Source: Nymphaea colorata (lineage: Eukaryota > Streptophyta > Magnoliopsida > Nymphaeales > Nymphaeaceae). From it: a stretch of 64,000 nt of DNA. Every line of letters begins with the position of its first letter. Position 1 is the stretch's first letter. Below, one piece after another: positions 1 to 64,000 of the stretch. Below the pieces are notes generated by a model. That model saw only the letters and a program-made list of their open reading frames with translations. It had not been told where the DNA came from and ran no database searches. The position numbers and the translations under genes were made by a program. The DNA lies in NCBI RefSeq assembly GCF_008831285.2, contig NC_045139.1, positions 6,170,204-6,234,203 on the forward strand, given 5' to 3'.

Positions 1-3000
1 AGAGGAGCTACATTGAGGTCGGTAGTTGCCTGCTGACTGAGGCATCTTCCCGGTTGTGTCATCCCTTCCGGTTTTGTTGTCTTTGGCTATGCATACAGTA
101 TCCATGGATTTAGCCGTCTAACATATATCGCCATCAAAACTTTTGGCCAAAATTCCAGCACTAGTTTCTCAAAACCGAACTGCAAGGATGTGGTCAGTCG
201 ACTCTCTAAAAGTATATGTCAACAGAACCAAAAGCTGATGTTCAGATTGTACTTTGTTAAATCACCAAAATTCAGGATTTTAGATTAATCATCACGAAAT
301 CTGATTACACATTGGAGTTCAATGTTTAGCTTGAAAATATGTACTTTTGGTATATTATATATATATACAGTACGTATTACTATATTATCCTGTACCATTC
401 TATTCCTCAATTTTTTGAATTTTAAAATTAATATAAAATAATCCATTTATTTCAAAGTAAAAAAAAATTAACATGCATTGACCCTCTGTTTTTTCATCAA
501 ACAAGGGTTTGACGTTGACACGATGTAATGTGGTTCATGTCCATCCGCATCATTGTGACGTAAATGGGCTGCATGCCACAAAACCCTAAGCTGTATGAAG
601 TGAGTGACGTTCATGATGCAAGATCTGCAATGTCTAGATGTTGCTAACATTACATCACGGTCTCGCTTAAATGCGATCGCGAACAAGCAGCTACATCTAA
701 TGATGGCTACATTACATGCATGATCATTCGAGGAACCATGCATGTAGACTGTCCAAAGATACAGTAGAGATAGACCATACAATGTCATAAATGGGGCAAC
801 ATAACAGTCCATAGGCAACCTTTTACCTAACAAATTTTCAGCTGTTTCCAGTGAGAGATATATACACACACATTTTTGAATAATTACGATATGTTAACAG
901 CATTTTTAATCAACTAAATAATTATTTCAAATTGTCGGTGTTTTCCTGCCTTATTCTTTAGTCTAGAGTCTAAGAGTTATAGTTCTGTGACAGAAGAAGA
1001 GGGCGACATGCTAAATGATCAAGAAAGACAGATGGTCGCCCTTGACGACATGTTGCTGTTCAACATGGGTGGATGTCATCACATGTCATGCCATGTCATG
1101 ACCATCAACAACATGCATTGGTGCTACGCAGGTGTGTCCCACATGCATGTCCTATGATGATACATAAGAAAAAAAAAAGGAAGAAAGAAAAAGAGCCATG
1201 CAGGTGCATGACACATGAGAAAGCATTTTGAAAAAGGGACTTTCACTAGCCATGCGCATGCATATGTCACATGGACTCGTGCATGGCTTTTGAGCCACTT
1301 CACTACCTTTCCCATATTTTGTGGATGCAGCAAAGTGGAGACCCTCTCACGCCTTCGGGGATCCCACTCCAGTAACATGCTTCAATAATTTTCTTATTTT
1401 AATACGAACACACACACAACTTTCATAAAACAAAAAGTTTACTTTTGTTTTTTATTTATATTATAAATTCCTTTTTAATGTATTTTTCATATTTTATGTA
1501 AATAATTTCCCGAGATTTCCTCAAAAGGAATCTGAAGATTAGAGAAGCTAATAAAAAAAGATCTATTGACGCCCCAAAAATAATATCACTCACATGACAC
1601 TCATCAACATTAAAAAGTTGCAGTTCCTAATATGAAGTTGTGGACTTGGTTTTTGACCGTCTTCCAGATGTGAACCCGCAGTGCAGTATAGTCCGGATAG
1701 GGTCATATACCATCCGCTAACACCCTACAGATATGTCCTGTCATATACTGTCCGTCGACACCCTACACAATGTTGTCACAGTGATGGAGAAAAGCATGGT
1801 AATGGCATTTTCAATCTTCATTCAACCGTAAGGGATTCTCCTCGACACATTTGGTCTTTTTATGCTGTACTTGTTTGATTTAAGTGTACCCATTTGGAAT
1901 TGAACCAGACGTTGGCAGGATCTTAAAACAAAACTGATATTTGATTATTGATTAGATTGAGCCATCGCTAACCAAACCAAGCTAACTAGATTCAGTTCTG
2001 CGTAAGCCCTACTAAATAGACCTGGAAGAACCAGTGAATCGTGAGGCAATAGACAGCACCAATTGCTGGTGTTTTCCTAAGTTCATAACCTCAAAGGGAC
2101 AGCTGTCCACGTGCATGACACAACAAATAATCTAAAAGCAGTGGCTTCATGCACCGTGCCAGCAGCATGTGGCATGGCCGCATGCCTGGCAGTGGGAAAA
2201 GGACAGAAAAATTTCTGGTCCTATGGGTGAAAAGAGTCGATTTCAAACAAATATTTTACGGTTTTTAAGGATTAAACTTTCACTTTCCTTATATGCTATT
2301 ACTCAACATGAGCCCAGTGGAATCCCATAGTTGAATTGACGCTGGTTTACTAATAGCACTGTGGGCACCTGGCTGCGTGTTTCAGTAGAATTAGGAGAAC
2401 CAATTTCACTGCAGTAGATGTTCCTTTCAAGCTTTTGGCTAATTGAAGGCAGTATCTTCCACCTAAAGGATCATAAAAGGCAAACTTGCAATTTCAGTGA
2501 ATAGCAGCAAGGCCGAGAATCATCTCCACAATCAGAGAGCTTCTTTTCTCTACAGCTCCCACAGTAACAGCATTGTGAGGTCTAAAAAAACAAACATGTT
2601 TTTCTGCTTCACTAAACGAGTGGAGAAGTTCAAGACCAAGATAAAGTGAAGCAGCTATTCATAGAGATTTGAACGATCAAACCCTTCATCCTTGACGGGA
2701 CCATTACAGTCAAGCTAAACCTCCCGTGAACACCAACCTCATAGCTTACCTGGTGAAACCGCTAATGGTAATTGGTCCACTCTAAAGATCAAGACAAGTG
2801 ATCTCGCTGACTCTCGGTATATGGACAATATTCAGAAAAGCCATATTATTTTGCGGCAATCACCAGCCAAGTGCAGTTTCAGTACGACAGTGGGTCCAAT
2901 AACGTATGAAATTTAGACATTATTGCACTTATTGACCAGGATCAACCCCACATGCTCACAATTCACCTCCACAATGCCTGGACAAAAAAGCGAAGAAGGT

Positions 3001-4600
3001 TGGAAGAACAGATTGGAGAAGAAATGGTGTTATAACTGGCAGAGCAAAAGCTAAATGTGAAAGCGAAAAGAGCTCATAGGAACACAAAATTTCACAGTTC
3101 AACGATGTCGATGTATCCATATCAAGATCATGATACAGTAAGATGGTGATTATAAAGTTCCGGCAAATTAGTGGAGTCTTAGTGATAAATCAGTGTCTTC
3201 GCTCCTTCCTGACTAAAAATTATGAAGCCAGAAAATTGCTACAAGTGCAGTACTTTGATATGGGTGTTGGCACACGTGTGTAACAATGTACAACAAAAAC
3301 ATATAAAAATCACAAAACTAGATAGGTTAAAAACGAGTATATTAGTCTCTTAATGAAGTTCAATAAAATGAGAACGGAAAAAAGATGCTTATTTAAGTCT
3401 TAAAGGCAGTTTGCACATATTGCAATAAAAATCCAAATAAAAAATAAATAAGAGAGACAAGGAGAAACAATTGGGAAATGAGGTAGACGATTGGAGACTT
3501 GCAAGGGCACCTCAAGAGGAGATATAAAGGGGTTCCAACATAAGTGATTAAAATTGTGGTTCATCAGAAAAGAAGTGATTGAAATTGTAGCCCTGATGAC
3601 AGAGTAATCGAGAAACAAACCTCATGATACTAACCAAAATGTACTTGAGGACTGGGACGACGCTTGAAGATGATGGTGGTGATGCACAACAGAAGACTGG
3701 AATTAGATAAATAAACAAAGTGTTTAACAAGGCAATTATCAGTGGGACAGATTAAGAAACAAAGGGATATGGAAAAACCATGTGCTGTTGACAATCACCT
3801 ATCTATTTCCATGCCTTTCCATATGGTAGGTGGTAGGCACCACGATTATTATAAGTCAGGATGGTCAGGAAAAATATGCACTCGGGCATTCAAAAAGTTG
3901 GCCCCAGATAATCATCACTGATGATCAGTTGAGAGAACCATGGACTGTAAACTTTCCAACAAAACAATAAAATGGACAATAGTTGGGAACAAAGAAATGC
4001 TGATAGAAACCCACGTTATAGATGAACGCACTTGAAATGACAACTTTTAGAATAATCACATTATGCGCATGTTCCAGGAGTTAACAAGCTCAGAGAGCTC
4101 TCAGTATAAGTGCTTGTAACACCAAGAAGTAGGTTTTACCAAGGGAACCAATCCCCCTAAGTTCACATGTGAGTTTCCAACTAACACTCTCAAATATGTT
4201 TTCAGTGACAAGCAGCAAGACGAGTTGTTCTTGAAGATGAAGACGTTGATGAGCAAGAGAAAGCTTTTACAACCACAAACTGGACGAACAATAACCAAAT
4301 AGACTCGGCCTAAATTGCTTGCAGCAACTTAAAAATGGATGGAGTACTGCAAGATAGAAAGAACAAAGAGAATCAAGAACCACAACCACCATTTTCATCA
4401 TTTGGCACTAGAACACGAACAGATAAATGTTCATACACACTTCATAGTGTCGCAAATGCTAGAAAAAGTTAAAATGGCAACAACCAAGAACATTTTGATC
4501 AATCTTCTACGTCCGAGATCCATTGTGGAACAAGTACGACATGCAGTGAAAGATAATAAAATCAGCTATCACAAGTTACACCTACCAGTATGCTGTTAAG
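1..4600. other. Non-coding stretch, no gene recognised
   Basis: AT-rich DNA with scattered short open frames (longest about 130 codons) that show no recognisable domain, codon bias or paralogue in the window. I see no RNA gene, LTR or terminal inverted repeat. The right end probably contains the 3' flank of the minus-strand gene that stops at 4815. Confidence 0.5.
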
Positions 4601-4629
4601 CTTGCTTTATCTTGATTGAACCATTTCAC

Positions 4630-4635
4630 TTTATT
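4630..4635 (-). terminator. Possible polyadenylation signal of the TPR gene
   Basis: TTTATT on the plus strand reads AATAAA on the minus strand, about 180 bases beyond the stop codon of the minus-strand gene. The position suits a plant near-upstream element, but the hexamer is common in AT-rich DNA. Confidence 0.3.
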
Positions 4636-4814
4636 GTAAAGCAAAACTGCACAAAGAATTGCGAACTGCTTCCAAAGATATCCATTATACAAGGACTAGT
4701 CACATAAATAAATGCTTAAAAACTGTGATTCACGCAAAACACGAGGAACAGCTAGAGATGTTACAAGATTGTCGAAACATAACGCATAATTAATGGCTAA
4801 ACTACAATAATAAC

Positions 4815-7241
4815 CTATGGATCATCATCAGAAGTTTTACAATGCAAATTAAACAGCTTGAACTTATCTTTCATGGCCTCGGCCTCACTCTCATACTCTT
4901 TAAATCTGTACACTTCCTGTTTACAGGAAGATGGTACTTTGCCTTCGCTATAGCAAACACTGCACAGGCTGAAGTTAGATGTCATCTCCTTGAACCTAGG
5001 CCCGATAATCGGATATCTGCATATGGAACAAGAATGATTGCCATGGCGAACTCTGTCAATGTTTTCCAGCTGCACTAAAGTGTTCATGATGCCGAAACCC
5101 CAATCTGGATCATCAAACATCTCTAGGAACTCAGAGAACGAGATCACAGTAGTATCGTTCGCCTCCCCGTGAACTTCCATCATGTCACTCATGCCCCTAG
5201 AAGGTACATACACGGCTCTCAGATATTTGATGTATGCAGTAGCATCCGACTTCCTCAACTGTGTGTTTGCTTCATCGATTGAACGCCACACCAAAGCATC
5301 GAACGCTGCCCGCTTTCTCTTCTCAGTAGGTCCAGCGCAAATGGGAGCAAGAACAGCGTAGAACATGCCGAGATCAATCCGACCAGAACCAGGCTCATCC
5401 AAAACTGCCAAAATTCTCTCATTGATCGCCTTCATGGCTCCTTGAAATGCCTCCGGCTTCAGGAAGTGAAGCAGTCTCCGCAGGTTGCCCTCGAGTGTTG
5501 CCTTTCTGATTGATTTCCCCGGTACTCCACCTCCTGAGTATGTGATCGGCACCTTAGTCCCATTCAATTCCTTCCTTAAATCGTCAACCTCGCAGCGGTT
5601 CACTTTTGTGAGTCTCTGGAACGTCCTTATTCCAATGGCAACTTCCAGATCCTGCCTGGGAGTCGTTTTCTTGCTTCCTCGCCTAAACTTGGAAGCCTCC
5701 ACGACGATATAACCCTCGCCGCCGGATGAAATGGCGGCATTCCCTTTCCTCTTCCTCTGCAGAAGCTTCAAATGAGCAATGGCGTCATACAATTCGACCC
5801 TATTTGTCATCTTGAACGCCTCCTTCAATGCCCTCTTTGCCTCATCAGTCTCGCCGGCGCCAAGCAATGAGATCGCCTTGTTGAGTTGAGCTCGCCAATG
5901 ATTCGGATAGATTGCCAGCACCCTCCCGTACATCTCCGACGCCCGTTGGTACCTCCCCACATCCATAAACAACCCACCCAAATTATACAAAGCGTCGAGG
6001 TGACCAGGCCTAAGGTCAATCGCCTTCTGGAACTCCTGAATCCCCTTCTCATCCTCGCCCATGGCGTGCAATACGGACCCCAGATCACAATGTGCGTCGG
6101 CATAGTCCGGCTGGAGGAAAACCGCCTCCTCGAGCGCCTTCTCCGCAGCCCTGTACTCTCCAACGCCGAATAGAGCGCTACCCAGAAGCTTAAGAGCTCT
6201 GTAATGGGTGGGGGAAAGGATTGCAGCCTCTCTGTAATGTTCACAGGCGCCGAGAAGCAATCCTTCGCCTTCGAGAGCAATGCCGAGGTTGACGTGAATC
6301 TGGGGAAGAAGATAGGACCATTGATTCCCACTAGACTCTGCTGCCTCGAGGGCCAGGAGGAACTCATCCTTCGCCTCGGAAAATTGGCCAAGAGCATAAA
6401 GGGAGTTGCCGCTCCTGAAATGGGGCCTCACGTCCGTCGGCTGCAACTCCGACGCCCTCTTGAAGCTAGCCAATGCCTCCTTGAACAACTGGTGGTCGTA
6501 GAGCGTCCGCCCGATCGCCATATGTGCGTCGAACGCCTCTTCCCTTGAGCGGCACCCATCCGCCTTCCCTCTGAGCGCCCTCAATTCCTTCAGGAACGTG
6601 GCGTAGTCCGGTCCGCTCTCCTCCCAGAACACTCTCTTAGTTCCTCCGCCCTCTGATTCTGAACCCAATTCCCTCGACCACCCGGGGTCGGAGAAGGCGT
6701 CGCCGACGATCTCCCCCTTGATCTTCCCGTCCTTCATTTGCTTCACCTTCAGCCTCTTGATGACGATATCCAGGTCATCGATGATCTTCCAGGTATCATC
6801 GTAGACTATTCCATGATTAGGCGACAAGGCCCAAGCCGGGGCGCCCGGCCGCCGGTTGGCCGGTGCATCCGCCGCTGTTGCGGCAGCGGCCGCGTCGACG
6901 ATAGAGGAGGAGGAGGCGGCGGAGACGATGGATTGGGAGGAGCCGAGGTCGAGGTTCAGGGCATCGAAGTCGCGGTCGACATCGCCGGCGCCGTCGTTGT
7001 AGGTACGGAGGAGGCCTTCGAAGGTAAGGCCCTTGTCGCCGTCGATGAACTCACCATAGGTGCGAAAGACCTCGTCGAGGATGGCCTGGATCTGCTGGTC
7101 CGAGAACTTGACCCGGGGGTTGACGGCGATGACGAGGGCAGCCATCTCCGTCCGGTTGAGGCCACCATCCTTGTTCGCGTCGAACTGCTCAAAGATCTTC
7201 CTCACCTTCTCGCTCCGGTCGTCTCTGTCTCGGGAAGCCAT
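4815..7241 (-). CDS. Calcium-binding tetratricopeptide-repeat protein with EF-hands and C-terminal ZZ-like zinc finger
   Basis: A single uninterrupted frame of 808 codons. The N-terminus has a canonical EF-hand loop at residues 21-32 (DANKDGGLNRTE), followed by a weaker second EF-hand region near residues 60-100. A low-complexity Ser/Ala stretch precedes a plant-conserved segment (WALSPNHGIVYDDTWK). About residues 235-495 form a run of TPR units with the usual small/large pattern (for example YADAHCDLGSVLHAMGE and LDALYNLGGLFMDVGRY). The C-terminus has C738-X2-C741 and C760-X2-C763, a ZZ-like zinc-binding pattern. Length and domain order match the Arabidopsis At1g05150/At2g32450 family (about 800 residues, calcium-binding TPR proteins), known to me from memory rather than a search. 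The family's molecular function is poorly defined; calcium-responsive scaffolding is an inference. The start ATG lies in a good context (CCATCCATGGCT on the minus strand). The 5' half is markedly GC-rich. No neighbour suggests a shared function. Confidence 0.93.
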   Translation of the reverse strand: MASRDRDDRSEKVRKIFEQFDANKDGGLNRTEMAALVIAVNPRVKFSDQQIQAILDEVFRTYGEFIDGDKGLTFEGLLRTYNDGAGDVDRDFDALNLDLGSSQSIVSAASSSSIVDAAAAATAADAPANRRPGAPAWALSPNHGIVYDDTWKIIDDLDIVIKRLKVKQMKDGKIKGEIVGDAFSDPGWSRELGSESEGGGTKRVFWEESGPDYATFLKELRALRGKADGCRSREEAFDAHMAIGRTLYDHQLFKEALASFKRASELQPTDVRPHFRSGNSLYALGQFSEAKDEFLLALEAAESSGNQWSYLLPQIHVNLGIALEGEGLLLGACEHYREAAILSPTHYRALKLLGSALFGVGEYRAAEKALEEAVFLQPDYADAHCDLGSVLHAMGEDEKGIQEFQKAIDLRPGHLDALYNLGGLFMDVGRYQRASEMYGRVLAIYPNHWRAQLNKAISLLGAGETDEAKRALKEAFKMTNRVELYDAIAHLKLLQRKRKGNAAISSGGEGYIVVEASKFRRGSKKTTPRQDLEVAIGIRTFQRLTKVNRCEVDDLRKELNGTKVPITYSGGGVPGKSIRKATLEGNLRRLLHFLKPEAFQGAMKAINERILAVLDEPGSGRIDLGMFYAVLAPICAGPTEKRKRAAFDALVWRSIDEANTQLRKSDATAYIKYLRAVYVPSRGMSDMMEVHGEANDTTVISFSEFLEMFDDPDWGFGIMNTLVQLENIDRVRHGNHSCSICRYPIIGPRFKEMTSNFSLCSVCYSEGKVPSSCKQEVYRFKEYESEAEAMKDKFKLFNLHCKTSDDDP

Positions 7242-7280
7242 GGATGGGTAAAATCGTCAGGCGACCAGGCCACCACCTTC

Positions 7281-7640
7281 ACATAGAACCTCTCTCTCTC
7301 TCACAGTCTGTCGCTTCTCTCTCACAGTCTGTCGCCTCTCTCTCAATTGGGAGTTTGGAAGACTAGGAAGGAGGGGGAGAGCAGAGTGAGGGTGAAAGAG
7401 GGGCTCCACCCTTCATTATTGTGTGATTGGTGATGCTGCTGGTGCTGGTGGGGATAGCATCAAAATCTCTCTCTAATCTAAAAATTTGAGAAGACACCCA
7501 CTTAATTTTGCTTGGCATTTCTTTCTCTCTCTCTAAAATTAGGGAAGAAACCGCTAGATTTTTACAGCATCTCTCTCTCTCTCCAAGATCTGTATAAAAT
7601 TTGGTTTTGTACTTCACTTTTACAAGTCCAATGAGGGGAG
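7281..7640 (-). promoter_or_regulatory. CT/GA-rich 5' leader and proximal promoter of the TPR gene
   Basis: Immediately upstream of the start codon lie runs of CTCTCT (plus strand) and a 21-bp direct repeat containing TCACAGTCTGTCGC at 7301-7314 and 7322-7335. Further CTCTCTCT runs occur near 7527 and 7571. Such Y-patch/GA-rich leaders are common in plant housekeeping promoters. No convincing TATA box was seen, so the transcription start is not assigned. Confidence 0.4.
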
Positions 7641-9129
7641 GAAAATACACGTCGATTACACGGGCCGCAGAAGCATCCTGCTCATTTCTGCCATGGAAGT
7701 GTCAAGTTTTCACTAACTTTACAGTCGTCAACAAGAGGCTGTAAATTTTGTTAGCTTATGCATGTTTTCCCGCTTTCAGTCCACAGGGATATGGACCATG
7801 TCTACGAATACTGTTGAAACTCATTGGGAAGTGTTGTCCCCTGATCTTAAGAAAATGATGCCCTGCTATTCATCGGAGCTTGTTAAATTTCGAAAATGCT
7901 GGGTTTCCATTTAAGATTCATAAAAGAACCACTTACTTTTTGTATTCCCACAACTTTCTTTTTGTTACAGATTAACATTCGTCAAAATATTCTACTGTGT
8001 TTTGATCACCAAGATTTTCTTGCCAAAGATACTCTCATGAAGGGCGGACCAGATTGGCTTTCAAAGAAATGTCAAGAGGGGGAAAAGAAGTAAATGCAAT
8101 GCTTTGGTCCATGGTTGTCTTAGATTCATTAAATGTGAACTTTAAAAAGAATTAGATATCGAAGCTGTTTTTGCTCTATTAAAGGAATCATCAAGACCAT
8201 GAGTGGAGTAAAAGGAACAGCTTGGCAAGATGAGGTTGCAAGGTGTAACTACTTAAATTGCAATCGGTGGTAGGTTGGTTTTCTATTAATATCCCTTGTT
8301 TTTCTCTATCAGTCGATACTTTTTGAATGAACAACGAAAACGCACTCAAGTTACATAAAAGGAAACCGTTAAATGAAAGGAAACTGAACTTAGGAGAAAC
8401 GTATTTCTGTTATACAGCTAATTATAAGTAAAAAGACGATTCAGACTCAATTAAATTCAATTCCATTGCATGTTAACGTCAGTTATTAGATAAAAAGAAC
8501 TCTCTTATTGTTTTGCTTCCTTTGGTTCTTTTTACAGTAAGAGAGAGCAGCACTGCATCTCTGTAATATTATTCTGCGATTGATCATAATACTGTTAGGT
8601 GCTTACATGCCAATAACTGCACTGATGAAACTATTAGTGCTGCATTGCAGCTCCTGCTTTCATATTATTCAACTGCTACATTGATGAAAAGCAGTTCCCT
8701 CTTAATGACGACGAATTTGGAGAACGAGGAGAAAGACAACACAGCAAAGTGCAGACATGAATCCAAGTAGCAAAATAGGATACAAGAAAGAACATGATGG
8801 CAGGCGTTTGACAGCAATCCTTGGAACACTTTATATCAATCCAACGAAAATACAACTTTTCTTGGTATTATTGCTCCATTTTTCTTGCGTGTGGATGCGT
8901 GTAGTGCTCCCCAAATATGTGAAAAGTGCAGTGGTATGTTCGTTTTTAGAAAAGATAAAAAAAGACTTCGTGATCTTTTTCAATCTTGTCAATAACGGTA
9001 ATAGCATTTTGTTTGGGTGACACTTTTAAAGGCTGTTCTGAAAGCAGAAATAAGAGTTGGGCGGATTTGTGAAAAGCCAGAAAAATAATTTAAAATATTT
9101 GAAATTGATTAAAATAAATAAAGAATGGC

Positions 9130-9430
9130 AAGACCCCAATGGACCCCTTCAAAACGAAGTGGTTCGATTTATTCTTCATCAACATGTCAAATAAAAATGA
9201 GAAGAAAAAGCAATATGGTTGTTAGGTTTATGTTGCTTCGAGTAAGTTGGTCTGAACTTGCGAATTGTTAATGAATTTTGTATCAAATTAGGTGCGGTTT
9301 CCATCGTATAAAATTCATGCACTTGCACCTTGAAATTATTTAGTAAAGCATGCTTATGTTTGGCATATTTACAAGAAATGCCTAAATTAAATTATAAAAG
9401 AATGACTCGTGTGATGCCTGGTCAATACCG
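9130..9430 (+). repeat. Diverged direct duplication, left copy
   Basis: Shares ordered blocks with 10265-10600: CCCTTCAAAAC, ATGAGAAGAAAAA, GAGTTGTTAATGAAT-like, AATTCATGCAC, AAATCATGCTTA-like and TGCCTGG, in the same order and orientation. It looks like an old local duplication or two copies of an uncharacterised interspersed element. Confidence 0.55.
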
Positions 9431-9883
9431 CCTTTGACTCAAATCTATTCTGGTTGGACAACGTCAAATGACTTAACTACCTGTATGCTTTATCCTTTTT
9501 CTTTTCGTAAATATCTCAAGATTTTGAAAACACAGGATTGACTTTCGCAATTTTCACCACCACTTCCTTTTTTTTTTTTACTTTTTTTTTTCCAAAAACT
9601 TAAAGAGTATTCAAAACTTTTTGAACCTTAATCTGGATTTTTAAAGATTTTCGTAAAATTGGTTCGTGTTTTTTTTATTTTTTTTAAAGTTAGGCTTACA
9701 TTCGCAGAGAGACGACTAAATATCAAGAGTGCATGTCCCTCAAACAATATATTTGTAATTTATTTAAGATAAAGCAGAATTTCACAACCGACCCTTTCGT
9801 GGACAGTATCATAATGTCTAGGGGATGCTACAATTGGGGTGATCTACGAAGACAAATGTAAGTAACCCTATTTTTTTCTCTAT

Positions 9884-9885
<2 letters not shown>

Positions 9886-9920
<35 letters not shown>
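9886..9920. repeat. (TA)n microsatellite
   Basis: Uninterrupted TA dinucleotides for about 35 bases in intergenic DNA. Confidence 0.9.
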
Positions 9921-9922
<2 letters not shown>

Positions 9923-10264
9923 TTAACATAGATTTATAAAACTTTTGAGTAGATTTATATATAAAACACTCACAAAAATATTCCTGCTGTTAAACGATCC
10001 ATATTTGAAGCATTATATATTTGTCTATCAGTTTAAAGCATAGTGTTCCTACTGACAAATGACCTACATTTACATCTAATGGAGCATGATCTTCATCCAA
10101 TCTTGGACTGTCTAATAACCTGAATGTTATTCACAAAGCTGCTACATACAGTGCTTGGATCCATTTTAGTGTACCTGATCTGAATAATAAATGGAACCAA
10201 ATTCGCGTCGTTGATGAGATGACACCAACCAGAGTTGGTTGGCATCAAGGATGACAACAGCCTA

Positions 10265-10600
10265 CATTAAATAATCCCTTCAAAACAAAGCACAAGTTCC
10301 GTTTACTCTTTATCAATCTGTGGAATAAAGATGAGAAGAAAAAACAAGGCGGTAGTTAAATTTGTGTTGTTTCAAGTAGGTGGATCCGACTGGATGAGTT
10401 GTTAATGAATGAGATTAATAATGGAAAAACCAGAGGATTAGGTACAAACTTCATTGTATACAATTCATGCACCTCCGAGGTGGACCTTCAAATAATGTTT
10501 CTTTTTTCTTGTTTTTGTAAATCATGCTTAATTATGTTTGACGTCGTATTTAGAACGATATGCTTAAATTCTAAAAGAATTACAGGTTCGTGCCTGGCTG
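10265..10600 (+). repeat. Diverged direct duplication, right copy
   Basis: Partner of 9130-9430. The copies differ by many substitutions and some tens of bases of indels, so the duplication is not recent. Confidence 0.55.
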
Positions 10601-10868
10601 AAAATCAATTTTTAGTTACCCTTAAGATGACATACTAAAAAAACATTGTTTTCCAAATTCGGGTTTTGTTGAGATTTGATTTTTCAATCAGTTTTTAAAA
10701 CATGGTTTGTACGTTTGGATAACACAACGCTTTTTGTGAAAAATCTACACCCTCTTTTGTTTTACTTTTTCTTTTTCTTCCCTCTTATAGTTATGGAATC
10801 TATCCGCCTGGTTATTGTCCTGTAAAATGGGGCTATTGATGTATATGTTGAAGCTGAGTGGCAACAGC

Positions 10869-10964
10869 AAAAATTTTATTTAAGGTTGGGTAAAAGTTTC
10901 AGACTTTCTTCTCAACAAAAACTTTATCTAAGGTTGGGTAAAAGTTTTAGACTTTCTTCTAAGC
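10869..10964 (+). repeat. 48-bp tandem duplication (two copies)
   Basis: Copies at 10869-10916 and 10917-10964 share the core AAGGTTGGGTAAAAGTTT and ACTTTCTTCT, with only a few differences. It lies about 600 bp upstream of the first CRK start codon. Confidence 0.8.
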
Positions 10965-11339
10965 GGTAAGATGAAAGACTCCTCTTGTTCACCTCATCAT
11001 GATGAGTTATTTTATTAACTACCTATATGCATGACTTGGCTTATGGGAAAATAACTGCATATTCTCTCATTAGACAACAAAGACGTCAGATGAAAAAGCA
11101 ACGGCAAGAGTTTGAATAGAGATTCACCGGTGTTTCCCTTCATCGTTTTGAACTTGAACTTCGATATGACTCGTTGGTGGTACCAACGACCAGGTGTTGT
11201 CTATTGCTTGTTCTTCTGCGTCGATTAATAATGCATAATCTGCAAAGGGCGGACTCGGTGTCTGATGAAGTCGATTCAGTTTCCGGTTTCTTTCGCGGTA
11301 CGAGGTCTGGCGAACCACCTTCAAATCCAGTGCCAGTGG

Positions 11340-11545
11340 TTTCGGTTTCAGATTGTATCGGCGTGTCTCGACTCATATCAGCAGCAGGCAGGCGATGGCA
11401 GATTTTCAAGTCAAAGGAAGCCGACTGGAAAGTGGTCTGAAGTACGCCGCCATTGACGTCGCCGTAGCAAAAAGATGAAACGAGGTGCGGCGACCGCGGT
11501 CGTCATCTCTTCCTTCTCTTTCACCGTGGATGATCAACCTCACCA
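11340..11545 (+). promoter_or_regulatory. Conserved proximal upstream region of CRK copy A
   Basis: Shares short ordered blocks with the sequence just upstream of copies B (27590-27754) and E (56456-56662): TATCGGCGTG, CATATCAGCA or CGCATCAGCAG, and GTCATC(T/G)C shortly before the ATG. Conservation between paralogues suggests 5' UTR and core promoter. No TATA box could be fixed. A TTGAC core near 11453 is too short to call a W-box. Confidence 0.4.
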
Positions 11546-17499
<5,954 letters not shown>

Positions 17500-17860
17500 G
17501 CATGCCATATTTATTTGCTTGAACTAATCTACTTACGTGCTAAAGTGACCGTGCCAATGTGCTCCAATTTCTGCGATATTTGATTGTCCTATTTGTCATT
17601 GCCACCGTCAATTGTAAAGAACATCTGCACGATTGGGAAGGCTTACAACGAAGCCGTCTGGTATTTTTATGTGTCTGTTATTGTTTGTGGGCTCATCTGT
17701 TTAGGTCAAGTCCAAAAACCACCCATCTTACCATTACATGGTTTGGTGATACATGGAGAAATTACCATTTTGGTATGTGCTCCTCATAAAAACAACTTTG
17801 TCGATACAAGTATTTTTTTTTTTTTTTTTACGATTAAAATTTTGATGTCATAAGAGCCTT
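17500..17860 (+). other. 3' UTR/flank of CRK copy A
   Basis: Non-coding sequence after the stop codon shares blocks with the 3' flank of copy E (ATTTGATCTGCTAAATG / GTCAATTGTAAAGAACATC-like), so it probably belongs to the duplicated unit and contains the 3' UTR. It ends in a T-rich run near 17813-17830. Confidence 0.45.
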
Positions 17861-17910
17861 TGATTAATTTATTTTCAAAAGAAAATTCATAATTATTATT
17901 TTTATTATAA

Positions 17911-18030
17911 CCGGGTCGGAATGGGCCGGCTCAAGCCTGATACCAGAAGATTGGGCTTGAGCCAGGGCCCAATACGCAGGCCCGATACCCGAATATCATG
18001 TCCCGTTTTTTCGGGCTGAACCGCACCCGT
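17911..18030. repeat. GC-rich GGGCC-type repeat fragment
   Basis: A 120-bp island rich in GGGC/GCCC words (GGGCCGGCTCAAGCC, GGGCTTGAGCCAGGGCCC), sharply different from its AT-rich surroundings and matching the word content of the repeats at 19747, 44881 and 46163. Ends are not clear; probably a degraded copy. Confidence 0.5.
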
Positions 18031-18221
18031 TCTTGTACTCCTTGGTTTGTTTTTTGTTCTATTATCCGAATTGACACAGTAGTTCAAAATCTATTGAAAA
18101 GCAATTTTTAAAAAGAAATGAACTTATTACCAAAAACGTAATTTATTATAAACATGGAATTTTTTGCCCTCTCTTTTGGCGGAGCATGTAGTTGTTGATT
18201 AATAATAATATGTGGTTTAAT

Positions 18222-18779
18222 TCACAACTCACTCGAAAACCTCACGTGTTTTGCTCGGTTGTTGTGGGCATAGACGGTCCATGATAATTTTGTCGAAAAC
18301 ATCAAGTGGAAAAAGAACTCGGCGCTTGACTGGGGGATACCAATGATTTGATTCTCCATGATGGATCCACTCAAGTTTGAATCTGTATTGTTGGAAGTCT
18401 GCTGAAAAAATATAGATCCAAATGGCATCTGCAACAGTGAGATAATTTACGTAAATGTAGTGGTAAAAAATATCATTATTTTTTTTAAAGCTTAAATAGA
18501 AGCTTAACATATACAGAATACAAAAATTGTGTGGTTCACCCTACAAAAATGAGCTTAATTTGCTATCTTTGTTGGATTAAGTAATTCCAGTTCTTCATTG
18601 GCCTTTACTAGGCCAACAAAAGGAACATTCCACCACTCGAGTAAGAGCCGAAGCTTCCACTTTATTACCATAATGGGGTAACGCTCAAGCCTCTCAAACC
18701 AGTGGCCTGCCGCCTTACCAATGGCCAGCCTGAACTGGTGCGCCAGCGTCCCTTGGGTTCTGCCCTCGTCAATATACAA
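18222..18779 (-). pseudogene. Possible gene fragment, unidentified
   Basis: Two minus-strand open stretches, 18555-18779 (74 codons) and 18229-18430, are less AT-rich and look more protein-like than the surrounding frames. The second is preceded on the minus strand by CTCACTGTTGCAG, which would serve as a splice acceptor, and two of its frames look protein-like, as if frameshifted. I do not recognise the product. One frame has a very weak resemblance to the IPxAS(L)xxF stretch of plant peptide/nitrate transporters, which I would not rely on. It could equally be chance. Confidence 0.22.
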
Positions 18780-19746
18780 GAATAAAAATTTTTCATGAAA
18801 AGGGCCAATTAAAGTTTATAAATTTTGACACGGACTCAAATATCAGTTTCAAAATTTTTCTATAAAACAATTAACTTTTTTTTTTAAGTTACACGTATTT
18901 TTATTTAAATTTTATTTTTTTTTAAGGTGGGGCCAAGTCCATGCGGGCCTCCCTTGGCTCCAACACCGACAAAAGTTCAAAAGCTTATGTCGAAAGAATT
19001 CGAAATGATGTAACGATTACTTAGGAGACCCACCTAAGACCTAACTCAAATGCCATTCCGCCAAAAAAATATCCTAGACTATGATGTAAGGACTTTAGTT
19101 GATCAAACGCCATTAGTATTAGTAGGGCCTGCTAAGCAGCTGGTGAGGTGGCATTCTGCATCCCCACTTGTTTTTTCCTTTTCGTCAATTAGATTTACAA
19201 AGAGTCTTCTTCAGTCGCTTCATAAATGGCGGCAGACTTCTCCTGGCTTAACTGAACTGACGGGAATGGCCATTGTCAGAACTAGCCTGAAGCACCAGAT
19301 ATGCATACGCACCACCTTGTGAAGCGAGCATGCGACACCATGATGCGTATAAATCACGCCTTGATGTGCACACATCTAAGGTCAATGCACATGATAGATT
19401 TTTTTTTAATCCCATTTGATTTATTTTCTGTTTGGGGTCGTCGAAAGGTTCACTCATTCTTCCGTATGAATTTTCGAATCCAAGTCTCTTAAGGCTTTTT
19501 AAATTAACAATTTTATCATTTTTGTGCGCAACCTATATTATAGGACCTCAAGTGCGCCCATGTTTAGCGTCCTTTTCCATTTGCTGAGCATGTCAGTCGA
19601 AGCTCAAGATGCTAAAATGTTCCATGCAAAAAGAAAAAAAAAAAAAAATTAATAACCAGAATAATAAAGAAAAAGTGAAAAAATTTAAAAATTAAAGAAG
19701 ATTTTTTTCTTAAATTTTCAAACTCTCGCCTTCTTTTTGTGTGTAC

Positions 19747-20321
19747 TAGGGGTGGGCATCTGGCAGAGCCCGGCCCACTAAGCCCGAGCCCGGGCCTAGC
19801 CCGATAATATTGTCGGGCCGGGTATCGGGCCTGTCCACCAAAATTCAGGCTCAGCCTAGCCCGCCGCGAAGAGGGAGACGAAACGGGAAGGGAGAGCCGG
19901 AGAGGGAGAGGAGGAGTGAGGGGAAGAGGGAACCAGAGAGGGAGAGGGATAGGGAGACTGGAAGGGAGAGGGGGAGCGGAGAGGGAGGGGAGCGAGCGGG
20001 GGACGAAGGCAGAGAGGGAGAGGGGGAGCGGAGAGGGAGGGGAGTGACCAGGGACGGAGGTGGAGAGGGAGAGGGAGATGGAGCAGAGAGGGAGACGAGA
20101 TTGGGAAGGGAGAGGGAGCAGAGGGAGAGAGAGCAGAGAGGCAAAGAGGGAGAGGAAGAAGGAGATGGAGACAGAGGGGAGCGAGCGCCCAAGGGCGGGA
20201 GTCGGGCCGCCCTATCGGGCTCGGGCCCGGCCTGAGAGGGTTATCGGGCCTGAGCCCAGCCCAGGCCCGAGCCCAACCGGGCCAGGCCGGCCCGGCAGCC
20301 CGGCCTAAGCCCAAGCCTAGT
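19747..20321. mobile_element. GC-rich fold-back repeat with purine-rich interior
   Basis: Starts TAGGGGTGGGC and ends AAGCCTA, flanked on both sides by GTGTAC (a possible target duplication). The arms are built from GGGCC/GGCCC words (about 19755-19860 and 20205-20320) that pair in inverted orientation. The interior 19864-20180 is an almost pure GGGAGA/GAGCGA purine tract. No coding capacity for a transposase: the long frames on both strands are by-products of the repeat. A hAT-like MITE is possible from the end sequence, unproven. Confidence 0.55.
19864..20180 (+). repeat. Purine-rich (GGGAGA)n-like minisatellite
   Basis: About 300 bases almost without pyrimidines on the plus strand, with imperfect units GAGAGGGAGAGGGGGAGCG. 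It yields Arg/Glu-rich frames on one strand and Ser/Pro/Leu-rich frames on the other, which should not be read as genes. Confidence 0.85.
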
Positions 20322-20873
20322 GTACACCACTCTCTTTGAATAAAGTCACTAACCAACTGACCACTGCCATGAACAACCACCCTCGTGGGGAAGCAATGTT
20401 CGAATGGCCGTCGTTCGTCGCAGACCTGCTAACAGCAACAAGGTATTCGATCGAACGATTCTATGAAAATATCAAATATGAAAAAAATATAAATATCTGA
20501 TGAAGAAATCAGATTGGATTTGTATTTCATTTGGTCAGATTTAGATTTGTATACACATGAGTTTGTGATCAGGTTTTTAGATATAAGTAAGTGTATGATT
20601 GAATTCAGATCAAATCTAGATTTAGATAAATTTTCTATATTCGATGGTTTGCATTATGAAAATAATGCCCAATTTAGTTCAAAATCCAAATGCAGATTTA
20701 GATATGAATGTAAAAATCAGATTGAAATCAAACCTAAATTCTAAAATTAGATTTTTGATTCAGATATGACTTTTTCTTATTTGTATTTAAATTTAAATCC
20801 AAATGTTTGAATATGTGAAAAGCAAGATACAATTAAAAATATATCCGATTCAAATTCGATTTGACCTACAGCA

Positions 20874-20931
20874 ATTGACTTTTAACAAGGCATTTGGATT
20901 CGCCATTGACTTTTAACAAGGCGTTTGGATC
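20874..20931 (+). repeat. 31-bp tandem duplication
   Basis: ATTGACTTTTAACAAGGC followed by (A/G)TTTGGAT occurs at 20874 and 20905. One substitution separates the shared part. Confidence 0.8.
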
Positions 20932-21149
20932 ATATTTTGATGTAAAAAAATGGTTTGGGTTCTACAACGTCACTTGTATTAATTTATTCATTTGTTTATT
21001 CTTGTATTTTCTGGTTTTGCCACCGCAAGCCATAGAATTAATGGAGTCAGTGGACTCTCCAAGACGGCGTGTTTTTGGCAAGACTCACGTCCTCAACTGT
21101 ACCTTCAAGTTCCATCGCCCACACTTTTTGTTCCATTGACATGCCCCAA

Positions 21150-21235
21150 GTCGACGTCAACAACGCTGTCAAACTTTTATTTGTTTATTTACTCGTCGAC
21201 GTCAACAACGCTGTCAGATTTTTATTTATTTATTT
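21150..21235 (+). repeat. 45-bp tandem duplication
   Basis: GTCGACGTCAACAACGCTGT begins at 21150 and again at 21195, each followed by an AT-rich TTTATTTGTTTATT-like tail. Confidence 0.8.
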
Positions 21236-21269
21236 AAATCCCTCATCGAGTCAAAAACGTTTCCCTACT

Positions 21270-22440
21270 GAGTCATACATTCATTTGTTCTTCTTTTTCG
21301 TCACTCTCTCTCCCGCCCTCGACGCCAACAGCGCTCACCCGACCCAGTCAGACCTTCTCTATCTTTTATCTTACAATGTTCTCACACACAGGAGGCATCT
21401 GCGGCCGATTTGCTACTCTTGGCAAGGGTCCCCAGACGCTGGTGCTGCTGTAACGCCGCTGCCGATAGCCGCTTCACCGGCAATCTCTTGTAATCTCTCT
21501 CTCTCTCTACGAACTGTTCATGGCTTGTTAAAGATCGATGATCATTTATATATTATGTTAGTTCCACTATTAGATCACCCCCTCAATCACCTCAAGTACA
21601 AGACTATTTATCTTTGCAAACCGGACAAGTCGTGCTAATATTGATCTATTATTTTGTCTGCACACATGTAACTCGCAAGGCTTAAGTATTGCCTTCTTTA
21701 ATTTTCTTCTTTCCTTTTAACCCTCAACTCCGCATAGATCATGCTGCACTTCTATTACAAAACTTCAGCACACGCATGTTGGAGGTGAAAACCTTTTGCT
21801 CATTACCCAACCATCTATTTTAATGCTTGTGAAAATTTTCACGGAGCATTCTTGGATCAAGTTGTACGTCCAGGTGAACATTGTTTTTCGATGGTCTATA
21901 TATTTTGTTGTTAGTGATATGTGTTTGCAAACCTACCAAGAAGTAGATTTATCATTGTCATATCTAATAGGTAGAAACTAGGATTGAATTAATACTGTAG
22001 TTATAGATAAATTGCTTGTGGTATGTGTACCTTGAACTTTGTTTCTCCATCATGTAGCATATTTTTGCATAGCTACATCTGTTGTATGTTTCTCAATTGC
22101 CACCGATTGACGTAACCAATTAGCGCCTATTGAGCAACAGTAAGCATGTTGAGGAGACAAGGATTGCCGGCAAAGCTAGAGAGAGAGAGAGAGAGGCAGG
22201 AATTTTTGTCATTCGGTCGCTTCTCATGTTAAAAATGCATTCTTCCTTTTTTTATCAGACCAATGAAGACGGTCGGATGTCTCTGGTTTCAATGGTAGGA
22301 TCATTCTGCCTAGTGCAGCATTCAAAGTGGTCTCTACCTGTTGAGAGAGCCAGAGAGGCAAATTAGGATAGGCAACTTTGTTTAAATCAATGGAACGGTA
22401 TGGACGAGACTCACATGGTAGATTAGATACGTTCATAGAC
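21270..22440 (+). other. Upstream block shared by CRK copies B, D and E
   Basis: Ordered similarity to 48300-49350 (before copy D) and, in its 3' part, 55590-55790 (before copy E): GCCGATAGCCGCTTCACCGG-like, CAAGGCTTAA(G/A)(T/C)ATTGCCTTC, TGTTGGAGGTG, CTACCAAGAAGTAGATTT, and CTTCTCCATTTAAC-like. It contains CT-rich stretches but no conserved open frame, so it is probably a distal promoter or the leader of a non-coding transcript carried along in the duplication unit. Confidence 0.45.
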
Positions 22441-22748
22441 TTTTTATAACAATTCTTTTGAAAGCGTGCTCAATTTTGAAGAAATGATAAAATTAAGCCA
22501 CACATGTTTGCGCTTTCTACTTGCAGTGGACGAGAAAACGATCAGTTCAAAAAGCATGTTGGTGGTAATAAACAGCCAAAATTTGACCAAAAAATCATGA
22601 TCAAATGGCTGAAAATTTTCACATCAAGAAAACCACGTAAATGTCGTCTATTTGGTCAAATATAGTCAAAGCTATCTCTTTATTTTTCTTCCTTAAAGCA
22701 GAAACAGGACTGCTAGCTGGAAGATCGTTAAATATACTAAGAATATTA

Positions 22749-22975
22749 TGTGAATTTCAACAGGAGTGACAGACAGGTTGGGCAGAGAAGAACAAAGTTA
22801 AACAGAAAAAGGAAGATAAGACTCACACATAATGAGTAGTTGTCTTTATTGCTGAATTCATACGCTTTTTTATAAGGCTCGCTTCACAAAATAATGATAA
22901 AGAAAATAATAATAATGATTTTTGTTGTACAATGTAACCGTTTTGATTCTCCCAAGGTACCTACTCATTTTCACA
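22749..22975 (-). repeat. Copia-1 3' LTR (left on plus strand)
   Basis: 227 bp, begins TGTGAATTTC and ends ATTTTCACA on the plus strand. It abuts a polypurine tract on the minus strand. Confidence 0.82.
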
Positions 22976-22988
22976 CTCCCCCTCAAAC
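22976..22988 (-). other. Copia-1 polypurine tract
   Basis: CTCCCCCTCAAAC on the plus strand gives GTTTGAGGGGGAG on the minus strand, directly before the 3' LTR: the expected plus-strand DNA primer site. Confidence 0.75.
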
Positions 22989-24200
22989 GGGAGTGTGTAC
23001 ATCTATCACACCTTGTTTGGCCATGAGAAAATTGAACTGATCTTGATTTAAAGACTTGGTGAATATATCTACAATCTGGTTTTTGGTTGATATGTAGGCT
23101 GTTTTGATGAAACCAGAAGTAATGCAATCACGCATAGCATGACAGACTATTTTAATGTGTTTTGTGCACTCATGAAACACCAAGTTGTTTGAAATATGCA
23201 AGGCTGCCTGATTGTCACAAAATAAGATAGCCGACTCATGAACATCAACATGAAGACCCATAAATAATGATTTCAGCCATTTTAACTTACATATGTTATT
23301 TGCCATGGACCGATATTCATCTGTTGAAGATTGAGCTACAACATGTTGCTTTTTAGTTTTCCTTGAGATTAGATTGTCTCTAATGTAGGTGCAATACCCA
23401 GATGTGGAACACCTTGTCTCATTGCAAGCTGCTCAGACTACATCACAAAAAGCTTTAAGTTGAAGTTGATTTTCTCTCTTCAAAAGTATACCTTGACTTG
23501 GATTTTTCTTAAGATAATTCACCCCATGAAGAGCTACTTTCATGTGTTTTGCTGTGAGTTGCTGCATTTGCCTGCTAAAACATTCAACACAAATAGGATG
23601 TCCGGCCTTGTCACGGTTAAGTAAATTCACCTTCCAATTAATCTACAATATATAGATGGATTTTTTAATACCTCTTCATCTGAGGTCGTTGAGTTGTGAT
23701 GCTGCTCCATTGGCGTAACAAGTTGCTTGACATTTAAATAATCAGTCTCTTCCAAAGTGTCCATAATGTTTTTTTTTTTGGAAAGAAAAATACCATGTTT
23801 TGATCTTGCAAGCTCAATGCCCAAGAAGTACCTCAAAGTTCTTAAATCTTTCATATGAAATTTTTCATTGGGATCATTCTTGAACTCTACATTTTTTTTT
23901 TCATTGTTCCATGCAATTATAAGGTCATCCACGTATATTGAAATAGCCATGAATGTGGAATTCTTGAGGAGAACAAATAATGAATAATTTAACTTGTTCA
24001 AAACCATAATCTTTGAGTGCGTTTGAAAATTTTGAGAACCAACATCTAGGGGCTTGCTTTAGCTCATATTGAGATTTTCTAGGCTGACATACTCTAGTCT
24101 CCCCCTTTCCTCCATATCCTGCTGGACGGCTCATGCAAATCTCTTCTTGCAAATTCCCATGAAAAAACACATTTTCAACATTCAGTTGAGTAACTGCCAA
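22983..24200 (-). pseudogene. Copia-1 reverse transcriptase/RNase H remnants
   Basis: Minus-strand frames at 23925-24200 and 23627-24007 carry RT signatures (QLNVENVFFHGNLQEE; SIYVDDLIIAW, the YVDD active site; LRYFLGIELARSKHGIFLS). 22983-23306 carries the end of RNase H (ILFCDNQAALHISNN; VFHECTKHI; VDIFTKSLN). Frames are interrupted by at least two shifts and several stops, so no full protein can be made. Confidence 0.85.
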
Positions 24201-25279
24201 TTAAATTTTTTGGCCAATGTAAAAAGACATCTAACAGTAACAAGTTTTATTACCATAGCAAAAGTTTCATCATAGTCAAGCTCTTCAAATTTTTGCAGCT
24301 AGTCGAGGTTTGTGTCTCTCTATGGTTCCATTAGATTTGTATTTCTAAACACCCACTTGCAACCTATTGGTTATTGTCCATGAAGGAGTGACACCAACTC
24401 CCATGTTCCATTGTTTTCAAGAGCCTTTAATTATACCGCTATAACATTACGCCAATAACTAAACTGTACTACCTCACTATAGGTGAGAGGTTTGGTTTGT
24501 TTGGAGATAGGGAATGAGAAAAGCAACTAAATGAAACATAATTAGTTAGAGGATGTCGGCGGTCTCTTTTGTGATCATGTTGTGATGGAACATTGATTTC
24601 AGGTATGACAACGCCAAAATAAAAGTCCCTTAGTAACACTGAGAGCTTGGGTTTGCGAAGTGATCTCCTCAGTTCCACAGTTTGAACTTTGGTTCCTGGT
24701 GCACGTGAAAGGAATGTTTTCTTATTGAGAAGGTGGATCATTAGATGCTTGTCTAGAAACTTCGTTGCTATCTGCTGCATCATAAGTAATTGACAAAGGC
24801 AGGACTGTGTTGGGTGGGACACTTTTTTAATTTTTAAGAAGATGCATTTTCACAAAATTTGACACCACAACTGGTAAATAATTTTTGTGTGTCAAGGTTA
24901 TATACTCTATATGCCTTTTGGCCATATGAGTATCCTATAAATATACATCTATGTGCTCATTGATCAAATTTATGCTTAACATTCAAATTTGTAGCATAGC
25001 ACAATCACCCAAAAATTTTGAGATGTGAAAAATTAAGCTTTTTATTATATAATTTTTCATATGGTGATTTACCATGAAGCAATAGAGAAGGTGTCCTATT
25101 TAAGAGATAGGCAGTTGTTGAAACACATTTGCCCCAAAATTTATGAAGAACAGTTTGAAAACGCAATGCTCACACTACACACAAAAGGTGTCGATGCTTT
25201 CTTTCAACAACACCATTTTGTTGTGGTGTTTTGACACAACTATGCTCATGAGCTACACCATGTGTTTGAAAAAAATCAG

Positions 25280-26984
25280 TCATCTATTGTGAAAAAAATT
25301 TAGCTCTATTCTAATTATTTGGATTTTGACATTAAATTGATTTTCAACAAGTGAAAAAAAATTGCAACAATTCTTTTGTTTGATGTTTGGTGCCTCATAA
25401 GAAAAATCCATGTCATTTTCGTAATATGCACCCTTTAGAGACACTTGAGAATAAGGTCCCCATATGTCGCAATGTATCAACTCAAGAGACTTTAATGAAC
25501 TGATTTCGTATATTTCAAATGGCAAGCGTGATTGTTTTGAGAGAAAGCAAACATCACAACTACAATCCTTTAACTTAATCATAGAGTCATAAGTTTCAAG
25601 TAAATTATTCCTAGAAATCGAAGGATGACCGAATCTCCAATGCCAAACATCTATCAGTGGGTTAAAAGAAAATATTACTAAAGATTGTACGGGTTCTATG
25701 TTGCTAGAGACTTTTAAGTAGTACAATAATGGTCTTGTAGTTCCAGTTCTGTATGAGACAACTGAGATGAGAAAAGACAACAACATCGTTAGAAAACTTC
25801 AGTAGCTTGCTGATTGAGAGCAAGTTGAACTTAAATTCAGGGACAAAGAAAACATGATGCAAGATTAAAGAAGGCGAGATTTTAACGGTTCCAACATGAG
25901 TGGCAAAAACTAATCTATTGTTGGGTAAACAACTGGGAAGTTGATATTCAAGTCTAGAAAAATCAGAAAACAGAGAAAGAGAGGATGTCATATGGTCACT
26001 AGCACCACTACCTAATAAACAGTCATCGGTTTGAGATGAGAACATATCAACAAAGTGGGCCTGTGAAGAAGATGATTTTTTATTCAACATTTGAATCAGC
26101 TTACAATACTCCTCCATAGTAAGTGCAGGGATTTTGGACTCTTGTCTCTGGCTAGCGTTTTTTGAGATTGGATATCCATGTAATTTGAAGCATTTTTCTC
26201 TGATGTGTCCAATTCCTTGACAATAGGTACAAGAGATTTGTGCATGACTATTGTTTCTGGTTTTACTGAATCAGATGTTCATAGTAGCTAGACATGTGTT
26301 TTCGGTAGATGGCAGAGAAGTCGTGCCTTCCTTCATTTTTCTTTCTGAATGACCAATGAGCATACCTTCCTTAAGGGTGGTAGAGGATCTATGAGCAAAA
26401 TATGTCATTGAATGGTACTATAGGTGTCGTTTAGCTCCATTAGGAATTGTATAACTTTTTCTTCATGTTTTTTTTCAACAAGAACCTTCAACGCTCCACA
26501 GATGCAGCTTGGTAATGTGTCATAAGAAGACAACTCATCCCAATGTGGCTTTAACTTTGTAAAATATGTTGCAACCGATTGGGATTCTTGTGAGCCTGCT
26601 GATGGCATATTTTATCTGAAACCTTTTGGGTGCAGTGGTTTGTATGAATCTATCCTTCAAATCAAGATAAAACCATGTTGTTGCAACGCAACCAGTAAAT
26701 ATATTCAGCAGAACTCATTTCAGGTTGAGAAATTGATCCATCAATGAATCCTAATTTATTTTTCGTTGCTAAGGCCATTGACATGGATTAACTCCAGGTT
26801 GAATGGTTGTTTCCATTAAGATGTTGGGAGACAAGCAGAGCTCCTAGCCTCCTAGGTTGTCTGAATGATGCAAGAAATAGGGATTCACAAATTCAGCAGC
26901 AAAGTCTGAGGCATTAGGAGGAGCATTAGTACTTGTTGATGTCATATTAGATGAACCATTATTGTGATGTGTAGATGAAGCCAT
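25280..26984 (-). pseudogene. Copia-1 gag, zinc knuckle, protease and integrase remnants
   Basis: A gag start (MASSTHHNNGSSNM) reads from 26984. A gag segment lies at 26405-26608 (TKLKPHWDELSSYDTLPSC). A CX2CX4HX4C knuckle (CTYCQGIGHIREKC) lies near 26180-26235. The protease active-site region at 25704-26117 reads LGSGASDHMT, with Gly where the family has the catalytic Asp. The integrase HHCC region (HWRFGHPSISRN; CDVCFLSKQSRLPF) lies within 25280-25786. Many stops; non-functional. Confidence 0.82.
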
Positions 26985-26992
26985 ACATACAA

Positions 26993-27233
26993 TGGGAATT
27001 TCAACAGACGTAACAGAGAGGGTCAGAGAAGAATAGAGTTAAACGAAAAAAGGAAGATAAAACACAAACAGAAAGCGTAGTTGTCTTTATTGTTGAATTT
27101 TATAAGGCTTCCTTAAAAAATAATTACAAAGAAAATAATAATAATGATTTTTGTTGTACAATGTAACCGTTTTGATTCTCCACTCCCAGATTTCTTTTCT
27201 GAAACTCCTGGAATGTATCCACTCATTTTCACA
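26993..27233 (-). repeat. Copia-1 5' LTR (right on plus strand)
   Basis: 241 bp, begins TGGGAATTTC (one change from the other LTR) and ends ATTTTCACA. It has about 14 bp more than its partner near the right end, with numerous substitutions. Confidence 0.8.
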
Positions 27234-27239
27234 TGTTAA

Positions 27240-27754
27240 GCTTTAGAAACACATCTAACAGTCTTTCTTTTATGTCCAGAAGAATTTGTTATGGAAATTC
27301 GGAGGCGCTTCTTGCATTATTGTAAAACTCGCCACGAACGAACTTGATTGAAGATCGATTTGCCTGGTTTGCCGACACGGTGGGGCTAACTGTTGTAAAT
27401 ATACTTGCTTTTACAGTTCTTATAAATTTCATAATTTTTTATTTAGCTGTTGAAATATAAAATAAAACAGAAGCTTTAAATCGGTGAATGATCAAGCGGA
27501 TTCAGAGTAACCAATTCGACTCATTTTCCTGTTTTTGCAACAGTAGCTAGTCTCGTGAGCCACCGTCAAACTGGCGGTACACAGTATCGGTTTTCAGCAA
27601 TGTATCGGCGTGAGTCGACCCATATCAGCATGTGGCAGGTGAATGCAGACTCTGACGAAGTTTTGAAGAGTCAGGAGATGCAATAAAATAAAAGCTTTGT
27701 CAACCGCGCTCGTCATCTCTCCCTTCTTTCTTGTCTTCGTTGCCAACCTGACCA
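27240..27754 (+). promoter_or_regulatory. Upstream region of CRK copy B
   Basis: The proximal 160 bases share blocks with the upstream regions of copies A and E (TGTATCGGCGTG, CATATCAGCA, GTGAATGCAGA, CCTGACGAAG-like). The old copia-1 element ends only about 520 bp before the start codon, so distal elements of copy B lie on its other side. Confidence 0.4.
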
Positions 27755-28279
27755 ATGGCAACCACGCCGTGGTCAAATATCACACGCCTTTCATATCTTT
27801 TAACTCTGCTTCTGGCTGTGCTGCAATTTCCTGCTCTGCTGCACGCGAGCGATGAGGATTATTTCGACATTAAATATTTTCGGAGAGGGAACGACTACCT
27901 TTACGCATGGTGCTCCAGAAGCATACTTGGGTTGTCGCAGACCGACGGGCAAAACGTGGAGCAGCTATTTCGCTCCCTTGTCGACTCCGTTAACCCCACT
28001 GGCTTCTTCAACACTTCCGTCGGCGAAAGTGCCCCTTATGCAACCTATGGCCTCTCGCTCTGCCGCGGTGACTTGACCGCCGATACATGCCGGAACTGCA
28101 TCGCCAACGCCACCGAGAGCGCCAAGGAGGAATGCCCGAATAACAGGTCCGCCATGATATGGATCGGCACCGATTGCTTGCTTCACTTTTCCGATACGCG
28201 ATTCTTCGGGTCCGTTAATCCGAGCTGGCTGGCATGGGCATACAACGCTTCGACCACGCTGTTGAGAAGTATGCAATGA
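27755..28279 (+). CDS. Truncated copy B product: signal peptide plus single DUF26 domain (174 aa)
   Basis: From the copy B start codon the frame runs through the first DUF26 domain and ends five codons inside the inserted LTR, whose TGA supplies the stop. The predicted product has a hydrophobic signal peptide (about 1-31) and exactly six cysteines downstream (C53, C103, C112, C115, C127, C141), including C-X8-C-X2-C. That is the content of a complete Gnk2-type domain, as in secreted single-DUF26 proteins such as ginkbilobin-2. Whether a stable transcript is made is unknown: the element lies antisense, so its own poly(A) signal is not in register with this gene. Function is an inference. Confidence 0.5.
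   Translation: MATTPWSNITRLSYLLTLLLAVLQFPALLHASDEDYFDIKYFRRGNDYLYAWCSRSILGLSQTDGQNVEQLFRSLVDSVNPTGFFNTSVGESAPYATYGLSLCRGDLTADTCRNCIANATESAKEECPNNRSAMIWIGTDCLLHFSDTRFFGSVNPSWLAWAYNASTTLLRSMQ
28255..28259. repeat. Target-site duplication of copia-2, left copy (CACGC)
   Basis: CACGC directly before the LTR start TG; an identical copy is at 33702-33706 directly after the LTR end CA. A 5-bp duplication is the copia norm. Confidence 0.92.
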
Positions 28280-28605
28280 GAAAAAACAGAGATTGCAAGT
28301 GAAGGAAAAACTGTAAGACAGTAATTACGTGGTTCGGCTTGAAGCCTACATCCACGAGAGAAAGGGGAACTCTTCTTCATTCTGTTTTTTTTCACACCTT
28401 TACAGCAGGGGATAGGAACAGATTTTTAGGGATTAACAAGAATCTTCAGTTGCTGCCGTTAGAGATGCTCCTTGATCACGACAATCTTGGTGTGGATGAT
28501 TTGATGAGGAACACACACCAGATCAGCGTCCAATCTTCTCCCAAAAGTGGTAGATCTTCTAATATCTCTTTACGAGATTTTCGTCCCATCTCTTTGTAAC
28601 TAACA
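28260..28605 (-). repeat. Copia-2 3' LTR (346 bp, with 36-bp deletion)
   Basis: Matches the other LTR except for two substitutions and loss of the 36 bp that corresponds to 33471-33506 of the right LTR. Its first bases complete the truncated copy B reading frame. Confidence 0.93.
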
Positions 28606-30958
28606 GTATAATGAATGTATGACGATCTCTTCCAAGAGATTTTGTAAGAATGTCAGCAAGTTGAAGTTCACTTCTGACGTGTGGTGTTATAATGGTTCCA
28701 TCCTGTATTTTTTCTCTGATGAAATGGCAATCGACTTCGATGTGCTTAGTACGTTCGTGAAAAACTGGATTTGCTCCAATATAGATAGCAGCCATGTTGT
28801 CACACATTAACCTCATGGGCTCCTCTACTTCAATCTTCATATCTTTCAATAATGCTTTTATCCATACTAATTCACACGTACATGACGCCATAGCTCTGTA
28901 TTCTGCCTCTGCACTTGATCGGGCCACAACCGATTGTTTTTTACTTTTCCAAGTCACCAAGTTTCCTCCGACAAAAGTACAGTATCCTGTTGTAGATTTT
29001 CGATTGTTTGGATCCCCCGCCCAATCAGCATCACAGTAACCAATGACATCCATTTTCTGATCTCGTTTCATCACGATCCCTTGTCCAGGAGTTCTTTTTA
29101 AGTATCTCAAGATTCTGTGAGCAGCTTCAACGTGTCTTGACTTTGGGTTGTGCATAAATTGACTTACCAGGCTGACAGCATAAGTGATGTCTGGTCGAGT
29201 GACGGTCAGGTATATGAGCTTCCCAACCAATTTCTGAAAACTTTGAACATTTTCAATTCCTTCTCCTTCATCTTTCTTCAATTTGCAATTTATCTCAAGA
29301 GGTGTGTCTGCAGCCTTTGCTCCCAGGCATCCAGTTTCCTTTAAGAGGTCTAGAGTATATTTTCTTTGGCATATAAAGATTCCATTTTCTGAGTGCGCCA
29401 CCTCTATACCCAAGAAGTACCGTAGGGTTCCAAGGTCTTTTATTTCAAATTGCTGATTGAGATAAGTTTTGACGTGTACCATGAACTCTTTATCATCACC
29501 TGTCAATATGATGTCATCTACATAAACAAGTAGAATAGTTATTTTTGAGGATCGAATAGCAACAAACATTGTATAATCAGCGCTGCTACGCTTAAATCCA
29601 ATCTTAGTTAGTGCTTCACTTAGGCGTGAAAACCACGCTCGAGGGGACTGCTTAAGGCCGTAAAGAGCCTTTTTTAGTTTGCACACATACCCTTTCTTAT
29701 GTTGTATGCCTTGAGGAACTTCCATGTAAACTTCTTCATTGAGTTCTCCATGAAGAAAAGCATTCTTGACATCAAGTTGTGCTAGTTTCCACCGTTTGAT
29801 TGAAGCAACTGAAAGAAGAGTTCTTACTGTATTCATCTTAGCGACTGGAGCAAAGGTTTCATTGAAGTCTACTCCCTCAGTTTGAGTGAAACCTTTTGCA
29901 ACGAGGCGAGCTTTGTACCGTTCGATAGTTCCATCATTGTGATATTTGATCTTGTATATCCACTTACATCCGATGACTTTCTTCCCTTCAGGCAGTGGCA
30001 CTATCTCCCAGGTTTGATTTTTGTTCAACGCGGACAACTCTTCTTGCATAGCTCTCTGCCAGCTTATGTTTGTATTAGCTTCCTCATAGTTTTTTGGCTC
30101 ATGATGAGAGTAGGTATTGAGAACATAGGACTTGTATGGCTTTGATAAGGTATTGAAATTGATGTAGTTTTCTATGGAGTGGTTGTGTTGAGTCGATAAA
30201 TAGGTATAAAAGTCATTCAGTTTTGATGGTGGTCTAGAGGGACGGGTTGATCTTCTAAGGGTTGGTTCAATGCTTTGATTTTGGTTAGACAACAGTGGCT
30301 GCAAATCTTGGTTTAGGTTACTCTCTTGGTTTTGGTTTTCTAAGATGGTAGGTTCACTAGGTTGCTGGTTTTGGTTTTTGGTATGAGTTTGAAAAATATC
30401 AACAAGAGGAAGAGAGAGAGGAGCTAGAGCAAGAGGAGCAGTAACAGAGCTAGTGCCTTGATCTTGAGTCTCCCCCTGACTTGGTGCCTCATAATAGGAT
30501 TCATTCTCAAAGAATTTCACATCCCGAGTTACAAAAAACTTTCTTGATTTTGGGTCAAAGCATTTGTAGCCACTTTTCTTGCTTGAGTACCCAAGGAAGA
30601 TGCATTTCAAAGCTCGCTTTTCAAGTTTGTTTCGAAATCTCTCTTGTATATGCACAAAACATTTACACCCAAAAATTCTTAAATGTCTAATAGAGATTGT
30701 TTTGTGCATTAGAACTTCAAGAGGAACTTGATTTTCAATACTAGAACTGGGAATTCTATTAGCAAGATAGCAGGCAGTACCAACTGCTTCTGCCCAAAAA
30801 ACTTGAGGTACGTTCATATGCATCATAAGGGCACGGGCAATATTAAGAAGCTGTCTGTTCTTTCTTTCTGACACCCCATTTTGTTGGGGAGTCCCTGAAC
30901 ATGTAAGTTGAGGTTGTATCCCTTTTTTGTTCAGGAATTCCTCAAACTGTTGGTTCAC
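28559..30958 (-). CDS. Copia-2 reverse transcriptase and RNase H (with integrase C-terminal part)
   Basis: A 799-codon open frame. It starts within the integrase core (GTPQQNGVSERKNRQLLNIA, holding the catalytic Glu), continues through the KWIYKIKY and FAPVAKMNTVRTLLS blocks to RT (LAQLDVKNAFLHGELNEEV; LLVYVDDIILTG, the YVDD active site), then RNase H (IGYCDADWAGD; SSAEAEYRAMAS; MCDNMAAIYI; ADILTKSLG). The frame runs directly into the 3' LTR after TKSLGRDRH, so the usual C-terminal tail, stop and polypurine tract seem deleted. It is the downstream part of a polyprotein separated from integrase by a one-base frameshift near 30961-30966, so it is not translatable as a normal Pol. Confidence 0.9.
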   Translation of the reverse strand: MNQQFEEFLNKKGIQPQLTCSGTPQQNGVSERKNRQLLNIARALMMHMNVPQVFWAEAVGTACYLANRIPSSSIENQVPLEVLMHKTISIRHLRIFGCKCFVHIQERFRNKLEKRALKCIFLGYSSKKSGYKCFDPKSRKFFVTRDVKFFENESYYEAPSQGETQDQGTSSVTAPLALAPLSLPLVDIFQTHTKNQNQQPSEPTILENQNQESNLNQDLQPLLSNQNQSIEPTLRRSTRPSRPPSKLNDFYTYLSTQHNHSIENYINFNTLSKPYKSYVLNTYSHHEPKNYEEANTNISWQRAMQEELSALNKNQTWEIVPLPEGKKVIGCKWIYKIKYHNDGTIERYKARLVAKGFTQTEGVDFNETFAPVAKMNTVRTLLSVASIKRWKLAQLDVKNAFLHGELNEEVYMEVPQGIQHKKGYVCKLKKALYGLKQSPRAWFSRLSEALTKIGFKRSSADYTMFVAIRSSKITILLVYVDDIILTGDDKEFMVHVKTYLNQQFEIKDLGTLRYFLGIEVAHSENGIFICQRKYTLDLLKETGCLGAKAADTPLEINCKLKKDEGEGIENVQSFQKLVGKLIYLTVTRPDITYAVSLVSQFMHNPKSRHVEAAHRILRYLKRTPGQGIVMKRDQKMDVIGYCDADWAGDPNNRKSTTGYCTFVGGNLVTWKSKKQSVVARSSAEAEYRAMASCTCELVWIKALLKDMKIEVEEPMRLMCDNMAAIYIGANPVFHERTKHIEVDCHFIREKIQDGTIITPHVRSELQLADILTKSLGRDRHTFIILLVTKRWDENLVKRY

Positions 30959-31752
30959 ATATTCCCCCCATTATCAGATCGAAGCTTCTTAATTTTTGCA
31001 CCATACTGAGTGTATACCAAATTGTAATAATCTTGAAAAACCTTAACAACTTCACTTTTATTTCTAAGAAAAAATATCCATGACATGCGAGATTTATCTT
31101 CGATAAAAGACACATAATACCTGTATCCCGTATTGGATTCCACAGGAGCTGGTCCCCACACGTCTGAATGTACCAAATCAAAAAAATCCGTAGATCGATC
31201 AGTGGATGTTTGAAACGGCAGCCTAGTTGACTTCGAATATTCGCAAGCATCACAAGAGTGTTCATTAATGGTGACATTAGGAACACGTATTTTCAAGCTT
31301 CTGTCTGAAATATGCCCAAGTCTTGCGTGCCACATCTGGTATTCTTGCCTCTTCTTTTCATTATTGGTGTGTACTAAGAAGCTTGACTCTGGAGTCTCCA
31401 CCATATAAAGCCCATTTTGTTCCCGTCCTCTACCAATCTCCCTCTTCGTTTCCAGATCCTGAAATATCACATTCTTGGGAGAGAAAACAGCCATACAATT
31501 GTAAGTCTTTGTCAACTTGCTAACTGACATCAAACTAGTGGAGAGATGTGGTACATAAAGAACTGAAGATGATTTATTTTCAAAAAAAGAAAATTTTCCA
31601 GTTCCATCAACTGCAATATGTGATCCGTCAGCTGAGAAGACGGATTTTTTGTTCATATGATCAATAGTGGTCAGCCTTGTCAGATCATTTGTCATCAACA
31701 ACCCATATAGATTTACTAGAATGTGTGAGGAGGGCAAGGTTGTTACCTTCAA
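30955..31752 (-). pseudogene. Copia-2 protease/integrase frame (frameshifted at both ends)
   Basis: 265 codons with the integrase zinc-binding HHCC motif (HARLGHISD...CDACEYSKSTRLPF) and the core Asp residues (LVHSDVWGPAPVES; LRSDNGG). The frame breaks at its upstream end, where the gag-protease frame terminates after SIWVVDDK instead of a DSGA active site, and at its downstream end in a run of six G (minus strand), where the frame shifts into the RT frame. The aspartic protease active site is therefore missing. Confidence 0.88.
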
Positions 31753-32761
31753 TAGAGTTGCTGACCGGTTGAGAAGAGACGAGGTTCGTTTTTGAGAATT
31801 TTTGGAAAAATTTCTCTAAGTCCTCTTTTGTAACAAAATGAGCAAGATCAACTTGAGGAGTGGTTGTTGCCTTGTCTCTTGCAGGTTTGCCGACGAGTTC
31901 CCAGCATCTTTCTCGAAGATGACCCGTTTTTTTGCAATGAGAACATTTTAGTTTGCTGCGGTTTCGTTGAAAATTTCCGCCACCACTTTGATTTTTTGAA
32001 TCGCCTTTCCATGTCTCGCCTTTCCATGTCTTGGATTCAGATCGAGCTAGACATGCCATCTTCTCTGGATTTTCTTCATATATGTCTGTGGGATTCATAA
32101 CTTTTCTTCTGGTGTCTTCTCTTTGTATTGCTTGGCAAACTTGATTATAGCTTGGCAAGGGAGTGGTCATGAGAATCTGGCTACGAAGATTCTCATAGTC
32201 AGGTCCAAGACCAGCAAGCACTTTAAATATTTTGTCTTCATCGAATCGCTTTTGATAGATCTCGGCATCGGTAGTGGCTGGTCTGTATTGGGCGAGTTCA
32301 TCATACAGGCTGCGAAGTTTGTTTAAGTAGAGGCTGGTTTGCTTACCATCTTTGGTGAGATTGGCAATGTCAAGTTGTAGCTGATAGACGCGGGCAAGGT
32401 TGTTTTGCTCGCTGTACATCTCTCTCAATGTATCCCATATTTCCTTCGCTGTTTCCTTGTATAGAAATAAACTAGATATGTGAGGTTCCATAGAATTCAT
32501 AAGCCAAGCCATTACCATATCATTCTCAGATTCCCAATCTTCATAGTTGGGATCGTTCTTTGCTGGAGGTGTGATTCGTCCACTGATATATCCTACTTTG
32601 GATCGCCCGCTTAAGAATAGACGGGCAGCTTTAGCCCAACTGAGATAATTGGTGTCGTTGAGGAGAATAGAAGTGATCTTGAGTGTCCCATGGCTCTGAT
32701 CGTGTCCTCCTTTCATACTGCTGGAATTTCCGCTAGATTGGTTACTAGACGTATCTGCCAT
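31685..32761 (-). CDS. Copia-2 Gag
   Basis: 358 codons starting MADTSSNQSSGN. It contains the copia-type gag domain (LNDTNYLSWAKAARLFLSG; IWDTLREMYSEQNNLARVYQ) and a CX2CX4HX4C zinc knuckle (CSHCKKTGHLRERC) about residue 275. The frame continues towards protease and stops at the first break. Gag itself looks intact and could form particles in trans with other copies. Confidence 0.9.
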   Translation of the reverse strand: MADTSSNQSSGNSSSMKGGHDQSHGTLKITSILLNDTNYLSWAKAARLFLSGRSKVGYISGRITPPAKNDPNYEDWESENDMVMAWLMNSMEPHISSLFLYKETAKEIWDTLREMYSEQNNLARVYQLQLDIANLTKDGKQTSLYLNKLRSLYDELAQYRPATTDAEIYQKRFDEDKIFKVLAGLGPDYENLRSQILMTTPLPSYNQVCQAIQREDTRRKVMNPTDIYEENPEKMACLARSESKTWKGETWKGDSKNQSGGGNFQRNRSKLKCSHCKKTGHLRERCWELVGKPARDKATTTPQVDLAHFVTKEDLEKFFQKFSKTNLVSSQPVSNSIEGNNLALLTHSSKSIWVVDDK

Positions 32762-33307
32762 GGCAGGAAATCACTTGATGACAGGCGATATTTAAAAACA
32801 ATGGACTACTCCTTTCCGGATTCTCAAAAAAATCCCACCGATATCAGTCCCATGAGAAGAGACGAAAAAAAACAGAGTTGCACAAATGTAAGCAGCGACT
32901 AATTCTCAAAAAAGTCATTTAACGGACTTACGCAGAAAATCCATTGTCCTCTGTTCATTTCAACGAGTGTCTGCCTCTGTTCTCAACAAATAAATCACAA
33001 TGGAAAAAAAAAAATTTCTTCAGATTTTTTTTTTTCCGTTACCGGGGACCTTGCCGACTGGTGGAGCTCCAATCAAAAACGAGAAACGAGGTTGGCAGGA
33101 GAAGATGGCAGCGAGGAAGGGTGAGATGGGCTAAATCGACATCTCTTACGATGATCTTTTAGGCGTTGCAGAGCAGACTTGATTGGATCGCCCCATTGCT
33201 GAAAAAAACTTAGAATTCCTGTTGCAGAGCAGACTTGATTGGATCGCCCCATTGCTGAAAAAAACTTAGAATTCCTTTTGCAGCGGCTCCTCACGAATCA
33301 TCTCCAA
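32762..33307 (-). other. Copia-2 untranslated leader
   Basis: About 550 bp between primer-binding site and gag start; no open frame of note. It contains a perfect 56-bp tandem duplication (33165-33276). Confidence 0.75.
33165..33276 (+). repeat. Perfect 56-bp tandem duplication in copia-2 leader
   Basis: Copies 33165-33220 and 33221-33276 are identical by eye (begin GTTGCAGAGCAGACTTGATT, end TTAGAATTCCT), indicating a very recent duplication. Confidence 0.93.
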
Positions 33308-33319
33308 GCTCTGATACCA
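33308..33319 (-). other. Copia-2 primer-binding site (initiator tRNA-Met)
   Basis: GCTCTGATACCA on the plus strand, i.e. TGGTATCAGAGC on the minus strand, immediately inside the 5' LTR. It is complementary to the 3' end of plant initiator methionine tRNA, as in Tnt1 and most plant copia elements. Confidence 0.92.
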
Positions 33320-33701
33320 TGTTGAGAAGTATGCAATGAGAAAAAACAGAGATTGCAAGTGAAAGAAAAACTGTAAGACAGTAATTACGTGGTTCGGCTT
33401 GAAGCCTACATCCACGAGAGAAAGGGGAACTCTTCTTCATTCTGTTTTTTTTCACACCTTTACAGCAGGGGTACACCCATTATATAGGTTTCACTTATAA
33501 GATTGAGATATGAACAGATTTTTAGGGATTAACAAGAATCTTCAGTTGCTGCCGTTAGAGATGCTCCTTGATCACGACAATCTTGGTGTGGATGATTTGA
33601 TGAGGAACACACACCAGATCAGCGTCCAATCTTCTCCCAAAAGTGGTAGATCTTCTAATATCTCTTTACGAGATTTTCGTCCCATCTCTTTGTAACTAAC
33701 A
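33320..33701 (-). repeat. Copia-2 5' LTR (382 bp)
   Basis: Full-length LTR, begins TGTTGAGAAG and ends AACTAACA on the plus strand; followed by the CACGC target duplication at 33702-33706. Confidence 0.93.
33479..33488 (-). promoter_or_regulatory. Candidate TATA box of the copia-2 5' LTR
   Basis: ATTATATAGG on the plus strand reads CCTATATAAT on the minus strand, in the middle of the LTR. It lies within the 36 bp missing from the other LTR, so only one LTR would retain the core promoter. Confidence 0.4.
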
Positions 33702-35728
33702 CACGCCATCTGACAACGTGAACGCCCAGAAGTTTCTGTACGGATTGGTGAAGAAGACTGGCAATAACCCGAGGATGTTTGGCACCGAGATAGAAGGGCA
33801 ATTGGGCGGCTATACCAGCTACGGAATGGCACAGTGCACCAGAGACCTCACCATCGACAATTGCATCCAATGCCTCAGCACAGCTATGGAAGAGATAAAA
33901 AATAGGAGTTACAGTCTAGCCCTACCCTGGCTGTTTATTTCCTCCAGCTGCTACATCAGGTATGACACGAGCCCTTTCTTTGCAATCTCAACGCCACCGG
34001 CGCCACCGCCGTCTTCAGCATCAGCATCCCAACCTCCTGCCACTGTAGAATCTCCACCAGGTGAACTTCTTGTTTCATTTCCCCACTCTCTGTTTGCTTC
34101 CTCCATTTGCTTCCTCCAGGTCGAAGCTCATCGTTGCCGCACTGCACTGTCCAGAGATGGAGCAGGGGAGCTGCTGCAGCAGGGACAAGCTTATCTTGCC
34201 CCATGCTTTTGTTGTTGCCTCCCTTTGTTCAGATCATAGATTGATAGTGGCCTTTTGAGGACATTTCAAGATACCAACAACAATAATTGCTGGAAATTAA
34301 TTAAGCTATATTTGTTTAGAAAATTTCTTCTCTTTAACGCATTCTTATGCCATTCATGCGGTACAATCATTATTTTCGATTGCTACATATTATTATCATT
34401 AATTTCTTCATTTAAATTGCCAAATTTTTTGTGAGTTCCTGGAAAATTACATTTATTTAAAAAAATTTCGTCTCAACATTCATTCTATTCCTTATAATTG
34501 CTGCGTTTAATTTTTAATCTTCCATTTTGCTATTTTAAATTGACAAACTTCTTGAGTTTCGCCAAAAAAAAGAAAAGGAAACTGACCCTGAATCAATGGA
34601 CCCTTTTCCGTCTCGAGTTTTCCAAGCAATCAAATTCTCTACTGATTTCTGTTTGACATGTTTTTATGGAGCTAGCCCAATTACTTAAGGCCAAGCTGTC
34701 ATATATAACTTGCACATAAAGAAAAATTTCTTTGACGTAAAAATCTAATTATAAAGAAAGAGGAAACTGAGGAACGGGTCAAAGCAAAACAAACTCTAAA
34801 AAGTTTGTCGATTTTCATAGGTTGAAAATTATAGTTATTGGCGGTCCTTTCTACGATCTGGAACCACGAGAAAAAAAAAAAGTTTGTCATCCATCTTTTC
34901 CCCATCTTCTCCTATCATTTTCTCACTTCCAGACATGCATACACTTGGGAAAACTGAGTATTATTAATTGAATTTTGCTTATCTCAGCTGGAAGTAAAAG
35001 TGATAACCAGAGGAAGACTGCGATTATCATTGGCATTGGCTCCACGGTAGGGATGTTTCTGATAGCAGTAGGGATCTTCATGTTGCTTTTCCGCATCCGA
35101 AAGAGGAAAGAGCTTGCCGGTGAGTTCCATTAGCCAAAAGCAAATATTCCTGATGGTGACTTTACATGAGTTTGCATGTCATCATATGTAAGCTTCATGT
35201 CCCTTCCTCTTGTGGCAGTGGATCTAAGAAGATATAGGAATGAGATGGCTTCACTTGGTAATCTCCCTGAGGATGAAAGAAACGATGAGCTACCTCAGTA
35301 CAGCCTAAAGGCAGTGCAGGTGGCCACCACCAATTTTTCAGAGGAGAATAAGCTCGGAAAAGGAGGGTTTGGCCCTGTGCATAAGGTACACTAATGAACG
35401 CTCTTTCGTTATGATCTTATGACATCTACAGATTTTAATATCTCTAGATTTTTTGTGACGTACATATGCTGCCATGCCCTTGTACCATTTTTATTTTTAA
35501 AAAATGTTATTGCCATGTTTTTTCCCTTGTACTGATATGACGTGCCACAGTTCATTAACGTCGTTGGCTGTTGTTTCCGTCCCTGTGATCAACAAATTTC
35601 CAGCACTGCCTCAAGGAAACTGGATGAACTCACAATGCCTTTGTTTTGCTTTTCTCATGTGCATACTTGTGACTTTGTCACAGCCAATTTCAAGCCAACA
35701 TTTTCTTTTATTCTACTCAGTAGCAGGG

Positions 35729-38221
35729 AAAGTTAAGATCTTGAAACCAAACTGTAATTTGTGATGGGAGGTACATGTATATGAGAGTATAGGAGTCCAA
35801 ATTCACCCGCATATATATGGTCATCCACCAATTCGACATACATATATTATATGCAGATATGCCTGTGTAGGTTAATTTACTCACCATACAACTCACAGTT
35901 TCGCACACCCATATGTATTTTTATATATCTTCGTCCTACTTAATTCTCATATTTCTACCTCCAAAGTTCTACGTGGTTCGAGCCCTCTTTCTTCTTTCAA
36001 AACTTACACGCTTTTTTACTCTTTTAGACTCCTGAGATTTGTTGACATATTATGTTCACTTCTTCCTTCAATGTGGTTATGCTTGTACTTATTTAATGTA
36101 CTTTAGATATTTACCTTCCAGTTTAAATCTTGTTACTTAGTCAAATTGCTCCACCTCATCAAATTATAATATTTACTGTTCACACTCAGTTCCATAAGTC
36201 AAGTCCATTCAATATTGTATAATACACACACACACGTATATCTATATTCCTCATCTGGTTCTATTTCTTACTCCAATAAGTCTAGTATTCATTCACGTAC
36301 CCATTCCAATATGATCTATAGGATTGGCCTCAATGGTTAATTTTTTAATATTGTAATATGTATAAAGTTCTAAAATTGTCTACAAATACCACGGATTGAG
36401 CCTAGTCATTCATCGGATTTCTTGTCTGCCACAAGCCGCCCATTTCCCAAACTTATAAACAACACTTTATTTCACATCTTTCAGTGCTGAATCTGCATAC
36501 AGTTTTCACGTATAACAAGTAGCCATCGCTTGGTCAAGAAAAAGTTTACCTATCAACTACAGTTACCAATCCAGGTAGGATTTCATTAAATATGCTACCT
36601 TAGCTTCAGATCCTTTATAAATAAAACTTAAGAAACATAATAATATACACGTGGAAATTAAAATCATGCACATAACCTTTGATTTTAATTCTTGGCTCGA
36701 CTTCCTCTAAATATTTTTTAATTGAACAATTACACTTAAGTAATATCTGCCAATCCACTAAGATGATGATTAAAATAAAATTTTAAAAGAAAATGTCATA
36801 AAACAAAGTACATAAGCCTCGCACTTTCAACTTTATTCGGTTGTTCTCAGTCGAACATATCTAGCCAAATTTATCATCTAAACCACAAAATTTGAGTATT
36901 TTACAGTCTATTTGTTTCTTGCACAAAATAATGAGTTATATATAGTGCACATAATTCCATGCAGAAACCAAATCTAATACACTGTAAATCTTTTTCATTA
37001 TCTCTCTCACACATAAATGTGTTCACCACGTAATTCATGCATGCAAGACATCGCATCACAAATTATCAGGCAAGTCTTGAGCTTCAAAGCATATCTATGT
37101 AGATTGCACAACCCTGTGGACGCAACAAATGTCGACAGAAAAGAACCAACAGAAATAGAAATGTTTGTAGTCTCGACTCTTGTGCTAGATGAGGACTATT
37201 TTTCCACTGGTTTCTGAAAAAACGTCCATGCCCACAACCCTGACAGCATCAAGGATGTACCGTCCATATATTGGTTTTCTCTAAGTTTATTCATTATCCT
37301 TTTCAGTAAGCACCCAAAATAGTGGTCGACATAAGCGGATGGTTATGTAACTCATCTTGGAGTTACTTTATTGATTTTGGGTCCAGCCCATCATGGGTGG
37401 ATCTAGATCTAAAATCCAACAAACATGCAACTCAAAAAATAAAAAGGTAGGAGGTATTTTAGAAATGTTTAACAATGAAAGCGTACCTTTTAATTTTTTC
37501 TACTTTTTTTTTATGATTTCATTTTTGTCTTTCAAAATCATTTTTTAAAACTTTTTGAGGGGTATTTGGTCATTACACACTACACACTCCAGCACTGTAC
37601 ATAATACATATAACGAGCTTGTTATCTATGTGTTCATGCAATTGTGTATAGTAATTTTAGTAAGGGTGTATCAGTAGATCCTCGATGAGTCCGACACCTC
37701 CCTCTCCCCCCACACTTTGTTTAGAAGACAATGGGTCCCAAAAACAAGGCCCTCCTGAGGTCTCGGATCCATGGAGTTGGCCGACTCCTCGCCCTGATGT
37801 CTCTTCAGATCTGGGATCCATATAGAAACAACGAATCACATATATGGTCAACTCCTCATGCATTCTGGTACATTGTATTACCAAAAAACCTGTCGTTTTC
37901 CTTATAAGAAAACATATCCATTCTCTTCTCACACACCACACACATATATAAACTATGTTCAGCTCAAATATATTCCAGGTTATAAGAAAGTTTTGTAACT
38001 AGTATACTTGGACAAAATGCTTACTAGATTTAGCTCGGAGTAGCAACCGTCTTAATTTCATCCAATTCCTCTAGTGTTCTCCCGGTTTTCAAGTCCAATT
38101 TAAAACTGAGATGATGAAGGGACCAACCCTGCTTCCGCCAGCTTTCAATTTTGAAAAGAATGCATGCTGCCGAAGGCGATATGATATCTCATTCTCTCTT
38201 TATTTCTGAACCTTCCTCCAT
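35729..38221. mobile_element. ~2.5-kb insertion in intron 3 of CRK copy B
   Basis: Intron 3 is about 300-360 bp in copies A, D and E but 2840 bp in B. Sequence homologous to the paralogues runs to TTCTACTCAG (35711-35720), where exon 4 should follow shortly, but exon 4 begins at 38226. GCAGGG occurs at 35723-35728 and again at 38222-38227, consistent with a 6-bp target duplication that contains the splice acceptor. The inserted DNA is AT-rich with no recognisable protein or obvious terminal repeats; type unknown. Confidence 0.5.
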
Positions 38222-39091
38222 GCAGGGTGAACTCAATGGTCGGGTTGTTGCTGTGAAAAGGCTTTCTGAAAGTTCTGGGCAGGGCTTGAATGAGTTTATG
38301 AATGAAATTATATTGATCGCAAAGCTTCAACACAAGAACTTGGTTCGACTGTTGGGTTGCTGTGTAGAGCGGGGAGAAAAGATGCTTATCTATGAATTCA
38401 TGCTCAATGGCAGTCTTGATGCGTTCTTTAATGGTGATGAATTGCTCTTCTCGTTGTCCTTTAAGACTCACAGCTTTTTAGCGAAAAGTCTCTTGTAAAG
38501 AAAGAAAAGATCAGGGTGGCCTCTGTCGCCTTTGGGTTTTTCAAAACTTTTGAATCCTTTTGGACTAGATTTCCTTGTGAACTAGATAAAAGAAAAGGAG
38601 AAACGCAAACGAAGCGGAAGGGAGGCTTTTTATCTTCCTTATGTGGCGAATCTTCATCTTTGAATTAAATTGAGATATGCTCTTAGCCTATTCGATTTGG
38701 AGAAAGAAAGGTATTTTATTTTGTCGACATTTTTCTCCTTTAAGGGCCCCTTAGTTGATCTTTCCGTTTTGGTTTTACCACATCCGATGTTGAGGGCCTT
38801 GTATATTGCTTTTGGAGTCTATTGATTCCCCTTCGCCTGTGGACATACGCGCATGCCCTTAAACCGCATATATCTGGTCCTTATAAGAACTGATGTCTGC
38901 AGCAAACTAAGCAATATCTCTGTTAAGACAGAAAAATAATTACAGAGAAATGATTGACCTACCAGCACTAGAAACCAAATAAGGATTCACATAAGCCAAT
39001 TTGATGGGTCAATTAGAACAAAATGATCTGAATGGTCTGGTCGTCGGATTCTACTTAAATCTGGACTCTTTATGTTTATTTGTTGCATGTT

Positions 39092-39094
<3 letters not shown>

Positions 39095-39149
<55 letters not shown>
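39095..39149 (+). repeat. (GA)n microsatellite before exon 5 of copy B
   Basis: About 27 uninterrupted GA units, separated from the exon 5 acceptor by about 20 bases of T-rich sequence. Confidence 0.92.
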
Positions 39150-39151
<2 letters not shown>

Positions 39152-40749
39152 AATTTTCTGTTTTTTGTAGACCCACAGAAGCGTCAATCGTTGGACTGGG
39201 AGAAGCGATTCAATATAATTATGGGAAGTGCAAAGGGGATTATGTATCTTCATGAAGATTCCCGGCTCAACATCATTCATCGGGATCTTAAAGCAGGCAA
39301 TGTTTTATTGGATGAACAGATGACAGCAAAGATTTCTGATTTCGGAATGGCCAGAATCTTTAAAGGAGACAACAACCCAAAAGCCACCCAACGTATTGTT
39401 GGAACTCAGTACGTACTAGATTGTGCAAATTTAATGAAATATGCAATTTTCATCTTATGTCAGAGTTCTATAACATGCCAGTACACTATCGAGTTTAACC
39501 TGCGCAAACTTAGCTATTCATTGGCATCTATCTAGAATATCAACGTCCTCAGAAGTCTTGCTTTTTTGTCCTCGGAAGTCTTGATCTCCCTTAATGTATT
39601 TTCCATTCTTTTGTTTGGTAAACAGGTTAATATTTCAGTACTGAGCATATAGAAGGTTAATGAATATTTTCTAGTCAAGTTTCAGAACGGAAGGATTAAG
39701 AATGGCTAAGGACTAGGTTGTTGTTGTTGTGCATGGTTAGATCTGCAAGAGAACCTATCTGACCAGTCAGTATGAAACTAGTTCATACGAAGTATTGTCA
39801 ATTTAGGTCCGTTTGGAGAGCTTTTCCAAGAATGAGGTTATAATAACATGCGCCTGATGCACATCTCCTTGACTCCCTGGACGGCCTGAAGGTCATGGAA
39901 ATTTAGGTTAAAATTCCACTGCAATATGAGCACCTTTCAAACTGAAAAATTTAAGCATTAATATTCACCTGCATTTCTAGCATATGAGTTCTGTTGCTAA
40001 GATTTCACATAAAGAACGAGAGTCTGTCTCACTTAATTGTCTTGCACTTACAGAAAAATAAGCCATCGGCCCATCACATTCTTCGCATGGGAGACGCCAA
40101 CTGGAAATAATGCTATTACTGAAATTAGATGCACCCACCTCGCTAGAAATGGTGGAGGAACTAGGAATTCGCCTTCCATTTGAATAATTAATCAAGGAAT
40201 TTTCCGCTATAATGAGACAGCTAGATATTAACTGCTAATGCAGAAAAAAACTGCAAATAAGGAAGCGGATATATCATCAGAAACAGGGATGAACGACATT
40301 GTTGAATTATGGTTAGGAAATCAGTTATCAACTGATCAGCATATGTGCTTTTCTAACTTTTGCTTCTAAAATTCGCTTCCAAATGCAGGTCCTAAGGCCC
40401 CATCGGTAAAATTTAATTTCAATGAAGACCTAATGATCACGGGAGATTACTCAGAGAGAAATATCTTTGTATTCTGCGTATTATGTCATTTCGAGTTGCA
40501 CTGATTTGCATTTGGCTTTAACGATCTCCTCTGTGCTAATCATTTTCTCTGTGCATTCAATGTTCTGAGCAAACTCTTTTGCTTACTTTGGCAGTGGATA
40601 CATGGCTCCTGAGTATGCCATAGATGGGCAATTTTCCATCAAATCAGACGTCTACAGCTTTGGTGTACTGCTCTTAGAAATTGTCAGTGGTCAGACATAC
40701 GGTGGATTTCACTTTTCTAAAATGGGTTATAGCCTGATTGGATATGTAA

Positions 40750-40786
40750 GACTCTCTCTCTCTCTCTCTCTCTCTCCCTCTCTCTC
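40750..40786 (+). repeat. (CT)n microsatellite in intron 6 of copy B
   Basis: A CT tract begins four bases after the GTAAGA donor and occupies nearly half of this 87-base intron. Confidence 0.9.
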
Positions 40787-41403
40787 TGTTTTTGTGTGTA
40801 TCATGGTATAGCTAATGGAAATTGGATTGTAGGCCTGGACTCTATGGCACAAGGGGAGTATGTCAGACTTCATAGATCCACTGCTTGGAGAATCCGCCCC
40901 AACAAGTCAAATTTTAAGATGTTTCCACATTGGCTTACTATGCGTTCAGGAGGATCCTGCAAACAGACCCACTATGTCAGCCATTATAAAGATGCTTGAA
41001 AGTGATTCGCCTATGCTTCCAGCTCCCCAACAACCCCCTCTGGCTTTCAGCAGAACCGTCAGCACTTCTAGCAATTTACAGACCACCAGCACAAATGAAT
41101 CCTCTAAAAGTGGCAGTACAAGTTCTCAAAGTTTATTGATATCAAATCCCTCCTTTAGATGATGATCGCATACTATTTATTTGCACGAACAGGTCCAGAG
41201 ATCAGCTAAATGACATTGCAAATATGCTCTCCTTACTTCCGTATGTATTTGATCATCGACTTGTCCCTGGGCACTGTCAACTGTAACAAACAACTGCAGC
41301 AATTGATAAGACTTGTATTGAAGCCACCTGTTTATTTCATGGGCTCAACCATATCGGACAGCAGACGATAGGGATGCTATATCAAACATTGTAATAAAAT
41401 AAT

Positions 41404-41420
41404 GTTATCTGGAAGATAAC
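41404..41420 (+). other. 3'-flank hairpin, copy B
   Basis: GTTATCT-GGA-AGATAAC: a perfect 7-bp inverted repeat with a 3-base loop, about 240 bases after the stop codon. The equivalent site in copy C is GTGATCT-GGC-AGATCAC. Confidence 0.55.
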
Positions 41421-42909
41421 GGCTTCTGCTTTGCATACCAAGTGTTTATCTCGGTCTCAGAACAAAGGGCAAGGTTTCTTGTGTGTAATGATTTTACAAA
41501 AGTTACATTTTCTGAACTGGCTCTGTTTCGCAGACAAAATTGAGATGCAAGACTAAGATGGCTGGAGGAGGACAGGGAGGCGTTGGGAGCCTCGGTGGGT
41601 AGGAAAGGGAAGATGAATTTCATATATCTGTTGTATCGGTCAAATCAGTCTGTTTCCTCTGTTGCTTTGATAAAAGGTTTTGTAGCCAATGCATATCAGT
41701 CGATGGTGCATTGGGTGTCATGCTCTTACATCACAGATGCGTGGAAGGAGTGGACCTCATGCAGCCCGGGCTGCATGTCAACAGGGACGCTCACGACATG
41801 CTTCTCCCCATGCTACAATGTCTGTTTCTAAACAAAAGTCTTGACCAGCAGCAGGCCCCTTTTGTGTAAATTATTTTTTCTACAAGTGTCTTCTCAAGGC
41901 GGTACTGTAAACACATTGCCAGTTCGATTTCTTCAGGAGTAGAGCCAAACACCAAGTTGATGGAACGTTGACTCCATACCAAGCATCACGAGAAGTGACA
42001 TTGTGGGTTTGATTTTCATGCATAGCATGTTTTTGGGCCTTTTAGGAGCAAAAGAAAACACCAAGTAATTTCTGGATGTTACATTAACTTCACGCCAAGT
42101 TCTTATGCAGTTTTAGATCCTAAAAAAACAGAGAGAACGTGAGTGGGTTGGGAGTGTGAGCATCAGCTCTCTCCCTCACTTAGAAAGTTAAAATTTTAAA
42201 CTCAGGTTAACATAAAAAGGTAAAACTTGGCTGCCTTTTTAAAAAGTATGTAAAATGCAAAGCCGACCCTGTTCAATTTAACGTATAAAAACTTGACACG
42301 CAATACGTTGCATCTCTAAAAAATATTAATTTTTAAATTAAAGGCCTGTGGAAAGGTCGAAGCCCACTTGGCTATGGCAAAATAATTGCTTGACATTTTA
42401 CTTCTAGGTAGTTTGAACTTTCATTTAACGAGAATTGACATTTGAAACGACGTACCACAATCTTTTCTATGGGAGTTTTTCCAAAGAACGTGTTCAGTTT
42501 TAGAAGAAATAAGAAAAAAGCCATTCCGGTTTGATTTTTTTTTTTTTAATCCAGTTAGATTCTTGCACGATGGGAGAAAGACGGTCTGATGAAAAAGCAT
42601 GCCAACAATTGGAATGGAGATTCACTAACACGGGAAGCCGCTTATTTATGTAGCGTCCGCACCAATCAATAAAAAAATTGTAAAAAAAAATTAAAAGGAT
42701 TTTTTAAATTTGATAAAACTCAAACGTATCAGTTTGTATATTCATATGACTAATATGTCATCCTGAGCTGAGCTGCAAATAAAAGTCTTTTATTTTTTTT
42801 GTTTCACGTTTATTGTAGCGTCTTTTTTTTTTTGCTTCACGTTTATTGTTATTTTATATTCTTGTCATTATCTCACACCACCTCCTGTCATTAACTCGTA
42901 CACTTCAAG

Positions 42910-43163
42910 TATGAAGTAATGATAGGAATATAAAATAATGACATGAGTATGAAAATCACGGGGTATGGGATGATGAATATAAAACGTCATGAGTGTGAGA
43001 TAATGAAAGAGGGTATGATACAATGGTTATGAGATAACAACAAATGTATGATATGACAAATGTATGAGATAATGGGTATGAGATGATAACAAATGTATGA
43101 CAATGACAAATGTATTGAGATAATAAATATGTGATAATGGCATAAATATGAGATAACAACATG
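42910..43163 (+). repeat. Imperfect ATGAGATAATG minisatellite
   Basis: About 250 bases of degenerate units such as TATGAGATAATG, TATGAGATAACAACAAATG and TATGACAATGACAAATG, in the place where exon 1/intron 1 of copy C would be expected. Confidence 0.75.
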
Positions 43164-43278
43164 TATCTTTGGATACAAAAAAAAAAATCATTTTTTGTCT
43201 ACCTCTGGTTTTTCTTGTCATTTTCTCACTTTCTGACCTACACTGGGATGGCTGACCAAGACTAATTGAATGTGTTAA

Positions 43279-44880
43279 TGGAAGGAAAAAGTAGTAACCA
43301 TAGGAGAGCCATGATTGTCATTGCTCCACTGTGGGGATCCTATTGCTAGCAAGAGGGATTTCCGTGTTGCTTTCCCGCAGTCCAAAGAGGGAAGAATTTA
43401 ATGGTGAGTTCCACAGTTCCACTAGCCAAGAGCAAATCCTTTTGTATTGGCTTTACATGACTTTGCATGTTAGGATTCATGAGATTCATTTTCCTGTCTT
43501 CTTGGGGCAGAGGAGCTACGAAGATTCAACAATGAGATGGCTTCACTGGGTAACCTGAATGGGGATGAAAGAAACCATGAGTTAATCTCATTATCTCTAT
43601 ATGTTTTAAATGTAAATATGCTGCCATGCTCCTCTACCAGCTTTTATGCAGTTATCGTGTTGTTCCCCTCGTACTCATGTGACATGCCAAAGATCATCCA
43701 TGAACACAGTTGGCAATTGTTCCCTTCGCGTAATCTTTTGTCGATGTTGCCTGTAATCAACAATTTTCCACCAATCAATGCCTTTGTATAATTGTATTCC
43801 CTTTCCCATGGGTGCACCTATGACTATTTTATGTATAATGGGTTCTTCATTCCTCTCAGGGTGAACAACCCAGTGGTTGGATTGTTGCAGTGAAAAGGCT
43901 TTCTGAACGTTTTGGGCAAGGCTTGAAGGAATTTATGAGTGAAGTTATATTGATTCCAAAGCTTCGTCACAAGAACTTGGTTCATTTGTGGGTTGCTGTG
44001 TAAAGCGGAGAGAGAAGATTCTTATCTATGAATTCATGCCTAATGTCAGCCTTGATGCATTTTTATATGGTGGTTAACCTCTCTTCTCATTATTCTCTTC
44101 ATTCTTGCAGATTTTCATCTAAAAAACTGTTTCTGATCAAAATGATGCTTGGAAATATTATGTGTATGTACGTGTGCAGGAGAGAGGAAGAGAGGTGGGA
44201 GTGGATGAAGATGCGAGGAGGGGAGAGGGAGGTGGAGAAATGATATTGGGAGTATCTACCCTACAGATTCTTGTCCTTTATATATGAAGCAGCTTAGCAA
44301 TTCAACTCGTGTTACTCCAACAGGAAATGAATGTTCAAAACTGCTATTTACAGCTACTCTAAAATCTATCCCTTGTTTATTCCAACTAATTGAAACCACT
44401 TGCTTTTTAGGAAGAAACTAAAAAACATTTGAGGCTCGAAGAAAAATAAGGCCAAAGATAAGGAGTTATGGATAAAACTAAAAAGGGAAGAAAACAGACC
44501 TTCTACGTGTACGGCTTTGATCTTTTGAATGAATTTGAAGCCTTTGGGAGTTTATAAGAAAAAGGACCTACCTTCCTTATGTGGTGAACTTTCATTAACA
44601 GTAAGGTATGCTTTTGGCCTGTTTGATTTGTTGAAGGAAGTGATCGTTTCTGATGATATTTCCTTTCTCTTGTGTCCACTTAATTGAAGTTTCCTTTTCG
44701 GTTTCACCTCGCCTGATTTGGGAGAGGGAGACTAGTTTGCAGGCTTTTTTGAGACCCAGATTGGATTGGGAGAAACAATTCAATATAATTGTGGGAAGTG
44801 CAAGGGGGATTCTCTATCCTCATCAAGATTCCTGGCTCAACATCGTTCATTGGGATCTAAAAGCAGGCAACATTTTATTC
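43279..44880 (+). pseudogene. CRK copy C, shredded remnant
   Basis: Parts of exons 2 (43279-43403), 3 (43511-43582), 4 (43860-44069) and 5 (44754-44880) align with copy A. Exon 1 is absent. The exon 2 acceptor AG is lost. Exon 3 jumps from NHEL straight into intron 3 sequence (deletion of about 95 exonic bases). Exon 4 has indels and an in-frame stop at TGTGTAAAGC. Exon 5 has a short deletion and HWD in place of HRD, and is cut off at GNILF by the GC-rich repeat. Intron 5-like sequence resumes at about 45160. Exons 6 and 7 are missing, yet the 3' flank shared with copies B and D is found at about 46900-47200. A dead gene. Confidence 0.88.
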
Positions 44881-45158
44881 AGGGGTGGGCACCAGGCCAC
44901 GCCACCGGCCGGGCCCGGTACACGGCCCATCATGGGCCCGGGCCCGATTGGCAGGCCCAAGTCGGCCAATGGGGCCTTTCTCAGGCCTGATAGTATTAAA
45001 AAAATATTTTATTGATTTTAAAATTTAATAATAAATAATTTCTTATTTAAAATATAATTTACATTAACTTTTTTTATTAGTAATCGGGCGGTGCCTGGGC
45101 CCAAAACTCAGGCCCGTCAGGCCGAAACTGGGCCGGGCCGGCCGGATGCCCACCCTTA
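44881..45158. mobile_element. GC-rich fold-back element at the exon 5 break of copy C
   Basis: Starts AGGGGTGGGCACC and ends GGATGCCCACCCTTA, so the termini are inverted (GGGTGGGCA/TGCCCACCC). Both arms are GGGCC/GGCCC rich and enclose an AT-rich core (about 44995-45080). About 110 bases of exon 5 and its donor are missing at the site. No target duplication seen. Same family as 19747-20321. It looks like a non-autonomous element; hAT affinity is a guess from the termini. Confidence 0.65.
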
Positions 45159-46162
45159 CTTCAGTGCAATTTGCACTTTTCATCTTATTATCGGTTCTAA
45201 TTCTATGACATGCCACTGGACAATCTAAGTAGTCTTTCTTGTTCAATTGATACTCTGGTGCAATCCCTTGTTTTCAATTGACGTATCTTCTGTTTTCTTG
45301 CGTGGTAAAACTGGTGATCGTTTTGAATCATATAGAAGTTTACCGAGTATTTTTTTAGTCACGCCTCAGATAGGGAGAATTAATCAATAAGTAATGACGA
45401 GGTTGTTTTGGCAGCTTTGTGAGAGAACTGACATGACTTTTGGTATGAAATTTTGACAATTTAGGTTCATTGAGAGAGTCTTTTGAATAATGAGGTTACA
45501 AGTATAACAACGTGCAAAATCACTGTCTTTCGTCCCTTCCTCTTCTCATTTATTCTCCTTGTTCTGATGTATGTATCATGTATGCATGCAATACTCTTGA
45601 TGCAAAATTTTAAGAGGACAATAAAAATGTGAAGCTTCGTCGCTCTTGTAAATTTGTATATTGTTTAACATCCATCTGTGATGGAGATAGAGAAAACAAG
45701 ATTAGGTCGACCACAATCATATCTATAATAATCTTTTGAGAGTTTAAATCACGATTATGCTCACGTTAGGACAGGTCGAGGCATACGCTAATTACCAACA
45801 TTATATCTATTTGAATTTACATATGGCTATGGTTTCATGCGTGTATGTGTGTAAGAGAAGACTAAAATGAGGTAAATGCATGTTTATATGATTTTTCATC
45901 TAATATGTTTATAATTTTAGTTTTTTTTTTCAAATTTGTATTATCATAGATGTATATATTATAATTCCTTGTCCGTGAAGCCTAGGCTTCAACTAACACC
46001 TCGCTTTGCTTTTTTTTGCGTTTTGCAACTTTGGTTAACAACAAAAATGGTTGCTTACCTTTCTTTTTAATTTTTTATTTGACAAATTAAAGGCCAATTG
46101 AGTTTGGTGACACTAGGTCTCTAATATATATTATATATTATATATAACAATTTAGTTGCTTA

Positions 46163-46465
46163 GGACTGATCGGGCCGGTACCCGGACTTGGTGCCCAAGC
46201 TTAGCAGCTGACTCTATTAAATGTTTGTCAAATGGACAATTGGAGAGGGCTGCCGACTGCAAATCAGACGTTTCCGGTGTTGTTCGTACCTTATGATTTT
46301 TTTTTTCTCCCTGATTTTCTCCCACTCTCCTCTCACTATGGAGACTGGAGACAGCTGCTAAGTCTGGGTCTGGCCACTAAGTTCGGCCCGAACTGTTCGG
46401 GTACCGGCCTGATCGGGCCTAGGCCCGAAAAAATCGAACCGGGCTGGCTCAATGGGGCCCATGAG
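46163..46465. repeat. GC-rich inverted-repeat element
   Basis: GATCGGGCCGGTACCCGGA (about 46168) is the near-perfect inverse of TTCGGGTACCGGCCTGATC (about 46397). The central 200 bases are unrelated, and the right arm continues GGGCCTAGGCCCG. Another member of the GGGCC repeat group in the copy C 3' region. Confidence 0.55.
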
Positions 46466-46518
46466 TACTTCAGTTGCTGGTGCAATTCCTTGATGTTGGT
46501 CAGCTCATAGCCTATTGT

Positions 46519-46871
46519 CTAAGTCACATGAGTACTTCAGTAAGATATATGTACTTGTGTCACCATACCCGTACCAAAAATAAGCACTTGGATACACTTG
46601 GGTACCTTTAAGTTCAAACTGCTTAATTTTATTTTGATTTACTTTTTTTCCACCTTACTTTTCATTTTGTTATTAGAGCTATTGTTAATTAACATACTAA
46701 TGTTTTTATTTACATCACTTGCTTGCTAAAATATTGTCTTCGCTTTAATTTTTTTGTGTTATTTGTATATATATACATACATACATACATCCTCTCGTAT
46801 CCATGTACCCACATTTTCTAAAATTATCGTGTCTATACCCATACCTCCATACCGGTATCCATGTGACTTAG
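46519..46871. mobile_element. MITE-like element with 17-bp terminal inverted repeats
   Basis: CTAAGTCACATGAGTAC at 46519 and GTATCCATGTGACTTAG at 46855-46871 are inverted with two mismatches. The interior is AT-rich with TACCCGTACC / TACCCATACC words and no coding capacity. No clear target duplication. Confidence 0.65.
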
Positions 46872-47036
46872 CTTTGGTATTTAGAAATGGTGCCTTCTGC
46901 CTTTCCTAGCAAGAAGGGGGAGAAACTGTTTATGTCTTTGGCCCAAACCTTTGCTTTGGGAAGATTAATTAGGAATGCATGGTTACGTGAGACTTGCAGA
47001 CGAAGGGGATGCTAGAACAATGTATATTTTAATAAT

Positions 47037-47053
47037 GTGATCTGGCAGATCAC
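47037..47053 (+). other. 3'-flank hairpin, copy C
   Basis: GTGATCT-GGC-AGATCAC, perfect 7-bp stem (8-9 bp if neighbouring T/A pairs are included). It sits in the residual 3' flank of the dead copy C. Confidence 0.55.
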
Positions 47054-47149
47054 ATCTTCTGCTCTATAAGCTGTACTCTTCATTACTTCAGTAAGTGTTT
47101 GCCTTAGTCTTCAAGGGACAAGGTTTGCTTGTGTATGTATACTCATTCA

Positions 47150-49400
47150 GCCAGAAATATTAAACTCCTGATCTTGCACAGGGTTGAAATGCAATAGTAA
47201 GACGAGTGGAGGAGGAAGGGGAGGCGCCGGGAGCTGTTTATTGGTATTAACAACAGGTGGTACTGCTGAGTTCGAAATCCAATTATAGATTTACGGCCAA
47301 TTATAGATTTACGGCCTGATTTGTCGTAAATCTGAAATTTTATGTTAGTGAGTTCCGATTTTTTATTTTGAGATAGATTTGTTGCATGATGTTTGTTCAA
47401 AGCTCTTGACGGTTCTCAAGACACATCGAAACTCGACTCTACTTCTTTACTTTCACTCGTGTAATTTTCTGTATGTATTTCTCGTCGATTTTTCCATCCA
47501 ACTCTCTCGAGTGTGCCTCCTTCAGCTCTCTCTTTCTCGTTGTCAAACCATTCACACACTCAACCACCCACTTTTACTATAGTCTCCCAGATGGCGTCAA
47601 GAATCCTTGACTTGTGTGGTGCCTTTTCTTCTTTCTTCCCATTGTCTGCAATTCAGTAGCCTTAGCTCCGTGTTTAGTTCTACCGTTCCAACGGTACCAT
47701 AAGACACTGTACAGCATGCACTCTGCCGTGGCCATGTCCCCGTCGCCGTTTGCCAGAAGCGCATGGCGGTGGCTGCTGAGAGGATGAACGGGAATCATAG
47801 TTGGTAAACTCGTATCTATTAATTCTTTGATTCGATTGAGTTTTAAAATCACTACAACTGAATCGAATAAGTCAAGGTCGAATCAAGTCAAGTTGGGTTG
47901 AGCCATGAACAAGTCTAACCAACCTTGACTTGTGACCCAGTTTTGAAGTTATGATTCTCGAGTCAACCCAACGTGTTTGCCATTATAACAAAAATTAATA
48001 ATAATAAATGTTGCTTACCCCTTTTTTTTTCCTGAAATTTTATTTTCACTTGTGGCCAACTTTTTTTTAATTGTCCTAATTAACTCGAACTACATTCTTG
48101 TATTTAGACAACTTTTTATTCCTAAATTTTGTTATGCATTTCCATTGATATCCATTTTATCAAGTCTCTAATGAACCCAACCCCTTAGTCTTTTGCCAAC
48201 TATAACAAAAATCAAGGCCACTGTTGCTGACCTTTTTTTTTTCTGAAATTTGTTGTCAAGTTAAGAAGCAATTTACCTCGAGTCATTGGTTAATGGTTGA
48301 CTGGGACGCAGACTTTAATCGCCAGACTGGTCGTCATCAATATGAGAAATAGCTGCATGACAAAAATTTTTCTTTAACACCTCTTTTCTGCAGAGTTCTC
48401 AGAGCAAACCTCAACACAACCATCGGCTGTCGACGGCAGATTTTCCACCCCCGCAGGAGTCCGGAGCACGCTGCTACCATAACCCCGCTGCCAACAACCG
48501 CTGTGCCGGAAATTCCTCTTCCTGCACACAGGTTGCGAAAATCTCTCCCTCTCTCTCTTTGTGGACTGTCAGTGAGTGGTTGCAAATGTGCCGGAATCTG
48601 TTAGTTCTTCTAATAAATCTTCTTTTCAATCTCCTCAACTCCAACAGTGCTAATTTTCCTTCTAAATTAGACAAGGTGATTTCGTTTATGCAATCCAATT
48701 ACTCATGCAACAGGCAAGGCTTAAACATTGCCTTCTTTTTGTTCTTTTCACGAGCTCCTTAACTCTGTATAGATGATGTTCTTCAGTTACAAAATCTTTA
48801 GCACCTGTTGGAGGTGCTCATATAAACTGATTTGATGCTAAAATATTCTCTCTCTTTTTGTGACTTCTAACCTTTAGCTCATTACTCATTTTTCTTGCAA
48901 ATTTTTGAGTAATAATAGTCTACCTTTTCCTACAGATTGATGCCTGTTTAGTTTTTCGTCGGACATGTTTGATTCACTGCATGTTCATGTCAAGCAAGCA
49001 TTTTTCCTTGTGATCTATGTATATCTTTGTTAGCAATTATGTTGTTAGAACCCTACCAAGAAGTAGATTTCCGATAAAAATCTGCTGGGATTAAGGCTCC
49101 CCATCTTTTATTAATAGCAAGAAGTAGGTTTATGCAAAAACTGGAATCGAATTAAAGCTGGAGATCATTACTGCTTGTAGCTATAGCTTGTGGAGAACAT
49201 TACTGCTTGTAGCTATAGCTTGTGGAGATCATTACTGCTTGTAGCTATAGCTTGTCACTCGCGTGCTTTAATTATGTTTCTTCTCCATTTAACGCACTTT
49301 TGCTTGCATATATTATACACCACGCAGCAGGGGAGAGAGAGAGAGCCGATAAAATAAAATGGGAAGAGAGAGAGGTCAGCAAATCATTCTTTTTTTAAAA
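47150..49400 (+). other. Intergenic block C-D, duplicated before other copies
   Basis: 47200-47360 matches 53520-54110 (GGGGAGGCG, TTCGAAATCCAATTATAGA), and 47500-47650 matches 54760-54860, so the C-D and D-E intergenic regions are paralogous. 48300-49350 matches 21270-22160. A direct repeat of CCAATTATAGATTTACGG occurs near 47279 and 47298. No conserved open frame seen; CT-rich 48540-48560. Confidence 0.45.
49159..49254 (+). repeat. 32-bp tandem triplication
   Basis: Three contiguous copies (49159-49190, 49191-49222, 49223-49254) of a unit starting TGGAGATCATTACTGCTTGT, with one substitution in copy 2. Single-copy in the paralogous block near 21990. Confidence 0.93.
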
Positions 49401-49405
49401 AAATC

Positions 49406-52400
49406 TCTACGGCCTCGTGCAATGTTGCGGCGATGTCCTCTCTGCTGCTTGCTGGACCTGCATCTGCAATGCCGTGGATAGGGTCAAGGCCGCCTGCCCA
49501 AATAAGAAGTCCGCCACGGTATGGTTTGGGTACTCCTGCTTACTTCGTTTCTCTGATACACAATTCTTCGGGAGCATTGATAAAAGTGAGAAGATTTGGT
49601 TAACCTCCAAGCAAGCAGAAAACCTGCCCACCCGGGATTCCGGAGGCTGCCCGGGGTTTTGTGTACGAATTAGCCGGAAATGCTGCCATTAACACAAAGA
49701 TGTCCGCTACCAAGGTAGAGGCGCAGGATGGGTATAGCAGCTATGGAATAGCTTAATGCTCCGAGACCTTGTGCTTTGCAGGGTGTGCTTCCAGCATGCT
49801 ATTGATAAGATTGAGAATGACAACTCACTAGGCCCAAGGTGGCGGTCTCTTTCCTAGAGCTGCATCATCGGGTATGACACCAAGCCTTACTTTCTGATCT
49901 CACAGGCTCCGGCGCCGGTGCCGTCGTTGTCATTAGCATTCGCCGCGGCTGCTGTTGTAAAACACCCACCAGGTTAAGTGGTGAACTTCTATTTCATTCC
50001 CCTACCCTCAATTCGCTTTGAATAGTTGGCGGACTGTCACAAGATGAGGTATGGGAGCTAAAGGTTTTGGGACAGAGCTCACCTCTGTCCTTTCGTCTCT
50101 GCTTTTCCCTGCTGACCGATTTTGAATCTGCCTCGTTTCTTTTCGTTGCCCGGATCATAGAGCGACAATGAGCCCCGGCAAGCCTGGGGCATCCTGTGCA
50201 CGGAACCAGCTTTCACAGACAGTAGCCTTTTTAGGATGCATACAGGGTATCGCTCTTTGGGTCGCAAACGGTGACAAGTTGAAATTGAAGTCTGCCGGAG
50301 GTTGCTGGTTGGTTAAATATCTAAAACTTATACAATTAAATATATCATAAACTGTGGTTAAGAACACCATAGTTGTACGTTTCCACGGATATCATGTTTT
50401 AGTGATGCAAATGGTGGAACCTATTGCAGGAAATTTGCTTTATGGCTTGTATACTTCCAACTTTACCTATCATTTTCCCACTTCCAGACACGCACTTGAG
50501 AAACTGAAAAAGATCTATTGAACTTTCATATATATCATAGCAGATAGTAGAAGTGGTAACTTGAGGAGAACCGTGATTATCACTTGCTCCACCGTGGGGA
50601 TATAACTACTTATAGCAATATGCATTACCGTTTCGGTTTTCTGCGTCGAAAGAGGGAAGATCTTAAAGGTGAGTTCCACATTTTCATGGCGGCTTTACAT
50701 CACTTCTAAGGTTACCATACGAGTGCTTCAATTTTCTTTCCTCTTGCGGCAGAGGACCTAAGAAAACACAGCAGTACTGAGATGGCTTCACTGGGTAACC
50801 TCATTGAGGATGAAAGAATTCATGAGCTACCTCAATACAGCCTAAAAGCAGTGCAAGCGGCCACCAACAATTTGTCGCAGGAAAATAAGCTCGGAAGAGG
50901 AGGATTTGGCCGTGTGTATAAGGTACTTCAATAAAAACTCTTTCACTATGACATCTAAGAGTAAATTGAATCCTGTAGAGACTTTTGCTGATATAGAATC
51001 AACTATCCCCTTACTTTTTTTCATCTACACGGCACCATTGTCTTCCCCTTGACCCTTGCACTCCTGGGAGATGCTACAATTCGTCCTTGAATGTTATGGG
51101 CAGTTTTGCCCTTCCAGTTGTCACCGCTTTTTGTCAATCTTCCGTGCACTTTTCAGCAATGGATCACGAAACTGGTTGAGCTTATGTGACTGTAACAAAG
51201 ATCGCTTTGTCTATTCCTCTCAGGGAGAACTCAATGGTCGGCTGGTTGCAGTGAAAACTTTTCATCAAAGCTCTGGCCAAGGCTTGAAGGAGTTTACGAA
51301 TGAAGTTATATTGATGACAAGGCTTCAACACAAGAACTTGGTCCGTTTACTGGGTTGCTGTATAGAGCGGGGAGAAAAGATGCTTATCTATGAGTTCATG
51401 ACCAATGGCAGCCTTGATGCATTTTTTTATGGTGATGCACCTCTCTTCTCATTATTCTTTTTAGATCACAGATTTTCTGCTAAATAATCTGTTGCTGTTC
51501 CTGTTGGTGCTCAAAATTGAGTAGTAAGTGCATCTACATATGTGATGAATGGGGAGAACGAGAGAGAGAGACTAACGTAGGGGTTGTTTTTAGACCCAGA
51601 GAAGCGTAAATCATTGGACTGGGAGACACGATTCAATATAATTATTGAAAGTGCAAGGGCGATTCTGTATCTTCATCGAGATTCCCGGCTCAATATCTTT
51701 CATCGGGACCTTAAAGCAGCAAATGTGTTATTGGATGAGCAGATGACAGCAAAGATTTCTGGCTTCGGAATCGCCATAATGTTCAGTGGAGATAATGACC
51801 CAATAACCATCGATCGCATTGCTGGAACACTGTATGTACAAGATTTTTGTCAGTTCAGTGCATTATGCAGTTTTCATCTTACGGCTTGTTAGAATTCTAT
51901 GCATGCCTGTCGACAATCTAGTTTCGCATCTAAATAGAAACTTGACTTGTTACAAATTCTTGCTTTCTTGTTCAATTGATGTTATGGTCAGATACCTTGT
52001 TTTCCCTTAATGTGGTCTGTTTTTTTTTTTCAATATGGTAAACAGTTGAATATTTTAATACTGAGCATATCAAGAGTCAATGGTTATTGTTCCAGTCAAG
52101 TTTCAGAAAAAAAAAAAAAAAAAGAATTGCCATGTTGTAGGCATGTAGCTATGCGAGAGTACAAACATACGACGGGATGACTCAAAAATTGCATGTTGTG
52201 CCTACACCACATCTGACTGTATGATTCAAGTGCCCCTTAGCTAAAAAGTCCTGTGTTTGCCACTGCCTCTTAGTATGAAACTAGTTCAGGTTGCAAGCTT
52301 GGGATCTGGTTTGGGAGTTTTTTCAAGAACGAGATTATAATCACATGCATGCACATCTACTATGCACAGCCTAAAGGTTTCGTGGCAGTTAAACATCCAA

Positions 52401-53087
52401 CTCAACTATGATCTCCCTTCAAGTTGAGAGAAATTAAGTATTATATGAGGTTCACCTACAGTGCTAGAATATGGAGTAGTTCTGTCGCTAAAATCTCGCG
52501 AAAAGAGTGCCCAGTTGCACCTAAAATCTCCTCTATGCTAATCATTTTCTCTGTGCATTCAATGTTATGAACAAACTCTTTTGCTTACTTTGGCAGTGGA
52601 TACATGGCTCCTGAGTATGCCATAGATGGGCAATTTTCCATCAAATCTGATGTCTACAGCTTTGGTGTACTGCTCTTAGAAATTGTCAGTGGTCGGACAA
52701 GTGGTGGATTTCGGTCCTCTCCAATGGGTTGTTGCCTCAATGAATATGTAACTCTCTCTCTCTCTCTCTTGTGTGTGTGTGTGTGTATCATGGGAGCTGA
52801 TTCATGAAGTTGAATTGCAGGCCTGGACTCTATGGGGCAACGGGACAATGTCAGATCTCATAGATCCCGTGCTTGGAGAATCAGCTCCCACAAGGCAAAT
52901 TTTAAGGTGTTTGCACATTGGCTTGCTATGCGTTCAGGAGGACCCTGCAAGCAGACCTACTATGTCAGCCATTATACACATGCTCGAATGTGATTCTCCA
53001 ATCCTTCCATCTCCGCAACAACCCTCTCTGCTCTTCAGTGGTAGCATCAGCAATGCTAGCAGTTCAATGGACAGTACAAACGAATGA
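49406..53087 (+). pseudogene. CRK copy D: decayed ectodomain, open kinase exons with DFG to GFG
   Basis: Exons: 1 (partial) 49406-49972, 2 50544-50668, 3 50753-50922, 4 51224-51431, 5 51594-51831, 6 52597-52747, 7 52821-53087. The signal peptide and first part of DUF26-1 are missing: homology to copy E begins at TACGGCCTCG. Exon 1 has stops (for example in GGAATAGCTTAATG) and frameshifts; exon 2 has a TAA within the membrane segment and a one-base deletion. Exons 3-7 remain open in phase with LGRGGFGRVYK, VAVK, FHRDLKAAN and APEYA, but the metal-binding DFG Asp is Gly (SGFGIAIMF), so catalysis should be lost. The tail is shorter than in A or E. Either a pseudogene whose 3' half has few disabling changes, or a source of a kinase-dead cytosolic fragment; I favour the former. 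Confidence 0.85.
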
Positions 53088-53380
53088 ACGATCGTCCCTC
53101 CAGAAGAGGCAGCACAGATTCTTAAAGTTTACCGATGTTGGAGATGTGCATCGCATATTTATTTGCATGAACGGATGTAGCGATATGCTCAATGACATTG
53201 CCAGTATGCTCTCTGTAAGCTATTTGGTCATGCGACTTGTTCCACTGTTGGGAAGACTTATAATTAAGGCATCTGCTTTTGCCTTTTGGCCCAACAGCTT
53301 GCTTTGGGAAGACTAGTAATGCGTGGTTATGTGAGACTAGCAGATGATGGGGATGCTAGATCAATACATATTTTAACAAT

Positions 53381-53397
53381 GTGATTTTGCAGATCAC
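53381..53397 (+). other. 3'-flank hairpin, copy D
   Basis: GTGATTT-TGC-AGATCAC: the same stem as in copy C with one C-to-T change that still pairs as G-U in RNA. About 295 bases after the copy D stop. Confidence 0.5.
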
Positions 53398-53479
53398 AGC
53401 TTCTGCTCTATAAATTATATTCTTATTTTAGTGAGTGTTTGTCTTACTCTTAGATCAAAGGACAAGGTGGCTTGCGTAT

Positions 53480-55150
53480 AATCATTACACAAATCTAGCA
53501 GAAAGTTGAAATGCAAACTTAAGATGTGTGGAAGAAGGGGAGGCGTTGGGACTTGGGAGAGAAACAGGTTAGCAGCTCACTACTGTACACAAAAAAAATT
53601 GCTTACAGAAATGCATAATGACCAAAATACCCCTGAAAAGTTTTAAAAGGGAACTTTTAGACAAAAAAAAAAGGGGTTATGAAAAAAGATAAAATTCTAA
53701 AATGCACACTTTTACCAAAAAAAAAAAAAAGAAACTTTTTAAAATATACCAACCCTTCTGTTTTTTCTTAAATGTATATTTGTTGCATGTAACTTGATCT
53801 CCATTGGGAGCTGTCCGCGTGTAAGGAGAGCCTTGGTAGGTGAGAAAGGGAAGAAGAAACGCTGTGTGCCACAATGCATGCTATATATGTACACTATGTA
53901 TTGTATAACAAAATAAATGACCCACTTTAATGAATTCAATATATTAAAAGGTTCTACGCTAATCTTTATTTATTAGATAAATCCTGTAAGCAAATGATGT
54001 CGCTGTTAATTAGTATCAGTAATAGGTTGCACTGCTGCCTTCGAAATCCAATTATAGAGTTACATAAATGTGAAATCTTATGTCATCCAGTTCCGATTTT
54101 TGTTTTTGGAAAAAGCATGAAATCCAAGTTCGATTATTGAATGAGCGTCGCCAACATTGACTATACCATCCAATGATGATCGGTCCACCCAATTCTGGAT
54201 CCGTGTAGTAATTAGGTGATGTATTGGAAAAAGAGATCCAACTGGTACCATTATTGTCAAGGACGCAAAAGTAAATGGGCAGGTAATATGAATATTGTTA
54301 TCTTCTGTATGGTCAAAAGAAAAATTTTTGACAGCCGCACCCTTCTCTTCTATGCCCACTTGATATTATTCGTCCAGTGGAGGAGAACAAACGTGTTTCT
54401 TTGTGAGAACCAATTGGATTCAACGATCGCCTCTCATTCAAAGTATCAATAGAGTTGCCCACATTACAAGTGTATACCAAAAGAAAAAAAAACGAGAGAG
54501 ATTGGGGTATTTCGAAATTTTGTTATAAAGTAATGTTTATTTTAGACTTTTTAATTTTTTTTCATTTACTTTTTAAAATTTATTTATTTTTTTACTTCAA
54601 GGAAGAATATTTTTATCACAATAACCACTTTCGATTCGATAATTAGTTCACTTTTTATTTGAATCCAAAAAGTGGGTGCAGAGATGCGTGGAAAACGATT
54701 GTGCCGTGACTAAAGCATTAACACAAGAAAGTAAATGAGAAACAGCTGACTTCTTGCCTAACCTCTCTCTCTCGTTTCGTCAAACCTTCCGACACTCAAC
54801 AACCCTCTTTGGCGAGTGCCTTAGCTTGCCCGTCCCTTTCTTCGTCTTCCCACCGTCACCGCTTCTAGATTTCCACCCTCGTGTTTGGTCTACGCCAGGT
54901 TGCAGGTTTTCTCTCTGAGGTTGAAGAGTTGCTTGTGGCTTCTGTACATCTGCGCATGTGGTTTTCTGCAACTGTATCTTTTTTTTGTTATCTTACTATT
55001 TATGTTTTGTTGGTCTTAATGCTTTGCGTGTGCGACTGTTTGTTTTCTTTCTTTCAACGTCCACTTGGGCACTCCTAATGTTGAGTATCCAATCTCTCTT
55101 TCTCTTTCCAACTGCTTTTTGGGGTCATCTGGAGGCCGTGGCTCATTTCA
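53480..55150 (+). other. Intergenic block D-E
   Basis: Paralogous to 47150-47700 in its first part, AT-rich, with A-rich runs near 53600-53730. 54455-54700 holds only an AT-rich frame with no domain. No gene seen. Confidence 0.45.
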
Positions 55151-55159
55151 GCTTAGTTG

Positions 55160-55294
55160 CGTATTTGGGAGGAGCGCAACAACAGAGTCTTCAGGGACAC
55201 ATTCTCTTCGTCAGATTCTGTGGCTCGTCTTGTGCAAGGGGATGTCCAGTTTGCCATTCGAATGAAGCGCCGCTGTCCATCTGCGACTAGATGA
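55160..55294 (+). pseudogene. LINE (non-LTR retrotransposon) ORF2 3'-end fragment
   Basis: One frame reads RIWEERNNRVFRDTFSSS and continues to a TGA at 55292-55294. The W(K/E)ERN-R-F motif is typical of the C-terminal zf-RVT region of plant LINE reverse transcriptases. The frame is closed upstream by a stop just before it, so only a 5'-truncated, degraded tail remains. It interrupts the block shared by copies D and E. Confidence 0.6.
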
Positions 55295-55455
55295 CTGTGC
55301 CGCGCCGCCTTTCCTCTCTTTTTTATTTTTCTGTGCATTGTATTGTATATTCCCTCTTCCTGATTCTGTTTTTGCGGTTTATTTTTTGCGGATGTACCTA
55401 GGGGACTTCTTGTCTTCAAATTTTGTTATATATTCCCATTTTATCGGTTTTTTTT

Positions 55456-55590
<135 letters not shown>

Positions 55591-55969
55591 TGTTAGTGAT
55601 TATATGCTTTGAGAGCTACCAACAAGTAGATTTATTCTTGTGCTATGTAAGTGATTTGATTTAGCTTGTCACTAAGTGTGCTTTGATTTTTTTTTACTCC
55701 ATTTAGCATGTTTTTGCTCACATATGTTATACATTAATTTCTCGAACTACCATATGTTGAAGGTTGTTTTGGACCTATCGAGGAATTGGGTGTATCGAGC
55801 AAAGGCAACCTTTTATCATGTTCATCAAGGAACATAAACCTGCTTATTCTATATGCAGGTGCTAAATTGTTTCATTTTAGCATTTTGATGGCAGTTTTAC
55901 ATGTCAATAATATTAAAAAGAACGGCAAAAGAAAAGAGATAGAGAGAGAGGAAGTTAGTTCAATAGAAA

Positions 55970-56290
55970 TGTAAATGAATAGTATTCAAATCAGATGTGC
56001 TCTTTATGACCATATTGGCTTTTTTATATGTTGATTTGGACTTAGATTCAAACCTGAACGGAAAATAGTCATAAGTGCACCTAAAATCTGATTTCATAAT
56101 CTAAAACCAATATTTGAGTTCACATCTACATACAAATTTTAACCTAACGTGACTGACGTTCAAGGTGTAAGGGCATTAGATTATGATTTATGATTATTTA
56201 AAACTAAATTTGATTGGACATTTATATATATTAAAATCTGAATCCGATCAAATGTTATTTTTTAATTCAAATCCGATTTGACTTTTTTAT
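55970..56290. repeat. AT-rich ATCAGATTTGG-type repeat
   Basis: Words such as CAAATCAGAT, TTAGATTCAAACC, AAAATCTGATTT and CAAATCCGATTTGA recur here in both orientations and also at 20470-20870, suggesting two degraded members of one interspersed family. Confidence 0.4.
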
Positions 56291-56455
56291 ATGATATTAG
56301 AACCTTTTTCATGTCCTATTCCTTCGGAATGGTTAGGTGGGATGTTGAGAGAGACAGAGATATGAATGTCTTGACTGAGTGGGAAGAGAGAGAGTTCTTC
56401 CTGGACGGGCGACGGGCGTTTTTGTTGTTCAATTGGCCGCTTCTCCTGTTGTTAA

Positions 56456-56662
56456 TCCAGCACTGTCCTCGTGCCTCTACCCGCATCAGCAGAAGACGGG
56501 TGAATGCAGATCCTGACGAAGTGAGGAGTGTCTATTGAAAAGTGGGCAGCAGCACGCTGTAATTGAAATCTCTGCAGCGAAGAGATGAAATGAGCTGCTC
56601 CGACGGCGGTCGTCATCGCTTCGTTCTTTTCTCTCCTTAAGCATAGATGATCAAGCCCGCCA
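56456..56662 (+). promoter_or_regulatory. Conserved proximal upstream region of CRK copy E
   Basis: Shares CGCATCAGCAG, GGGTGAATGCAGA and CCTGACGAAG with copy B, and GTCATC(G/T)C near the start with copy A. Probably core promoter and 5' UTR. Confidence 0.4.
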
Positions 56663-59600
56663 ATGGTAACGACGCCGCGGTCATTAATCGCTCGCCTTGC
56701 ATATCTTTCTCTTCTTGTTGCTCTGCTGGAATCTCCTCCATTCGTGCATGCGAGCGTTGAAGATGTTCTGAGAGAGAACCGCGACATCGACAAAATCTGC
56801 TCGACAAGTGCAGATAGGTTGTCCTCCACCTACGGACAGAACTTGGAGCAGCTATTCCGCTCCCTCGTCGACTCCGTTTCCTCCACTGGTTTCTACAATA
56901 CCTCCATCGGCGAAAGCCCTTACACGGCCTACGGCCTCGCGCAATGCCGCGGCGACGTCCCTGCCGTTATATGCCGGAACTGCACCGCCGTCGCTGTCGA
57001 GAGGGTCAAGGTCTTGTGCCCAAATAACACGTCCGCCATGATATGGCTCGAACCCTGCTTCATTCGCTTCAGCAATACGCGGTTCTTCGGAGTCCTTGAT
57101 AGGAGGAAGGGGATCCTTTGGAGAGACCCCAATTCCACGATCTCTGGCGACTTTGATGCCAAAGCATTGATGTACCCATTGGTGAAGGAGGCCGCCAATA
57201 GCCCGAAGATGTTTGCTACCAAGATAGAGCAGCAGGTTGGCTATACCAGTTATGGCATGTCGTATTGCCCCAGAGACATCACACCGGCCGATTGCAAGGT
57301 GTGCTTCGACGATGCTACCAAACAGGTCGAGGCAAATGGCTCACTTGGCCAAGTGTGGCGGTTACTTTCCCCGAACTGCGTCATCGTCTACTTCACCTGG
57401 CCTTTCTTTCTATCCTCACCGGCTCCTTCATCGCCACCAGCCCCATCAGGTGAGCTGTCCTGTTTTCTTCGCCTACTCTCCAATCTTTTTCTACCGTTGG
57501 AAACTCATAGTTGGGGGAGTGCAGCAAAATAGAGCAGGGGAGCTGCTGCATTAAGGACAAGCTTATCTTTCGCGTCCTTTGCATTTTTGCTGCAATCTGT
57601 TCAGGTCATAGATAGATAGTGATCTTCTGGGGACATTTCAAGTTAACAACAATAATAATTCCTCAGAAACTAAATTTATTTAGAAATTTTCGTATCCTTG
57701 TCGCATTTTTGTTATCATTAATCCGGTAACAACATCAGTTTCGTATCTTATAATTCCTGTGTTACTTAAATTGCCATGCTTTTCTTATAATTCCTTGAAA
57801 ATTACATTTATTTATAAAATTTGCTGTCCTTTCTCCATTTTATGTCATTAATGTGATATCAACATTAATTTCGTGTCTTATAATTGCTCTGCATTTTAGT
57901 GTTTTGGTAGTTTAAATTGGCACATTTTGCTGAGTTTTGCCCAAGAAAAATTAAACGAGGCTCTGATTTTGCCCAGAAACAGTATTTAATATTTATTTAG
58001 TGCAAATGCTCCTAAGCCGTGCTCCCGATGTTTGCTACCATGCAGACATCCAGTATCTGATACTCAACGATGGAGGATAAATGCGTACCTTCCCTTGGCC
58101 ATCTCATGTTTAAGGCTGAAACTTTTGACCTAGCGATGGAGATGCAGGTCGAATCTGTTATGCGCATTTTGCCCATTTGGTCGTGCTATGTCAAACCCCC
58201 CTGAAACTGACCTTTATCTGGTCGCGCATACTGAATCAACTTTTTTCATCCCCACCTTCCACGCAATCAAGTTCACTCTGTTGATCACTGTTCCACAAAT
58301 TTCATCTAACATGCCTGTGCTTTTAGATTATTACTTCAGCTATTCTGTCCTCTTTAATGGAGTTTGGACCTGATGGTGCGCCTGTGATTTTATTCTTCCT
58401 CTAAAACATAGGAATTCTCTTTCGCATTTGATGTAGAAGGTGTGCTGTCAAATGGGCTCAAGCTAAACTTAGGGACAAGTTCTCATATCAAAACTTGTAT
58501 ACAAAGAAAATTTTCTTTTGCTTGTATGCATGTGAAAATCTAAATATGTAGAAAAATGAGGAAATTGAAGAACAAGACAAAGCGAATAAACTCTTATGAA
58601 GAGTTTCACGATTTTCAGAGATTCAAAATTATAGATTTTCAGAAATCTTTTCCCCCATTTGGAACAAGTGAAAAAAAAAAGCGTTTGACTACCTCCCACT
58701 TTTCCTATTGTTTTCCTGGTTACAAGCATATACGTGGGAAAATTGATTAAGGTTAATGAATGTGCATATGTCAGCAGGAAATAAAAGTGGTCATCAGAAG
58801 AGAATTGTGATTATCTTTTGCTCCATTGTGGGGGTAATACTTTTATCAATAGGGATATTCATGGTGCTTTTCCGTCGCAGAAAGAGGGAAGAGCTGAATG
58901 GTTAGTTCCCTAGCCAAGAGCAAATGTTTATGGTGGCTTTACATGATTTAGCATGTGACCATATATAACCTTCATTTTTTTTCCCTGCTTGTGGCAGAGG
59001 AGTTAAAAAGATATGGCAGTGAGATGGCTTCGCTGGGTAACCTCACGGAGGATGAAAGAAACCATGAGCTACCTCGGTACAGTATGAAAGCCGTGCAGGC
59101 AGCAACCAATAATTTCTCGGAGGAGAATAAGCTTGGAGGAGGAGGATTTGGCCCTGTGTATAAGGTACTTCAGTAAAAGCTCTTTCATCATGACATCTAA
59201 GAGTAATTTAATCCTGTGGTGACTTTTAACAATTTTACTATATCTCTTTGTATCTTTTGATAAACATATGATGCCATTCCCCGGTACCATTTTTTTAGGC
59301 AGTTGCCATGTTTCTGCTTGTACCCATGTGATATGCCACAGTTCATCCATAAACGTTGTCGGCAATTGTTCCCTTTTCAGCTTTTTGTCAACGTTACCTG
59401 TAATTCATAAATTTCCAGCAATGGGTCAGGAAACTGGTTGACTTACAATGCCTTTGTTTTTCCTTTCCCATGTCTGCACCTGTGGCTGTGTAACATAGAC
59501 AGCTTTGTCTTTTCCTCTCAGGGTGAACTCAATGGTCGGCTTGTTGCAGTGAAAAGGCTTTCTGAACATTCAAAGCAGGGCTTGAAAGAGTTTACAAATG

Positions 59601-61775
59601 AAGTTGTATTGATTGCGAAGCTTCAACACAAGAACTTGGTTTGTTTATTGGGTTGCTGTATAGAGCAGGGTGAAAAGATGCTTATCTATGAGTTCATGAC
59701 AAATGGCAGCCTTGATGCATTTTTTTGTGGTGATTCACCTCTCTTCTCATTTTTCTTTATAGACTTACTGCTTTTCGTTCAAAAATCTGTTGTTCCTATG
59801 AGTGCTTAAATATGCATATATGTTGAAGAGAGAAAGCGAGAAGGGGGTGATGGGTGGGTAGAATATGTCAAGACTATCTTATCCTAAGGAATGGTGTGTG
59901 TGTGTCTTATGCAGGGTGGGGTTTCTTGATGGTCTGGGTGTTGGATTTCCCTTCAATCTGGATCTCTTTTTGTGTTTATTTGTTGTGTGTGTGTGAGAGA
60001 GAGAGAGTGAGAGAGAGAAAGAGACTAATTTGCAGGTTTCATTACTGTAGACCCACAGAAGCGTGAATCATTGGATTGGGAGAAGCGATTCAGTATAATT
60101 ATGGGAAGCGCAAGAGGGATTTTGTATCTTCATCAAGATTCCCGGCTCAACATCATTCATCGGGATCTTAAAACCGGCAATATTTTGTTGGATGCGCAGA
60201 TGACAGCAAAGATCTCTGACTTCGGAATGGCTAGAATTTTTAGTGAAGAGAATGATCCAAAAGCTACCAACATAATTGTTGGGACTCGGTATGTATAAAA
60301 GATTTTTAGTGCAATATGCAATTTTCATCTTAGGGTCTGCTAGAATTCTATACCATGGCATTAAACAATCTAGTTTCATTTAGGGAAACTTAATTGTTCA
60401 TTTGCATCTATCTAGAATATTAACTTCCTTTCTTGTTCAATTGACACTCTTCTTCAATCCATTGTTTTCCCCCAATGTGTTTTGTGTCTTTGTACCATAA
60501 CCAGGTGAATATTTCAATACTGAGCATATCAAAGGTTTAATGAGTCTAGTCAAGTTTCTTATAAGATGAATCAGATGCCTCCTGACTAGGTTGTTGTGGT
60601 AGCACTATGATTAAAGCAATCTGATCTCTCAGTATTGAAGTAGTACATATGAAATGTTGGCGATTTAGGTTTTTCTAGATCGAGTTTATAATAACATGCA
60701 CGGGACCTTGATGGTTTCACATAAACTTAAGTTAAAACTCAAATATGAGCAACATTCTGGCTGGGAAAATTAAGCATTATGAAGTTCACCTACATTTCTA
60801 GCATACGAATTCTGTTGCTAATAGTTCACAGGAAGAAAGAGTGCCAGTTGTACCTGCTTCTCCTGTAGTGACGAAGAAAGGGGCCAACACACGTTCAGAT
60901 TCTTTGTATAAAGCAACATGGTCCTGTCCTGCGTGACACAAAAAAAAAAAACCAAGAGTACTATCATTGAAATTTGATGTACGTCCCACATCACTAGAAA
61001 TGGTGGACAAATTAACGTGGAACCATGCCTTCGTTGAATGACTACTAAGACTAGATATTAACTGTTAATGTAGCAAAAAATGTATAGAATGAAGTGGTTG
61101 ATCAGAAGAACAAAAGGGATAAAAAATCATTATAGGATTATCTTTTCTTTAGGGGGCATTTGATGACCTGGAATTTTGATTGTAGAATTAAAATTCTATG
61201 AACAATATTCAACCTCATACTGAAATTGGAATGAAAATTCTAGTTCTAGTTTATCTTTGTGGTTGATAGTCTCGAATTTTGATTCTATAATTGAATTTGA
61301 TGCGTCTGATAAAGGAAGAATTAAAATTTTAAAATTGGTAAATTACAACCATCACGACATGCACCCTAAATTGGTAACTTTTGCTGCTAGAAATAGCTTC
61401 TAGCTTTCTGTTCTAAAGCCTTCATTGATACAACTTAATTTTGAGACCCTAAAGAAGATGGAGAGATTACTAAGAGGTAAAAAGCTTCTTCTTTATATTC
61501 TGCATGTCATCTTTGTTTCCGGTTGCGTTTATCTGCAATTGATTTTTCAAAATTTTCTTCATGGTAATAATCTCTTTCTGCATCATTATTTTTTAATGAC
61601 TTTTCTGTTAAATTTGACAGTGGGTACATCGCTCCAGAGTATGCCATAGGTGGGCATTTTTCCGTTAAATCCGATGTCTACAGCTTTGGCGTGCTGCTCT
61701 TAGAAATTGTCAGTGGTCAGACGTATAGTGGATTTCACCTCTCTCAAATGGGTTTTACCCTCATTGGATATGTAA

Positions 61776-61834
<59 letters not shown>

Positions 61835-62195
61835 ACGCAGAGTAGCTAATGGAAACCCTGAATTGTAGGCGTGGAATCTATGGTGCAAGGGGAGAGTGAC
61901 AGATCTCATAGATCCCGTGCTTGGAGAATCAGCTCCGAGAAGTCAAATTATAAAATGCGTACACCTTGGCTTACTATGCATCCAGGAGGACCCTGCAAGC
62001 CGACCCACGATGTCAGAGATTATACATATGCTTGGAAGCGATTCGCAAATCCTTCCATCTCCGCAACAACCCCCTCTGTTTTTCAGTAGTACCATCAGCA
62101 ATTGTAGCGATTCAATGAAAAGCAAAAGGGATTACCCTATAAGTGGCAGTACAAATTCTGAAAGTTTATCGGGGTTGAAGTACTCCCTGAGATGA
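56663..62195 (+). CDS. Cysteine-rich receptor-like protein kinase, copy E (complete, 7 exons, 666 aa)
   Basis: Exons: 56663-57449, 58778-58900, 58998-59164, 59522-59729, 60051-60288, 61621-61771, 61869-62195, all GT-AG; phases join to 666 codons plus stop. Signal peptide about 1-30; DUF26 domains with C95/C104/C107 and C202/C211/C214 (C-X8-C-X2-C); a shorter Pro linker than copy A. Exon 2 encodes one membrane helix ending FRRRKR. The kinase has [11 protein letters not shown], Lys370 (VAVK), HRD 465-467, DFG 485-487 and GYIAPEYA; all catalytic residues present. The exon 2 acceptor is a TCAGCAG tandem (NAGNAG) that could add one Ala codon. The exon 2 donor GTTAGT is slightly off consensus. Expected role: plasma-membrane receptor kinase of stress/immune signalling, ligand unknown. 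A MITE-like element sits in intron 5. Confidence 0.92.
61148..61370. mobile_element. MITE-like insertion in intron 5 of copy E
   Basis: TTTAGGGGGCATTTGATGA at the left and the inverse of TTTAGGGTGCATGTCGTGATG at the right form imperfect terminal inverted repeats around about 180 AT-rich bases rich in AATTTTGATT words. The element lies about 250 bp before exon 6 and does not touch splice signals. Confidence 0.5.
61779..61836 (+). repeat. (TC)n(AC)n microsatellite in intron 6 of copy E
   Basis: Compound tract filling about 58 of the 97 bases of the intron, starting a few bases after the GTAAAT donor. Confidence 0.93.
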
Positions 62196-62199
62196 TAAT

Positions 62200-63840
62200 G
62201 GCAATTTGATCTGCTAAATGACTTGCCAATACGCTCTAATTTCGGCAGTATTTCGTTGTACCACTTGTCCCTGGGTATTGTCAACTGTGAAGAACATCTT
62301 TTACGATCGGGAAGATCTATAATGAAGCCATCTGTTTATTTTTATGGGCCCAACCACTTGCTTTGGCAGTGGCTATGTGAGACCAGCCGACAATGGGGAT
62401 TCAAGAGCATTTTGAATGTTTACAGTCTTACAGTGGCCTGGATGAACTTACTGTTATATGTCCTTCAACTCCATAGTAACGTCTGCCACGTTTACCGTAG
62501 GAAAAAATAGTGCATCAGAGAATGACAGTTACAGTGAACCACAGGGAAACCCATGTCCTTTTTTGATGGGTGGTCTTGCCACTTGGTTCAGCTATGCCAC
62601 TCCCAATGTGTGACCACATGCTTATGAGACAATTATCGGTTTGTAACTTTTTTTGGTTAATAAACTACTATTCCAATGGACAGGTGGTCGGTGCACTGAC
62701 CTCAAAGAGTATAGCTTAGTTGGTCATGCTGGTGGCGCATGAAAAAGCCTGTTCCAGTTTGACAAGTTAGGCGCAATGCTCCTGATTCTGATTCTTATTT
62801 GGGTGGAGTAACTCACCCGATCACCGACCTTTGAAAACCAAGTTGATAGTGCAGGCCCCTGCGGAACACAGAACAGAACTGGACATGACCAAGGAAAAGA
62901 AAAGGGCTTCAGCTTTCGTCAAGGGTGAGTGGTTGGTAGAGTGGGTCTTGCTATAAGCTGGTGGCTTCACAACCCAATTCGAGCTCGACTCAAACTCATT
63001 CGTGAAAACCCAACTCAAACTCGATTTGTTCACAACCCAATTCGAGCTCGACTCAAACTCATTCGTGAAAACTCAACTCAAACTCGATTTGTTCATGAAT
63101 GAGTCAAGCTCAAGTTCAAACGTATGCTTGAAGTTGAGTTCAAGTTATAAAAGTTCAACTTAGTTTAACTACATAAGGAACGCTGAAATATAATGAAACA
63201 ATAATTAAATGAGTAGCAACTAAAAAAAGTAAAACAAGTTAAGGAGTTAAAAGAAACTGGACAGACTTAATAGAAACAAGTTAAATAAGTTGAGCTTGAG
63301 CTCGACACTGTATTATCGACTCAACCTCAAACCTGTGCCGAATTAAAGCTAGAGTTTTCTAAGTCGAATCTAACCCGAAGAGACCCTCTGCTCGTGTGCA
63401 GCCATAGGCGGCGTAAATGCAGCATTAGTTATTTATTATAGCATTCTATGATAGAAAGTTGTAAATGACTTACTAGCTGACTATGCATTTCACCATCACA
63501 AGTAAAATGTCACAATACCAAAGTTGCCCTCACGTAAACTTTTTAAGGTTCTTTTCATTTTATGGTCTTAACATTTCCGAACTTTTAACATACCGACATT
63601 TCAATAATTTTATAAAATATAAAATTTTAAAATTCTACTCCATTTTGAGGGTATTTTGGTCTTTTCAATAACGCATGGCTCCTTTAAGGCACAACTTATA
63701 ACCTGGTTTCTGGTTTCGGTTACAAACAGCATTTCTTTTCGATCAGGAAGAATTGGAAAAGAAATTTAGATGTGTTCAAAACCGATTTCAATTCTTCTTC
63801 TTGGGTGCTGCAAACTCCTGCATGGGTTCACCCGAGCATG
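62200..63840. other. Copy E 3' flank and intergenic DNA
   Basis: 62200-62400 resembles the copy A 3' flank (CTCTAATTTC, GTCAACTGTGAAGAACATC). The rest contains GAGCTCGACTCAAACTC-type repeat DNA (62960-63380) and AT-rich sequence; no gene seen. Confidence 0.45.
62966..63091 (+). repeat. 63-bp tandem duplication
   Basis: Copies 62966-63028 and 63029-63091 begin TTCACAACCCAATTCGAGCT; they differ by about one base. Part of a longer AACTCGA/GAGCTCGA-rich repeat that continues to about 63380. Confidence 0.88.
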
Positions 63841-63847
63841 ACCGAAT

Positions 63848-64000
63848 ATCTCATTGAACAAGAACTGAGACGGAACCATTACATCGACAGAATCTGCTTT
63901 CCAAGCGCAGATGGATTGTCCCCCACCCAGGGGCAAAACTTAGAAGAGCTATTTCGCTCCCTGGTCGACTCCAGCACCTCCGTCGGCGAATCCACCAATA
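63848..64000 (+). pseudogene. CRK copy F, 5' part, cut by the window end (status uncertain)
   Basis: The frame aligns with DUF26-1 of copies A and E (LRRNHYIDRICFPSADGL, then [14 protein letters not shown]), followed by an apparent loss of about six codons before SVGES. The upstream in-frame sequence has no hydrophobic signal peptide, and the only nearby in-frame ATG (63838) would start inside the mature region. The 5' end of exon 1 therefore seems replaced or lost. The gene may be a pseudogene or have an upstream coding exon I cannot identify. Confidence 0.6.

Follow-up and report, generated by a model that had tools for sequence, protein, structure and literature searches.

A young copia insertion splits a clustered CRK receptor kinase gene of Nymphaea colorata and leaves an open reading frame for a predicted secreted single-DUF26 protein

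The window analysed in this work is the whole stretch of 64,000 nucleotides of Nymphaea colorata DNA located at C2:6170204-6234203 in genome coordinates. It carries several copies of a CRK receptor kinase gene and overlaps a cluster at C2:6.18-6.42 Mb, in which at least 19 matches to the residual open reading frame described below, itself included, were found among the 150 matches scored. Copy C in the window is fragmentary, and copy D (49276-53140) is interrupted by stops in both exon 1 and exon 2 and resembles a pseudogene. The first exon of copy B is split by a retrotransposon, and the features of this gene are as follows.

27584..27727, plus strand: stretch with the proximal promoter blocks common to copies A and E (blocks 27584-27649, 27609-27661 and 27703-27727)
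27755..28279, plus strand: residual open reading frame (ORF), 174 codons and TGA, the stop supplied by the LTR
27755..28259, plus strand: exon 1a of copy B, 168 native codons and one base, coding for the signal-peptide-like N-terminus and the complete DUF26-A
33707..34060, plus strand: exon 1b, DUF26-B (four of six cysteines) and stalk, cut off from the start codon
34988..35119, plus strand: exon 2, transmembrane region
35219..35385, plus strand: exon 3, kinase start (GKGGFG)
38226..38433, plus strand: exon 4, kinase (VAVKR)
39171..39408, plus strand: exon 5, kinase (HRDLK, DFG)
40595..40745, plus strand: exon 6, kinase (APE)
40833..41162, plus strand: exon 7, kinase end and stop codon

When the two flanks are rejoined with one copy of the target-site duplication, the frame runs uninterrupted through DUF26-B, and copy B becomes a CRK of 694 amino acids with six GT-AG introns and all five kinase motifs listed above. 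The exon ends were set by us from paralogs and GT-AG boundaries, which means that the splice sites are given by construction and the open frame is not. This protein has the CRK architecture, with the signal peptide recognised by hydropathy and the transmembrane segment by eye only. The element is the sole coding lesion found in copy B, and the intact joined frame rules out that copy B was a pseudogene already before the insertion. In the kinase, dN/dS of copy B was 0.21 against paralog A and 0.26 against paralog E, which indicates that its kinase was under constraint until recently; for the ectodomain halves the ratio was 0.54-0.77.

All six cysteines are present in DUF26-A of copy B. DUF26-B has four (212, 221, 224 and 250) and is without the first and fifth, which in PDLP5 are described as pairing with each other (PMC6368629). 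DUF26-B of copies A (12038-12388) and E (57137-57409) is likewise without these two, and their absence in A, B and E is consistent with a pair lost together. No empty insertion site was found in the assembly with a 25-mer search allowing up to two mismatches, and the next best protein match to the residual ORF, the best among the 150 scored genome matches, was 60% identical. A second allele or a near copy is thus not visible to these searches.

The inserted element and its target site comprise the following features.

28255..28259, plus strand: target-site duplication CACGC, left copy
28260..28605, minus strand: left LTR (the element's 3' LTR), 346 nt, with a 36-nt deletion
28562..30970, minus strand: open frame matching SH3_retrovirus and RVT_2 (reverse transcriptase) within 28562-30826; it enters the left LTR
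30958..31815, minus strand: open frame in a different phase, matching gag_pre-integrs and Pol_BBD within 30955-31695
31688..32761, minus strand: gag frame with Retrotran_gag_2 and Retrotran_gag_3
33308..33319, minus strand: putative primer-binding-site-like 12-mer adjoining the element's 5' LTR
33320..33701, minus strand: right LTR (the element's 5' LTR), 382 nt
33702..33706, plus strand: target-site duplication CACGC, right copy

Both LTRs run in the same direction with termini TGTTGA...CTAACA, and the 5-bp duplication stands on either side. Direct LTRs of the TG...CA type with a 5-bp target-site duplication are features of Ty1/copia elements, as is the domain order on the minus strand of copia-type gag, gag_pre-integrs and RVT_2; the integrase core gave no match in the three element pieces scanned. 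Two changes of frame interrupt the coding region of the element, one near 31.7-31.8 kb and the other near 30.96 kb, at the two ends of the open frame at 30958..31815. A sequencing or annotation artefact is ruled out by the exact target-site duplication, the LTR pair and the in-frame empty site. Beside the right LTR, a unit of 56 bp is repeated about twice (98%) in the element at 33165-33283. Beside the left LTR (28606-28650) no clear polypurine tract was seen by eye, and the element frame enters this LTR. A piece of another copia-type element with a gag_pre-integrase match lies at 25280-25786, about 2 kb upstream of copy B. Scans for tRNA genes and Rfam families across the window gave no hits.

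Across 346 aligned bases, two substitutions separate the left from the right LTR, and the left one has in addition a single 36-nt gap. Substitution rates of 1.3e-8 and 7e-9 are in use for dating LTRs. With the former, the point age of the insertion is 0.22 My (interval 0.03-0.80), and with the latter 0.41 My (interval 0.05-1.49). The right LTR was furthermore compared with the whole genome assembly (407.8 Mb, 783 contigs), which gave at least 41 matches, a lower bound with 40 of 102 candidates scored. From these 41 matches 21, both window LTRs among them, were compared with each other. The left window LTR has no substitution relative to an LTR on C4, so both substitutions appear to sit in the right LTR. 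In nine further LTR pairs, assigned by us from distance, six showed no substitution (one of the six covers just 226 nt) and the remaining three showed 3, 6 and 8. Since the window LTRs differ by two substitutions only and six of the nine other pairs by none, the insertion is, as judged from sequence divergence, young and the family recently active.

The 36-nt gap removes a TATA-like box from the left LTR, and the right LTR keeps it. This deletion is absent from all 20 other LTRs compared; of these, two carry different large gaps (41 and 157 nt), and in two a pair of 5-nt gaps was seen. The TATA-like stretch is kept in its exact form in 19 of the 21 LTRs, the exceptions being the left window LTR and one LTR on C6. 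Its loss in the LTR facing the residual ORF may reduce antisense transcription into exon 1a.

The initial annotation had placed the insertion after the first DUF26 domain of copy B with six cysteines kept, and had described an ORF of 174 residues with about six influenced by the LTR and a TGA contributed by it. Both statements hold, and the insertion site is the linker between DUF26-A and DUF26-B. Residues 1-168 are native exon. Codon 169 consists of one exon base (28259) and two LTR bases, so that the tail reads LLRSMQ before the stop. One Pfam domain, PF01657 (Stress-antifung/DUF26), was matched with E = 1.1e-17; the cysteines are found at 53, 103, 112, 115, 127 and 141, and the motif C-X8-C-X2-C is present. 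One complete DUF26 with six cysteines and this motif are among the features of an sdCRRSP, a secreted protein with a single DUF26. Among 12-mers, hydrophobicity is highest for the one beginning at residue 12 (hydropathy only), the best 19-mer after residue 40 reaches only 0.68 on the Kyte-Doolittle scale, and four N-glycosylation sequons (86, 118, 130 and 164) lie past the hydrophobic N-terminus. The residual ORF encodes a signal-peptide-like start followed by one complete DUF26 domain, and its product is probably secreted.

The length of this ORF is not beyond chance, because 168 codons are inherited exon and the element supplies a stop soon in every phase, beginning 3, 17 or 40 nt into the element in the three phases. 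The insertion itself is more than chance. With domain limits of our own (codons 153-255), exactly one whole DUF26 would remain after an insertion at 15% of coding positions or, counted within exon 1, at 36% of positions. Dated by the LTR divergence, the 504 nt of the residual ORF should have taken up about 1.5 substitutions since the insertion. The neutral chance that frame, start and cysteines are kept is about 0.90 (0.68-0.99), counting substitutions only and ignoring indels despite the 36-nt loss seen in one of the LTRs. For the 1581 nt of abandoned downstream exons, which are also stop-free, it is about 0.83 (0.51-0.98). Recent inheritance accounts for the open ORF; with downstream exons equally intact and neutral survival likely, its openness is no sign of selection, and we have discarded it as evidence of function.

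A domain lacking its C-terminal strand, which the initial annotation had named as a possible failure, is disfavoured as far as alignment, strand prediction and Foldseek can tell. Native sequence continues for 27 residues beyond the sixth cysteine, and the final predicted strand (residues 141-146) is wholly native as well. A profile search with the residual ORF finds PDLP5, PDLP8 and both Gnk2 entries. Structure prediction gave a mean pLDDT of 38.8 for the full 174 residues with four window sequences, and 49.8 with a pTM of 0.52 for the mature part with eight window sequences. Foldseek on this low-confidence mature-part model gave 80 matches at E <= 10, and all six at E <= 0.001 were DUF26 structures, Gnk2 included. 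Foldseek is not independent of the profile search since it also uses sequence. In the model the fold of the stub looks complete.

The conversion of a receptor kinase into an ORF for a secreted single-DUF26 protein, as originally proposed, therefore stands with respect to the signal-peptide-like start and the complete domain; the accompanying analogy to antifungal, mannose-binding proteins is not supported. The mannose contacts of Gnk2 are given as N11, R93 and E104 (PMC13058244), and in a profile alignment these fall on S54, M134 and S146 of the residual ORF, i.e. all three are changed and the stub does not have mannose contacts of the Gnk2 type. In 14 distinct genomic places, the residual ORF included and one without the first position, none has N, R or E at the three contact positions. 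For DUF26-A of variable-clade Arabidopsis CRKs, the relevant part of PMC13058244 describes no mannose-binding residue as conserved. In the experiments described in PMC9521807, a single DUF26 of OsRMC binds neither mannose nor its protein target CBM1, and the tandem does. The N-terminal domain of maize AFP1 is reported with S, R and E at the contacts (PMC5923269), so S at the first position alone would not exclude a lectin, and M and S at the other two weigh more. Additionally, a conserved hydrophobic interface is described as common to DUF26-A and DUF26-B (PMC6368629), and by analogy the stub would expose it.

We infer the following course of events. A young Ty1/copia element landed in reverse orientation in the DUF26-A/DUF26-B linker of an otherwise intact copy B. 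The allele would thereby have lost the receptor, because DUF26-B, the transmembrane segment and the kinase are out of the reading frame of the start codon. If the native promoter is active and a transcript ends inside the element, the secreted DUF26-A stub could be made; a transcript running to the distant exons would carry an early stop before the downstream introns and would be exposed to nonsense-mediated decay. We consider it probable that copy B is now a recent receptor-null allele with a foldable stub, which at present is most likely without a selected function and heading to decay, as other truncated CRKs in the same genome have done.

These other loci are examples and not a rate, because most of them were picked for short frames. 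At L009:2586-3095 (minus strand, near C2:6417139) a decayed relic of a single DUF26-A, with its start and two cysteines gone, adjoins a copy with an open two-domain exon. On C11, five loci (L010, L012, L016, L017 and L019) hold DUF26-A remains with assorted lesions. Such single-domain relics support decay as the fate of the stub. The locus L011 is less damaged than L009 and those five and contains at 761-1327 (C11:22458260-22458826) an ORF of 188 codons with a signal-peptide-like start and a complete DUF26-A. It ends in the linker by a nonsense codon, past which DUF26-B goes on in frame; from its sequence, it is a second single-DUF26 truncation, reached via an ordinary lesion. Since it keeps all six cysteines, L011 counts against decay as the explanation. 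The loci L014, L015 and L021, fetched alongside, have longer two-domain frames.

Several further points count against a decaying null allele. The insertion has left the proximal promoter untouched, including the blocks shared with A and E; the domain kept is the one with six cysteines and not the one with four; its fold is apparently complete in the low-confidence model; and a truncated receptor can keep an effect, as described for Xa21D.

A sub-case that overlaps the null allele is silence at the protein level, where read-through transcripts are destroyed or the locus is silenced together with the element, and neither receptor nor stub is made. We regard this as possible, and hold it tentatively. 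A stop codon upstream of introns favours mRNA decay, and in copy B six introns, together with about 5.4 kb of inserted sequence, lie downstream of the early stop. On the plus strand of 28260-28700 there is no AATAAA, only one AATGAA (28610) and three TGTAA motifs. Polyadenylation signals in plants are loosely defined, however. A copia insertion can also bring a premature polyadenylation site, as described for COPIA-R7 in RPP7 (PMC5056178).

An expressed stub with a role in the apoplast is unlikely, whether as a lectin-like defence protein or, compare Xa21D, as a decoy for the ligand or partners of sister CRKs. The complete DUF26-A with its signal-peptide-like start and the remaining native promoter blocks would allow it, and there is precedent both in Xa21D/Retrofit (PMC3036077, PMC5056178, PMC12640976) and in the atypical monocot sdCRRSPs that are inferred to descend from variable CRKs (PMC6368629). 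Against it stand the three altered Gnk2 contacts, the inactivity reported for the isolated OsRMC domain (PMC9521807), the hydrophobic interface that would be exposed (PMC6368629), and an insertion too young for selection to show. A bolder form of this idea, which we think even less probable, is a single-DUF26 protein at birth, where one linker insertion has produced a stable apoplastic DUF26-A that serves as a decoy or dominant regulator of sister CRKs. If this were true, the orphaned kinase half still in place would be proof of ancestry for a newborn DUF26-A protein.

Insertions spliced out with an intron have precedents in maize waxy, and the flanking coding sequence of copy B is intact, but removal of the element in this way, with a near-normal receptor still being made, is very improbable given that a few simple consensus patterns revealed no strong donor in 27755-28700.

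The null allele heading to decay remains our preferred reading. Should the stub not be made or be inactive, which is the likelier outcome, copy B would be an unremarkable null allele within a receptor cluster of rapid turnover. The reduction of a clustered receptor kinase to its ectodomain by a retrotransposon is already known from the sources on Xa21D and Retrofit, and this rice case is the closest precedent. Xa21D was reportedly shown by Wang et al. in 1998 to be truncated by the copia-like element Retrofit. Copy B resembles this case as described, in that a retrotransposon interrupts the coding sequence of a receptor kinase gene from a cluster and an ectodomain ORF without transmembrane region and kinase remains. 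The difference is that Xa21D has an LRR ectodomain and is reported to confer partial resistance in rice (PMC3036077, PMC5056178, PMC12640976), which PMC12640976 takes as the effect of a compromised receptor, whereas the copy B stub is a single DUF26 of hypothetical function. The likeness to COPIA-R7 in RPP7 (PMC5056178) is that a copia insertion in a defence receptor gene alters the transcripts made, which for copy B is a prediction; COPIA-R7 is intronic and regulatory, whereas the insertion in copy B is exonic and breaks the frame.

Gnk2, an sdCRRSP of the ancestral type, shares with the stub a signal peptide (signal-peptide-like in the stub), one DUF26 with six cysteines and the same fold family, and is set apart from it by the replaced mannose contacts and by the origin of the stub domain as DUF26-A of a two-domain CRK. 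A likeness in composition is found in the atypical monocot sdCRRSPs, inferred to go back to variable CRKs that lost their kinase, transmembrane region and DUF26-B (PMC6368629), and in OsRMC; all are regarded as CRK-derived secreted DUF26 proteins minus transmembrane region and kinase, with DUF26-B also lost in the sdCRRSPs. These are settled genes, and OsRMC keeps both domains, whereas copy B is a fresh single insertion with the remainder of the receptor alongside. A CRK truncated by a transposable element was not found in the open-access literature, judged by titles, nor was a report of the first step from a CRK to a secreted single-DUF26 protein in the open-access literature searched. Copy B could be a snapshot of how single-DUF26 proteins arise, with the function of the stub being putative, and with donor receptor, cutting element and residual ORF together in one place the idea of a CRK origin becomes directly testable.
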